Shown: positions 1 to 40,795 of the stretch, piece after piece
Layout of the letters: each line of letters opens with the position of its first letter
Numbering within the stretch: position 1 is the stretch's first letter
From: an uncultured Ruminococcus sp.
Lineage (GTDB): Bacteria > Bacillota > Clostridia > Oscillospirales > Acutalibacteraceae
Length of the DNA: 40,795 nt
Reading direction: 5' to 3'
Assembly (NCBI GenBank): GCA_902777275.1
Contig: CACYTI010000020.1
Span: 1 to 40,795, forward strand
Notes under the pieces: generated by a model
Databases searched by the model: none
What the model saw: only the letters and a program-made list of their open reading frames with translations
What the model was told of the DNA's origin: nothing
Made by a program: the position numbers and the translations under genes

Positions 1-48
1 CTCACTGCGCTCGGCACGGTCGCCTTCAAGTCCCTTCGGATACTGAGC
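1..48. repeat. 48-bp direct repeat, copy 1 (near tRNA-Arg)
   Basis: This block is repeated at 169-216 with a single difference (position 4). It contains TTCAAGTCCCTTCGG, identical to 15 nt of the T-arm/3' side of the neighbouring tRNA-Arg but on the opposite strand. It is followed at 53-64 by GCCCGCCCGAAG, which is identical to the tRNA 3'-end region at 261-272. No coding function is visible in 1-258. Confidence 0.8.
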
Positions 49-141
49 GGACGCCCGCCCGAAGTGCGTTTCATCTTTAGAAGAGTTCCGGCTCGTTTGC
101 TGCGGCGTGTGCGGAGCTAAAGGGTCATCTGCTCTCTCCCT

Positions 142-166
142 AAAAATGTCCCACCGGGACATTTTT
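142..166. terminator. Symmetrical hairpin, possible bidirectional terminator
   Basis: An 11-bp perfect stem (AAAAATGTCCC with GGGACATTTTT) encloses a 3-nt loop. The A-rich and T-rich flanks make it terminator-like on both strands. On the minus strand it would lie downstream of tRNA-Arg. Confidence 0.5.
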
Positions 167-168
167 AC

Positions 169-216
169 CTCGCTGCGCTCGGCACGGTCGCCTTCAAGTC
201 CCTTCGGATACTGAGC
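169..216. repeat. 48-bp direct repeat, copy 2
   Basis: This is the second copy of the 1-48 repeat. It ends 4 nt before the 40-bp palindrome that abuts tRNA-Arg. Together with copy 1 and the tRNA 3'-end fragment at 53-64, it suggests that the tRNA flank was duplicated. Confidence 0.8.
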
Positions 217-220
217 AGGT

Positions 221-260
221 CAATATTAAAGGGGTACCACGTGGTACCCCTTTAATATTG
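221..260. repeat. Perfect 40-bp palindrome at the tRNA-Arg 3' end
   Basis: Positions 221-240 are the exact reverse complement of 241-260 (20-bp arms, no spacer). The palindrome overlaps two of the three bases that encode the CCA end of tRNA-Arg on the minus strand. It could act as a 3'-processing or termination hairpin for that tRNA, although it lacks a classic U-tract. Confidence 0.85.
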
Positions 261-335
261 GCCCGCCCGAAGGGACTTGAACCCCTGTTCTCCGGAATCG
301 GAATCCGTTGCGTTATCCAGCTGCGCCACGGGCGG
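259..335 (-). tRNA. tRNA-Arg, anticodon CCG, CCA encoded
   Basis: The reverse complement folds as a cloverleaf. There is a 7-bp acceptor stem (CCGCCCG with CGGGCGG), a D-arm with the AGCTGGATAA loop and a T-arm with loop TTCAAGT. The anticodon loop is TTCCGAT, which gives anticodon CCG (reads CGG, Arg). The outermost anticodon-stem pair is an A-G mismatch. Discriminator G is followed by an encoded CCA at 261-259. A promoter on the same strand lies at 362-390. Confidence 0.93.
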
Positions 336-361
336 ATGTTTTTTTCTTTTGCCTGAATAGT

Positions 362-390
362 ATTATACAACACTTTTATGAAAAAATCAA
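362..390 (-). promoter_or_regulatory. Promoter of tRNA-Arg
   Basis: On the minus strand TTGATT (385-390) lies 17 bp upstream of TATAAT (362-367), about 27 bp before the tRNA 5' end. It is divergent from the murI promoter. Confidence 0.7.
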
Positions 391-461
391 TCGAAAAAAT
401 CATTCGGAATGTAAAAATATCCTGTGAAATCCGCCTGACGCGCGCTGCTTTCAAAAAAAAC

Positions 462-490
462 TTGAAACCGCGCGCGGTTTGTGCTATTAT
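462..490 (+). promoter_or_regulatory. Promoter of murI with palindrome in the spacer
   Basis: TTGAAA (462-467) and TATTAT (485-490) are separated by 17 bp. The spacer is largely filled by a perfect 16-bp palindrome, AAACCGCGCGCGGTTT (465-480). That is a position where a repressor could block polymerase. Confidence 0.6.
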
Positions 491-539
491 ATAAAATGTA
501 TGACTATGCACAAGATTTTGATGTAAAAGAGGTTTGACT

Positions 540-1358
540 ATGTCGTTACAGAACGCGATCGGCGTTTTCGATTCCGGCTTGGGCGGACTCAGCGCGGTAA
601 AGGAATTTATGCGCGTGCTTCCCGCAGAAAAAATTATTTATTTCGGCGACACCGGACGGGTGCCCTACGGCACGCGTAGCCGCGAGATCATTCGCAAATA
701 CGCTTTTCAGGACGCTGACTTCCTTTTGAAGCACAATGTCAAGATGGTGGTGGCTGCCTGCGGAACCGTAAGCTCGGTTGCCGGAGCAGCCTTGGAGGAG
801 TTTCTTCCCGTGCCTTACACGGGAGTTGTAAATCCCACCGCCTACACCGCCGTAAGGGAGACCCGCAACGGCAAAATCGGAGTTATCGGCACCCCTGCCA
901 CGGTCGGCAGTCACAGCTACAAGCTTCGCCTTCAAAAGCTCAATCCCGAGGTCGAGGTGTATGAGCAGGCTTGTCCGCTGTTTGTTTCACTCGTCGAAAA
1001 CGGCATAATTCACCGCGACGACCAAATCACGCGTCTTGTGGTGCGCCGCTATATGGCTGAGCTGAAGGACATGGGCGTTGATACCGTGATTCTCGGCTGC
1101 ACCCATTTTCCGCTGCTGAGAGAGGCTATTTCCGACTACATGGGCGATGACGTCACTTTAGTGGATTCGGGCAGAGAGACCGCGGTGTACGCCGCGAAGG
1201 TGCTCAAAGAGCAGAATCTTCTGAATGACGACGATTCCGTTAAGCAGCCGGAATTTTATGTAAGCGATACCCCCGAGGGCTTCCAAAGTGTGGCGGGGCT
1301 GTTTTTGGGAAGAAATATGGAACACACCGTCACTCAGATTGATATTGAACAGTATTGA
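540..1358 (+). CDS. murI: Glutamate racemase
   Basis: Interconverts L- and D-glutamate to supply D-Glu for peptidoglycan precursors in the cytoplasm. The 272-residue product has the family N-terminus GVFDSGLGGL, the YFGDTGRVPYG motif and both catalytic cysteines, in ACGTVSS (about residue 74) and LGCTHFP (about residue 186). Length is typical. The ATG at 540 is chosen because AAAGAGG lies 7 nt upstream; an in-frame TTG at 534 would overlap that site. It is the first gene of a plus-strand series and is followed by the DUF1934 gene after 8 nt. Confidence 0.95.
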   Translation: MSLQNAIGVFDSGLGGLSAVKEFMRVLPAEKIIYFGDTGRVPYGTRSREIIRKYAFQDADFLLKHNVKMVVAACGTVSSVAGAALEEFLPVPYTGVVNPTAYTAVRETRNGKIGVIGTPATVGSHSYKLRLQKLNPEVEVYEQACPLFVSLVENGIIHRDDQITRLVVRRYMAELKDMGVDTVILGCTHFPLLREAISDYMGDDVTLVDSGRETAVYAAKVLKEQNLLNDDDSVKQPEFYVSDTPEGFQSVAGLFLGRNMEHTVTQIDIEQY

Positions 1359-1366
1359 GGTTATTT

Positions 1367-1819
1367 ATGACTAAAGAATCAGATAAGGAACGCTATTTGA
1401 TTTCCATTCTCGGTGAGCAGAAGCTTGACGGCGAAACCGATAAGGTCGAGGTGCTCACCGGAGGAAATTTTATTAAAAGAAAAGACCGCTTTTTTATAGG
1501 CTACAGGGAATTTGACGAGGACAATCCCGAAACCTTTTACAACAACATGATAAAGGTCGAGGGCGATATGGTGACGATCGACCGCAAGGGTCCCATGCAG
1601 TCGCAGCTCCTGCTGCAAAAAGGCAAGCGGCACCAGTGCATTTATCGCACGATCGCGGGGGATTTGAATATCGGGGTTTTCACAAAAACGCTCGAAAACC
1701 GTTTGGACGAGCGCGGCGGCACCCTTGAGGTCAGCTATACGCTTGATTTTAACATGGACTTAGTCAGTGAAAACCGCTTTTTTATAAAGATTGAAGAAAA
1801 ACAGGATACAGTGAGGTAA
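1367..1819 (+). CDS. DUF1934 family protein (YwiB-like)
   Basis: The 150-residue cytosolic protein has the DUF1934 features KRKDRFFIGYREFDE and a C-terminal LDFNMDLVSENRFFIKIE strand region. The fold is a calycin-like beta barrel by family knowledge, and the biochemical role is not established. The ATG at 1367 has GAGG (1357-1360) 6 nt upstream; an upstream TTG at 1355 would overlap the murI stop. The gene sits directly before argS, as ywiB does in Bacillus, which supports the assignment. The stop and the argS start are 5 nt apart, implying one transcript. Confidence 0.85.
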   Translation: MTKESDKERYLISILGEQKLDGETDKVEVLTGGNFIKRKDRFFIGYREFDEDNPETFYNNMIKVEGDMVTIDRKGPMQSQLLLQKGKRHQCIYRTIAGDLNIGVFTKTLENRLDERGGTLEVSYTLDFNMDLVSENRFFIKIEEKQDTVR

Positions 1820-1824
1820 GTTTG

Positions 1825-3561
1825 ATGGATACATATTCATTGGTAACAGAGCGGCTCAGGAGCGCGGTTGAGGCGGCGTTAAGCGACGCCGTGAAAAGCG
1901 GCGAGCTACCCGAGGCGGAGCTGCCTGATTTTATAATCGAAACGCCTGCCGACGCCAAAAACGGGGATTTCGCGACAAACGTTGCCATGGCGGGCGCTAA
2001 GAGCTTCCGTATGCCGCCGTTTAAAATCGCTCAGGCTATAACGGCACATATTGATTTGAACGGCACGATGTGCGAACGCTTTGAAACGGCGGGACCGGGC
2101 TTTATAAATTTCTTTCTCGGCAAAAGCTTTTACACACAGGTCATCAGGGATATCCTGAGCGACCGAGATGGCTACGGTTCCTCGGATTTCGGCGGGGGAG
2201 AGAGGGTAAACGTTGAGTTCGTTTCCGCGAACCCGACGGGTCCCATGCACATGGGCAACGCGAGAGGCGGTGCGCTGGGCGACTGTCTTGCCGCAGTGCT
2301 GTCAAAAGCGGGATACGACGCTTACAGAGAGTTTTACGTAAATGATGCGGGAAACCAAATAGAGAAATTTGCCTGCTCGCTCGAAGCGCGATATCTGCAA
2401 ATCTATAAGGGCGACGAGATAGAGTTCCCCGAGGACGGCTATCAGGGCGCGGATATAACCGAGCTTGCCCGCGAGTTTGCCGACATAAACGGCGACGCTT
2501 TTGTTGAGCGCGACTCAGCCAAGCGCAAAAACGCTCTTGTGGGCTACGCGCTTCCCAAAAACATAAGCAAAATGCAGGCTGATATGGCTGCTTACAAAAT
2601 CCACTATGATAAGTGGTTTTTCGAGAGTGAGCTTCACAAAAACGGCGAGGTCAAGGCTGTTATCGATCTTCTCAGCGAAAAAGGGCTTACCTATGAGCAG
2701 GACGGAGCAGTTTGGTACAAAAACAAAGAGGTCGTAACCGAAAAGCTTCTCAGAGAGGGTAAGACGCAAAAATATATCGACAACCTTGAGCTCAAAGACG
2801 ACGTGCTTATCCGTCAGAACGGCAATCCGACATATTTCGCGGCGGATATCGCTTATCACAAAAACAAATTTGACCGCGGTTTTACCACCCTGATCGACGT
2901 TTGGGGCGCGGATCACCACGGTCATGTAATGCGCATGAAGGGCGCTATGGACGCCATAGGCTGCGACGGCGACAGACTGAACGTCGTTCTTATGCAGCTT
3001 GTTAATCTTGTGAGAAACGGCGAGCTTGTGAGAATGAGCAAGCGCACGGGCAAGGCGATCCAGCTCCGCGATCTGCTTGAGGAGGTTCCTGTTGACAGCG
3101 CGCGCTTCCTTTTCAACACAAGAGAGGCGAATACTCAAATGGATTTCGACCTCGATTTGGCGGTGGCTCAGGACAACCAGAACCCTGTTTACTATGTTCA
3201 GTACGCTCACGCGAGAATTTGCAGCATATTCAAATCGTTGGCTGCCGACGGCATTGAGCCGCGTGAATGCTCCGACGACGAACTGGCTCTGCTGACTCAG
3301 CCCGAGGAAAGGGAGCTTATCGGTCATCTCGCGTTATATACATCCGAGGTCATCAGCGCGGCGAAGGATCTTGACCCGACAAAAATAACGCGTTATGTCA
3401 CTCAGCTTGCTACCCTGTTCCACAAGTTCTACAACGCCTGCCGCGTAAAGGGCGGGGAAGAGGGGCTTATGCAGGCGAGAATGGCTCTTTGCGACTGTGT
3501 CCGTGCCGTTATTAAAAACGTGCTGACAATGTTCAACATCTCATGCCCCGACTCAATGTAA
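1825..3561 (+). CDS. argS: Arginyl-tRNA synthetase
   Basis: Class I synthetase that charges tRNA-Arg with arginine in the cytosol. The 578-residue product has an N-terminal Add-1 type domain (about residues 1-100). The HIGH-type signature NPTGPMHMGNARGG sits near residue 141 and the KMSKS-type signature RMSKRTGKAI near residue 402. The C-terminal helical DALR anticodon-binding domain carries the usual QYAHARICSI segment. Start ATG 1825 is preceded by GAGGT at 7 nt spacing. Its substrate tRNA-Arg lies about 1.5 kb upstream. Confidence 0.96.
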   Translation: MDTYSLVTERLRSAVEAALSDAVKSGELPEAELPDFIIETPADAKNGDFATNVAMAGAKSFRMPPFKIAQAITAHIDLNGTMCERFETAGPGFINFFLGKSFYTQVIRDILSDRDGYGSSDFGGGERVNVEFVSANPTGPMHMGNARGGALGDCLAAVLSKAGYDAYREFYVNDAGNQIEKFACSLEARYLQIYKGDEIEFPEDGYQGADITELAREFADINGDAFVERDSAKRKNALVGYALPKNISKMQADMAAYKIHYDKWFFESELHKNGEVKAVIDLLSEKGLTYEQDGAVWYKNKEVVTEKLLREGKTQKYIDNLELKDDVLIRQNGNPTYFAADIAYHKNKFDRGFTTLIDVWGADHHGHVMRMKGAMDAIGCDGDRLNVVLMQLVNLVRNGELVRMSKRTGKAIQLRDLLEEVPVDSARFLFNTREANTQMDFDLDLAVAQDNQNPVYYVQYAHARICSIFKSLAADGIEPRECSDDELALLTQPEERELIGHLALYTSEVISAAKDLDPTKITRYVTQLATLFHKFYNACRVKGGEEGLMQARMALCDCVRAVIKNVLTMFNISCPDSM

Positions 3562-3608
3562 GCTTTTGATACTTTAATATATTTATAATTCCCGAAAGGA
3601 AGATCAAT

Positions 3609-4418
3609 ATGACGTTAGAATACAGCAAGGCGTTTGACCTTATTACCGAAAAGGTTGAGGCGGAGCTGGCTAAATCCGGCTTTACCCGCGAAAAAGTATC
3701 GGGCAGCGGCGACAAAGAGCTTGTTGCGCTGTTCACGAGCGAAAACGTTGCTTACTCGGTGCTTTACACCGTTGACAAGCAGCAGATGATTCTGCGCACC
3801 TGTCCCATGACTGAAGACGGTCCCGACAACGATTGGAAAACTCTTTCAACGTGGCTCTACGACGACGTGGTTTCCACTCAGAAGGACGCCGAGAGTATAG
3901 GAAACGACTTTGTTGACGGCGTTTCCAACTCCGGCGCTTTAAAGCGTGCCAAGCAGACAAAGTCAAAAAAGAAAAAGGGCGACGACGGCAACGCCGACCC
4001 GAGGTTTTTGGCAAAGCGATTCGTTGTCGTTTTCCCAGAGCTTAAAGAAGAGATACAGATGGAAGAGGACTGCTACGACCCGTTCAGAGGCGCGACCTTT
4101 GCCAAGGAACACATAGCGCCCAAGCTCGCGCCCTACATCAACTCGCATCACGTTTCAAATAAAGACCTCGAAAAGCTCGGAGCGATTTTCAGCACGCAGT
4201 ACGGCAACGGAGACGTTGACACCAGAGCTATCATCACGACAGTGCTTATAAACAGCCTCGATGACGCCGAGTATCAGAAGCTTGCCGAGCACTTTAACGA
4301 CGAGCTGAGAATTGCCGCCAAGTTTGCGCGCAAGTACAAGGACAAGGAAGTGAAGCCCGAGGTTGTAAAGGTGAAAAAGCAATCAAAGTTTACAACGCTC
4401 AGAGATCAGCAGGGCTGA
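3609..4418 (+). CDS. Unrecognised conserved-looking protein, 269 aa
   Basis: I do not recognise this family. The product is soluble and highly charged, with no signal peptide or membrane segment. It appears to have two domains, about residues 1-110 and 135-255, joined by a lysine-rich linker KQTKSKKKKGDD. The second domain holds FPELKEEIQMEEDCYDP and a helical stretch rich in charged residues. The tail (KVKKQSKFTTL) is basic. The ATG has GAAAGGAAG just upstream (3595-3603). It lies 47 bp after argS on the same strand and before the gltX promoter, so it may share the murI-argS transcript. A function cannot be inferred from the sequence. Confidence 0.75.
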   Translation: MTLEYSKAFDLITEKVEAELAKSGFTREKVSGSGDKELVALFTSENVAYSVLYTVDKQQMILRTCPMTEDGPDNDWKTLSTWLYDDVVSTQKDAESIGNDFVDGVSNSGALKRAKQTKSKKKKGDDGNADPRFLAKRFVVVFPELKEEIQMEEDCYDPFRGATFAKEHIAPKLAPYINSHHVSNKDLEKLGAIFSTQYGNGDVDTRAIITTVLINSLDDAEYQKLAEHFNDELRIAAKFARKYKDKEVKPEVVKVKKQSKFTTLRDQQG

Positions 4419-4493
4419 TTATCGGAATGAGGTAAGCAGAGCAACCGAATTTTGCTCAACATTCCATATTATTTTCAGATTATTCAAAAACAA

Positions 4494-4522
4494 TTGAATT
4501 TGATAAAAAATTATGCTATACT
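4494..4522 (+). promoter_or_regulatory. Promoter of gltX
   Basis: TTGAAT (4494-4499) and TATACT (4517-4522) are separated by 17 bp, about 39 bp before the gltX start. This suggests that gltX can be transcribed independently of argS. Confidence 0.6.
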
Positions 4523-4560
4523 TAAATTTGTATGGCATATTTTTTATTGGAGGTATATTT

Positions 4561-6021
4561 ATGGCTGAGAAAACTGTCCGCACCCGTTACGCGCCGAGCC
4601 CCACGGGATTTATGCACGTAGGAAATCTGCGCACCGCGCTGTATGAATATTTGGTCGCGAAGTCGCAGGGCGGCAAATTCATTCTGAGGATCGAGGACAC
4701 CGACCGCCAAAGGCTTGTGGGCGGAGCGGTTGATTTTATTTATAATACCCTTGAGCTTGCGGGGCTCAGGCACGACGAAGGCCCCGACGTCGGGGGCGAT
4801 TACGGTCCCTATGTGCAGTCGCAGCGCAAGGATATGTATCTTCCCTACGCCGAGCAGCTTATCAAGGAGGGCAAGGCGTACCGCTGCTTTTGTACAAAGG
4901 AGCGCCTTGAACAGATTCAAAGCGAAACCGTCGGCGGCGGCTATGACCGTCACTGCCGCGATCTCTCCGAGGAGGAGATACAAAAGAATCTTGACGACGG
5001 CGTTCCGTATGTTATCCGCCAGAAAATGCCCATAGAGGGCAGCACGACTTTTTCCGACGCAGTGTTCGGCGATATTACCGTTGAGAACTCGGAGCTTCAG
5101 GATCAGATTTTGATCAAAACAGACGGCTATCCCACCTACAACTTTGCGAACGTCATCGACGACCACACCATGGATATCACTCATGTGGTGCGCGGCAGCG
5201 AGTATTTAAGCTCAACGCCCAAGTACAATCTGCTTTATGAGGCTTTCGGCTGGGAGATACCGACCTATATTCATCTTCCGCTAATCATGGGAAAGGACGA
5301 GGACGGCAACGTTTCAAAGCTTTCAAAGCGTCACGGAGCTACGGGCTTTTACGACCTTATCGACGACGGCTATCTGCCGCAGGCTATCATCAACTACATC
5401 GCTCTGTTAGGCTGGTGCCCCAAGGACAACCAAGAGATTTTCACGCTTGCAGAGCTTGAACAGGCTTTTGACATTAACGGCATAAGCAAAAGCCCCGCCG
5501 TTTTCGACTACGACAAGCTTACGTGGTTCAACGGAGAGTACATCAAGGCTATGACCGCAGAGGAATTCACCAAAGCCGCCATGCCTTACTATCAGAAAGT
5601 GTTTGGCGACAGGGAAATGCAGTGGGAGAAGTTAGCGGATATCCTTCAAAAGCGCACTACACAGCTAACACAACTGCCTGAAATGCTTGGATTCTTCGCA
5701 GAGCTGCCCGAGTACGACGTCAGCCTGTTCTATAACAAAAAGAGCAAAACGAATCCCGAGAACACCCCGCCGACGCTCAAAGAAGCGTACGAGCGGCTAA
5801 AGGCTCTCCCCGAGTGGGACAACCCCTCGATCCACGATTGCCTGATCGACATGGCAAAGGAAAAGGGACTGAAAAACGGAACAGTAATGTGGCCGGTGAG
5901 AATCGCGGCGGCGGGCAAAACCGTTACCCCTGGCGGAGCGGTCGAGATACTCGATATTTTGGGAAGAGAGGAAGCCCTGCGCAGACTTGAAATCGGGTTG
6001 GAAAAACTTGATATAAAATAA
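4561..6021 (+). CDS. gltX: Glutamyl-tRNA synthetase
   Basis: Charges tRNA-Glu with glutamate. The 486-residue product has the HIGH region APSPTGFMHVGNLRTALYEY near residue 20 and the KMSKS variant KLSKRHGA near residue 252. A C-terminal anticodon-binding domain follows. Start ATG 4561 is preceded by GGAGG at good spacing; an in-frame ATG at 4513 would lie in the promoter. Because a glnS gene is also present, this enzyme is probably discriminating, which is an inference. The RAYT gene begins one base after its stop. Confidence 0.95.
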   Translation: MAEKTVRTRYAPSPTGFMHVGNLRTALYEYLVAKSQGGKFILRIEDTDRQRLVGGAVDFIYNTLELAGLRHDEGPDVGGDYGPYVQSQRKDMYLPYAEQLIKEGKAYRCFCTKERLEQIQSETVGGGYDRHCRDLSEEEIQKNLDDGVPYVIRQKMPIEGSTTFSDAVFGDITVENSELQDQILIKTDGYPTYNFANVIDDHTMDITHVVRGSEYLSSTPKYNLLYEAFGWEIPTYIHLPLIMGKDEDGNVSKLSKRHGATGFYDLIDDGYLPQAIINYIALLGWCPKDNQEIFTLAELEQAFDINGISKSPAVFDYDKLTWFNGEYIKAMTAEEFTKAAMPYYQKVFGDREMQWEKLADILQKRTTQLTQLPEMLGFFAELPEYDVSLFYNKKSKTNPENTPPTLKEAYERLKALPEWDNPSIHDCLIDMAKEKGLKNGTVMWPVRIAAAGKTVTPGGAVEILDILGREEALRRLEIGLEKLDIK

Positions 6022-6022
6022 A

Positions 6023-6541
6023 ATGGTTTCAAAAGCAAATCCAAGAAAAAGAATCCGTTTAGAAAATTACGACTATTCTTCCGGCGGAGCTTACTTTATA
6101 ACAGTTTGCACTTATCAAAAAGAGAAAACGTTAGGCGACATATTTCGTAGGGGAGCCCCTTGCGGGCTCCCTCGCACAAAGCTCTCCGAACTTGGAATGA
6201 TTGCCGAGAGAACGATACGCGAAATTGAAGTAAAAGACTTTGTATCTGTTGACAAATACGTTGTTATGGCAAACCACGTTCATATGATAATAACGCTTTC
6301 TGCTCCCCCTGACAGCCGCAAGGGCTGTCCCTACAGCATTTTTTCAATCGTTGGCAGGTATAAATCACTTGTAGCTTACAAGTGGCTTTGCGAGTGTAAA
6401 AGTCATAATAAAACAATGGGCAACGTTTGGCAGCGTTCATATTTCGACCATGTAATTCGCAGCGAACAGGATTATCTTAAAATATGGAAATACATTGATG
6501 AAAACCCGCTAAAATGGGAATTAGATAAATATTACAGTTAA
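6023..6541 (+). CDS. RAYT-type (REP-associated) tyrosine transposase
   Basis: The 172-residue single-domain Y1 HUH-like protein resembles the enzymes that mobilise REP palindromes. Visible features are the N-terminal ENYDYSSGGAYFITVCTY, the metal-binding ANHVHMIITL motif, and WQRSYFDHVIRSEQDY with the presumed nucleophile tyrosine. The C-terminus is the family-typical YIDENPLKW. It starts one base after gltX with no clear ribosome binding site, so translational coupling is likely. It ends right at the glnS ribosome binding site. Two inverted REP-like hairpins (6147-6171, 6311-6334) lie in frame and encode RRGAPCGLP and DSRKGCP, segments that look like insertions in the protein. The frame is intact. 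Confidence 0.88.
   Translation: MVSKANPRKRIRLENYDYSSGGAYFITVCTYQKEKTLGDIFRRGAPCGLPRTKLSELGMIAERTIREIEVKDFVSVDKYVVMANHVHMIITLSAPPDSRKGCPYSIFSIVGRYKSLVAYKWLCECKSHNKTMGNVWQRSYFDHVIRSEQDYLKIWKYIDENPLKWELDKYYS
6147..6171 (+). repeat. REP-like hairpin inside RAYT gene, copy 1
   Basis: GTAG is followed by an 8-bp stem (GGGAGCCC with GGGCTCCC) around loop CTTGC. The GTAGGG head plus variable stem has the same architecture as the intergenic elements at 19,438 and 19,529. Confidence 0.7.
6311..6334 (-). repeat. REP-like hairpin inside RAYT gene, copy 2 (inverted)
   Basis: A 7-bp stem (GACAGCC with GGCTGTC) encloses loop GCAAG, followed by CCCTAC. Read on the minus strand it begins GTAGGG and has loop CTTGC, matching copy 1 in reverse orientation. 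Stem sequences differ from copy 1 but compensate, and the reading frame is preserved. Confidence 0.7.
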
Positions 6542-6553
6542 AGGAACATCAAT

Positions 6554-8236
6554 ATGTCTGAAATAATAAACAACGAAACTATGGCCGGCAATTTTATCCA
6601 CACCTTTATCGAGGAGGACATTGCCGGGGGCGGAAAATACGAGGGCAAAACCGTTCACACCCGTTTTCCGCCGGAACCGAACGGTTATCTCCACATAGGT
6701 CACGCCAAGGCTGTCTGCATAAATTTCGGGACAGCCGAAAAATACAGCGGAATATGCAATCTGCGCATGGACGACACCAACCCCACCAAGGAGGATGTTG
6801 AGTACGTTGACGCGATAAAAGAGGACATAAAATGGCTCGGCTTTGACTGGGAGGATCGTTTCTATTACGCCTCCGATTATTTCGAGCAGATGTACGGCTA
6901 CGCTGTAGAGCTTATAAAGAAAGGGCTCGCCTATGTTTGCGAGCTCACTCCCGAACAGATGCGCGAATACCGCGGCGACACCCAAACTCCCGCCAAAAGC
7001 CCATACCGCGACAGACCTATAGAAGAAAGTCTTGACAAATTCGAGCGCATGAGAAACGGCGAGTTCCCCGACGGCAGCATGACTCTGCGTGCCAAAATCG
7101 ACCTCGCCTCGGGCAACTTCAATATGCGCGACCCCGTAATTTACCGCATCAACCGCATGAATCACCACCGCACCGGTGACAAATGGTGCATCTATCCCAT
7201 GTATGACTTCGCTCATCCCATTGAGGACGCTATCGAGGGCATCACACACAGCCTTTGCTCGCTTGAATTTGAGTCGCACAGACCTCTTTACGACTGGGTA
7301 ATAGATAACATCTCCGCGCCCGCAAAACCGCGTCAGATCGAATTTGCGCGCCTCGGAATAAACAATACTGTCATGTCAAAGCGCAAGCTGCGCACGCTCG
7401 TAGAGGACGGCTATGTAAACGGCTGGGACGACCCCCGTATGCCCACACTCTGCGGACTCCGCCGCAGAGGTTACACTCCGCGCGCTATCCGCTCGTTCAT
7501 CGACAGGATAGGCGTGTCTAAGGTCAACTCTATTGTTGAATACAGCTTTTTGGAGCACTGCCTGCGCGATGACCTCAACGAGACCGCCGAGCGCGCTATG
7601 TGCGTTCTTCACCCCGTCAAGCTTGTCATCACAAATTATCCCGAGGGCAAAACCGAGGAGTTTGAGGTTGAGAACAACCCCAACCGCCCCGAGGACGGCA
7701 CGCGCGTCGTCACCTTCTCACGTGAATGCTGGATAGAGGGTGAGGACTTTATGGAGGTTCCTGTCAAAAAATATCAGCGTCTCTATCCCGGCAACGAGGT
7801 GCGCCTTAAATCAACTTATATCGTAAAATGCACCGGCTGCAAAAAGGACGAGAACGGCGTTGTCACCGAGGTTTACGCAGAGTATGACCCCGCCACGCGC
7901 GGCGGAAACACCCCCGACGGCAGAAAGGTGCGCGGAACTATCCACTGGGTAGACGCGAACAACTGCGCAAACGCCGAGGTTAGATTGTACGACAACCTGT
8001 TCACGGTTTCCGACCCGGAATCGGGCGAGGGCAGTTTTACCGACCACATCAATCCCAAATCGCTTGAGATACTAAAAAACTGCAAGGCGGAGAAAAGCCT
8101 TGAATCGGCGACTGCTCCGAAAAGCTTCCAGTTTATGAGAATAGGCTACTTCTGCGTTGACAACAAGGACAGCGCCGAGGGCTGCCTTGTGTTCAACAGA
8201 AGCGTTTCCCTGAAGGACGGATTCAAAAAGAAATAA
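6554..8236 (+). CDS. glnS: Glutaminyl-tRNA synthetase
   Basis: Charges tRNA-Gln directly with glutamine, avoiding the GatCAB transamidation route. The 560-residue product has [16 protein letters not shown] (HIGH at residues 47-50), [11 protein letters not shown], and the KMSKS variant VMSKRKL near residue 273. A C-terminal beta-barrel anticodon domain ends in [11 protein letters not shown]. Start ATG 6554 has AAAGGAAC a few bases upstream, overlapping the end of the RAYT gene. GlnRS is patchy in Firmicutes but known in Ruminococcaceae. A strong terminator follows the stop. Confidence 0.96.
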
Positions 8237-8243
8237 AATATTG

Positions 8244-8275
8244 ACAGCGCAGCCGTTACAAGCTGCGCTGTTTTC
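8244..8275 (+). terminator. Rho-independent terminator after glnS
   Basis: A 10-bp perfect stem (ACAGCGCAGC with GCTGCGCTGT) and 8-nt loop begin 8 bases after the glnS stop, with a short T-run. Confidence 0.85.
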
Positions 8276-8647
8276 AGAGCAAAAAAACAGCAATGTCGGA
8301 ATAAACCAATTTCAAAATCATATAATGAACACAAAGCGAAAAATGTAAACAAATTTATCCCTAACGAAATAATAACGGTTGTATTCATTATAAACGAACA
8401 GTAAATACTTATAATAAGTATTATTCCAAACATTTTAATTAAAAGCGGCAGATTGATTTCCAAAGCAAAAGTCATCGCCTTATGTCGCTTTTTTAGATTA
8501 TGGAGTTATTTTTAGTTATTTTATTCTATAACATACAATTTGAAATACCTATGGGCTACATTCCGTCACTATAGTGAATTGAAAAAAGTCGCCGTTTCAA
8601 TTAATATTAATGTAACAAAAGAAACAAAAAGACAGGTAGGGAAAAGA
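8276..8647. other. AT-rich intergenic region upstream of XRE gene
   Basis: No gene is supported here. The one clear structure is a dyad, AATACTTA-TAA-TAAGTATT (8404-8422), which could be an operator or a weak hairpin. It lies about 225 bp upstream of the regulator start. Confidence 0.4.
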
Positions 8648-8986
8648 ATGGATAGATTAGCATTATCGAGATTGATCGGGGCAAATATCCGCAAGCACAG
8701 AGTTCAAAGAGATCTAAGTCAGGAGCATTTGGCGCTTGAGTCGGGAATACATCCCGCATACATCAGCAAGCTTGAGCGCGGCGAGAAATGCCCTACCATT
8801 GATACGCTTTACAGACTCGCAAAATCATTGGGTATTCCTGTTTATAAGCTGATTGACATTGACGGAGACATGGATAGCATTTCCGATACAGCCTATAAGA
8901 TACAAAAATCAATCAGTGACTTACCCCCTGAAAAACAAAATCGGGTAGCTGACCTGATCGATGAAATCGTTAATCTTATAAAGTGA
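8648..8986 (+). CDS. XRE-family helix-turn-helix regulator
   Basis: The 112-residue DNA-binding protein has one N-terminal HTH_3 domain (about residues 8-65): LIGANIRKHRVQRDLSQEHL, then SGIHPAYISKLERGEKCPT and TLYRLAKSLGIPVYKLID. The C-terminal 40 residues form an acidic helical tail of unknown role. ATG 8648 is preferred over an in-frame ATG at 8540 because AGGTAGGG (8634-8641) is 6 nt upstream and the longer N-terminus would be unrelated to the domain. It is monocistronic, with a terminator overlapping its stop. Its target is unknown; autoregulation is a common pattern in the family. Confidence 0.88.
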   Translation: MDRLALSRLIGANIRKHRVQRDLSQEHLALESGIHPAYISKLERGEKCPTIDTLYRLAKSLGIPVYKLIDIDGDMDSISDTAYKIQKSISDLPPEKQNRVADLIDEIVNLIK

Positions 8987-9012
8987 CGCTCTTTTCAGAG
9001 CGTTTTCTTTTT
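8986..9012 (+). terminator. Rho-independent terminator of the XRE gene
   Basis: A 7-bp stem (ACGCTCT with AGAGCGT) and 4-nt loop are followed by TTTCTTTTTT. The first base is the last base of the stop codon. Confidence 0.88.
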
Positions 9013-9142
9013 TACTCGGTTTATCCTAAACAGCGTATTTTTCCATTTATCGCGAATAAAACCTTTTCTTTTTTTAAAATATATGCTATACTTTTAGTGC
9101 AAAGGCTTGTTTATACCTTTAGTATTAAGAGCGGTGATGCAC

Positions 9143-9880
9143 ATGAAAAATGCTTTGATTACAGGCGGGGCTGGTGGGATTGGCACAGCGATTTGTCGTG
9201 AATTTGCAAAAAACGGATATAACGTGGCGATCCACTGCTTTAAAAGCAGAGACGCTGCCCGCGCGCTTGCGGAAGAATTGGAAAGTATTTATAAAATCAA
9301 ATCAATTCCGCTGTATGCCGATGTTGCCGATCCGGCTTCGGTAAGCGCTATGTTCGACAGCTACGGCAGACATTTCGACTCGCTCGACGTTCTTATTAAC
9401 AACGCAGGAATCGCTCAGCAAAAATTATTTACGGATATAACCGCAGAGGAGTGGCGCAAAATGCTTTCGGTAAATCTTGACGGTGTGTTCTATTGCTGTC
9501 AGCAGGCGCTCAGGCGGTATATGCTGCCCAGTCACTGCGGTGTAATATTAAATATAAGCTCGATGTGGGGACAGGCGGGAGCCTCGTGCGAGGTTCACTA
9601 CAGCGCGGCAAAAGCGGGTGTTATCGGACTCACCAAAGCGCTGGCAAAGGAAGTTGGGCTGTCGGGGATCCGCGTAAACTGCATCGCACCGGGCGTGATA
9701 ATGACCGATATGATGAAAGGCTTTGACAGCGATACCCTTGACGCGCTGAAAGAGGAAACCCCGTTGAATTCCCTCGGAACGCCTCAAAACATAGCGGATG
9801 CGGCAGTGTTTTTATGCAGTGATAAAGCCTGCTTTATAACAGGTCAAACACTCGGAGTAAACGGCGGATTTATCATTTAG
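9143..9880 (+). CDS. Short-chain dehydrogenase/reductase, FabG-like
   Basis: The 245-residue NAD(P)-dependent oxidoreductase has a Rossmann fold. It shows the cofactor motif TGGAGGIG (residues 7-14), NNAG near 87, the catalytic Ser in NISSMWG and the YSAAK motif near 153. The C-terminus GQTLGVNGGFI is typical. Length and motifs match 3-oxoacyl-ACP reductase, but it lies apart from fatty-acid genes, so the substrate is uncertain. ATG 9143 is chosen because GGTG (9133-9136) is 6 nt upstream; ATG 9137 is an alternative. It is probably transcribed alone (TATACT near 9087). Confidence 0.88.
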   Translation: MKNALITGGAGGIGTAICREFAKNGYNVAIHCFKSRDAARALAEELESIYKIKSIPLYADVADPASVSAMFDSYGRHFDSLDVLINNAGIAQQKLFTDITAEEWRKMLSVNLDGVFYCCQQALRRYMLPSHCGVILNISSMWGQAGASCEVHYSAAKAGVIGLTKALAKEVGLSGIRVNCIAPGVIMTDMMKGFDSDTLDALKEETPLNSLGTPQNIADAAVFLCSDKACFITGQTLGVNGGFII

Positions 9881-9886
9881 GTCGGG

Positions 9887-10024
9887 CGCCGGTGGGCGCT
9901 TTCGGCGCCTATTAATAAGTTATAATAATAACAAGCCTTCCTTCAACGGCGCGGTCTGACGCGGGAAATGGAGGAAGGTTTTTATGCTGTTAAGAAGCGC
10001 GGACCGGGTGCAGCGTCACGCTGC
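9887..10024. repeat. Interspersed modular repeat, copy A
   Basis: Three blocks recur with the same order and spacing at 13,746-13,870: one ending GGGCGCTTTCGGCGCCT (from 9887), AACGGCGCG (9945) and TAAGAAGCGCGGAC (9991). A further 24-bp module (10,001-10,024) containing hairpin GCAGCG-TCA-CGCTGC recurs exactly at 19,368-19,391. It lies between the convergent SDR and rplL genes. Confidence 0.7.
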
Positions 10025-10075
10025 AAAACAAAAGCCGGGCAGCGGCGTTGGTTTAAACAACACCGTTTGCCCGGC
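10025..10075 (-). terminator. Terminator of the rplJL operon
   Basis: On the minus strand a long hairpin (outer stem GCCGGGC with GCCCGGC, 10,034-10,075, with further inner pairing) is followed by TTTTGTTTT. It lies 21 bp after the rplL stop. Confidence 0.85.
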
Positions 10076-10096
10076 ATAAAGCGCGTTAAGAGTAAA

Positions 10097-10471
10097 TTAC
10101 TTAAGCTCAACCTCGGCGCCTGCGCCTTCGAGCTTCTCTTTAACAGCCTCAGCATCCTCTTTGGATACCTGCTCTTTAACAGCCTTGGGAGCGCTGTCAA
10201 CGAGAGCCTTAGCTTCCTTAAGTCCAAGACCTGTGATCTCACGAACAGCCTTGATAACGGCAATCTTGTTGCCGCCGACACCCTTAAGGATAACGTCGAA
10301 CTCGGTCTGCTCAGCCTCGGCAGCACCAGCCTCTACGGGACCTGCAACAGCTACGGCAGCAGCAGCGGATACGCCAAACTCATCCTCAACAGCGTGAACG
10401 AGCTCGGAAAGCTCAAGAACTGTGAGGCCTTTTAATTCTTCAATAATAGCAGTAATTTTCTCAGATGCCAT
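10097..10471 (-). CDS. rplL: 50S ribosomal protein L7/L12
   Basis: The stalk protein recruits translational GTPases to the ribosome. The 124-residue product starts [20 protein letters not shown] and has the alanine-rich hinge and the C-terminal signature [15 protein letters not shown]. The ATG at 10,471 follows GGAGG at good spacing; an upstream in-frame start would include that site. It follows rplJ in the usual order and ends at a terminator. Confidence 0.97.
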
Positions 10472-10519
10472 TGTATTTACCTCCAATATTTTCGTCGTAA
10501 TAGTTTGATTTAATACAGC

Positions 10520-11089
10520 TTATTCGGCTGCGGGAGCCTCGGCTGCTTCCTCAGCGGGAGCTGCCTCAGCAGCTTTCTTCTCAAGGCAAGCGTCAAAACC
10601 GCCCTCGTCAACAACAGCCTGAATAACACGGGCAAATGCTGCGATGGGAGCCTGGAACGCGCCGAGAACGTTTGCGAGAAGTACTTCTCTTGTGGGAAGC
10701 TTGGAAAGAGCTGTGATGGTGTCCATGTCCACTACAGCGCCGTCGAGATAACCCGACTTAACCTTAAAGTTGTCGTGATCCTTTGCATAGTTGCAAAGGA
10801 TACGGGCTGCGGCAGCATACTCGCTGTCGCTGGTCGCGAGAGCTGTTGTGCCCTCCAAAACGGGCTTAAGCTCCTCAAGACCTGCATCGTCACACGCGCG
10901 GGAAAGAAGCGTATTCTTAACAACGGTGTATTTTACGTCGTTTTCACGCAGTTCCTTTCTGAGCTTGGTGTCGTCCTCGGTGTTGATACCCTCGAAGCAA
11001 ACTACCAAACCTGTAATGGAGTTTTTAAGTCTTTCGGAAAGCTCTGCAACGATTGCTTTCTTTTGCTCTAAAACACTCTGACTTGGCAA
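10520..11089 (-). CDS. rplJ: 50S ribosomal protein L10
   Basis: The base of the L7/L12 stalk. The product has the family N-terminus PSQSVLEQKKAIVAELSE and an alanine/glutamate-rich tail, AAPAEEAAEAPAAE. The start is taken as TTG 11,089 because GGAGG lies 8 nt upstream and the protein then begins MPSQSVLEQ, as homologues do. A GTG at 11,098 overlaps the ribosome binding site. It is about 189 residues. Expression is likely set by the L10 leader and attenuator just upstream, and it is paired with rplL 48 bp downstream. Confidence 0.95.
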   Translation of the reverse strand: MPSQSVLEQKKAIVAELSERLKNSITGLVVCFEGINTEDDTKLRKELRENDVKYTVVKNTLLSRACDDAGLEELKPVLEGTTALATSDSEYAAAARILCNYAKDHDNFKVKSGYLDGAVVDMDTITALSKLPTREVLLANVLGAFQAPIAAFARVIQAVVDEGGFDACLEKKAAEAAPAEEAAEAPAAE

Positions 11090-11127
11090 AAAATTCACCT
11101 CCGATAAAATAGGTTTTACCGCAGTTC

Positions 11128-11250
11128 AAAAAAACTGTCCGAAGCGCGCACCTCGGACAGTTGACAAATACTAAAAAGTAATTGCACTTTCCTCGGCAGG
11201 TAAGGAATAACCTTTTTACGCATTGCACCTACTGTCTTTAGAACCGCAAT
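11128..11250 (-). ncRNA. Ribosomal L10 leader with attenuator hairpin
   Basis: The minus-strand leader between rplA and rplJ carries the recognisable pattern AGACAGTAGGTGCAATGCG, then CCTTACCTGCCGAGG, as in Firmicute L10 leaders that bind L10(L12)4. It ends in a 10-bp terminator stem (AACTGTCCGA with TCGGACAGTT, 11,133-11,162) followed by a U-run, about 40 nt before the rplJ start. This fits autogenous control by attenuation, based on family knowledge. Confidence 0.85.
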
Positions 11251-11272
11251 ATATATTCAATTCAAAAATGAA

Positions 11273-11968
11273 TCAAACAGTGAATTTGATAGGATTCATT
11301 CTTACGCTGGGACCCATTGTGGAAGCGACAGCGACCGAACGAACGTACTGACCCTTTGCCGCCGCAGGCTTAGCCTTAACGATGGCGTCCATAAGAGTGT
11401 CAAGGTTCTCGGTAAGCTTGTCAACGCCGAAGGAAACCTTGCCGATGGGGCAGTGAATGATATTTGTTTTGTCAAGACGGTACTCGATCTTACCTGCCTT
11501 GGCTTCCTTGATCGCCTTGGCGATGTCGGGAGTAACGGTGCCCGCCTTGGGGTTAGGCATAAGACCGCGCGGACCGAGGATACGGCCGAGACGACCGACC
11601 AGACCCATGCAGTCGGGAGTGGTGATAAGAACGTCGAAATCCATCCAGTTTTCCTGCTGGATCTTCTGAGTCATGTCTTCGGCTCCGACATAATCGGCGC
11701 CCGCCTGTCTTGCGATTTCCTCATTGGGACCCTTGCAGATAGCCAGAACACGAACTCTTCTGCCTGTACCGTTGGGAAGCACGACCGCGCCTCTGACCTG
11801 CTGGTCGGCGTGACGGCCGTCAACGCCGAGCTTTACGTGAAGCTCAACGGTTTCGTCAAACTTGGCTGTGGCTGTTTTGATAACAGTGTCCAGAGCCTCG
11901 TTTGTCTCATATAATCTGGTTCTGTCAACGAGCTTAGCAGCGTCAACATATTTTTTACCGTGTTTCAT
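11273..11968 (-). CDS. rplA: 50S ribosomal protein L1
   Basis: The large-subunit L1-stalk protein and known translational autoregulator. The 231-residue product has the N-terminus [20 protein letters not shown] and the family signature in [17 protein letters not shown]. Start ATG 11,968 follows GGAGG. A candidate L1-binding hairpin lies just upstream (11,988-12,015). It is in the rplK-rplA order and is followed by the L10 leader. Confidence 0.97.
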
Positions 11969-11987
11969 CAGTTTTCCTCCATACTTA

Positions 11988-12015
11988 GGTGGTCAAGCGG
12001 AAATTTCCTCCCACC
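11988..12015 (-). promoter_or_regulatory. Candidate L1-binding site before rplA
   Basis: On the minus strand GGTGG (12,015-12,011) pairs with CCACC (11,992-11,988) around an asymmetric GAGGAAATTTCC interior. The core GTGGGAGGAAA is shared with the site upstream of rplK. Position and motif fit L1 autoregulatory sites; the assignment is inferred. Confidence 0.5.
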
Positions 12016-12023
12016 CGGATTAA

Positions 12024-12449
12024 TTAGTCAACTACTGTAATACCCATGCTTCTGGCTGTGCCGGCGATCATTGAAGCAGCCGCTTCCACAGAGCCTGCAT
12101 TGAGGTCGGGCATTTTCTGCTCGGCGATCTTTGTGATCTGCTCTTTGGTAATTGTGGCAACCTTTGTCTTGTTGGGCACGCCCGAACCGCTCTCGATGCC
12201 GCAAGCCTTTTTAAGAAGAACCGCTGCGGGCGGAGTTTTGGTTACGAAAGAGAACGAGCGGTCTGAGTATACTGTGATGACAACAGGAATGATAAGACCG
12301 ATGTCATTCTTTGTGCGCTCGTTGAAATCCTTTGTGAACGCGACAATATTTACGCCGTGCTGACCGAGTGCAGGACCAACAGGCGGTGCCGGGGTAGCTT
12401 TGCCGGCAGGGATTTGAAGCTTTATTAAGCCTACTACCTTTTGAGCCAT
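12024..12449 (-). CDS. rplK: 50S ribosomal protein L11
   Basis: Part of the GTPase-associated centre. The 141-residue product begins [20 protein letters not shown] and has [14 protein letters not shown] and the C-terminal [13 protein letters not shown] 12,449 follows GGAGG at 9 nt; longer in-frame starts lie in the leader. It is followed 55 bp later by rplA. Confidence 0.97.
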
Positions 12450-12492
12450 TGTTAATAACCTCCAAAATTCGTGGTAAATTGCGGAACTCCGT

Positions 12493-12513
12493 TGTGTAGG
12501 GTTTCCTCCCACA
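12493..12513 (-). promoter_or_regulatory. Candidate L1-binding site before rplK
   Basis: Minus-strand TGTGGGAGGAAACCCTACAC folds with TGTG/CACA and GGG/CCC pairing. The 11-nt GTGGGAGGAAA core equals that before rplA. A second small hairpin (GGGAAC/GTTCCC, 12,514-12,529) abuts it. Confidence 0.45.
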
Positions 12514-12530
12514 GGGAACTTGGGTTCCCA

Positions 12531-12556
12531 ATAAAAAGCCCGTAGGGGCTTTTTAT
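12531..12556. terminator. Symmetrical terminator between nusG and rplK
   Basis: An 11-bp perfect stem (ATAAAAAGCCC with GGGCTTTTTAT) and GTAG loop has T-runs on either strand. On the minus strand it would partly separate rpmG-secE-nusG from rplKAJL. Confidence 0.8.
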
Positions 12557-12578
12557 CGTCATTTAATTTTCATCCGGT

Positions 12579-13106
12579 TTAATCTTCAACCGGTTCAGCC
12601 TGTCCGAGTTCGAGCTCAACAGGCGTTTCACGTCCGAACATTGATACAATAACACGGACGTAGTTTTTGTCGGTGTCAATTTCATCGACTGTGCCGACAA
12701 AGTCCTCAAGCGGACCATCAATAATACGTACCGAATCGCCCACAGCGTAGGAAACCTTGACCACACGCTGTTCGACTCCCATTCTGTAAACCTCCGCGTC
12801 GGTAAGAGGAACGGGCTTTGAGCCCGGACCGACAAATCCGGTACAGCCGCGTATGTTGCGGACGACATACCATGTTTCGTCGGTGTAAACCATTTTTACG
12901 AAAACATAGCAGGGATAAATTTTATGCTCTACTTCCTTTGTCTTGTCGCCGACCGTCTCCAAAACCGTTTCGGTGGGAACCTTGACGTCGACGATCATAT
13001 CCTGAAGGTTACGGTTTTCAACCGTAGTCATCAGGTCGCTGGCAACCTTGTTTTCGTAACCCGAATAGGTATGGATAACATACCATTTTGCTTCGTAGTC
13101 CGGCAT
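12579..13106 (-). CDS. nusG: Transcription termination/antitermination factor NusG
   Basis: Binds RNA polymerase and modulates pausing and termination. The 175-residue product has the NGN domain (KWYVIHTYSGYENKV, GCTGFVG) and the C-terminal KOW motif (VGDSVRIIDGPLEDFVGTVDEI). Start ATG 13,106 follows GGAAGAGAGT. It is 43 bp downstream of secE in the standard order. Confidence 0.97.
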   Translation of the reverse strand: MPDYEAKWYVIHTYSGYENKVASDLMTTVENRNLQDMIVDVKVPTETVLETVGDKTKEVEHKIYPCYVFVKMVYTDETWYVVRNIRGCTGFVGPGSKPVPLTDAEVYRMGVEQRVVKVSYAVGDSVRIIDGPLEDFVGTVDEIDTDKNYVRVIVSMFGRETPVELELGQAEPVED

Positions 13107-13149
13107 TCACTCTCTTCCTTTCGTAAGTAAAGTAAGAAGCTTGACCAAA

Positions 13150-13416
13150 TCAGGTCTGTGAAATACCCATAACCAAACCCAGCAAAGCAAAAAGACCGCG
13201 GTCAAGGGCAAAAATAAACAAGCCCATTATGATTATAACAACCAGAACAATGGTAAAATTCTTGGTTGTCTGCTTTGGCGTCGGCCATGTGATTTTCTTC
13301 AGCTCACCCTTACAAGCGAGAAGGTACTTCCAAAGTCTTTTAAAAACGTTCGGCTTTTTGTTGTTAGCAGGCTTTTTCGCGGACTTTTTTACCGCAGCCT
13401 TGGTATCGGCAGCCAT
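13150..13416 (-). CDS. secE: Preprotein translocase subunit SecE
   Basis: The membrane subunit of SecYEG. The 88-residue protein has a basic N-terminal extension, the conserved amphipathic segment CKGELKKITWPTPKQT and a single membrane helix (about residues 54-75). The ribosome binding site AAGGAGG overlaps the rpmG stop codon, so translation is coupled. Confidence 0.95.
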   Translation of the reverse strand: MAADTKAAVKKSAKKPANNKKPNVFKRLWKYLLACKGELKKITWPTPKQTTKNFTIVLVVIIIMGLFIFALDRGLFALLGLVMGISQT

Positions 13417-13428
13417 TAGTGTACCTCC

Positions 13429-13578
13429 TTATTTTGTTTCCTTGTGAAGAGTGTGTTTTTTGCAGAAGCGGCAGTACTTGTTCATGTTAAGTCTGTCGGG
13501 ACTGTTTTTCTTGTTCTTCATTGTGTTGTAATTACGCTGTTTGCATTCTGTGCAGGCCAATGTGATTTTAACTCTCAT
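13429..13578 (-). CDS. rpmG: 50S ribosomal protein L33
   Basis: The 49-residue protein begins [17 protein letters not shown] and ends [16 protein letters not shown]. It retains both cysteine pairs (CTEC, CRFC), the zinc-binding C+ form. GGGAGGTG precedes the ATG at 13,578. It is the first gene of the rpmG-secE-nusG unit. Confidence 0.95.
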
Positions 13579-13627
13579 AACGGCACCTCCCGGTTATTCG
13601 GAATAATTTTAGCCTCCCTCATCGGAG

Positions 13628-13664
13628 CACAAAAATAAAGCCCCTTTCAGAGGTGGCTTTATTT
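13628..13664 (-). terminator. Hairpin overlapping the rpmG promoter
   Basis: On the minus strand a 10-bp stem (AAATAAAGCC with GGCTTTATTT, 13,633-13,664), with further inner pairing, is followed by a T-rich tract. Read-through RNA from the right would form it. RNA starting at the rpmG promoter begins inside the stem and would not. Confidence 0.7.
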
Positions 13665-13689
13665 TATCATATTATAATAGGGTTGTCAA
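13661..13689 (-). promoter_or_regulatory. Promoter of rpmG-secE-nusG
   Basis: Minus-strand TTGACA (13,684-13,689) and TAAAAT (13,661-13,666) have 17-bp spacing. The start point would be near 13,654, about 75 nt before rpmG. Confidence 0.75.
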
Positions 13690-13745
13690 GACTTTTTTAA
13701 GCAGATTTTATGTTTCACCGCGCTCACCGCTTTTATGGGTGCAAA

Positions 13746-13870
13746 CGCCGGCGGGCGCTTTCGGCGCCTTTGGAAAGAATGTGTAGTATTCATAACGTTA
13801 ACTTAACGGCGCGTCAGAACGCGTGCGCAAAACCCATATAAAAATCAACGGTAAGAAGCGCGGACTGCCC
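13746..13870. repeat. Interspersed modular repeat, copy B
   Basis: This shares the three blocks of copy A (9887-10,004) at matching offsets: block 1 at 13,746, AACGGCGCG at 13,805 and TAAGAAGCGCGGAC at 13,852. Sequence between blocks is not conserved. It occupies the spacer between the rpmG promoter and the ABC permease stop. Confidence 0.7.
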
Positions 13871-13885
13871 GTCGGCTCAGCCGAC

Positions 13886-16800
13886 TTATTCTACGCTTTT
13901 CAGGCTTTCTACCATATTGACCGACTTGATTTTGAAGTTCATGGCGGCGTTGACGAGTAGCGAGAATATCAGTGTCAAGCCCGAGGCGTACAGGAATGTT
14001 GATGGGTAAATCTCTCTGCCGAACATCACATTATCTACCTCAACGGTTGTTATTATGAATTCCGCCAGAAATATGCCGAGTACAAGTCCCACGGCAATTC
14101 CCAAAATTGTGAGAACTATGTTTTCTATATATATAAATCGTGAGGTTTCGCGGTTGTAGAAGCCGAGAACCTTGAACGTGGCGATTTCACGCTGTCGCTC
14201 GGCGATATTTATGTTGGTCAGATTGTAGAGCACAACAAAGGCGAGAGCCGCCGCGCATACGACCATGACCACTATGACCATGTTGAGCGAGTTGAGCATA
14301 TTCCGGAAGTCCTTGACGTTCTGTTCCGTGAAGGCTACCGCGGTAATGCGGTCGTCGGCAAGCATTGCCGTGCTGAATGCGGAGTTGGTTTCCTCCGACT
14401 TATCAGTAAGGCGCACCTCATACATATTATATAACGGTTCATATCCGAAAAGCGTTTTGTAGCACTCGGGGGTCATAAACACATAGTTGTGTATGTAGTT
14501 CTCGTAAATGCCGCCAACCTTGATTTTTGCAGAAACGTTTCCGTTGGTCAGTGTGACGGTGTCGCCCGCCGAGAAGCCGAAATCCGAGGCGAGTCTTTCG
14601 TTTATCATCACCGAATCGTCATTGAGTGTGAGGGGCTGCTTGCCGATACGTGTGTGGAGTGAGATAAGGTTTTCAAAATTCTCAATATCTCCGGGAACGG
14701 AAATATATGTGGATTCCTTTGTTTCATGTCCGTTGAAGCCGACGGTCACTTTCTCCTGAAGCGCGGGCATTGAGTCGCTAAGCTTGCCTGTGCTTTCAGC
14801 GAGTGTCTTGATGTATTTCAGATCCTCTGCCGAGCCGCTTTTGCGAGGTATCACCGCTGCGTCGTACTTGAAAATCTCGTTGAACTGAGTTTTGGTGAGA
14901 GGATCGAAGCTGTTGCGCAGTCCGAACGCCGCTACGATAAGAGCGGTGCAGCCCGCGACTCCGATCACCGTCATGCAGAGCCGCGCCTTGTACCTGAACA
15001 AATTGCGGGCGGTCAGCTTTGCGGTGAAGCCCATATGTTTCCAGAGCGGCGTTATTCTTTCGAGCAGTATGCGCTTGCCGGGCTTGGGAGCCTTGGGGCG
15101 CATTGCCTGCGCAGGCTTTGTTCTGAGCGACCTAACGCAGACTATGACCGACACCGCCGTGGTGCAGACGACCGCCGATAAGGTTCCGAGAACGATCGAG
15201 GGAGCGTGCAGTATAAGCGTTATGTCGCCGATGTAGAACATGATTTTGTAAGCGTTGTAAATGATCGCCGGCAGGGTCAAAACGCCGAGCCAGACTCCGA
15301 TGAAGCTGCCCGCTACGGCGGCTATCATCGAGTATATAACATATTTTAATACGACGGAGCCTTTTCCATAGCCCAAAGCCGTAAGTGTGGCTATTTCGGT
15401 TCGCTTTTCCTCTATAAGGCGCGTCATTGTGGTGACGCATACAAGCACAGCGACCAAGAGGAAGAACACGGGGAAGACCTTTGCCACCGCGTCGAGCCTT
15501 TCGACATTTTGCGAGTACGTTGAGTAGCCGGGGTTGTCGCTGCGGTCAAAAACATACCATTCTGCGGTTTTCCCTTCGACCGCTTCAAGAGCTTTCTCTG
15601 CGTCTTCAAGCTCTTTTTTACCCTCGGATATTTTTTCATCCGCCTCGGCTTTCGCCTTGTTGAATTCCTCGCGTGCGGATTTAAGCTCTTCTTCGCCGCT
15701 TTCCTTTTGCTTTTCAAACTCGGCTCTGCCGCTTTCAAGCTGCGCTTTGGCCGTGCTGAGCTGAGTGCGGGCGGCTGAAAGCGTTAACTGCCCGTTGATT
15801 TGCTGAACCGCTAACTCGCTGCTGCCTATGGCAAGCTTCGCGTCGCCCGAAACAAGCTCTGACTGAGCCGCGCCAAACTGTGCCGAGCCTATGGCGTCCA
15901 TTGTGTCATGCTCGATTTTTGCGTAGGGGTCGTCCGAATCCGATTCCTTTAAGGTCGCTTCAAACGCCGCCTTGCTCTCGTTAAAGGTTTGCCTTGCCTC
16001 TTCAAGCTGCTGCACACCCTGAGTAAGAAGAGCTTGCGCTTCGGATATTCCCTCGGCATATTGTACTTCTCCCGCCTCAAGCGCTTCCTCGCCGCTTTTT
16101 ATCTGCTCCTCGGCGGAGTTCAGCTTTTCCTCTGCCTCGGCTATTTTGCTGTTGTATTCCTCCTCACCCGCGTTTATCTGCTCCAAAGCTTCATTAAGCT
16201 TTTGCTCGGCATTGGCTTTTTGCTTCTCAAACTCCTTTTTGCCGTCTTCCAAATCCTTTTTAGCCTTGGGGATCACCTCTGTTGTAAACGCCTTTTCGCG
16301 CTCGTGTGAGAGCTTTTCAAGCTCTTCCTCCATTTTTTCAACCTTTGCTTCGTATTCCTCTGAAAAAGCGGAGACCTCGTCCGAGAACTTCGCCTTTACA
16401 TAAAGCTCGGTGTAGCGAGGAATATTGAAGTCATCGGCGGAAATGTACATATACTCGTCGATTTTTCCGTCACCAATGGTCGTAGTGCCGCGCTGATAAG
16501 AGATGAACAGCGGTGACTCGGTCTTGCCGACAACGGTGAAGTCGTTTGTTTTGAGAAGGTCACTGAGCTTGTTATCGCCCGCGATCGGATCAAAAGATAT
16601 CTTCGCGCCGATTTTGCGGCGGATATTCGCAAAGGCGACGCTTTCCGTTATGATCTCGCCGCTCTTGCGAATGGTTCTGCCCTCGTTGATCGTAAGGGTG
16701 TTAAGCGTCTTGTTGTTTTTGTAGGGCTTCGGGGCGGCTATGACCCTTATGACGGAGCCTCCGTCGTCCGTGGAGGTCAGAACGTCGCAGAAATAAGAGG

Positions 16801-17059
16801 GCATTACGGCTTCAACGCCGTCAAGCGCGGCTACAGCGGCAATATCCTCCTCGGCGAACCCGACGGTTGAGATCAAACGGAAATCCATAAGATTCTTTTC
16901 GCGGAAATAGTTCTCGCCGAGGTTGTACATTGACGGCACGGTAGCCATTATGCCGGCAAAAAATCCAACGCCCAGCGCGATAATAGCCATTATCGAAAAA
17001 AACCGGGCTTTTGTATTCGCGATTTCACGAAAAGTATTTATGATCAATGCTTTTGTCAT
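13886..17059 (-). CDS. Large FtsX/MacB-type ABC permease with coiled coil
   Basis: The 1057-residue membrane protein has a membrane helix near residues 20-40. A long extracytoplasmic insert follows, with about 270 residues of charged coiled coil (about 226-493, rich in Glu/Lys/Ala). An FtsX permease domain comes next (about 530-640; MTRLIEEKRTEIATLTALGYGKGS), then another membrane helix near 690 and a second FtsX domain at the C-terminus (about 920-1057; NINIAERQREIATFKVLGF). The ATG at 17,059 follows GGGAGGTG; upstream codons fall within a repeat element. It forms a transporter with the adjacent ATPase, probably exporting peptides or lipids or acting mechanically on the envelope. The substrate is unknown. 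Confidence 0.85.
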   Translation of the reverse strand: MTKALIINTFREIANTKARFFSIMAIIALGVGFFAGIMATVPSMYNLGENYFREKNLMDFRLISTVGFAEEDIAAVAALDGVEAVMPSYFCDVLTSTDDGGSVIRVIAAPKPYKNNKTLNTLTINEGRTIRKSGEIITESVAFANIRRKIGAKISFDPIAGDNKLSDLLKTNDFTVVGKTESPLFISYQRGTTTIGDGKIDEYMYISADDFNIPRYTELYVKAKFSDEVSAFSEEYEAKVEKMEEELEKLSHEREKAFTTEVIPKAKKDLEDGKKEFEKQKANAEQKLNEALEQINAGEEEYNSKIAEAEEKLNSAEEQIKSGEEALEAGEVQYAEGISEAQALLTQGVQQLEEARQTFNESKAAFEATLKESDSDDPYAKIEHDTMDAIGSAQFGAAQSELVSGDAKLAIGSSELAVQQINGQLTLSAARTQLSTAKAQLESGRAEFEKQKESGEEELKSAREEFNKAKAEADEKISEGKKELEDAEKALEAVEGKTAEWYVFDRSDNPGYSTYSQNVERLDAVAKVFPVFFLLVAVLVCVTTMTRLIEEKRTEIATLTALGYGKGSVVLKYVIYSMIAAVAGSFIGVWLGVLTLPAIIYNAYKIMFYIGDITLILHAPSIVLGTLSAVVCTTAVSVIVCVRSLRTKPAQAMRPKAPKPGKRILLERITPLWKHMGFTAKLTARNLFRYKARLCMTVIGVAGCTALIVAAFGLRNSFDPLTKTQFNEIFKYDAAVIPRKSGSAEDLKYIKTLAESTGKLSDSMPALQEKVTVGFNGHETKESTYISVPGDIENFENLISLHTRIGKQPLTLNDDSVMINERLASDFGFSAGDTVTLTNGNVSAKIKVGGIYENYIHNYVFMTPECYKTLFGYEPLYNMYEVRLTDKSEETNSAFSTAMLADDRITAVAFTEQNVKDFRNMLNSLNMVIVVMVVCAAALAFVVLYNLTNINIAERQREIATFKVLGFYNRETSRFIYIENIVLTILGIAVGLVLGIFLAEFIITTVEVDNVMFGREIYPSTFLYASGLTLIFSLLVNAAMNFKIKSVNMVESLKSVE

Positions 17060-17077
17060 ATGCACACCTCCCTTATT

Positions 17078-17276
17078 TAGTGTGGAATGTGGAGAGTGGA
17101 GAGTGGAGTTGACTGTTATCTTTGCCTTGAAATTATTAACGAAGCTTTGTTTGTCAAATTCAGATAGATTTATTATATATAGATATAGAGATATAGCAGG
17201 ACAAATATCCCACAGCATTACAACTCGGCACGGAGCGCCCCTTAACTCCACATTCTACTCTCCACACTCCACACTA
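17078..17276. mobile_element. MITE-like element between ABC permease and ATPase
   Basis: The 33-bp terminal inverted repeats at 17,078-17,110 and 17,244-17,276 match at 29 positions and begin TAGTGTGGA. The 133-bp interior is AT-rich and codes for nothing recognisable. No target duplication is obvious. A 16-bp piece identical to the left end lies at 35,554-35,569. Confidence 0.7.
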
Positions 17277-17284
17277 ACACAAAA

Positions 17285-17986
17285 CTACCATTCGATCTCG
17301 TCAATGGATTTCGGGCTTTCGTTGTATGTATCGCGGACTATTTTTCCGCTTTTCATTTCTATTATATGGTCTGCCATGGGGGTTATCGCGCTGTTGTGGG
17401 TTATCAGCACCACCGTCATTTTTTCACGGCGGCAGGTGTCCTGCAAAAGCGCTAAGATCTGTCTGCCCGTGTTGTAGTCGAGCGCGCCGGTCGGCTCGTC
17501 GCAGAGCAGGAGCGCGGGGCGCTTTGCAAGCGCTCGGGCGATCGACACTCTCTGCTGTTCTCCGCCCGAAAGCTGTGCGGGAAAGTTATTCGCTCTGTCA
17601 GCCAGTCCCACGCTCTCAAGTGCTGCTTCACTTTCGAGAGGATCCTTGCATATCTGCGCGGCAAGCTCTACGTTTTCCTTAGCCGTGAGGTTGTGTACCA
17701 GGTTGTAAAACTGAAAGACAAAGCCGATGTCATGGCGGCGGTACTCTATCAGACTGCGGTCGCTGTATTTGCTTATGTCGTTTCCGCGCACTATTATCTC
17801 GCCATCGGTCGCGCTGTCCATGCCTCCCAAAATATTCAGCACGGTCGTTTTGCCCGCTCCCGAGGCGCCCACAACTACGGCAAACTCACCCTCTTCAACG
17901 CGGAAGGATATCCCGTCAACCGCGTTGATCGTCACCTCTCCCATTTCATACCGCTTGTATACATTTTTAAATTCAACTAAACTCAT
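17285..17986 (-). CDS. ABC transporter ATP-binding protein (LolD/MacB class)
   Basis: The 233-residue ATPase has Walker [10 protein letters not shown], a Q-loop in FVFQFYNL, signature [15 protein letters not shown] and Walker [13 protein letters not shown], followed by the H-loop VLITHNSA. The EPTGALD form is typical of MacB/LolD/BceA-type ATPases that pair with FtsX permeases. It begins 19 bp after the uracil-DNA glycosylase stop. A MITE-like element separates it from its permease. Confidence 0.93.
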
Positions 17987-18005
17987 TTTTATCCCTTTAC
18001 CTGAA

Positions 18006-18578
18006 TCAATAGGTGTGGTCGCAGATCTCGTTTATTTTGTCGCGCAGGATCAGAAAATCGTTAAAAGCCTCGGGCTTTTTATTCGGGTTGCGCAATATTG
18101 CCGCCGGGTGCAGCATTGCCATCATCAGCACGCCGTTCTTCTCGATGAACTGACCGTGCTCCTTTGTGATTTTGATGTCGGGCTTGATTATCCTCGCGGC
18201 GGCTATCCTTCCCAGACATACGATTATTTTGGGGCGGATAAGCTTAACCTGATTCCGCAGCCAACCAATGCACATATCCTGCTCCTCGGGCTTTGGGTCG
18301 CGGTTCTTCGGCGGACGGCATTTTACTATGTTTGCTATGTATATATTTTTGTTTCTGTCCAAATCAACCGCCGTGAGCATTTTGTCGAGCAGCTTTCCGC
18401 CTCTGCCCACAAACGGCTCGCCCTGCAAGTCCTCGTTTTCGCCCGGACCCTCGCCGATGAACATGACCTCTGCAGTGGGGGAGCCGACTCCCACAACAAC
18501 GTTTGTGCGCGTTTCGCAAAGCTCGCATTTGCGGCAGCCAGCGCAGGCGTTTTTAAGCTCTTCCCATGTTTGATACAT
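18006..18578 (-). CDS. Type-4 uracil-DNA glycosylase
   Basis: The 190-residue base-excision repair enzyme removes uracil from DNA. The N-terminal cysteines in [10 protein letters not shown] and the later pair in KCRPPKNRD and EEQDMC fit the [4Fe-4S] ligands of family 4. Motif [20 protein letters not shown] and the C-terminal [11 protein letters not shown] are diagnostic. Length is typical. It is divergent from pduL and on one strand with the ABC genes. Confidence 0.93.
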
Positions 18579-18605
18579 TATAAAACCTCTTTTGCAAATT
18601 TATAG

Positions 18606-18634
18606 TTGAAAAATCGTTAAAATAGTAGTATTAT
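18606..18634 (+). promoter_or_regulatory. Promoter of pduL
   Basis: TTGAAA (18,606-18,611) and TATTAT (18,629-18,634) have 17-bp spacing, about 50 bp before the pduL start. Confidence 0.6.
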
Positions 18635-18685
18635 AAATATGAAAGACCTTTTCAGGTAAAAAAATATATGAATGGTGGTAAATTT

Positions 18686-19255
18686 ATGAAAATTATGGTT
18701 GAAACCTCTGCTCATCACGTCCATGTTTGCAGAGCTACACTCGATGTTCTCTACGGCGAGGGCTATCAGCTGACCAACAAAAAGGATCTGTCCCAGCCCG
18801 GTCAGTTTGCCTGCTTTGAGAAAGTGACCGTAGTAGGTCCCAGAGGCGAAATGACAATGTCCATTCTCGGACCCGAAAGACCCGAGGATCAGGTTGAAGT
18901 TTCCCTGACCGACGCGAGAAAGCTCGGCGTTACCGCTCCCGTAAGAGAGTCGGGCAACGTTGCGGGAACTCCCGGCTGCAAGTTAGTGGGACCCAAGGGC
19001 GAGGTCGAGATCGCTCAGGGCATCATCGCCGCGCAGCGTCACATTCACTTTGACACAAAAACCGCCGAGGAGAACGGCTTCAAGGACAAGCAGATCGTTT
19101 CCGTTAAGGTTGGCGAGGGGACCGGCAGAGCAGTTGTATTCGGCGACGTTGTTGTTCGCGTAAGCGACAAGTACGCTCCCGCAATGCACATCGACACCGA
19201 CGAAAGCAACGCGGCAGGTCTCAGCGGCACGGTTGACGGTGAAATTTTGGTATAA
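18686..19255 (+). CDS. pduL: PduL-type phosphate acyltransferase
   Basis: Transfers acetyl or propionyl groups between CoA and phosphate. The 189-residue product has the PduL zinc-site motifs SAHHVHV near the N-terminus and AAQRHIHF in the second half, plus LTNKKDLSQPGQFA and VSLTDARKLGV. ATG 18,686 is preferred over 18,668 because GGTGGT lies 6 nt upstream. The short N-terminus has no obvious microcompartment targeting helix and no shell-protein genes are nearby. It is therefore probably a cytosolic phosphotransacetylase replacing Pta, which is inferred. Confidence 0.93.
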   Translation: MKIMVETSAHHVHVCRATLDVLYGEGYQLTNKKDLSQPGQFACFEKVTVVGPRGEMTMSILGPERPEDQVEVSLTDARKLGVTAPVRESGNVAGTPGCKLVGPKGEVEIAQGIIAAQRHIHFDTKTAEENGFKDKQIVSVKVGEGTGRAVVFGDVVVRVSDKYAPAMHIDTDESNAAGLSGTVDGEILV

Positions 19256-19272
19256 TCAATTATCCCGGTATC

Positions 19273-19303
19273 AAGGGGCGGACAGTGTTCCGCCTCTTTT
19301 TTT
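19273..19303 (+). terminator. Terminator after pduL
   Basis: A GC-rich stem (AGGGGCGGA with TTCCGCCT, one wobble) is followed by a T-run, 17 bp after the pduL stop. Confidence 0.82.
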
Positions 19304-19367
19304 ATAGGAAATTTCTCCACCCCGCCGTTGATTAAGCTTTCCTAACAATAAAGCATTGTCAAAGGCG

Positions 19368-19397
19368 GGACCGGGTGCAGCGTCACGCTGCTTTTTT
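19368..19397 (+). repeat. Repeat module C with terminator hairpin
   Basis: The 24 bp at 19,368-19,391 are identical to 10,001-10,024 in copy A. Here the internal hairpin GCAGCG-TCA-CGCTGC is followed by TTTTTT, making it a plausible intrinsic terminator. Confidence 0.75.
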
Positions 19398-19437
19398 GCG
19401 AAAACGATTTTGCAAAATGCACATTTTCCTTCATATT

Positions 19438-19555
19438 GTAGGGGCGAACCCGTGTGTTCGCCCTTGCACCGACGTTTATTTCCTGTCAGATTGTCGATAG
19501 GAACAGAACGTATAATTCAGCGCTCCCGGGCGCACACGCCGGTGCGCCCCTACAC
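19438..19555. repeat. Inverted pair of REP-like palindromes (REPIN-like)
   Basis: Elements at 19,438-19,464 and, inverted, 19,529-19,555 each begin TGTAGGGGCG and contain a hairpin (GGGCGAAC/GTTCGCCC and GGGCGCAC/GTGCGCCC). About 64 bp lie between them. The GTAGGG head and stem layout match the two hairpins inside the RAYT gene at 6147-6334, so that enzyme is a candidate for their origin. Confidence 0.7.
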
Positions 19556-19709
19556 AGTTAAGGAAAGATTCGATTTACCGACAAGTTGAATAATTTTGAT
19601 TTCCGCTTCTTTCAAAGTCTATATATATCATTATCTCACAAAATAAAAAATGTTGCAACAGTATAATCAGGGATTTTTTGAGAATAATGCTTACAGAGGT
19701 GAAAAATAT

Positions 19710-20138
19710 ATGATAAACGACACAGAAATGCTCAATTACATCCTGCAAAGCGCCGAAATGGGCTGCGACGGAGTGAAAAACGTGAGAAAGGGAAAAATCA
19801 GCTCCGCGATGAACAGCGTGCTTACAAATCAGCTTGCGCGCTACGGCAAAATTTACAGCACGGCGGGCGGAATGCTCGAAAAGTTAGGGGAGGAGCTGCA
19901 TCACGTCAGCCCCGTTGCGAAAAAAATGGCAAGGCTTTCGGCAAACAGAGATTTGAAGCGCGATCCGTCGGGCTCTCATATAGCCGAAATGATGATAAAG
20001 GGCAACACCATGGGCGTAAGCAAGATGGCTCAGCACCTTCGCAGCTACGACCGCACCGACCCGAATATCACCCTGCTCGCAAAGAAAATGTTGGACGTTG
20101 AGCAGGAGCACATCAACGAGCTGAGGGGCTTTCTTTAA
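19710..20138 (+). CDS. Small helical protein, possibly ferritin-like
   Basis: I do not firmly recognise this 142-residue protein. It is predicted to be all helical and soluble. It begins MINDTEMLNYILQSAEMGCDGVKNV and ends LDVEQEHINELRGFL, a pattern that recalls four-helix ferritin-like or DUF2383-like bundles. The set of metal ligands is not clear, so that resemblance is weak. ATG 19,710 follows GAGGTG by 8 nt; an in-frame upstream ATG (19,650) has no ribosome binding site. It stands alone between a repeat-rich spacer and the adhesin leader. Confidence 0.65.
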   Translation: MINDTEMLNYILQSAEMGCDGVKNVRKGKISSAMNSVLTNQLARYGKIYSTAGGMLEKLGEELHHVSPVAKKMARLSANRDLKRDPSGSHIAEMMIKGNTMGVSKMAQHLRSYDRTDPNITLLAKKMLDVEQEHINELRGFL

Positions 20139-20304
20139 AGTCGAAAACAACCGAAATCAGGGTGATGATTGGTATAAACTTCCAAAACATTTATGGTGAT
20201 TTGTAGGAGTTGCACAAATTTCATTAGAAAATTGTATTTTATTATTCGGAAACGGAACGATAGATGTAAGAAACGTAAAAATAATTAAAAATGACAAAAA
20301 TCAC

Positions 20305-20333
20305 TTGAAAACCGCCGTGAGTCATGGTATAAT
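20305..20333 (+). promoter_or_regulatory. Promoter of the fibro-slime surface protein gene
   Basis: TTGAAA (20,305-20,310) and TATAAT (20,328-20,333) have 17-bp spacing. The start point would be near 20,340, leaving a leader of about 285 nt. Confidence 0.75.
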
Positions 20334-20339
20334 TACTAT

Positions 20340-20605
20340 ATCTAAATGTGGAATAGTGCGTTCTTTTCGGCCGAATCGCGGTACTATATCAAATAAACCG
20401 CGCTTCACCAAGGGTCAGTTGGTAAAAGCTGTGACAGTGCAAAAGCGGATATCCAAAGCGACGATCATTGCGGCGTAACGCAGGGCATCAACCCTGAGCG
20501 CCCTGCAATAAGCCTCGACGCCGTTGGATAGAAGGTAATCAAGCTTTGAGTATCGTCGCGCCGCCGCACAAGTGCGCATGGTTTACCGCATTTGAAAAAT
20601 CATTT
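20340..20605 (+). ncRNA. Structured 5' leader RNA of unknown class
   Basis: Nested pairings can be read directly. GCGGTA (20,378-20,383) pairs with TACCGC (20,584-20,589). GCGACGAT (20,458-20,465) pairs with ATCGTCGC (20,552-20,559), CGGCGT (20,471-20,476) with ACGCCG (20,518-20,523), and GCAGGGC (20,480-20,486) with GCCCTGC (20,500-20,506). Side hairpins are ACCAA/TTGGT (20,407-20,423), CGCTT/AAGCG (20,401-20,447) and CGCAC/GTGCG (20,565-20,576). No known riboswitch consensus was recognised. It ends about 20 nt before the ribosome binding site of the 2110-residue protein. Confidence 0.55.
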
Positions 20606-20623
20606 AAAATTGGAGGTTAACAC

Positions 20624-23600
20624 ATGAAAAAACAAATCAAGCGGTTTTCAAAGTCAACGCTTGCAGTTGTTCTTACGCTGTGTATGCTGCTTTCGTGCGT
20701 CACGGTAGGAATCATTTCCACCAATGCGGCGCAGGTTGACAGCGACTCAACCGGCGCCAACGTCTTTATGCACTATTCCAGCACTGACACCGGATTCGGC
20801 ACCAATCCGACAAATGTCGGAATAGACAGCACGGTCACGCTGGGCAGCGTTGCCAAAGGCGCGTTCTATGTCAGCGTAGACGGCAATTCATATAGCGCGA
20901 CAAGTGACAACTGGATCTCAAGCGTCGATCTCGGCAGCAATGTCTACGACGACGGCACGGGTGAGAACAACAATTGTAAGTACCGCAGACTCTACTTCGG
21001 TAAGGCGATGACCAACGTCAAGTTCACTTACAGCGGCGGAAAGCTCACCGTTACTACCGAACCCACTTATACTATCACAACCAGCGCGGGCGCGGGCGGT
21101 TCGCTTTCGGCAAATATGAGCAGAGCGGCGGCCGGCGAAACCGTGACCCTTACCATTACCCCCGAACGCGGAAAGGTGCTCGATGCTCTTACAGTTAAAG
21201 ACGCTGACAACGTAGATGTTAGTGTTTCCGGCTCGGGCAACACAAGAACATTCACCATGCCGGCTAAAAATGTTACGGCGAACGCAACATTCACAAATGC
21301 GCCGTCGTACACCGTTACCGCAAATCAGGTAAGCACCGGCAACGGTAAAATCAGGATCGCCATCTCGGGCGCGGGCTCCGCGACAGCTACAACGGGTGGC
21401 TCGGCAACATTGGCGGCGTACAGCGGTGAAACGCTGACGATCACAGCTTCTCCCGAAAGAGGCTATGCCATCGACACTATCACTGTTACGAACGGCGACA
21501 CTACCACTACATACACGTCAAACCCGCCCGCTATCACAATCGGCGCGAATGTGACTGTATCGGCGACATTTAAAAAAGGTACGTCGCTTGATAATGAATA
21601 CGACGCCTCACCGGGCAGCTCTATTACGGGCAATTCCAATCTTTATTCCGGTATCAACGCAACGTTCTACGATTATTACACCGATGATGAAGTAAACGGC
21701 TCTTGGTATACAAGCATCGACGGATACGAGGACGCGTGGATCGGCGGTATCAGGAGAAGAAATCCCTACACAGCCCTCAACTCAGCGCTTTCCGAATACG
21801 CTCAGCAAAACAGCGTTCAGTACCCTATGTATTTCGGTTCGTTCTATGTCAACGGCTATCAGGATCCCGGTTATTATCACAGCTCTCCCGGCAACCCTAA
21901 CTGGGGCGAGAAAATCAATGACTCCAACAGCTTAGGCGGCAATACTAAGTCACTTCCGGGTCTTGCGGGCTTGAATATAAACGATGGTATGATCCATTAC
22001 TCCGCTTCCAACACGACCGCCAACGGCGCGGATATGGTGCTCTTTGATAAGCAGTGGCTCACATCCCGCGGCACATCGGATCCTGATGCGGACAAGTTAA
22101 AGCTGGTCTACAATGATACCTATAACTGGTCGGCATCCAATGCAAAGGTATATGTTGGCTTCCGTGGCAGTTGGCCTAATGAATATTGGGTCGAAATGAC
22201 ACATGACAGCACAAACAAGCGTTATACAGCCGAGATACCTTCCGGATGGGAAAACAACAATGTTGTATTCGCCAGAATCAATCCTTCATATTCACTGGAA
22301 ACTGGTAACCTTTCTAACGCTCAGGCTAACTGGAACATTCTTGACGACTCGAACAAATGTTGGAATAAAACAGGAACCGGTATTTCAAGAGACGGTTTGA
22401 CATATACCTTGACCTCATGGACAGCCGGTACATGGTCAGGCTCTTACAACGGACCTCTTGCTTCTTTCGTCAACACTCCGTTCCCTGTTCGCAAGACTAC
22501 CAAAAACGACGCCACTTATTATGAGTTCAACAGTGAAAACGCCACGGACAACATTTACTTTGACGATCTTACCGGCGGCAGCCCCGTTGTCCAGTACGGC
22601 GCTGGCACGACCTACGGACAGAAGAACGGTTATGACAGCGGCAGCGGTAACCAATACGGCTTCTACCCGTTTGATAAGTATACCGATCAAAAACGCCCGG
22701 GTCTGGATTGGACAAAGGATTTCGGTAAAGACCTTGCTTTCGGCATGAAGCTTGAGATCAAATTCACACTCGGTATGAACGGTCAGATCCTCGCGGAGGA
22801 CGGCGTTACAAAGGTTTCTCAGGTATTTGACTTCTCGGGAGACGATGACCTCTGGGTATACATCGACAACGAGCTTATTCTTGACCTCGGCGGCGACCAC
22901 TGCAAAACAGTAGGTACTATCGACTTTAACACCCGTACAATTGAATATGTAAATTCCGATACAAAACTTACAAACGCAAGAAATCAAAGCTTTGCTTCTA
23001 AGATCGACAACACAAATCCGAAGCAGCTCCATACCATGACCCTCTACTACTTAGAGCGCGGTATGCATGAGTCCAACCTTAAGTTCGGATTCAGCTTCAA
23101 CCCCCTCACCGACGAGGTCGAGCTTGAAAAAGAGGTCAAGGTTGATGCTGTCAACGAAGGACTTCAGGCACAGGTTGCGGCTGCGGATGATTTTGACTTC
23201 ACATTTGTTGATTCAACCGACAGCTCAAAGGGAAAGAACACATCCTACACCCTTCACAACGCCACTACCAAAGAGCTGTTAGACCCCAGCACCGGCACAA
23301 CATCCGATACGGGCGTTCTCAGCGGCTTGAAAGACAATCAGTATGCTGAGATCAAAAAAGGCTTTAACGTAAAGGACATCATCAGCATTACCGAAAGCGA
23401 TCCGAACACAGCTAACGGTTTACAGTACAAGACGTCTTACAAGATTATTGACGAAGAGGTTGACACCTCTGTTATGAGCAACGAGATCACTCACGGCACG
23501 GGACTCAGCACGGGCAATTTCCCGTATGATACAATCGTTCCCGACGCTAACCCGTATATCAACCTGACACACATGAGAGCGATCTTCACCAACGAGGTTG

Positions 23601-26600
23601 AGACAAAGAATCTCACCATCACAAAGGAGATCAGCAATAAGTACGATCCCGACGCTCAGTTCCCGATAACGGTTGGTATTTCCGTAGGCGGAAACGCTCT
23701 TAACACAAACAGTCTGCAATTCTACAGAGACGGTTCGTCAACAGCAGAGACATTCTCGGGCGGCAAGGCTTATATCAAGCAGGGCGAAGAAATCGAGATC
23801 CCCGGCATCCCGAAGGGTGCGAAGGTCACCGTAAGTGAAACTACGCCTATGCCGGCTAACTACTCATTCGTCAGCATAGACAATGACGCACATTCAGTCA
23901 ACGGAACTATAAACACAAACGGTTATAAACTTAACACAGACGATTATGTGACAATCGTCAACAAGATCGCCGAGAATGGTCTCATCATCACAAAAGCTCT
24001 TGACAATGACGTTGTTGACTACGGAACAGCGTTTAAGATCAAGATCGAGAGATCCGATGATAACGGCGCGACCTATACACAGGTTACGGATACCCTGAAA
24101 TACACTCATTATGAATGGAACACATCTTCCTCATCATATGTACCGGTAACTGAAACGCTGGCAGCTACAGGCGCAAACAATGAGTACCAGATACACAGCG
24201 GCTGCCAGCTTGTTATTCCCAATCTGCCCGTAGGCACAAAGATCAGGGTTATTGAGACCGACTTCGCTTCCGACTACTATGAGTATAACGACATGACGAT
24301 CGAAGGCGGCGCGACTCTGCTCAAGGACAACGCCAATAGAACCGGAATAGTTACAATGGGCAGCTCGGCTGCGACTCTTACAATCAAAAATAAGGCTATA
24401 AGAGAAACCATTATCATAACCAAGACTACCGATTATGATCAGGATAATTCACTCTTCGGCATTAAGGTTGAAATGAAGCAGCGCAACAGCAACGGCAACA
24501 GAGTTCCAAATAACAATGGTACGTATAAGGTTCTCGGAACAGATACGACTTGGTTGGATCATAACAACGCCGACGGCAACGGAACCTACAATATCAAAAA
24601 GACCGGACAAATCAAATTTGAGAATGTTCCGCGCGGAACATATGTGCAGATCACAGAGCCATTTATCGGTAATTCTCCCGTTACAGGCAATCAGAGATTT
24701 ACTGCTAACTTCGTTCACGTTACCAACAGCACCGGAGCTACTGAAGGAACCAATTATCTGAATACAAATTGGCAGTGCATAGCGTCCACACCCGGCGGAC
24801 AGGTAAATGTTGAGGTCAATAACAAAGTCATGAAAAATAATGTTATTATCACCAAAAACATTGTAGACGCCGACGACACAGATACCGAGCATACTATCAC
24901 TGTTACCATTACCAAGGACAGCGGCGATAAAGGCGGCTCTGCCTACGACAACATGACCTACACAAGCTCAAAGAACGGCGAGCAAACCGTAGCCAACGGT
25001 TCGGCGATCAGCATTGTTGAGAACGAAACTCTTACATTCTCACGCTATCCCGTAGGCACACACTTCACTGTTTCCGAAACGGCAGCGGGCACAAACTATG
25101 AGTTTGACAGCTTCACTGCTCAGACCGTTGCTGATAAGACCGTTGACGGCTCGACTATCACATTCAAAACCACCGACACATCCGGCGGCGACAACGTTAC
25201 TGTTAACAACAAGCTCGGAATGAGAAATCTCACGATCAAAAAGCTTGTGGACAATTACACAACAAGCGATAAGTTCACAATTACGATTGAAACAAAGCTC
25301 GGAGAAGGAAACTGGACTCCTCTTGCAAACACTGCTTTCACAAGCGACAAGACAGAACGTACCGACCTTACAACCGACGCTCAAGGCAAGACAACGATTT
25401 CTCAGGACGAAACTCTTACACTTGCTGTCAAGGTAGGCAGTCAGGTAAGAATCACTGAAACCGTACCTGCAGGTTACGATGACGACAAGACGGATCTTTT
25501 CGATGCAGTTAAGCACGGAACCACAACTCCTCCCACATCAACCTCAACGGATCAAAACTGGCTCTCCTTCGTTATTGATGATGCGGATGTAGACGTAACT
25601 ATCACAAACTCTCTCCAGACTTACAACTATGTGATCAAGTACATCTATGAGGCTTATTCTGCAACAACCTACACGAGCAAGACTGAGAAGGATCCGGCAC
25701 ACCGCGTAACCGGTGAACCTCGCAGCTATACTCAGAGAGGCGAGATCACGCAAGCTGACCTCGACACCTACTTTAAAATTGACCCGACCACTAAGGAGAT
25801 AACCTTTAGGGACGCCACTGCGCGCAAGAACTTCATCAACAAGTTCGCGCCTTATGAGGACGACTTTATGATGGGCATTGAGTGGAGCGACAAGAACCCG
25901 AAATCTGCTGATTACAGCGACGGCACTATCTCGCTTGAAACAACAGGTGAATCCATGCCCAACAGAGAAGTTAAGGCTTACTTCATGCTGCCCTATGAGG
26001 TTGACGGAAACCTTGCCGCAACAAGCACAACAAAGCTTCCTGCCGAGGTCAAGGATCCTGTAATGACAACTCAGTACGGCAACTGGGTAACCACAAACGG
26101 CGAGTATCAGGATGAGGAAGCGGCAGCATTTGTAACCGCTCCCAGAGAGCTTACAAGCGGCGGAACAACCTATTACTTCCAGTATTGGCAGATCACCTTT
26201 GTAACCGGTTCCGACGAGCAGCATGACAAGGTTGAAAATAACACCAAGAAGTGCTACTTTGACAAGTTCAATATGACCCTGTATCAGGATTCTTACATTG
26301 AGCCGATTTATAAGAGCGCAGCCGAGGGCGGAAGCACTTCATTCAGACCGAGCGATGCTTCTTATGAAGACACCAAGGGCGGCGAGGCTACGATCAGCTT
26401 TATTGAGACCTCACGCAGCAGCTGGAACGAGGACGGCGCTCCCGATCAGTCTACCGACGCCAAGAAGAAGGCCGGCGACAGAGTTTACTCTGACTTCCTC
26501 CTGACCTTCGGCTACAAGGACAAGCAGCTCAACTCCGGCAACGGAACTATTGACGGCGTAGATGTAAAGATCGGCTTTGTACTTGAAAGAGTTGCCGAGC

Positions 26601-26956
26601 TTGACAAGGTTGGCGACAAGTATGTGACAAAATCACAGGCTGAGTATAAGACGGCTTATGATAACGGAATTGATGATAACAAGGTTATTAATTACATCAA
26701 CGGTGCAACTGTTGACAACTTCCTTTTGAAGGATAATATCGCATTCAGCACTCTTGACAACAAGAACCAGATGAAGTATTCTCTCGATATGAAGAATAAA
26801 GAATTCAGCACGCTTGCTGAGCCTACAAGTCCTTACAGGAACTATGTATACAGAGCGTATACTTACACAAAGATTGGTGACGACAATGTTGTTGTAAGCA
26901 CACCTGTTTACTTTACAATTTATGACATTGCTTCCATCGAAAATGGAACTGTTTAA
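20624..26956 (+). CDS. Giant secreted fibro-slime surface protein, 2110 aa
   Basis: A Sec signal peptide (about residues 1-36, ending STNAAQV) is followed by two beta repeats with the pattern GETVTLTITPERGK (about 148-226 and 227-317). After a glycine/asparagine/tyrosine-rich region comes a fibro-slime (PA14-related) domain (about 640-826) with DFSGDDDLWVYIDNELILDL. Next are about six Ig-like domains from 831 to 1665, several opening with ITK (LTITKEIS, LIITKALDN, IIITKTTD, VIITKNIVD, LTIKKLVDN). They share TVSET-like motifs, as in Cna-B/DUF5979-like stalks. The last 440 residues are unrecognised. There is no LPXTG motif, C-terminal membrane helix or dockerin, so attachment is unclear. GGAGG precedes ATG 20,624. 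Probably an adhesin. Confidence 0.88.
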   Translation: MKKQIKRFSKSTLAVVLTLCMLLSCVTVGIISTNAAQVDSDSTGANVFMHYSSTDTGFGTNPTNVGIDSTVTLGSVAKGAFYVSVDGNSYSATSDNWISSVDLGSNVYDDGTGENNNCKYRRLYFGKAMTNVKFTYSGGKLTVTTEPTYTITTSAGAGGSLSANMSRAAAGETVTLTITPERGKVLDALTVKDADNVDVSVSGSGNTRTFTMPAKNVTANATFTNAPSYTVTANQVSTGNGKIRIAISGAGSATATTGGSATLAAYSGETLTITASPERGYAIDTITVTNGDTTTTYTSNPPAITIGANVTVSATFKKGTSLDNEYDASPGSSITGNSNLYSGINATFYDYYTDDEVNGSWYTSIDGYEDAWIGGIRRRNPYTALNSALSEYAQQNSVQYPMYFGSFYVNGYQDPGYYHSSPGNPNWGEKINDSNSLGGNTKSLPGLAGLNINDGMIHYSASNTTANGADMVLFDKQWLTSRGTSDPDADKLKLVYNDTYNWSASNAKVYVGFRGSWPNEYWVEMTHDSTNKRYTAEIPSGWENNNVVFARINPSYSLETGNLSNAQANWNILDDSNKCWNKTGTGISRDGLTYTLTSWTAGTWSGSYNGPLASFVNTPFPVRKTTKNDATYYEFNSENATDNIYFDDLTGGSPVVQYGAGTTYGQKNGYDSGSGNQYGFYPFDKYTDQKRPGLDWTKDFGKDLAFGMKLEIKFTLGMNGQILAEDGVTKVSQVFDFSGDDDLWVYIDNELILDLGGDHCKTVGTIDFNTRTIEYVNSDTKLTNARNQSFASKIDNTNPKQLHTMTLYYLERGMHESNLKFGFSFNPLTDEVELEKEVKVDAVNEGLQAQVAAADDFDFTFVDSTDSSKGKNTSYTLHNATTKELLDPSTGTTSDTGVLSGLKDNQYAEIKKGFNVKDIISITESDPNTANGLQYKTSYKIIDEEVDTSVMSNEITHGTGLSTGNFPYDTIVPDANPYINLTHMRAIFTNEVETKNLTITKEISNKYDPDAQFPITVGISVGGNALNTNSLQFYRDGSSTAETFSGGKAYIKQGEEIEIPGIPKGAKVTVSETTPMPANYSFVSIDNDAHSVNGTINTNGYKLNTDDYVTIVNKIAENGLIITKALDNDVVDYGTAFKIKIERSDDNGATYTQVTDTLKYTHYEWNTSSSSYVPVTETLAATGANNEYQIHSGCQLVIPNLPVGTKIRVIETDFASDYYEYNDMTIEGGATLLKDNANRTGIVTMGSSAATLTIKNKAIRETIIITKTTDYDQDNSLFGIKVEMKQRNSNGNRVPNNNGTYKVLGTDTTWLDHNNADGNGTYNIKKTGQIKFENVPRGTYVQITEPFIGNSPVTGNQRFTANFVHVTNSTGATEGTNYLNTNWQCIASTPGGQVNVEVNNKVMKNNVIITKNIVDADDTDTEHTITVTITKDSGDKGGSAYDNMTYTSSKNGEQTVANGSAISIVENETLTFSRYPVGTHFTVSETAAGTNYEFDSFTAQTVADKTVDGSTITFKTTDTSGGDNVTVNNKLGMRNLTIKKLVDNYTTSDKFTITIETKLGEGNWTPLANTAFTSDKTERTDLTTDAQGKTTISQDETLTLAVKVGSQVRITETVPAGYDDDKTDLFDAVKHGTTTPPTSTSTDQNWLSFVIDDADVDVTITNSLQTYNYVIKYIYEAYSATTYTSKTEKDPAHRVTGEPRSYTQRGEITQADLDTYFKIDPTTKEITFRDATARKNFINKFAPYEDDFMMGIEWSDKNPKSADYSDGTISLETTGESMPNREVKAYFMLPYEVDGNLAATSTTKLPAEVKDPVMTTQYGNWVTTNGEYQDEEAAAFVTAPRELTSGGTTYYFQYWQITFVTGSDEQHDKVENNTKKCYFDKFNMTLYQDSYIEPIYKSAAEGGSTSFRPSDASYEDTKGGEATISFIETSRSSWNEDGAPDQSTDAKKKAGDRVYSDFLLTFGYKDKQLNSGNGTIDGVDVKIGFVLERVAELDKVGDKYVTKSQAEYKTAYDNGIDDNKVINYINGATVDNFLLKDNIAFSTLDNKNQMKYSLDMKNKEFSTLAEPTSPYRNYVYRAYTYTKIGDDNVVVSTPVYFTIYDIASIENGTV

Positions 26957-26975
26957 GGAGGAGGTTATAATCGAA

Positions 26976-27122
26976 ATGAGAAAAGATTATTTTTCACCTG
27001 AGTTTGAATTGGTAAAGTATAGTTTTGAAAGAACTTTGGAAGGCGATGATGATGATGAATATTACAACATTCGTCACAGCATTCCCCAAGACATCGGCGA
27101 GGGCAGCGGAGTTCTCGACTAA
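26976..27122 (+). CDS. 48-aa acidic peptide, candidate modified-peptide precursor
   Basis: The peptide opens MRKDYFSPEFELVKYSFERT, continues through the acidic run EGDDDDEYY and ends GEGSGVLD. It has no signal peptide and no cysteine. The SPEFELVK opening resembles small, poorly characterised peptides that recur in Ruminococcaceae, from general recall and not checked. AAGGAGGAGG (26,955-26,964) overlaps the stop of the giant surface protein and sits 11 nt before the ATG, so it is translated from the same mRNA. A downstream gene encodes an HPr-kinase-like protein, and serines at 35 and 44 are conceivable targets. Function is unknown. Confidence 0.7.
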   Translation: MRKDYFSPEFELVKYSFERTLEGDDDDEYYNIRHSIPQDIGEGSGVLD

Positions 27123-27137
27123 AGAATAATTAAACCA

Positions 27138-27166
27138 AGGCGGCGCATAGTTTCTATGCGCTGCCT
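27138..27166 (+). other. mRNA hairpin between peptide and LRR-dockerin genes
   Basis: A 12-bp stem (AGGCGGCGCATA with TATGCGCTGCCT, one G-T wobble) encloses a 5-nt loop and has no T-run. It ends 5 nt before the next start codon, so it could set RNA stability or relative expression rather than terminate. Confidence 0.7.
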
Positions 27167-27171
27167 GTGAT

Positions 27172-28059
27172 ATGGTGAAAAAAATGAAAAAAATGAAAAA
27201 AGCTTTTGCGGCTGTATTTGCCGCCGCACTGGTTGTGTTGTCGGTCACGGGCGTTTTTGCCGATTCTGTTTTTTACGCCGACGGCTATTATTACACTTTT
27301 ATAAACAACGATAAGGTTGCGCTGACGGGGTGGGATTATCCTTCAACAGTGTTGAAGGTTCCCGATTCTTTAAACGGAAGAGCGGTTGCGGCTGTTGCCG
27401 CGCACTCGTTTTACGAGGATGCGCAGCTTACCGGAATAGATTTTTCGGAAGCCGCACACCTGGAAACTATCGGTAAGTACGCTTTTGCGAAGTGCCCTTC
27501 GCTGAGTGAGCCGCTGACAATTCCCGAGAGCGTTACAACCTTGGGTGATTCGGCTTTTGAGAGATCCGGAGTTACCGATGTTACGATCAACTGTTCGGCG
27601 GATTATATCCCGACACAGTGCTTTAACCGATGTGAATCGCTGACGAGTGTTACAATAAACGGAGCTGCAGAGGAAATCGGCGTTTACGCTTTTGCTAATT
27701 GCCCGAGCCTTGAGTATGTCAGTATCCCCGAATCGGTAAGCTCTATTGACGAATACGCGTTTTATAATTCTCCGAACGTTACGCTCAAGGTTTATTTTAA
27801 CTCGTATGCGCATCAGTTCGCAAAAGACAACGGTTTGACATATGATTTCCTTGACGATTATATCAAGGGCGACGCCGACTTTAACGGCGTTGTCAACGTC
27901 AACGACGTCACGGCAATCCAGCGTCACGTTGCCGAGTTTGAATTGTTGAACGAGCTTCAAGTGAAGGCAGCTGACGTCACGGGAGACGGCGGCTTAGCGG
28001 TTGCTGACGCTACATACCTCCAGCGGTATCTCGCGGAGTATGCCGACGCGGTTTTATAA
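27172..28059 (+). CDS. Secreted BspA-type LRR protein with dockerin
   Basis: The 295-residue protein has a signal peptide (about 1-31, cleavage near GVFA-DS). BspA-type LRR_5 repeats follow (about 60-215; LETIGKYAFAKCPSL, VTTLGDSAFERSG, EEIGVYAFANCPSLEYVSIP). A C-terminal type I dockerin (about 232-295) has two Ca-binding loops, DADFNGVVNVNDVTAIQRHV and DVTGDGGLAVADATYLQRYL. Dockerins bind cohesins, so the protein is probably displayed through a scaffoldin encoded elsewhere. ATG 27,172 is listed; ATG 27,184, with GGTG 6 nt upstream, is equally plausible. It probably shares the mRNA of the upstream surface protein and peptide. Confidence 0.88.
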   Translation: MVKKMKKMKKAFAAVFAAALVVLSVTGVFADSVFYADGYYYTFINNDKVALTGWDYPSTVLKVPDSLNGRAVAAVAAHSFYEDAQLTGIDFSEAAHLETIGKYAFAKCPSLSEPLTIPESVTTLGDSAFERSGVTDVTINCSADYIPTQCFNRCESLTSVTINGAAEEIGVYAFANCPSLEYVSIPESVSSIDEYAFYNSPNVTLKVYFNSYAHQFAKDNGLTYDFLDDYIKGDADFNGVVNVNDVTAIQRHVAEFELLNELQVKAADVTGDGGLAVADATYLQRYLAEYADAVL

Positions 28060-28079
28060 TTAAAATTCAGCAAAAAAAG

Positions 28080-28106
28080 GTGCCTGATTAGTTCGGGCAC
28101 TTTTTT
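28080..28106 (+). terminator. Terminator after the first LRR-dockerin gene
   Basis: An 8-bp stem (GTGCCTGA with TTCGGGCAC, one wobble) and 5-nt loop are followed by TTTTTT, 21 bp after the stop. Confidence 0.85.
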
Positions 28107-28130
28107 GTTGCATTTGCTTGTTTGTTTATG

Positions 28131-28136
28131 TATAAT
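28131..28136 (+). promoter_or_regulatory. Possible -10 box of the kinase-like gene
   Basis: TATAAT lies 17 bp downstream of a poor -35 (TTGCAT, 28,108-28,113), directly after the preceding terminator and 18 bp before the start codon. The leader would be very short. Confidence 0.4.
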
Positions 28137-28153
28137 TAAAACGGTGATTTGAT

Positions 28154-28879
28154 ATGAAAGTTAAAATCGCAGGCTTGATCGTTGAGCTTGACCCGAAATA
28201 TGAAGAAACAAAAAAGCTTGCCGCGCCCTTTTTGTATGACGGAGACCGCGAGGCAGACATAACTCTGAAAATAGACGGGGAGTACTTTAAGGATTTGTGC
28301 AGCCGCGCCGCCGAAGGAGTTACAACGGAAGAGCTTGAAAATTTTGCTTTTTCAACGCAGTTTAACCGCCGTGCTATCCGTTTTCAAACAATGCTTGTTC
28401 ATTCCTCGGCAATCGTTTGCGACGGAAAGGCATATTTGTTTTCAGCCGATTCGGGCGTTGGAAAGTCCTTCCACACTCGGCTGTGGCTAAAAGCATTCGG
28501 CAACCGCGTACATATCCTAAACGATGACAAGCCCGTTGTGCGTTTGAGCGGTGATGAACCTGTAGTGTGCGGAACACCCTTTGACGGCGGAAGCGGAATC
28601 GCGCTGAATGAGAGCTTTCCATTGGGCGCGATCGTTTTTATCGAAAGGGGAGACCGGAATTCGGTGCGTGTCCCCAAAACAAAAGAAATCATACAGAGAT
28701 TATATTTTCAAACAGCGAGAATGGTTAGCGCCGCAACAGCGGACAAGATGCTCGATAACTTTACGCTCCTGATCTCAATGACTAAGTTTTATGTATTGAC
28801 CTGTAACACGGATATTTCAGCCGCGTACACGGCTTACGACGCGATTATCGGAAACAATAGTTATGAACAAAACAATTAA
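28154..28879 (+). CDS. HPr kinase-like P-loop protein
   Basis: The 241-residue cytosolic protein resembles the HprK-related kinases (often labelled PEP-carboxykinase-like) found beside short peptide genes. The N-terminal part (1-80) is variable. Then come LVHSSAIVCDGKAYLFSADS, Walker A SGVGKS (100-105), the acidic NDDKP motif (123-127) and GTPFDGGSG (139-147). The C-terminus has the family-like TDISAAYTAYDAI. Relatives phosphorylate serine on proteins, and some modify lasso-peptide precursors (family knowledge). Here the obvious candidate substrate is the 48-residue peptide upstream, which is an inference. The regulatory domain of true HprK is absent. Confidence 0.75.
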   Translation: MKVKIAGLIVELDPKYEETKKLAAPFLYDGDREADITLKIDGEYFKDLCSRAAEGVTTEELENFAFSTQFNRRAIRFQTMLVHSSAIVCDGKAYLFSADSGVGKSFHTRLWLKAFGNRVHILNDDKPVVRLSGDEPVVCGTPFDGGSGIALNESFPLGAIVFIERGDRNSVRVPKTKEIIQRLYFQTARMVSAATADKMLDNFTLLISMTKFYVLTCNTDISAAYTAYDAIIGNNSYEQNN

Positions 28880-28920
28880 TCTGTAAATTTCTCCAAAAAT
28901 AGTGACAAATATTGATTTTT

Positions 28921-28947
28921 ATGGTAGTATTTAATCAATACTACCAT
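28921..28947 (+). terminator. Hairpin directly before the second LRR-dockerin gene
   Basis: An 11-bp perfect stem (ATGGTAGTATT with AATACTACCAT) and 5-nt loop are followed by TTCTTTTT. It lies 41 bp after the kinase stop and only 8 nt before the next ribosome binding site, so it may act as terminator and as attenuator. Confidence 0.75.
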
Positions 28948-28970
28948 TTCTTTTTAAGGAGGAAATGTTT

Positions 28971-31900
28971 ATGAAAAAGCTTATAAGTATTATACTTGCG
29001 GCTTGTCTGCTGATTTCGCTTTTGCCGTTTTCAGTCAGCGCGGCAGAAGCAGAAAGCAAATCAACAGGCGTGAACTGGTCTTATAACGAAGGAACCGGGA
29101 CACTTACTATCAGCGGTAGCGGCAGCATGGACAACTACTACAAGCAGGGCCTTGCGCCGTGGAATGATAAACTCAGCGAAGTTGAGATTATCAAAATAGG
29201 CGAGGGAATTACATCAGTAGGCGACTATTCATTTTACGGCGCTGCAAATGTTTACAAGGTCGAGCTTCCCGACAGTCTTGAAAGGATAGGTCACTATGCT
29301 TTTTACAAGAACGGACTTTTTTCGGCAGAGCTGCCCGAAAGCCTTAAAATCATCGGCGCCTACGCGTTTGCCTTTTGCGAGGATATGACCTCTGTCAACA
29401 TTCCCGACGGAATGACCGAGATCGGCACAAGGGCGTTTTTGGCGACGAATCTGTCAAGCGTCAGAATTCCGGCAGATTTGAGCAATATCGGGTTTTACGC
29501 GTTCGGTTATGATAACAACGGCAATAAGATCCGGGACTTTGCGGTTTACGGCTACACAGGCTCCGGAGCGGCAACTTTTGCTGTGTCAAACAGCTTTATC
29601 TTTATTGATTTGAACAGCTCCGAGTACGATGTTTTTGTTGCATCCGGCAAGGCATGGAACATGATGACGAGGCAGTGGGTGACAAAGGCTCGCGCCGGAG
29701 AAAAAATCAAGGTGCTTCCCGATCTGCGTCAATATGATATTTTCGACGGATTCACTGTCGAAACAGAGGGCTTGACGCTTGACTCAGACGGAGTTTTCTT
29801 CATGCCCGCGCAGAATGTCAATATTACTGTAAATTATCACGCCGCGATGTCGCTCACGATTGATTTTAGATTTAACGATACCGTCGTGCTTAATGAGGAC
29901 ACGGTAAGCTTCCTGAAATCATATTTCGCTTACGCATTGGTTTACAGCGGCGGCACGCCTGCCGGATACGACCTTGACAGCGACGGAAGCGCAGATGTGC
30001 AGTTTACGGGCGCAGCGGTAAGCAAACTCGCCACGTCGAGCATAACCAAGTCGGTCGGTTTTGACACGGGCGAAGATATTTCCCCGATAACATTTGTTTT
30101 CGCGCCGAATCTTATAGAAGATACATGGCTCGATGTGTCGATCCCTAATGCAGGTGATACCTACGACTACGAACACGACCAGGCAGAGGTGACAATTTAT
30201 TCCGACGATTACACCATTGTGAGCGCAAAGTGGTTCAACGAGTGGGGAATAGCGGAGCCGACGTTTGTTGAGGGTCACCGTTATTTTGTCGAAATGGAAA
30301 TAAAACCGAATGAATACTGCGCGTTTTCCATGATGACGGATTTTAATATCAACGGCACGGCGAAAAAACCTTGGGATATGAAGAGCGACGGAACGGTCAG
30401 CGTTTCATCAAAGAATTTTACAATCCCGGGTGGACCGCATAAAATTTATGTTTCCGGAGGCTTGGCTTCAACCGCGAGCGACGACTATGAAGGGTATCAC
30501 AGCGTCACCGAGGCGCGGGCGGGAGATATCGTGTATGTATGTCCCGACGGAAAAGATTTAGGCGATGATGAGTACATTGTTCAGAACAGCATGGAATATT
30601 ATTCCGACGACGTTGAAATCACGGGAGAAGCAGCACAGTATTTTGTAATGGGCACGGAAGATGTTGAAGTCGAGGTGACCTATGAAAAACGCAAGCTTTT
30701 GAGCTGCGAAATGGATCTGCGCAACGGAGCCGAATATGAGCCTGCCGACTATATTCAGGGCGAAGGCGGTTATGTTACAAGCCAGATTTACGGCATCTAT
30801 ATCATTTTGCAGAAAATGTCGGAGGATGCTCATTCCGAATATGACACAAGCTTGGGTGTGTTTAAATATGAATACGACATTGACGGCGACGGAACCTTTG
30901 ATGTCGGTTTCTATAACGGCAGCTACAAGCTCCTGAACACAAGCAGTCTAAGCAGCGCATCGGGAAGAATTACCCTGAAGCTCAGGCGTTCCGAGTGCTT
31001 TACTGTTCCAATGCAAACACTGACGATCATTTTTGCAGATCCGACTTCGTCCGCGCACAGTATTTTTGTAAACGGCGGTCTCGCGTATATAAGCGCTAAA
31101 GGAGACACGCCCGTGACCGAGGCATATAAGGGAGAGTGGGTCACGCTCAAGCCCGACTTTGACACTCTCGCCGATAATCAGTATATTGTTCAGCTCACCG
31201 CAGAAGCATCTTCAAAGGATGTTGAGATTTACGGTGAAAGCTGGCCTGCTTTTACAATGCCCGACAAGAACGTTAATATTTCATACGTCTATGATGTCGG
31301 CGAGCAGATAAGTCCTGTTCTTGATTTGACAAACGGAAAAACCTACATAGCATCTCAGGAGGGCAGATACGCCGAGAGTGAGGTGTACGGCATATACTTT
31401 GTTCTCTTCCAAAAATCAAAAAGACAAAGCTTTGAGTATAGCGAAGAGGAGGGCGGATATATAAATGAGTTTGATATCGACGGCTGCGGCGGCTATGACG
31501 TCGGCTTTAATCAGGCAAAGCGAAGCTTTTATTTGCTCGATACCTGTTCCCTTGTCCCCGCGTCGGGCAGAGTGACCCTTTCGCTTTCGAGGGAGGAGTC
31601 CTACACGGTCCCCGCCCGCAGGATCACCCTGCTGCTCGCCGGAGTTCATAATCCGCACAAGATAACCGTCAACGGCGGATTCGCTTCAAGTAAGCCCGAC
31701 GGCTACGGATATCGGATTTCGCAGGAATACAACGGAGAGGTTGTGTATATTCTCGCAGATCCTGCACAGATTCCCGAAGGCAAATATATCAAGTCGATGA
31801 CAGTGACCTCAAACGACGTTGAGATCGTTAACGCCGATTGCCCCTATTTTGTCATGCCCGATAAGAATGTCAAGATAAAGGTGAACTATACACTTGCAAA

Positions 31901-32408
31901 TAAAAAGGCTTATACGCTTGATTTGTCCTCTGGCGAAAAAACGGTCGGCGGAGAAATTTATAATGTGTTGAGCGCACTGCGCAAGGGCTCGAAAATCAGC
32001 GATGAATATTATAATGAGGTTTTGGGCAGTGTATGCTGCGATTACGACATTGACGGCGACGGCAGAACGGATATTCAATGCATTTTCGGGCAAAACAAGT
32101 TTATTAAGGTGAACAATAAGCTGAAAGGCGGAGTCATTCTTTCACTCAAGCCCGAGCAGGCTTGCTTTGAGCGATGCTGTCCGCTTACGGTTCTTTTCGG
32201 CAACGTGCTCGTGGGCGACGTCAACCTCGACGGTGTGGTGAATGTTGCCGACGCAACGGCTTTGCAGCGCCATTTAGCGGAGTTCAACGGCGCGGAAATT
32301 GACGTGAACAATCAGGATATCAAAACGGTCGCCGATGTTAACGCGGACGGAGTTATAGACGTCAGGGACGTTACGGCGATCCAAAGAATAGCGGCAGAAA
32401 TGGCTTGA
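28971..32408 (+). CDS. Secreted LRR, tandem-repeat and dockerin protein, 1145 aa
   Basis: A signal peptide (about 1-25, ending SVSAAEA) is followed by BspA-type LRR_5 repeats (about 30-210; IGEGITSVGDYSFYG, LKIIGAYAFAFCEDM). The main body is a composite repeat of about 190 residues, present three to four times. One part is a GGLA...GE.V domain ending in MPDKNVNI-type strands. The other carries a calcium-loop-like motif (YDLDSDGSADVQF, YDIDGDGTFDVGF, FDIDGCGGYDVGF, YDIDGDGRTDIQC). The C-terminal dockerin contains DVNLDGVVNVADATALQRHL and DVNADGVIDVRDVTAIQRIA. ATG 28,971 is chosen over 28,965 because AAGGAGG is 8 nt away. It is probably displayed on the cell or cellulosome through a cohesin. 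Confidence 0.88.
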   Translation: MKKLISIILAACLLISLLPFSVSAAEAESKSTGVNWSYNEGTGTLTISGSGSMDNYYKQGLAPWNDKLSEVEIIKIGEGITSVGDYSFYGAANVYKVELPDSLERIGHYAFYKNGLFSAELPESLKIIGAYAFAFCEDMTSVNIPDGMTEIGTRAFLATNLSSVRIPADLSNIGFYAFGYDNNGNKIRDFAVYGYTGSGAATFAVSNSFIFIDLNSSEYDVFVASGKAWNMMTRQWVTKARAGEKIKVLPDLRQYDIFDGFTVETEGLTLDSDGVFFMPAQNVNITVNYHAAMSLTIDFRFNDTVVLNEDTVSFLKSYFAYALVYSGGTPAGYDLDSDGSADVQFTGAAVSKLATSSITKSVGFDTGEDISPITFVFAPNLIEDTWLDVSIPNAGDTYDYEHDQAEVTIYSDDYTIVSAKWFNEWGIAEPTFVEGHRYFVEMEIKPNEYCAFSMMTDFNINGTAKKPWDMKSDGTVSVSSKNFTIPGGPHKIYVSGGLASTASDDYEGYHSVTEARAGDIVYVCPDGKDLGDDEYIVQNSMEYYSDDVEITGEAAQYFVMGTEDVEVEVTYEKRKLLSCEMDLRNGAEYEPADYIQGEGGYVTSQIYGIYIILQKMSEDAHSEYDTSLGVFKYEYDIDGDGTFDVGFYNGSYKLLNTSSLSSASGRITLKLRRSECFTVPMQTLTIIFADPTSSAHSIFVNGGLAYISAKGDTPVTEAYKGEWVTLKPDFDTLADNQYIVQLTAEASSKDVEIYGESWPAFTMPDKNVNISYVYDVGEQISPVLDLTNGKTYIASQEGRYAESEVYGIYFVLFQKSKRQSFEYSEEEGGYINEFDIDGCGGYDVGFNQAKRSFYLLDTCSLVPASGRVTLSLSREESYTVPARRITLLLAGVHNPHKITVNGGFASSKPDGYGYRISQEYNGEVVYILADPAQIPEGKYIKSMTVTSNDVEIVNADCPYFVMPDKNVKIKVNYTLANKKAYTLDLSSGEKTVGGEIYNVLSALRKGSKISDEYYNEVLGSVCCDYDIDGDGRTDIQCIFGQNKFIKVNNKLKGGVILSLKPEQACFERCCPLTVLFGNVLVGDVNLDGVVNVADATALQRHLAEFNGAEIDVNNQDIKTVADVNADGVIDVRDVTAIQRIAAEMA

Positions 32409-32609
32409 TAATTAAATTAGGAGACAAAAAACATCATGGTTTTATGCGCCGCGGCGGTTTGTGCTTATGCCTGCCGACCGCGGCGCTGAATAAACTGTTG
32501 AGCAACCGATAACAACTGCTGATTTTTGAATAAAGTTCCCAAAAGGAATTAAAGTGTGATATCAGCCGTTAAAAAACGAAAAAACTGCGTGATTTATTGA
32601 ATTTTGATG
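32409..32609. other. Non-coding spacer with GC-rich hairpin
   Basis: No gene is supported. A 9-bp perfect stem, GCGCCGCGG (32,446-32,454) with CCGCGGCGC (32,478-32,486), has a long loop and no T-run. It may mark the mRNA 3' end of the dockerin gene. The rest is AT-rich. Confidence 0.5.
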
Positions 32610-32638
32610 TTGACAAAGACTTAAACCTTTTGTATAAT
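32610..32638 (+). promoter_or_regulatory. Consensus promoter of the yceD-rpmF unit
   Basis: TTGACA (32,610-32,615) and TATAAT (32,633-32,638) have exact consensus boxes with 17-bp spacing, 46 bp before the yceD start. Confidence 0.9.
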
Positions 32639-32684
32639 ATAAGACAGCGTTTTAATATGTGTCCGTGCGGTCAGAGGTGTAATC

Positions 32685-33179
32685 ATGCTATTTGAACTAA
32701 AATCGGTATTCCTCAACGACGGTTCCGAGCAGCGGCTTGATTATGAGCTGAATTTATCGGACGTCGAAATCGACGGGGTTTTTCCGTTCACTTCTCCCGT
32801 TTCCGTAACGGCTGTCGCCCGCAACAGGGCGAGCTTAGTCACTCTCACGCTTGAATGCGGCTACGACTACAGCAGATGCTGCGACCGCTGCGGCGAACCC
32901 TTTACCCGCCGCGAAAGCGTGACCTTCTCTCACAGACTTGCGCAAACGCTTGCAGACGAGGGCAACGACGACTATATTGAAACACCTGATTTTACCGTGG
33001 AGTTGGACGAGATAATTTTCTCGGATATCCTTCTCAATCTTCCTCAGAAAAACCTCTGCAAGGAGGATTGCAAGGGACTTTGCAGGATTTGCGGAAAGAA
33101 CCTGAACAGCGGCGAATGCGGCTGCGAGAGCCGCTCCGTCGATCCGAGGCTCGCGGTTTTAAAACAGCTTATGGATTAA
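32685..33179 (+). CDS. YceD/DUF177 family protein
   Basis: The 164-residue protein lies upstream of rpmF, the hallmark position of DUF177. It has the central CCDRCGEPF and the C-terminal cysteine pattern CKEDCKGLCRICGKNLNSGE, typical of the family. In other bacteria it is linked to 23S rRNA accumulation and ribosome assembly. ATG 32,685 follows AGAGGTG. It is co-transcribed with rpmF (25-bp gap). Confidence 0.93.
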   Translation: MLFELKSVFLNDGSEQRLDYELNLSDVEIDGVFPFTSPVSVTAVARNRASLVTLTLECGYDYSRCCDRCGEPFTRRESVTFSHRLAQTLADEGNDDYIETPDFTVELDEIIFSDILLNLPQKNLCKEDCKGLCRICGKNLNSGECGCESRSVDPRLAVLKQLMD

Positions 33180-33204
33180 TACACATATAAGGAGGTAATT
33201 TGTC

Positions 33205-33390
33205 ATGGCAGTACCCACCAGAAAAACATCACACGCAAGAAAAAGCTCAAGACGTTCAACAGTTTGGAAGCTGGACGCTCCCACACTTGTAACCTGCTCA
33301 AACTGCGGCGAGCTTACCGCTGCTCATAAAGCGTGCACAAACTGCGGTATGTATAAAGGCAGACAGGTAGTTGTTAAGAAAGACGCTTAA
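33205..33390 (+). CDS. rpmF: 50S ribosomal protein L32
   Basis: The 61-residue ribosomal protein begins MAVPTRKTSHARKSSRRSTV and has a zinc-binding set, CSNCGELTAAHKACTNCG. GGAGG precedes the ATG at good spacing. It is followed by a terminator. Confidence 0.97.
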   Translation: MAVPTRKTSHARKSSRRSTVWKLDAPTLVTCSNCGELTAAHKACTNCGMYKGRQVVVKKDA

Positions 33391-33399
33391 TTCATCAGA

Positions 33400-33436
33400 C
33401 GGGCGGCAGGGATACTGCACGCCCTGTTTTTCTTTT
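33400..33436 (+). terminator. Terminator after rpmF
   Basis: A 9-bp stem (GGGCG plus GCAG with CTGC and CGCCC, one bulged A) is followed by GTTTTTCTTTT. Confidence 0.85.
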
Positions 33437-33473
33437 ATAATGCAATTTATATGATAAAAAAGGGGGAACAGCA

Positions 33474-34811
33474 TTGGCTAAACCCGTTATAGCAATTGTA
33501 GGAAGGCCTAATGTCGGCAAAAGCACACTGTTCAACAAGCTGATAGGGCAGAGGCTTTCTATTACAGACGACACTCCCGGCGTTACTCGGGACAGAATAT
33601 ACGGCGAGGTCGAATGGTGCGGCAAATCGGCTATCGTGGTTGACACTGGCGGCATTGAACCGAAAAGCGACGATGTTATTTTGATTCAGATGCGTCGTCA
33701 GGCTCAGATAGCGATAGACACCGCCTCGGCGATTATACTTGTTACCGACCTCAAAAGCGGAATGGTCGCCACTGACAACGAGGTTGCGCAAATGCTTCTG
33801 AAATCGGGCAAGCCCGTTGTGCTTTGCGTTAATAAAGCCGACTCAGTGGGCGAGCCTCCAATGGAGTTCTATGAGTTTTATAATCTCGGCTTGGGCGATC
33901 CCGTCGCGGTTTCGGCGGTTCACGGTCACGGCACGGGTGATCTGCTCGATCGCGTTTTTGAGTATCTCAGCTTTGAGGATGAAGCCGAAGCGGACGATTC
34001 CGTTATAAATGTTGCGGTGATCGGCAAGCCCAACGCGGGCAAATCCTCGCTGATAAATAAAATCACCGATATCGACCGCTGCATAGTCTCGGATATTGCG
34101 GGCACGACGCGCGACGCTATCGACACCCTTGTCGAGAACAAATTCGGCAGATTTAATTTTACCGATACCGCCGGTCTGCGCCGTCAGAGCAGGATATACG
34201 ACGACATTGAAAAGTACAGTATCCTACGCGCAAAAATGGCGATAGAGCGCAGTGATGTTTGCGTTATTATGATCGACGCCACCGAGGGTATAACCGAGCA
34301 GGACACTAAAGTCGCGGGCTTGGCGCACGACGCGGGCAGAGCCTGTGTTTTAGCGGTGAACAAGTGGGACGATGTCGAGAAGAATGACAAAACCATGCAG
34401 GAGTTCAAAAAGAAGCTTGACGCTGATTTTGCCTTTATGTCCTACGCCCCGCAGGTTTTCATATCAGCCAAAACGGGGCAGAGGATAGACAAGCTGTTTG
34501 AAGCTATCGTCATGTGCTACGAAAACACCTGCCGCCGCATTACCACGGGCACGCTCAACGAGCTTCTTGCCCAGGCAACAACGCGCGTTCAGCCGCCGTC
34601 CGACAAGGGCAAACGGCTGAAAATATTCTACATGACTCAGGCGGGAGTTAAGCCGCCGTCATTTGTCTTTTTCTGCAACGATAAGGAGCTGTTCCACTTT
34701 TCCTATCAGCGTTATCTCGAAAACCGCATCCGCGAGGCTTTCGGTTTGGAGGGAACGCCCGTAAAAATCATTATCCGAGAGAGGGGAGAAAAAAAATGCT
34801 GCAAACCTTGA
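33474..34811 (+). CDS. der: Ribosome biogenesis GTPase Der (EngA)
   Basis: A tandem-domain GTPase required for 50S maturation. The 445-residue product has G domain 1 (GRPNVGKS at residues 10-17, DTGG, NKAD), G domain 2 (GKPNAGKS near residue 183, DTAG, NKWD) and a C-terminal KH-like domain. The start is TTG at 33,474 (MAKPVIAIVG), supported by AGGGGGAA 5 nt upstream and by homologous N-termini. Its last 16 bases overlap plsY. Confidence 0.96.
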   Translation: MAKPVIAIVGRPNVGKSTLFNKLIGQRLSITDDTPGVTRDRIYGEVEWCGKSAIVVDTGGIEPKSDDVILIQMRRQAQIAIDTASAIILVTDLKSGMVATDNEVAQMLLKSGKPVVLCVNKADSVGEPPMEFYEFYNLGLGDPVAVSAVHGHGTGDLLDRVFEYLSFEDEAEADDSVINVAVIGKPNAGKSSLINKITDIDRCIVSDIAGTTRDAIDTLVENKFGRFNFTDTAGLRRQSRIYDDIEKYSILRAKMAIERSDVCVIMIDATEGITEQDTKVAGLAHDAGRACVLAVNKWDDVEKNDKTMQEFKKKLDADFAFMSYAPQVFISAKTGQRIDKLFEAIVMCYENTCRRITTGTLNELLAQATTRVQPPSDKGKRLKIFYMTQAGVKPPSFVFFCNDKELFHFSYQRYLENRIREAFGLEGTPVKIIIRERGEKKCCKP

Positions 34812-35518
34812 CTTCTATTTTTTCCGCGAACTGGTACCTTTTCCTGATCGCCGCTGTTGTGGCTTATCTTATAGGAAGTATCAATCCCGCCGTTATCGTC
34901 ACCAAGATTTTCACAAAGGGCAAAAGCGATATCCGCGATTTGGGAAGCGGAAACGCCGGATTTACAAATGTATTGCGTTCGGTGGGCAAGGTGCCCGCGA
35001 TAATCACTATCGTATGCGACGCTTTAAAATGTATTGCGGCGGTGTTTATCGGTTATTTCATTTTTGTGCTGTTCGCCGATATTCCCGTTCAGGACGAGTG
35101 GTTCAGGCGTTGTTTTTTGAACTGTGTTAAATATTTTTCCGGAATTTTCTGCATTTTGGGTCACTCCTTCCCGCTTTATTTCCATTTCAAGGGCGGAAAG
35201 GGCATCGTTACCGCTGCCGCGCTAATGCTGAGCTCGGATTGGCGAGTGTTCCTGCTTATTCTCGCGACCTTTCTTGTCATCTTCTTCGTCAAAAAAATTA
35301 TTTCCCTTGCCAGCATAATATGCTCACTGCTCTACGCGCCCTATACGTTTTTGTTCACGTTCGTGTTCGACCATCTGCTTACAAAGCCATGCCTGTGGTA
35401 TGTGCTGATCGCGACATTCAGCGCGCTGATAATCGGTATTTTCGCAACAGTCATGCACAAAGAGAACATCAAGCGCCTTTTAAAGGGCGAGGAAAAGAAG
35501 ATCCACGCGAAAAAGTGA
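34796..35518 (+). CDS. plsY: Glycerol-3-phosphate acyltransferase PlsY
   Basis: An integral membrane enzyme that acylates glycerol-3-phosphate from acyl-phosphate, the first step of phospholipid synthesis. The 240-residue product has several membrane helices and the conserved motifs GSGNAGFTNVLRSVGK, GHSFPLYFHFKGGKGI and FATVMHKENI. ATG 34,796 overlaps der and follows AGGGGAG by 7 nt, implying coupling. It is slightly longer than the usual roughly 200 residues. Confidence 0.94.
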   Translation: MLQTLTSIFSANWYLFLIAAVVAYLIGSINPAVIVTKIFTKGKSDIRDLGSGNAGFTNVLRSVGKVPAIITIVCDALKCIAAVFIGYFIFVLFADIPVQDEWFRRCFLNCVKYFSGIFCILGHSFPLYFHFKGGKGIVTAAALMLSSDWRVFLLILATFLVIFFVKKIISLASIICSLLYAPYTFLFTFVFDHLLTKPCLWYVLIATFSALIIGIFATVMHKENIKRLLKGEEKKIHAKK

Positions 35519-35523
35519 TTAAA

Positions 35524-35552
35524 AATGGGGGCTGTTTTTCAGTCCCCATTGT
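35524..35552 (+). terminator. Hairpin after plsY
   Basis: An 11-bp stem (AATGGGGGCTG with CAGTCCCCATT, one G-T pair) encloses a TTTTT loop. It begins 5 bp after the stop, with a weak T-tract behind it. Confidence 0.7.
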
Positions 35553-35553
35553 T

Positions 35554-35569
35554 TAGTGTGGAATGTGGA
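35554..35569 (+). repeat. Solo end of the MITE-like element
   Basis: These sixteen bases, TAGTGTGGAATGTGGA, are identical to the left terminal repeat at 17,078. No partner repeat is nearby, so it is probably a remnant. Confidence 0.55.
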
Positions 35570-35609
35570 TTTTTGGTTCGCATCGCTCCGATTTATATTT
35601 TTTCTCATT

Positions 35610-35639
35610 GCCCGGGAGAAGTTTCTCCGGGCGTTTTTT
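35610..35639 (+). terminator. Intrinsic terminator in the plsY-ABC spacer
   Basis: GCCCGGGAGA pairs with TCTCCGGGC (one bulge), followed by GTTTTTT. It is a second, stronger terminator before the ABC exporter promoter. Confidence 0.8.
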
Positions 35640-35692
35640 CTGTTCTGATGCAATTTACCCGTGAATAACTGACAAAAACCCTGAAAAGCATA

Positions 35693-35721
35693 TTGTGATT
35701 TTTTATAATTTGCTGTATAAT
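35693..35721 (+). promoter_or_regulatory. Promoter of the ABC exporter operon
   Basis: TTGTGA (35,693-35,698) and TATAAT (35,716-35,721) have 17-bp spacing, 38 bp before the first ABC gene. Confidence 0.7.
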
Positions 35722-35759
35722 ATAACTTAGTAATAACATAAACAGTAAAGGGTGATTAA

Positions 35760-37517
35760 ATGGTAAAAACGCTTGCAAAGCATATAAAAGGGTTTGGCAG
35801 GGCGTCGGTTGCCACTCCGGTTTATATGATTCTTGAGGTAATCATGGAAATGCTCATTCCGCTGCTTATCAGCTCAATGATAGACAGCGGTATCCAAAAC
35901 CCCGACGGCCCCGACATGGGGCATATCGTGCTCACGGGCGGTTTAATGCTGCTTTGCGCGTTGGTCGCTCTTTTCGGCGGGGCTATGGGCGGCGTGTTCG
36001 GAGCGAAAGCGTCTGCGGGCTTCGCAAGGAACCTGCGTTTGGCGATGTTTCAAAATATTCAGACGTTCAGCTTCGCTAATATCGACAAATTTTCAACTGC
36101 GGGACTTGTCACGCGCATGACGACCGACGTTACTAACGTTCAGAACGCCTATCAGATGATACTGCGGATCTGCTTCCGCGCTCCTGTCAGCCTTATCGTC
36201 GCCATGACTATCACAATGCTGATAAACGCCGAGCTTGCGAGCATATACTTTATAGCTGTGGTGTTTTTGGGCATTGTAATGTTCTTTCTTGTTCGCAAGA
36301 CACACAAATATTTTATGCAGGTTTTTGAGAAGTACGACGAGCTGAATGCCGGTGTTCAGGAGAATGTCAACTCGATCCGCGTGGTTAAGGCTTTTGTCCG
36401 TGAGCACCATGAAATTACAAAGTTTGAACGTGCGACTCTCAATCTTTACACACTTTTTGTAAAGGCTGAAAAGCTGATGGTTTCGGTGTCGCCGCTGATG
36501 ATGATAACGATTTATGCCTCTATCATCGCGATAAGCTGGTTCGGCGCTAACATGATCGTCGGCGGCAGCCTGACAACGGGCGAGCTTACAAGTATGCTTG
36601 CCTACTGCATGAATATTTTGATGAACCTGATGATGATCGCGTTTATCTTTATTATGCTTACAATGAGTATGGCGAGCGGTCAGAGAATCGCACAGGTGCT
36701 CAACGAGGAAGCAACGATCCGCAATCCCGAAAACCCGGATTACGACGTGCCCGACGGCAGTATAGATTTTGAAAACGTATTTTTCAGCTACAGCGAAAAA
36801 AGCGAAAAGCCCGTGCTGAGCAACATAAACCTTCATATCAAATCCGGCGAAACGGTTGGCATCCTCGGCGGCACGGGCAGCTCGAAAACGAGTCTTGTTA
36901 ACCTGATAGGCAGACTTTACGACGTAAGCGAGGGTTGTGTAAAGGTCGGCGGAAAAGATGTGCGGAGCTACGACCTTGAAACACTCCGAGACAAGGTGTC
37001 TGTCGTTCTGCAAAAGAACGTTCTGTTCAGCGGAACCATTCTTGATAATTTGCGCTGGGGCAACGAAAATGCAACCGAGGAGGAATGTATAGCCGCCTGC
37101 CGTCTCGCCTGCGCAGACGACTTTATCAGAGATTTTCCCGACGGTTACAACACGAAAATCGAACAGGGAGGCTCGAATGTCTCGGGGGGTCAGAAGCAGA
37201 GGATCTGTATAGCGAGGGCGCTTCTCAAAAAACCGCTTATACTTATCCTTGACGACTCCACCAGCGCTGTTGATACGGCTACCGACGCCAAGATCCGAAA
37301 AGCCTTTTCTGAGGAGATCCCCGACACCACAAAGCTTATCATCTCTCAGCGTGTTTCGAGTGTGGAGAACGCCGACAGAATAGTTGTTATGGAAAACGGA
37401 GAAATAAATGCAGTCGGCACGCACGACGAGCTGATGAAATTCTGCAAAATTTACAGTGAAACCTATATTGCCCAAACCGTGGGCAACGGCGACTTTGACA
37501 AGAAAGGAGAGAAATGA
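35760..37517 (+). CDS. Heterodimeric ABC exporter subunit, degenerate NBD
   Basis: The 585-residue half-transporter has a six-helix exporter domain (about 15-310) and an ATPase domain. Walker A is GGTGSSKTS near residue 369, with Ser in place of the usual third Gly. The signature is VSGGQKQR. Walker B ends LILDDSTSAVD, with Asp where the catalytic Glu should be. This matches the non-catalytic partner of heterodimers such as TM287/288 or BmrC/BmrD. Substrates could be drugs, lipids or peptides. The second subunit starts one base after its stop. Confidence 0.93.
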   Translation: MVKTLAKHIKGFGRASVATPVYMILEVIMEMLIPLLISSMIDSGIQNPDGPDMGHIVLTGGLMLLCALVALFGGAMGGVFGAKASAGFARNLRLAMFQNIQTFSFANIDKFSTAGLVTRMTTDVTNVQNAYQMILRICFRAPVSLIVAMTITMLINAELASIYFIAVVFLGIVMFFLVRKTHKYFMQVFEKYDELNAGVQENVNSIRVVKAFVREHHEITKFERATLNLYTLFVKAEKLMVSVSPLMMITIYASIIAISWFGANMIVGGSLTTGELTSMLAYCMNILMNLMMIAFIFIMLTMSMASGQRIAQVLNEEATIRNPENPDYDVPDGSIDFENVFFSYSEKSEKPVLSNINLHIKSGETVGILGGTGSSKTSLVNLIGRLYDVSEGCVKVGGKDVRSYDLETLRDKVSVVLQKNVLFSGTILDNLRWGNENATEEECIAACRLACADDFIRDFPDGYNTKIEQGGSNVSGGQKQRICIARALLKKPLILILDDSTSAVDTATDAKIRKAFSEEIPDTTKLIISQRVSSVENADRIVVMENGEINAVGTHDELMKFCKIYSETYIAQTVGNGDFDKKGEK

Positions 37518-37518
37518 T

Positions 37519-39456
37519 ATGGCTGGTCCCACACCGGGTCACAGAAGAAGCACTCAGCCCCGCGCCAAAATCGAAGACCCAAAAAAGAGCATGAAAACCT
37601 TTAAGCGGTTGATGGCTCTTGTTTTCAAGCGTTATAAGGCGCAAATGATAATCGTATTTTTGTGCATTATCGTGAGTGTTTTAGCGAGCGTTCAGGGCAC
37701 CCTTTTTATTCAGACCTTGTTTGACGACTATATTACTCCGCTTGTTGAACAGGTTGCAGCCGGAAAACAGGCAGATTTCGCTCCTTTACTTATTGCGATA
37801 GCGCGCGTCGCGGTGTTTTACCTGATAGGCACGGCGGCGACATACACTCAGTCGCGAATAATGATATACGTCACTCAGGGCACGATGCGTGATCTGCGAA
37901 ATGACATTTTCCGTCACATGGAAAGCTTGCCGATAAAGTATTTTGACACTCACGCCCACGGCGATATTATGAGCGTTTACACAAATGACGTCGATACCTT
38001 GCGCCAGATGATCAGCCAGAGCATGACTCAGGTTTTCAACAGCGCTATAACGATCGTCGCGGTGCTTGCGAGTATGTTCACGCTCAGCGTTCCGCTCACT
38101 CTGCTTACTCTCATTATGGTGGGGGTAATGATGTTTGTGTCGAAAACCCTCGCGGGCAAAAGCGGAAAGCACTTTGTTGCCCAGCAGACCGACCTCGGAA
38201 AAGAGAACGGCTACATCGAGGAAATGATGAAGGGGCAGAAGGTCGTAAAGGTATTCAACCATGAGAAAAAGAACATTGAGGAGTTTACCAAGCTTAATGA
38301 CAAGCTCTACAACAGCGCATACAACGCCAATATGTTCGCAAACATCATCATGCCGGTAAACGCCCAGCTCGGCAACGTCAGCTACGTTCTCTGTGCCATA
38401 GTGGGCAGTATTTTGGCAGTGAACTGTGTCGGTATTCCCGTGCTCGGCCTTTCGATCGGTTCCCTTGTGAGCTTTTTGACCTTCAACAAAAACTTCAATA
38501 TGCCGATAAGCCAGGTCAGCCAGCAGTTCAACAGCATTGTAATGGCGCTTGCGGGAGCCGAGCGTATATTTGCTCTGTTAGACGAAAAGGGCGAGGAGGA
38601 CAACGGCTACGTCACTCTCGTTAACGCCGATTACAAGGACGGCAAGCTCTGCGAGACCGAAAAGCGCACAGGTCTGTGGGCGTGGAAGCACACGCATCAG
38701 GCGACGGGAGAGGTTGAATACAAGCCCCAGCGCGGTGCTCTTGTTCTGGACGACGTTGACTTCGGATACACCGACGACAAAATGGTTCTCCACAATATCG
38801 ACATCTATGCCAAGCCCGGTCAAAAAATCGCTTTTGTCGGCTCAACAGGAGCGGGAAAAACCACGATTACAAATCTTATCAACAGATTTTACGATATTCA
38901 GGACGGCAAGATACGTTACGACGGAATAAACATAAACAAAATCAAAAAATCGGATCTTCGCCGTTCCCTCGGAGTAGTGCTTCAGGAAACCAGTCTGTTT
39001 ACCGATACCATAATGGAAAATATTCGCTACGGTAGGCTTGACGCCACTGATGAGGAGGTTATCGCAGCAGCAAAGCTTGCCAATGCCGACAGCTTCATCC
39101 GACAGCTACCCGAAGGCTACAACACGGTTATCAAGGCTGACGGAGGAAATCTGAGTCAGGGACAGAGGCAGATGCTCGCGATAGCCCGCGCCGCGGTTGC
39201 CGATCCTCCCGCCCTTATTCTTGACGAGGCGACGAGCTCGATAGATACGCGCACCGAAAAGTTAGTTCAGGAAAGCATGGATAAGCTGATGAAGGGCAGA
39301 ACGACATTCGTGATCGCTCACCGGCTTTCGACCGTCAAAAACTCCGACTGCATTATTGTATTGGAGCACGGCAGGATCATCGAACGGGGCACCCATGAAC
39401 AGCTTCTTGAGCAAAAAGGAAAATACTACCAGCTCTACACGGGCAAATCGGCATAA
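37519..39456 (+). CDS. Heterodimeric ABC exporter subunit, catalytic NBD
   Basis: The 645-residue partner of the preceding gene has an N-terminal cytosolic extension (about 1-40). The exporter membrane domain follows, then an ATPase with Walker A GSTGAGKTT near residue 441, the variant signature LSQGQRQ and Walker B ALILDEATSSID with the catalytic Glu. The LSQGQ form is also seen in TM288-type subunits. ATG 37,519 follows AAGGAGAG, which lies in the end of the first gene. A longer in-frame start would be antagonised by that overlap. Confidence 0.94.
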   Translation: MAGPTPGHRRSTQPRAKIEDPKKSMKTFKRLMALVFKRYKAQMIIVFLCIIVSVLASVQGTLFIQTLFDDYITPLVEQVAAGKQADFAPLLIAIARVAVFYLIGTAATYTQSRIMIYVTQGTMRDLRNDIFRHMESLPIKYFDTHAHGDIMSVYTNDVDTLRQMISQSMTQVFNSAITIVAVLASMFTLSVPLTLLTLIMVGVMMFVSKTLAGKSGKHFVAQQTDLGKENGYIEEMMKGQKVVKVFNHEKKNIEEFTKLNDKLYNSAYNANMFANIIMPVNAQLGNVSYVLCAIVGSILAVNCVGIPVLGLSIGSLVSFLTFNKNFNMPISQVSQQFNSIVMALAGAERIFALLDEKGEEDNGYVTLVNADYKDGKLCETEKRTGLWAWKHTHQATGEVEYKPQRGALVLDDVDFGYTDDKMVLHNIDIYAKPGQKIAFVGSTGAGKTTITNLINRFYDIQDGKIRYDGININKIKKSDLRRSLGVVLQETSLFTDTIMENIRYGRLDATDEEVIAAAKLANADSFIRQLPEGYNTVIKADGGNLSQGQRQMLAIARAAVADPPALILDEATSSIDTRTEKLVQESMDKLMKGRTTFVIAHRLSTVKNSDCIIVLEHGRIIERGTHEQLLEQKGKYYQLYTGKSA

Positions 39457-39466
39457 AAACATCGCT

Positions 39467-40363
39467 ATGAAAAACAAGTTATTATCCTCATTAAAAATAT
39501 TAACAGCCTGCCTTCTCACGGCGGCGATCCTGTGCTCATGCTCGCTTGAGTATATCCTTTTCGGCGAGGAACAGGAAGCGCCGCCGGAGGGTAAGCTTTC
39601 GGTTCATTTCCTCGACGTGGGACAGGGCGATTCGATTTTCGCGGAGCTCCCGAACGGTGAATCCATGCTTGTTGACGCCGGAGATAACTATTACGGCGAG
39701 AACATAATAAAGTACATCGAGAGCGAGGGCTTCAAAAAAATAGATTATCTTGTAGCGACTCACCCGCACGCCGACCACATCGGATCAATGCCGTATATTG
39801 TGAGAAATTTTGAAATCGGCTCGATTTATATGCCGAAGGTCAGCGCGAACACCTCGCTTTATGAAAATCTGCTCAAATCGCTGAAAAGTAAAGGTCTCAC
39901 CGTAAAAAACGGCAAGGCGGGAGTCACTATAGTAAGCGGCGACGATTTTTCGGCGGACATCATTGCGCCCGTGAAAATCGACGAAAAGAATCTCAACAAC
40001 TGTTCGATCGTCATAAAGCTCAGCTACGGAAAGCGTTCATTCCTGCTGACGGGCGACGCCGAAACGGGAGAGATGAAAACGATTAAGTCGGATTTAAGCG
40101 CTGACGTGCTCAAGGCGGGGCACCACGGCAGCAAAACCTCGACGACCGACAAAATTCTGAAGAGCGTGAATCCGGATATTGCCGTGATTTCATGCGGCAA
40201 AAACAACGATTACGGTCATCCCGACGAAGATGTGCTAAAGCGGCTTAAAGCAGCGGGGTGCAGCATATACCGCACTGACAAACATAAAACGGTGGTCATA
40301 GAGACCGACGGCGAGAGCCTGACGGTTGAAACCGATCACACTTCAATAAAGAGGGCGAGCTGA
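39467..40363 (+). CDS. Metallo-beta-lactamase-fold lipoprotein, ComEC-like
   Basis: The 298-residue exported protein has a signal peptide that ends in a lipobox-like LCSC (lipidated Cys near 25, less likely 23). The MBL domain, like the C-terminal domain of ComEC/Rec2, has HFLDVGQGDS, HPHADH (99-104), GDAE near 196, GHHGSKTS near 218 and DYGHPDEDVL. Such proteins may be extracellular nucleases or phosphodiesterases; the substrate is not shown. It begins 10 bp after the ABC gene with a poor ribosome binding site and overlaps the DUF3006 gene by one base. Confidence 0.88.
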   Translation: MKNKLLSSLKILTACLLTAAILCSCSLEYILFGEEQEAPPEGKLSVHFLDVGQGDSIFAELPNGESMLVDAGDNYYGENIIKYIESEGFKKIDYLVATHPHADHIGSMPYIVRNFEIGSIYMPKVSANTSLYENLLKSLKSKGLTVKNGKAGVTIVSGDDFSADIIAPVKIDEKNLNNCSIVIKLSYGKRSFLLTGDAETGEMKTIKSDLSADVLKAGHHGSKTSTTDKILKSVNPDIAVISCGKNNDYGHPDEDVLKRLKAAGCSIYRTDKHKTVVIETDGESLTVETDHTSIKRAS

Positions 40364-40581
40364 TGAAACGCTTTACGGTAGACCGCTTCGAAGGCGACAG
40401 GGTGGTTTTGGAATGTGAAAACGGCGACATGGCGGTATTTGAAAGGCGTACCCTGCCAAAGAACATAAAAGAAGGAGACGTGCTGAGGTTTGACGGCGGA
40501 AGCTGCTACCTCAGCGCCGAAGAAACCGTGCGCCGCCGCAAAAAGATCCGCAAGCTCATGGATTCACTCTTCGAGGAATGA
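40363..40581 (+). CDS. DUF3006 family protein
   Basis: The small 72-residue protein shows the DUF3006 pattern: MKRFTVDRFEGDRVVLE, then NIKEGDVLRFDGG and a basic tail with RRRKKIRKLMDSLF. It is often found next to ComEC-like MBL proteins. Here the ATGA overlap with the upstream gene shows tight coupling. The role is unknown; perhaps it is an accessory to the MBL protein. Confidence 0.85.
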   Translation: MKRFTVDRFEGDRVVLECENGDMAVFERRTLPKNIKEGDVLRFDGGSCYLSAEETVRRRKKIRKLMDSLFEE

Positions 40582-40642
40582 AGCGGCAGAAATCAATGAA
40601 CCGAAAATTTAAAACTAAAATTTAAAAAATTTAAAATTTCTA

Positions 40643-40671
40643 TTGACAACGCCCCTCTGTTGTGATATAAT
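40643..40671 (+). promoter_or_regulatory. Consensus promoter of tRNA-Leu
   Basis: TTGACA (40,643-40,648) and TATAAT (40,666-40,671) have 17-bp spacing, 27 bp before the mature tRNA. The upstream run is rich in AAATTTAAA, like an UP element. Confidence 0.9.
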
Positions 40672-40698
40672 CTCATTTGTTGGGAAAATTTAAAATTC

Positions 40699-40782
40699 GC
40701 GAGTGTGCTGGAATAGGCAGACAGGCACGTTTGAGGGGCGTGTGTCTTTGACGTACGGGTTCAAGTCCCGTCACTCGCACCA
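40699..40782 (+). tRNA. tRNA-Leu, anticodon GAG, CCA encoded
   Basis: The acceptor stem GCGAGTG pairs with CACTCGC, followed by ACCA. The anticodon stem CACGT/GCGTG holds loop TTGAGGG, giving anticodon GAG (reads CUC/CUU). A long class II variable arm (TGTC-TTT-GACG) and T-loop TTCAAGT complete a tRNA-Leu. Confidence 0.95.
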
Positions 40783-40795
40783 TTTTGAGGCAGTT

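Follow-up and report, generated by a model that had tools for sequence, protein, structure and literature searches.

What is the gene of a small acidic peptide doing between those of a giant secreted protein and a kinase-like protein, and is the peptide a substrate for modification? The question is raised by a 40,795-nt contig of an uncultured Ruminococcus sp. (GCA_902777275.1, CACYTI010000020.1), the whole of which is called the window below. The secreted giant, the tiny acidic peptide, the two LRR-dockerin proteins, and the P-loop kinase-like gene described in the original prediction are all real and lie where they were claimed to be, and the giant, peptide, LRR-dockerin, and kinase genes all share the + strand, as claimed (Table 1). 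We consider it fairly likely that the window peptide is a precursor, one among several encoded at scattered sites, in an RiPP system resembling the Linear Polyphosphorylated Peptides (LPP).

Table 1. Genes and putative expression signals of the window cassette
Feature	Position	Strand	Evidence and remarks
Promoter-like site, TTGAAA-17-TATAAT, TG before -10	20305-20333	+	Consensus scan, 11/12 positions; ahead of the giant gene
Secreted giant, 2110 aa	20624-26956	+	Signal-like N-terminal stretch, fibro-slime domain, six DUF7601 stretches
Precursor-like peptide, 48 aa	26976-27122	+	Leader motif, acidic tail; kinship to family peptides
Secreted LRR (BspA type) protein, 295 aa, C-terminal dockerin	27172-28059	+	Pfam LRR_5 108.9 bits, Dockerin_1 31.2 bits
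Terminator-like hairpin, 14-pair stem followed by a T run	28074-28106	+	Consensus scan; between the 295-aa LRR-dockerin and the kinase
HprK-like P-loop kinase, 241 aa	28154-28879	+	SGVGKS Walker A, NDDK motif; structure match
Terminator-like hairpin 3' of the kinase	28921-28947	+	Consensus scan
Secreted LRR-dockerin, 1147 aa	28965-32408	+	LRR_5 and Dockerin_1 above cut-off; neighbor outside the conserved unit

The fibro-slime domain of the giant (TIGR02148) scored 46.4 bits against a cut-off of 45, and the protein also holds InlB-type repeats and a beta-rich C-terminal domain without family assignment, the structure model of which was poor and uninformative (pLDDT 53.7). Its last 60 residues contain neither an LPXTG-like motif nor a strong hydrophobic segment. 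Counted with the promoter-like site of Table 1, the 5' UTR of the giant would be ~290 nt; such sites number 35 in the region versus 16.5 in shuffles, which is no evidence of function. The leader RNA that had been proposed before the giant did not hold up: the upstream sequence had no Rfam match, its fold z was only -2.05, and comparison with the sequences upstream of five other giants gave nothing better than E 0.05. A known leader RNA was rejected because there was neither an Rfam match nor upstream similarity.

The peptide start codon (26976) lies 19 bases past the giant stop, and its RBS, AAGGAGGAGG, overlaps that stop. The leader of the window peptide reads Y5-F-S-P8-E-F10. The family consensus is YxxPE(L/M/I)E(I/V)xxF(E/D)xxD(V/I)ITxS; in most family peptides this fixed leader ends in T-x-S and is followed by a hypervariable acidic tail. 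The window peptide is row 1 of the family alignment A4 (43 sequences), so its own-genome match with A4 (E 2.5e-9) is given by construction; it was also found independently, via alignment with the own-genome C1 and C32 peptides. Among 43 peptides found at 39 newly retrieved loci, the Tyr is present in 42, Pro at +3 in 41, Phe/Tyr at +10 in 39, Asp at +14 in 37, Thr at +17 in 28, and Ser at +19 in 38, with the reservation that A4 includes the Ser column and is biased toward finding Ser. Some of these loci are near-identical to congeners, and L275 is the same contig as L167, a profile member. After leaders near a profile row or near each other were removed, 33 remained, with Tyr in 32, Pro in 31, Phe/Tyr in 30, Asp in 29, Thr in 20, and Ser in 29. 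The tails of the 43 peptides are variable, consisting of 26% D+E and 2% K+R, and hold no Cys.

The kinase-like gene matched no Pfam family, and a PDB sequence search with its profile was uninformative; its AlphaFold model (pLDDT 94.3) matches HPr kinase/phosphorylase (1kkm, E 2e-6) and PEPCK. H83, G101, G103, K104, D125, and K126 are invariant in an alignment of 53 sequences (A7). Relatives with 61-71% identity to the window kinase in A7 (L120-L123, L125, L126, and L131) had no peptide in the stretches examined. The order giant-peptide-LRR-dockerin-kinase recurs in Ruminococcus bromii ATCC 27255 (L127), in a Ruminococcus MAG from the rumen (L128), and in G259, which belongs to the window's genus (L082). 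Their kinases share 46-58% identity with the window kinase, and an LRR-dockerin stands in the place of the 295-aa protein; the 1147-aa LRR-dockerin does not adjoin the unit in any of the three. All 80 named loci were scanned for peptides, and neighborhoods were viewed for 16 (L129 gave no rows, and L118 no neighborhood rows). The recurrence of this gene order exceeds chance. The proposed check, absence of co-occurrence beyond chance, did not refute the prediction. The LRR-dockerin neighbor was seen in the window's genus and its R. bromii relatives, and other carriers have other secreted proteins as peptide neighbors.

How widely is the peptide accompanied by modifying enzymes? A profile search detected the peptide family, with its leader Y-xx-P-E-hydrophobic, in 120 of 398 genomes of one family, and a chance ORF was rejected as an account of the window peptide because the peptide family is this wide. 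The HprK-like kinase was found in 182 of the 398 genomes overall and in 116 of the 120 peptide genomes (not detected in G258, G294, G349, and G375); at the peptide threshold of E<=0.05 per genome, ~20 chance genomes would be expected in 398, and matches in kinase-negative genomes amounted to only 4/216. The narrower peptide profile A3 left 7 of 54 peptide genomes without a kinase. Among 80 genomes, one per genus, all 22 peptide carriers have the kinase, all 22 a stand-alone PqqD/RRE, and 19 a SipW-type peptidase (undetected in three), G030, G031, G038, G062, G064, and G078 having been dropped as genomes whose sole PqqD match lay in a frame of ~470 aa or more. None of the 43 of these 80 genomes without kinase and without peptidase had a peptide. 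The window's own genome encodes three kinases (that of the window and two paralogues), three PqqD-like RREs, and three SipW-like peptidases with Ser/His/Asp in the motifs SMxP, HR(I/V), and GDN, the NCBIfam SipW/archaeal SpI match being weak and below cut-off. NTP_transf_5 was found on C16 (143.9 bits) and, fused to a peptidase, on C2 (130.7 bits). The best PDB match of the PqqD proteins was TbiB1 (E 0.0049 and 0.025). The RREs do not adjoin the window cassette, where the kinase is the only modifying enzyme gene; near-complete cassettes occur at L088, L089, L087, and L091. A plasmid search returned only three weak records. The proposed role of the kinase as modifier has to be widened to a set including RRE, SipW-type peptidase, and NTP transferase, mostly encoded elsewhere.

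The peptide genes are found preferentially behind secreted-protein genes. From 40 loci, 43 peptides were obtained at 39 (L269 gave none); for seven of these peptides the preceding 900 bp held no ORF, and they were left out. A secreted protein, as defined by our own hydrophobicity rule and no trained predictor, lies upstream in 28 of the remaining 36 peptide rows, or in 25 of 33 distinct genes (three pairs share one upstream gene), compared with 95 of 533 background ORFs (Fisher 5e-12, relatedness ignored). At L115, L251, and L256, all of one genus, the upstream gene product resembles UvrC and is not a secreted protein, and the own-genome peptide C3:98430 stands ahead of its secreted neighbor. 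Of the five best own-genome peptides, four are followed by an LRR-dockerin and the fifth by a cohesin-TM protein. A ~95-aa C-terminal domain is common to 30 of 54 upstream proteins and was present in 25 of 40 peptide genomes versus 5 of 40 others, with a Pfam match in none of 26 scanned members. The peptide lies directly 3' of only 10 of the 30 domain loci (frame wrong or cut in six), and the C-terminal domain of the window giant did not align with this domain (hhalign probability 3%). A fixed partnership of the peptide with one C-terminal domain was rejected on these grounds; the pairing is with secreted proteins, and not with that domain alone.

The following pathway would account for these observations. 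Judging from the adjacent genes and the overlapping RBS, the giant and the short precursor would be made together. The leader Y-xx-P-x-(L/M/I/F) would be held by a PqqD-type RRE encoded elsewhere, by analogy with LppB and lasso B1. The HprK-like kinase would phosphorylate the conserved Ser, which lies 19-20 residues beyond the Tyr, and addition of a sugar or nucleotide may be the task of the NTP_transf_5 enzyme; both enzymes are present, the chemistry being that predicted for them. A SipW-type Ser/His/Asp peptidase, which is likewise present, would cut at the T-x-S junction seen in most members to leave an acidic, cysteine-free core, and the gene pairing suggests that this core acts outside the cell with the neighboring secreted protein; surface attachment or assembly would be the most likely task of the two. 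The family peptides are probably phosphorylated. The modification proposed for the window peptide is partly supported in that an HprK-like kinase fits both the genome-wide co-occurrence and the published LPP pathway, but the window peptide has no T-x-S site.

The place of that site is taken by L21-E22-G23-D24, with Asp at the acceptor position and the Thr missing; moreover, a terminator-like hairpin stands ahead of the kinase and sets it apart, with the longest stem of 14 such sites in the region (13.0 in shuffles). Both observations count against our explanation. With T and S lost, there are two options for the window peptide: a divergent substrate of the neighboring kinase, which has itself diverged, or an unphosphorylated acidic partner of the giant. 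It is possible, although we do not favor it, that the peptide is degenerate or specialized, no longer phosphorylated, and either an acidic structural partner or a translation-coupled by-product of the giant, retaining leader recognition at most. The T-x-S site deviates also in the own-genome C1:86672 peptide and in those of L082 and L128, which speaks for this alternative. Against it, the R. bromii L127 peptide retains LTGS, the window peptide preserves the leader Y, P, E, and F, and four genomes preserve the linkage to an HprK-like kinase.

We regard it as unlikely that the peptides are secreted signals or antimicrobials, that is, linear lasso-like products whose genes ride behind secreted-protein genes by happenstance. 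Such a role is suggested by the RRE, HprK-like kinase, and NTP transferase that LPP and lasso systems have in common (PMC13381572 and PMC9266682) and by the many copies in some genomes (20, 16, and 12 peptide matches in three of them). However, the repeated placement behind secreted proteins is unexpected for bacteriocins, and of 80 genomes only one, which is peptide-free, had a lasso B2 (Transglut_core3) match above the Pfam cut-off; none of the 22 peptide genomes did. Since the best lasso B2 match in the window's own genome (22.3 bits) is below the cut-off of 26, a lasso peptide system was rejected. The searches for peptides, modifying enzymes, and neighboring genes found no evidence for signaling. 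That surface genes without mutual relation, a random ORF, and a housekeeping kinase lie together by chance is most improbable, for although 66 of the 182 kinase genomes are peptide-free at the threshold used and kinase relatives occur in other contexts, it is contradicted by the four-gene order kept in four genomes, the co-occurrence in 116/120 genomes and in one genome per genus, and the placement behind secreted proteins.

Since the LPP-like family is present in 120/398 genomes and its genes mostly follow those of secreted proteins, its site of action would seem to be the cell surface. The scattered-precursor reading could be extended, as a rather doubtful generalization, to a general Gram-positive surface-assembly system. 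In many Clostridia, large secreted proteins without a sortase motif and a C-terminal membrane anchor would then carry a dedicated RiPP partner each, and one shared trans-acting set of RRE, HprK-like kinase, NTP transferase, and SipW-type peptidase would convert all these partners into phospho- or glyco-peptides, by which the protein would be held, capped, or assembled on the cell surface. R. bromii, a cultured human gut species carrying the four-gene unit, is usable for tests. Among the matches listed (138 kinases and 150 peptides), 25 peptides have a listed kinase at a distance of 5 kb or less and 125 do not, which suggests that RiPP precursors can be far from their enzymes, so that many would be missed by cluster-based genome mining.

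The logic of a PqqD protein with an HprK-related kinase is also that of the TIGR04353 'HPr-rel-A system' PqqD, TIGR04355 HprK-related kinase B, and TIGR04249 SynChlorMet ScmC, to which matches were weak (18.4, 15.8, and 24.9 bits versus cut-offs of 35, 200, and 125). The R. bromii amylosome is built on cohesin-dockerin pairs, and dockerins are likewise carried by the LRR proteins behind four of the five own-genome peptides mentioned above; unlike the amylosome, the window cassette has no glycoside hydrolase among its genes, and the word 'leucine' is absent from the main text of the amylosome paper (PMC5814915). The gene at L009:11622-13940, near the C32 unit, encodes a dockerin protein that also contains two CBM26 stretches and an amylase C-terminal domain. 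Lasso systems of the paeninodin/pseudomycoidin type (PadeK, PsmK, PsmN) likewise apply an HprK-like kinase and an NTP transferase to an RRE-led precursor (PMC9266682), whereas in our family the leader motif has Tyr, not Trp, and the Ser is found close to where the leader ends instead of C-terminally.

The closest likeness is to LPP, an RiPP family defined by lppAKBSDN of Paenibacillus alginolyticus (Popov et al., 2026; PMC13381572); the defining paper calls the role of RiPPs of the LPP type and of the phosphorylated lasso type unknown. Common to both are the HprK-like kinase, a discrete RRE, a SipW/archaeal-type signal-peptidase-like leader peptidase, an uncharacterized NTP transferase, the YxxPx(hydrophobic) leader, a Thr followed by a Ser where leader and core meet (in most members), and a variable core. 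A possible counterpart of the MsbA-like LPP exporter (ABC_membrane + ABC_tran) occurs in L089 and L087, and none was seen in the neighborhoods of the own-genome enzyme loci. In LPP the Tyr occupies position -16, the Thr -1, and the Ser that is phosphorylated 3, which puts Thr at +15 and Ser at +18 from the Tyr (PMC13381572). The full LPP leader consensus YxxPxVLxHQxIxFETxxS differs from that of our family, which has F at +10 instead of +13 and T at +17 instead of +15; the acceptor Ser after Thr is present in most family peptides and is replaced in the window peptide (E22-G23-D24). The hosts here are Ruminococcus and other Clostridia, neither of which is named in the main text of the LPP paper (PMC13381572), and one peptidase is fused to an NTP transferase. 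What is new here, and unlike the LPP cluster, is that the precursors are mostly scattered over the genomes and tied to secreted-protein genes, with their enzymes mostly encoded elsewhere.

The 48-aa peptide of the window is a member of a widespread LPP-like RiPP family (LPP, Linear Polyphosphorylated Peptide), and the new feature of this family is that scattered precursors are paired with secreted proteins, with the enzymes in trans. The cassette around the peptide is real and conserved; as originally predicted, the giant, the peptide, two LRR-dockerins and the kinase-like gene are all present on the plus strand, and the ribosome-binding site of the peptide (AAGGAGGAGG) overlaps the stop codon of the giant. 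What had been taken for a leader RNA is a roughly 290-nt 5' UTR of the giant downstream of a promoter-like site, which showed modest folding (z -2.05), no match in an Rfam search, and nothing better than E 0.05 against the upstream regions of five other giants.

Features of the cassette and ordinary housekeeping features around it (window coordinates)
Feature	Position	Strand
tRNA-Arg	259-335	-
Ribosomal L10 leader	11120-11259	-
Secreted giant, 2110-aa	20624-26956	+
Peptide, 48-aa	26976-27122	+
LRR-dockerin, 295-aa	27172-28059	+
Kinase-like protein, 241-aa	28154-28879	+
LRR-dockerin, 1147-aa	28965-32408	+
tRNA-Leu	40699-40782	+

The window kinase had no match in a Pfam search. Its AlphaFold model (pLDDT 94.3, from a 53-sequence alignment, A7) matched HPr kinase/phosphorylase 1kkm (E 2e-6) and also many PEPCK structures, which bears out the HPr-kinase-like identity proposed for the P-loop gene. 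Among fully species-named records, Ruminococcus bromii ATCC 27255 has the nearest kinase (58% identity), and uncultured MAGs carry kinases up to 71% identical. The order giant, peptide, LRR-dockerin, kinase was also found in R. bromii (L127), a rumen Ruminococcus (L128) and G259, a genome of the window's genus (L082), with kinases 57.5, 56.0 and 45.7% identical to that of the window, respectively, and LRR-dockerins 31-33% identical, all three of the latter with LRR_5 and Dockerin_1 above the Pfam cut-off. The proposed surface unit recurs in three relatives except for the large LRR-dockerin, which is absent beside the unit in each of them. The idea of a fixed unit is weakened because no peptide was found within the stretches examined around the closest other kinases (L120-L123, L125, L126 and L131; 61-71% in A7) and because terminator-like hairpins flank the window kinase.

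Co-occurrence of peptide and kinase was confirmed at the genome level. With a five-peptide profile (A3), the kinase was present in 47 of 54 matching genomes, and most of the seven kinase-negative ones matched inside long frames. With a 43-peptide profile (A4), among 398 genomes of the window's bacterial family, the kinase was present in 116/120 peptide genomes compared with 182/398 overall (Fisher 1e-46, uncorrected for relatedness); 66 genomes had the kinase alone, 212 had neither, and only 4/216 kinase-negative genomes matched, at a threshold (E<=0.05 per genome) that allows about 20/398 chance matches. In a sample of one genome per genus (80 genomes), peptide genomes carried the kinase in 22/22 cases (37/80 overall), a stand-alone PqqD in 22/22 (43/80) and the peptidase in 19/22 (31/80), and the peptide was found in 0/43 genomes lacking both kinase and peptidase. 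Only 25 of the 150 listed peptides, spread over 20 genomes, have a listed kinase no more than 5 kb away, and in 24 of the 34 genomes with more than one listed peptide these lie on different contigs. A class-wide search (E<=0.001) found the peptide in 50/391 genomes, with a maximum of 20 matches per genome.

The window is contig C20 of a genome assembled in 57 contigs (2.59 Mb), in which the A4 profile gave nine matches at E<=1. Five of these (C20, C1 twice, C32 and C12) lie directly 3' of giants whose lengths run from 1770 to at least 3341 aa, and four of the five are followed by an LRR-dockerin (above the Pfam cut-off); behind the exception, on C12, lies a protein (L018:9245-10054) whose cohesin domain scores 24.2 bits (cut-off 24.1) and which has a hydrophobic segment at its C-terminus. 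Encoded right after the giant-peptide pair, it may anchor dockerin proteins to the surface. On C3, one peptide (46097) is downstream of a protein of 494 aa whose N-terminus is signal-like and another (98430) is upstream of an 885-aa LRR protein. The last two are located at the ends of C23 and C24 (L240:8868-9044 and L241:11-157); they are nearly identical, with a GPGPGP core, and probably mark a repeated locus at which the assembly was interrupted. The enzymes are encoded elsewhere: besides that of the window, kinases are found on C16, which also carries a second NTP_transf_5 (143.9 bits), and on C4, together with PqqD (50.6 bits) and a SipW-like peptidase; C10 encodes PqqD and a peptidase, and on C2 PqqD is accompanied by a fusion of peptidase and NTP_transf_5. 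This natural fusion (L239:8579-10054), directly 3' of the PqqD gene, ties the peptidase and the NTP transferase to one pathway.

The pairing with secreted proteins extends beyond this genome. A same-strand ORF ends within 100 bp upstream of 29/43 family peptides, and by our own rule the upstream protein is predicted to be secreted in 28/36 rows (25/33 distinct genes) compared with 95/533 background ORFs of at least 300 aa. Outside the family, the result concerns position alone: in 17/19 loci, an open frame of 377 codons or more on the same strand ends no more than 142 bp upstream. One genus (L115, L251, L256) is an exception, its upstream protein being presumably UvrC-like rather than secreted. 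No LPXTG-like motif was found in the last 60 residues of 54 upstream proteins. A C-terminal domain of ~95 aa, featuring a 'YARAYVxYxD..G...YS' strand pair, is common to 30 of these 54 otherwise different proteins from several genera; 26 were aligned (A6) and scanned, with no Pfam match.

The leader was compared in 43 peptides, taken from 39 newly retrieved loci; numbered from its Tyr (42), it showed Pro +3 (41), Phe/Tyr +10 (39), Asp +14 (37), Thr +17 (28) and Ser +19 (38), residues that the search favours, as A4 contains the counted columns. The corresponding numbers were 32, 31, 30, 29, 20 and 29 in a thinned set of 33 peptides, each with at least five leader differences from every profile row and from every other member. 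The region after Ser has no consensus (D+E 26%, K+R 2%, no Cys in the 43 peptides), and this abrupt end of conservation looks like that of a leader-core precursor. Judging from homology, family peptides are likely to be bound by RREs (here of the PqqD type) and phosphorylated. In the window peptide, Tyr, Pro and the +10 position (Tyr) are conserved and E22-G23-D24 stands in place of T-x-S; its own phosphorylation is doubtful.

In Popov et al. (PMC13381572), LPPs are described from Bacillota, studied in Bacilli, near capsule loci and with a role given as unknown; they have a precursor with a YxxP leader, a discrete RRE, an NTP transferase, an exporter, an HprK-like kinase that phosphorylates Ser3 and a SipW-like peptidase that cleaves after Thr-1. 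The terms 'Clostridi', 'Ruminococc', 'secreted' and 'surface protein' are absent from its main text. Within the literature searched, the phrase 'linear polyphosphorylated peptide' appeared in that paper only, and among the papers listed no report linked such peptides to secreted-protein genes. Excerpts of a rumen survey give, in a lasso context, HPr kinase in ~58%, PqqD in ~46% and nucleotidyltransferase in ~30% of genomes (PMC7533575). Near the C32 unit, a dockerin protein (L009:11622-13940) has two CBM26 (starch-binding) stretches and an alpha-amylase C-terminal domain; the window's genome therefore also has amylosome-type parts, like R. bromii. The likeness to LPPs extends to the peptidases, as SMxP, HR(I/V) and GDN are kept in all three of this genome, in agreement with the catalytic Ser, His and Asp of the leader peptidase LppS as given in PMC13381572.
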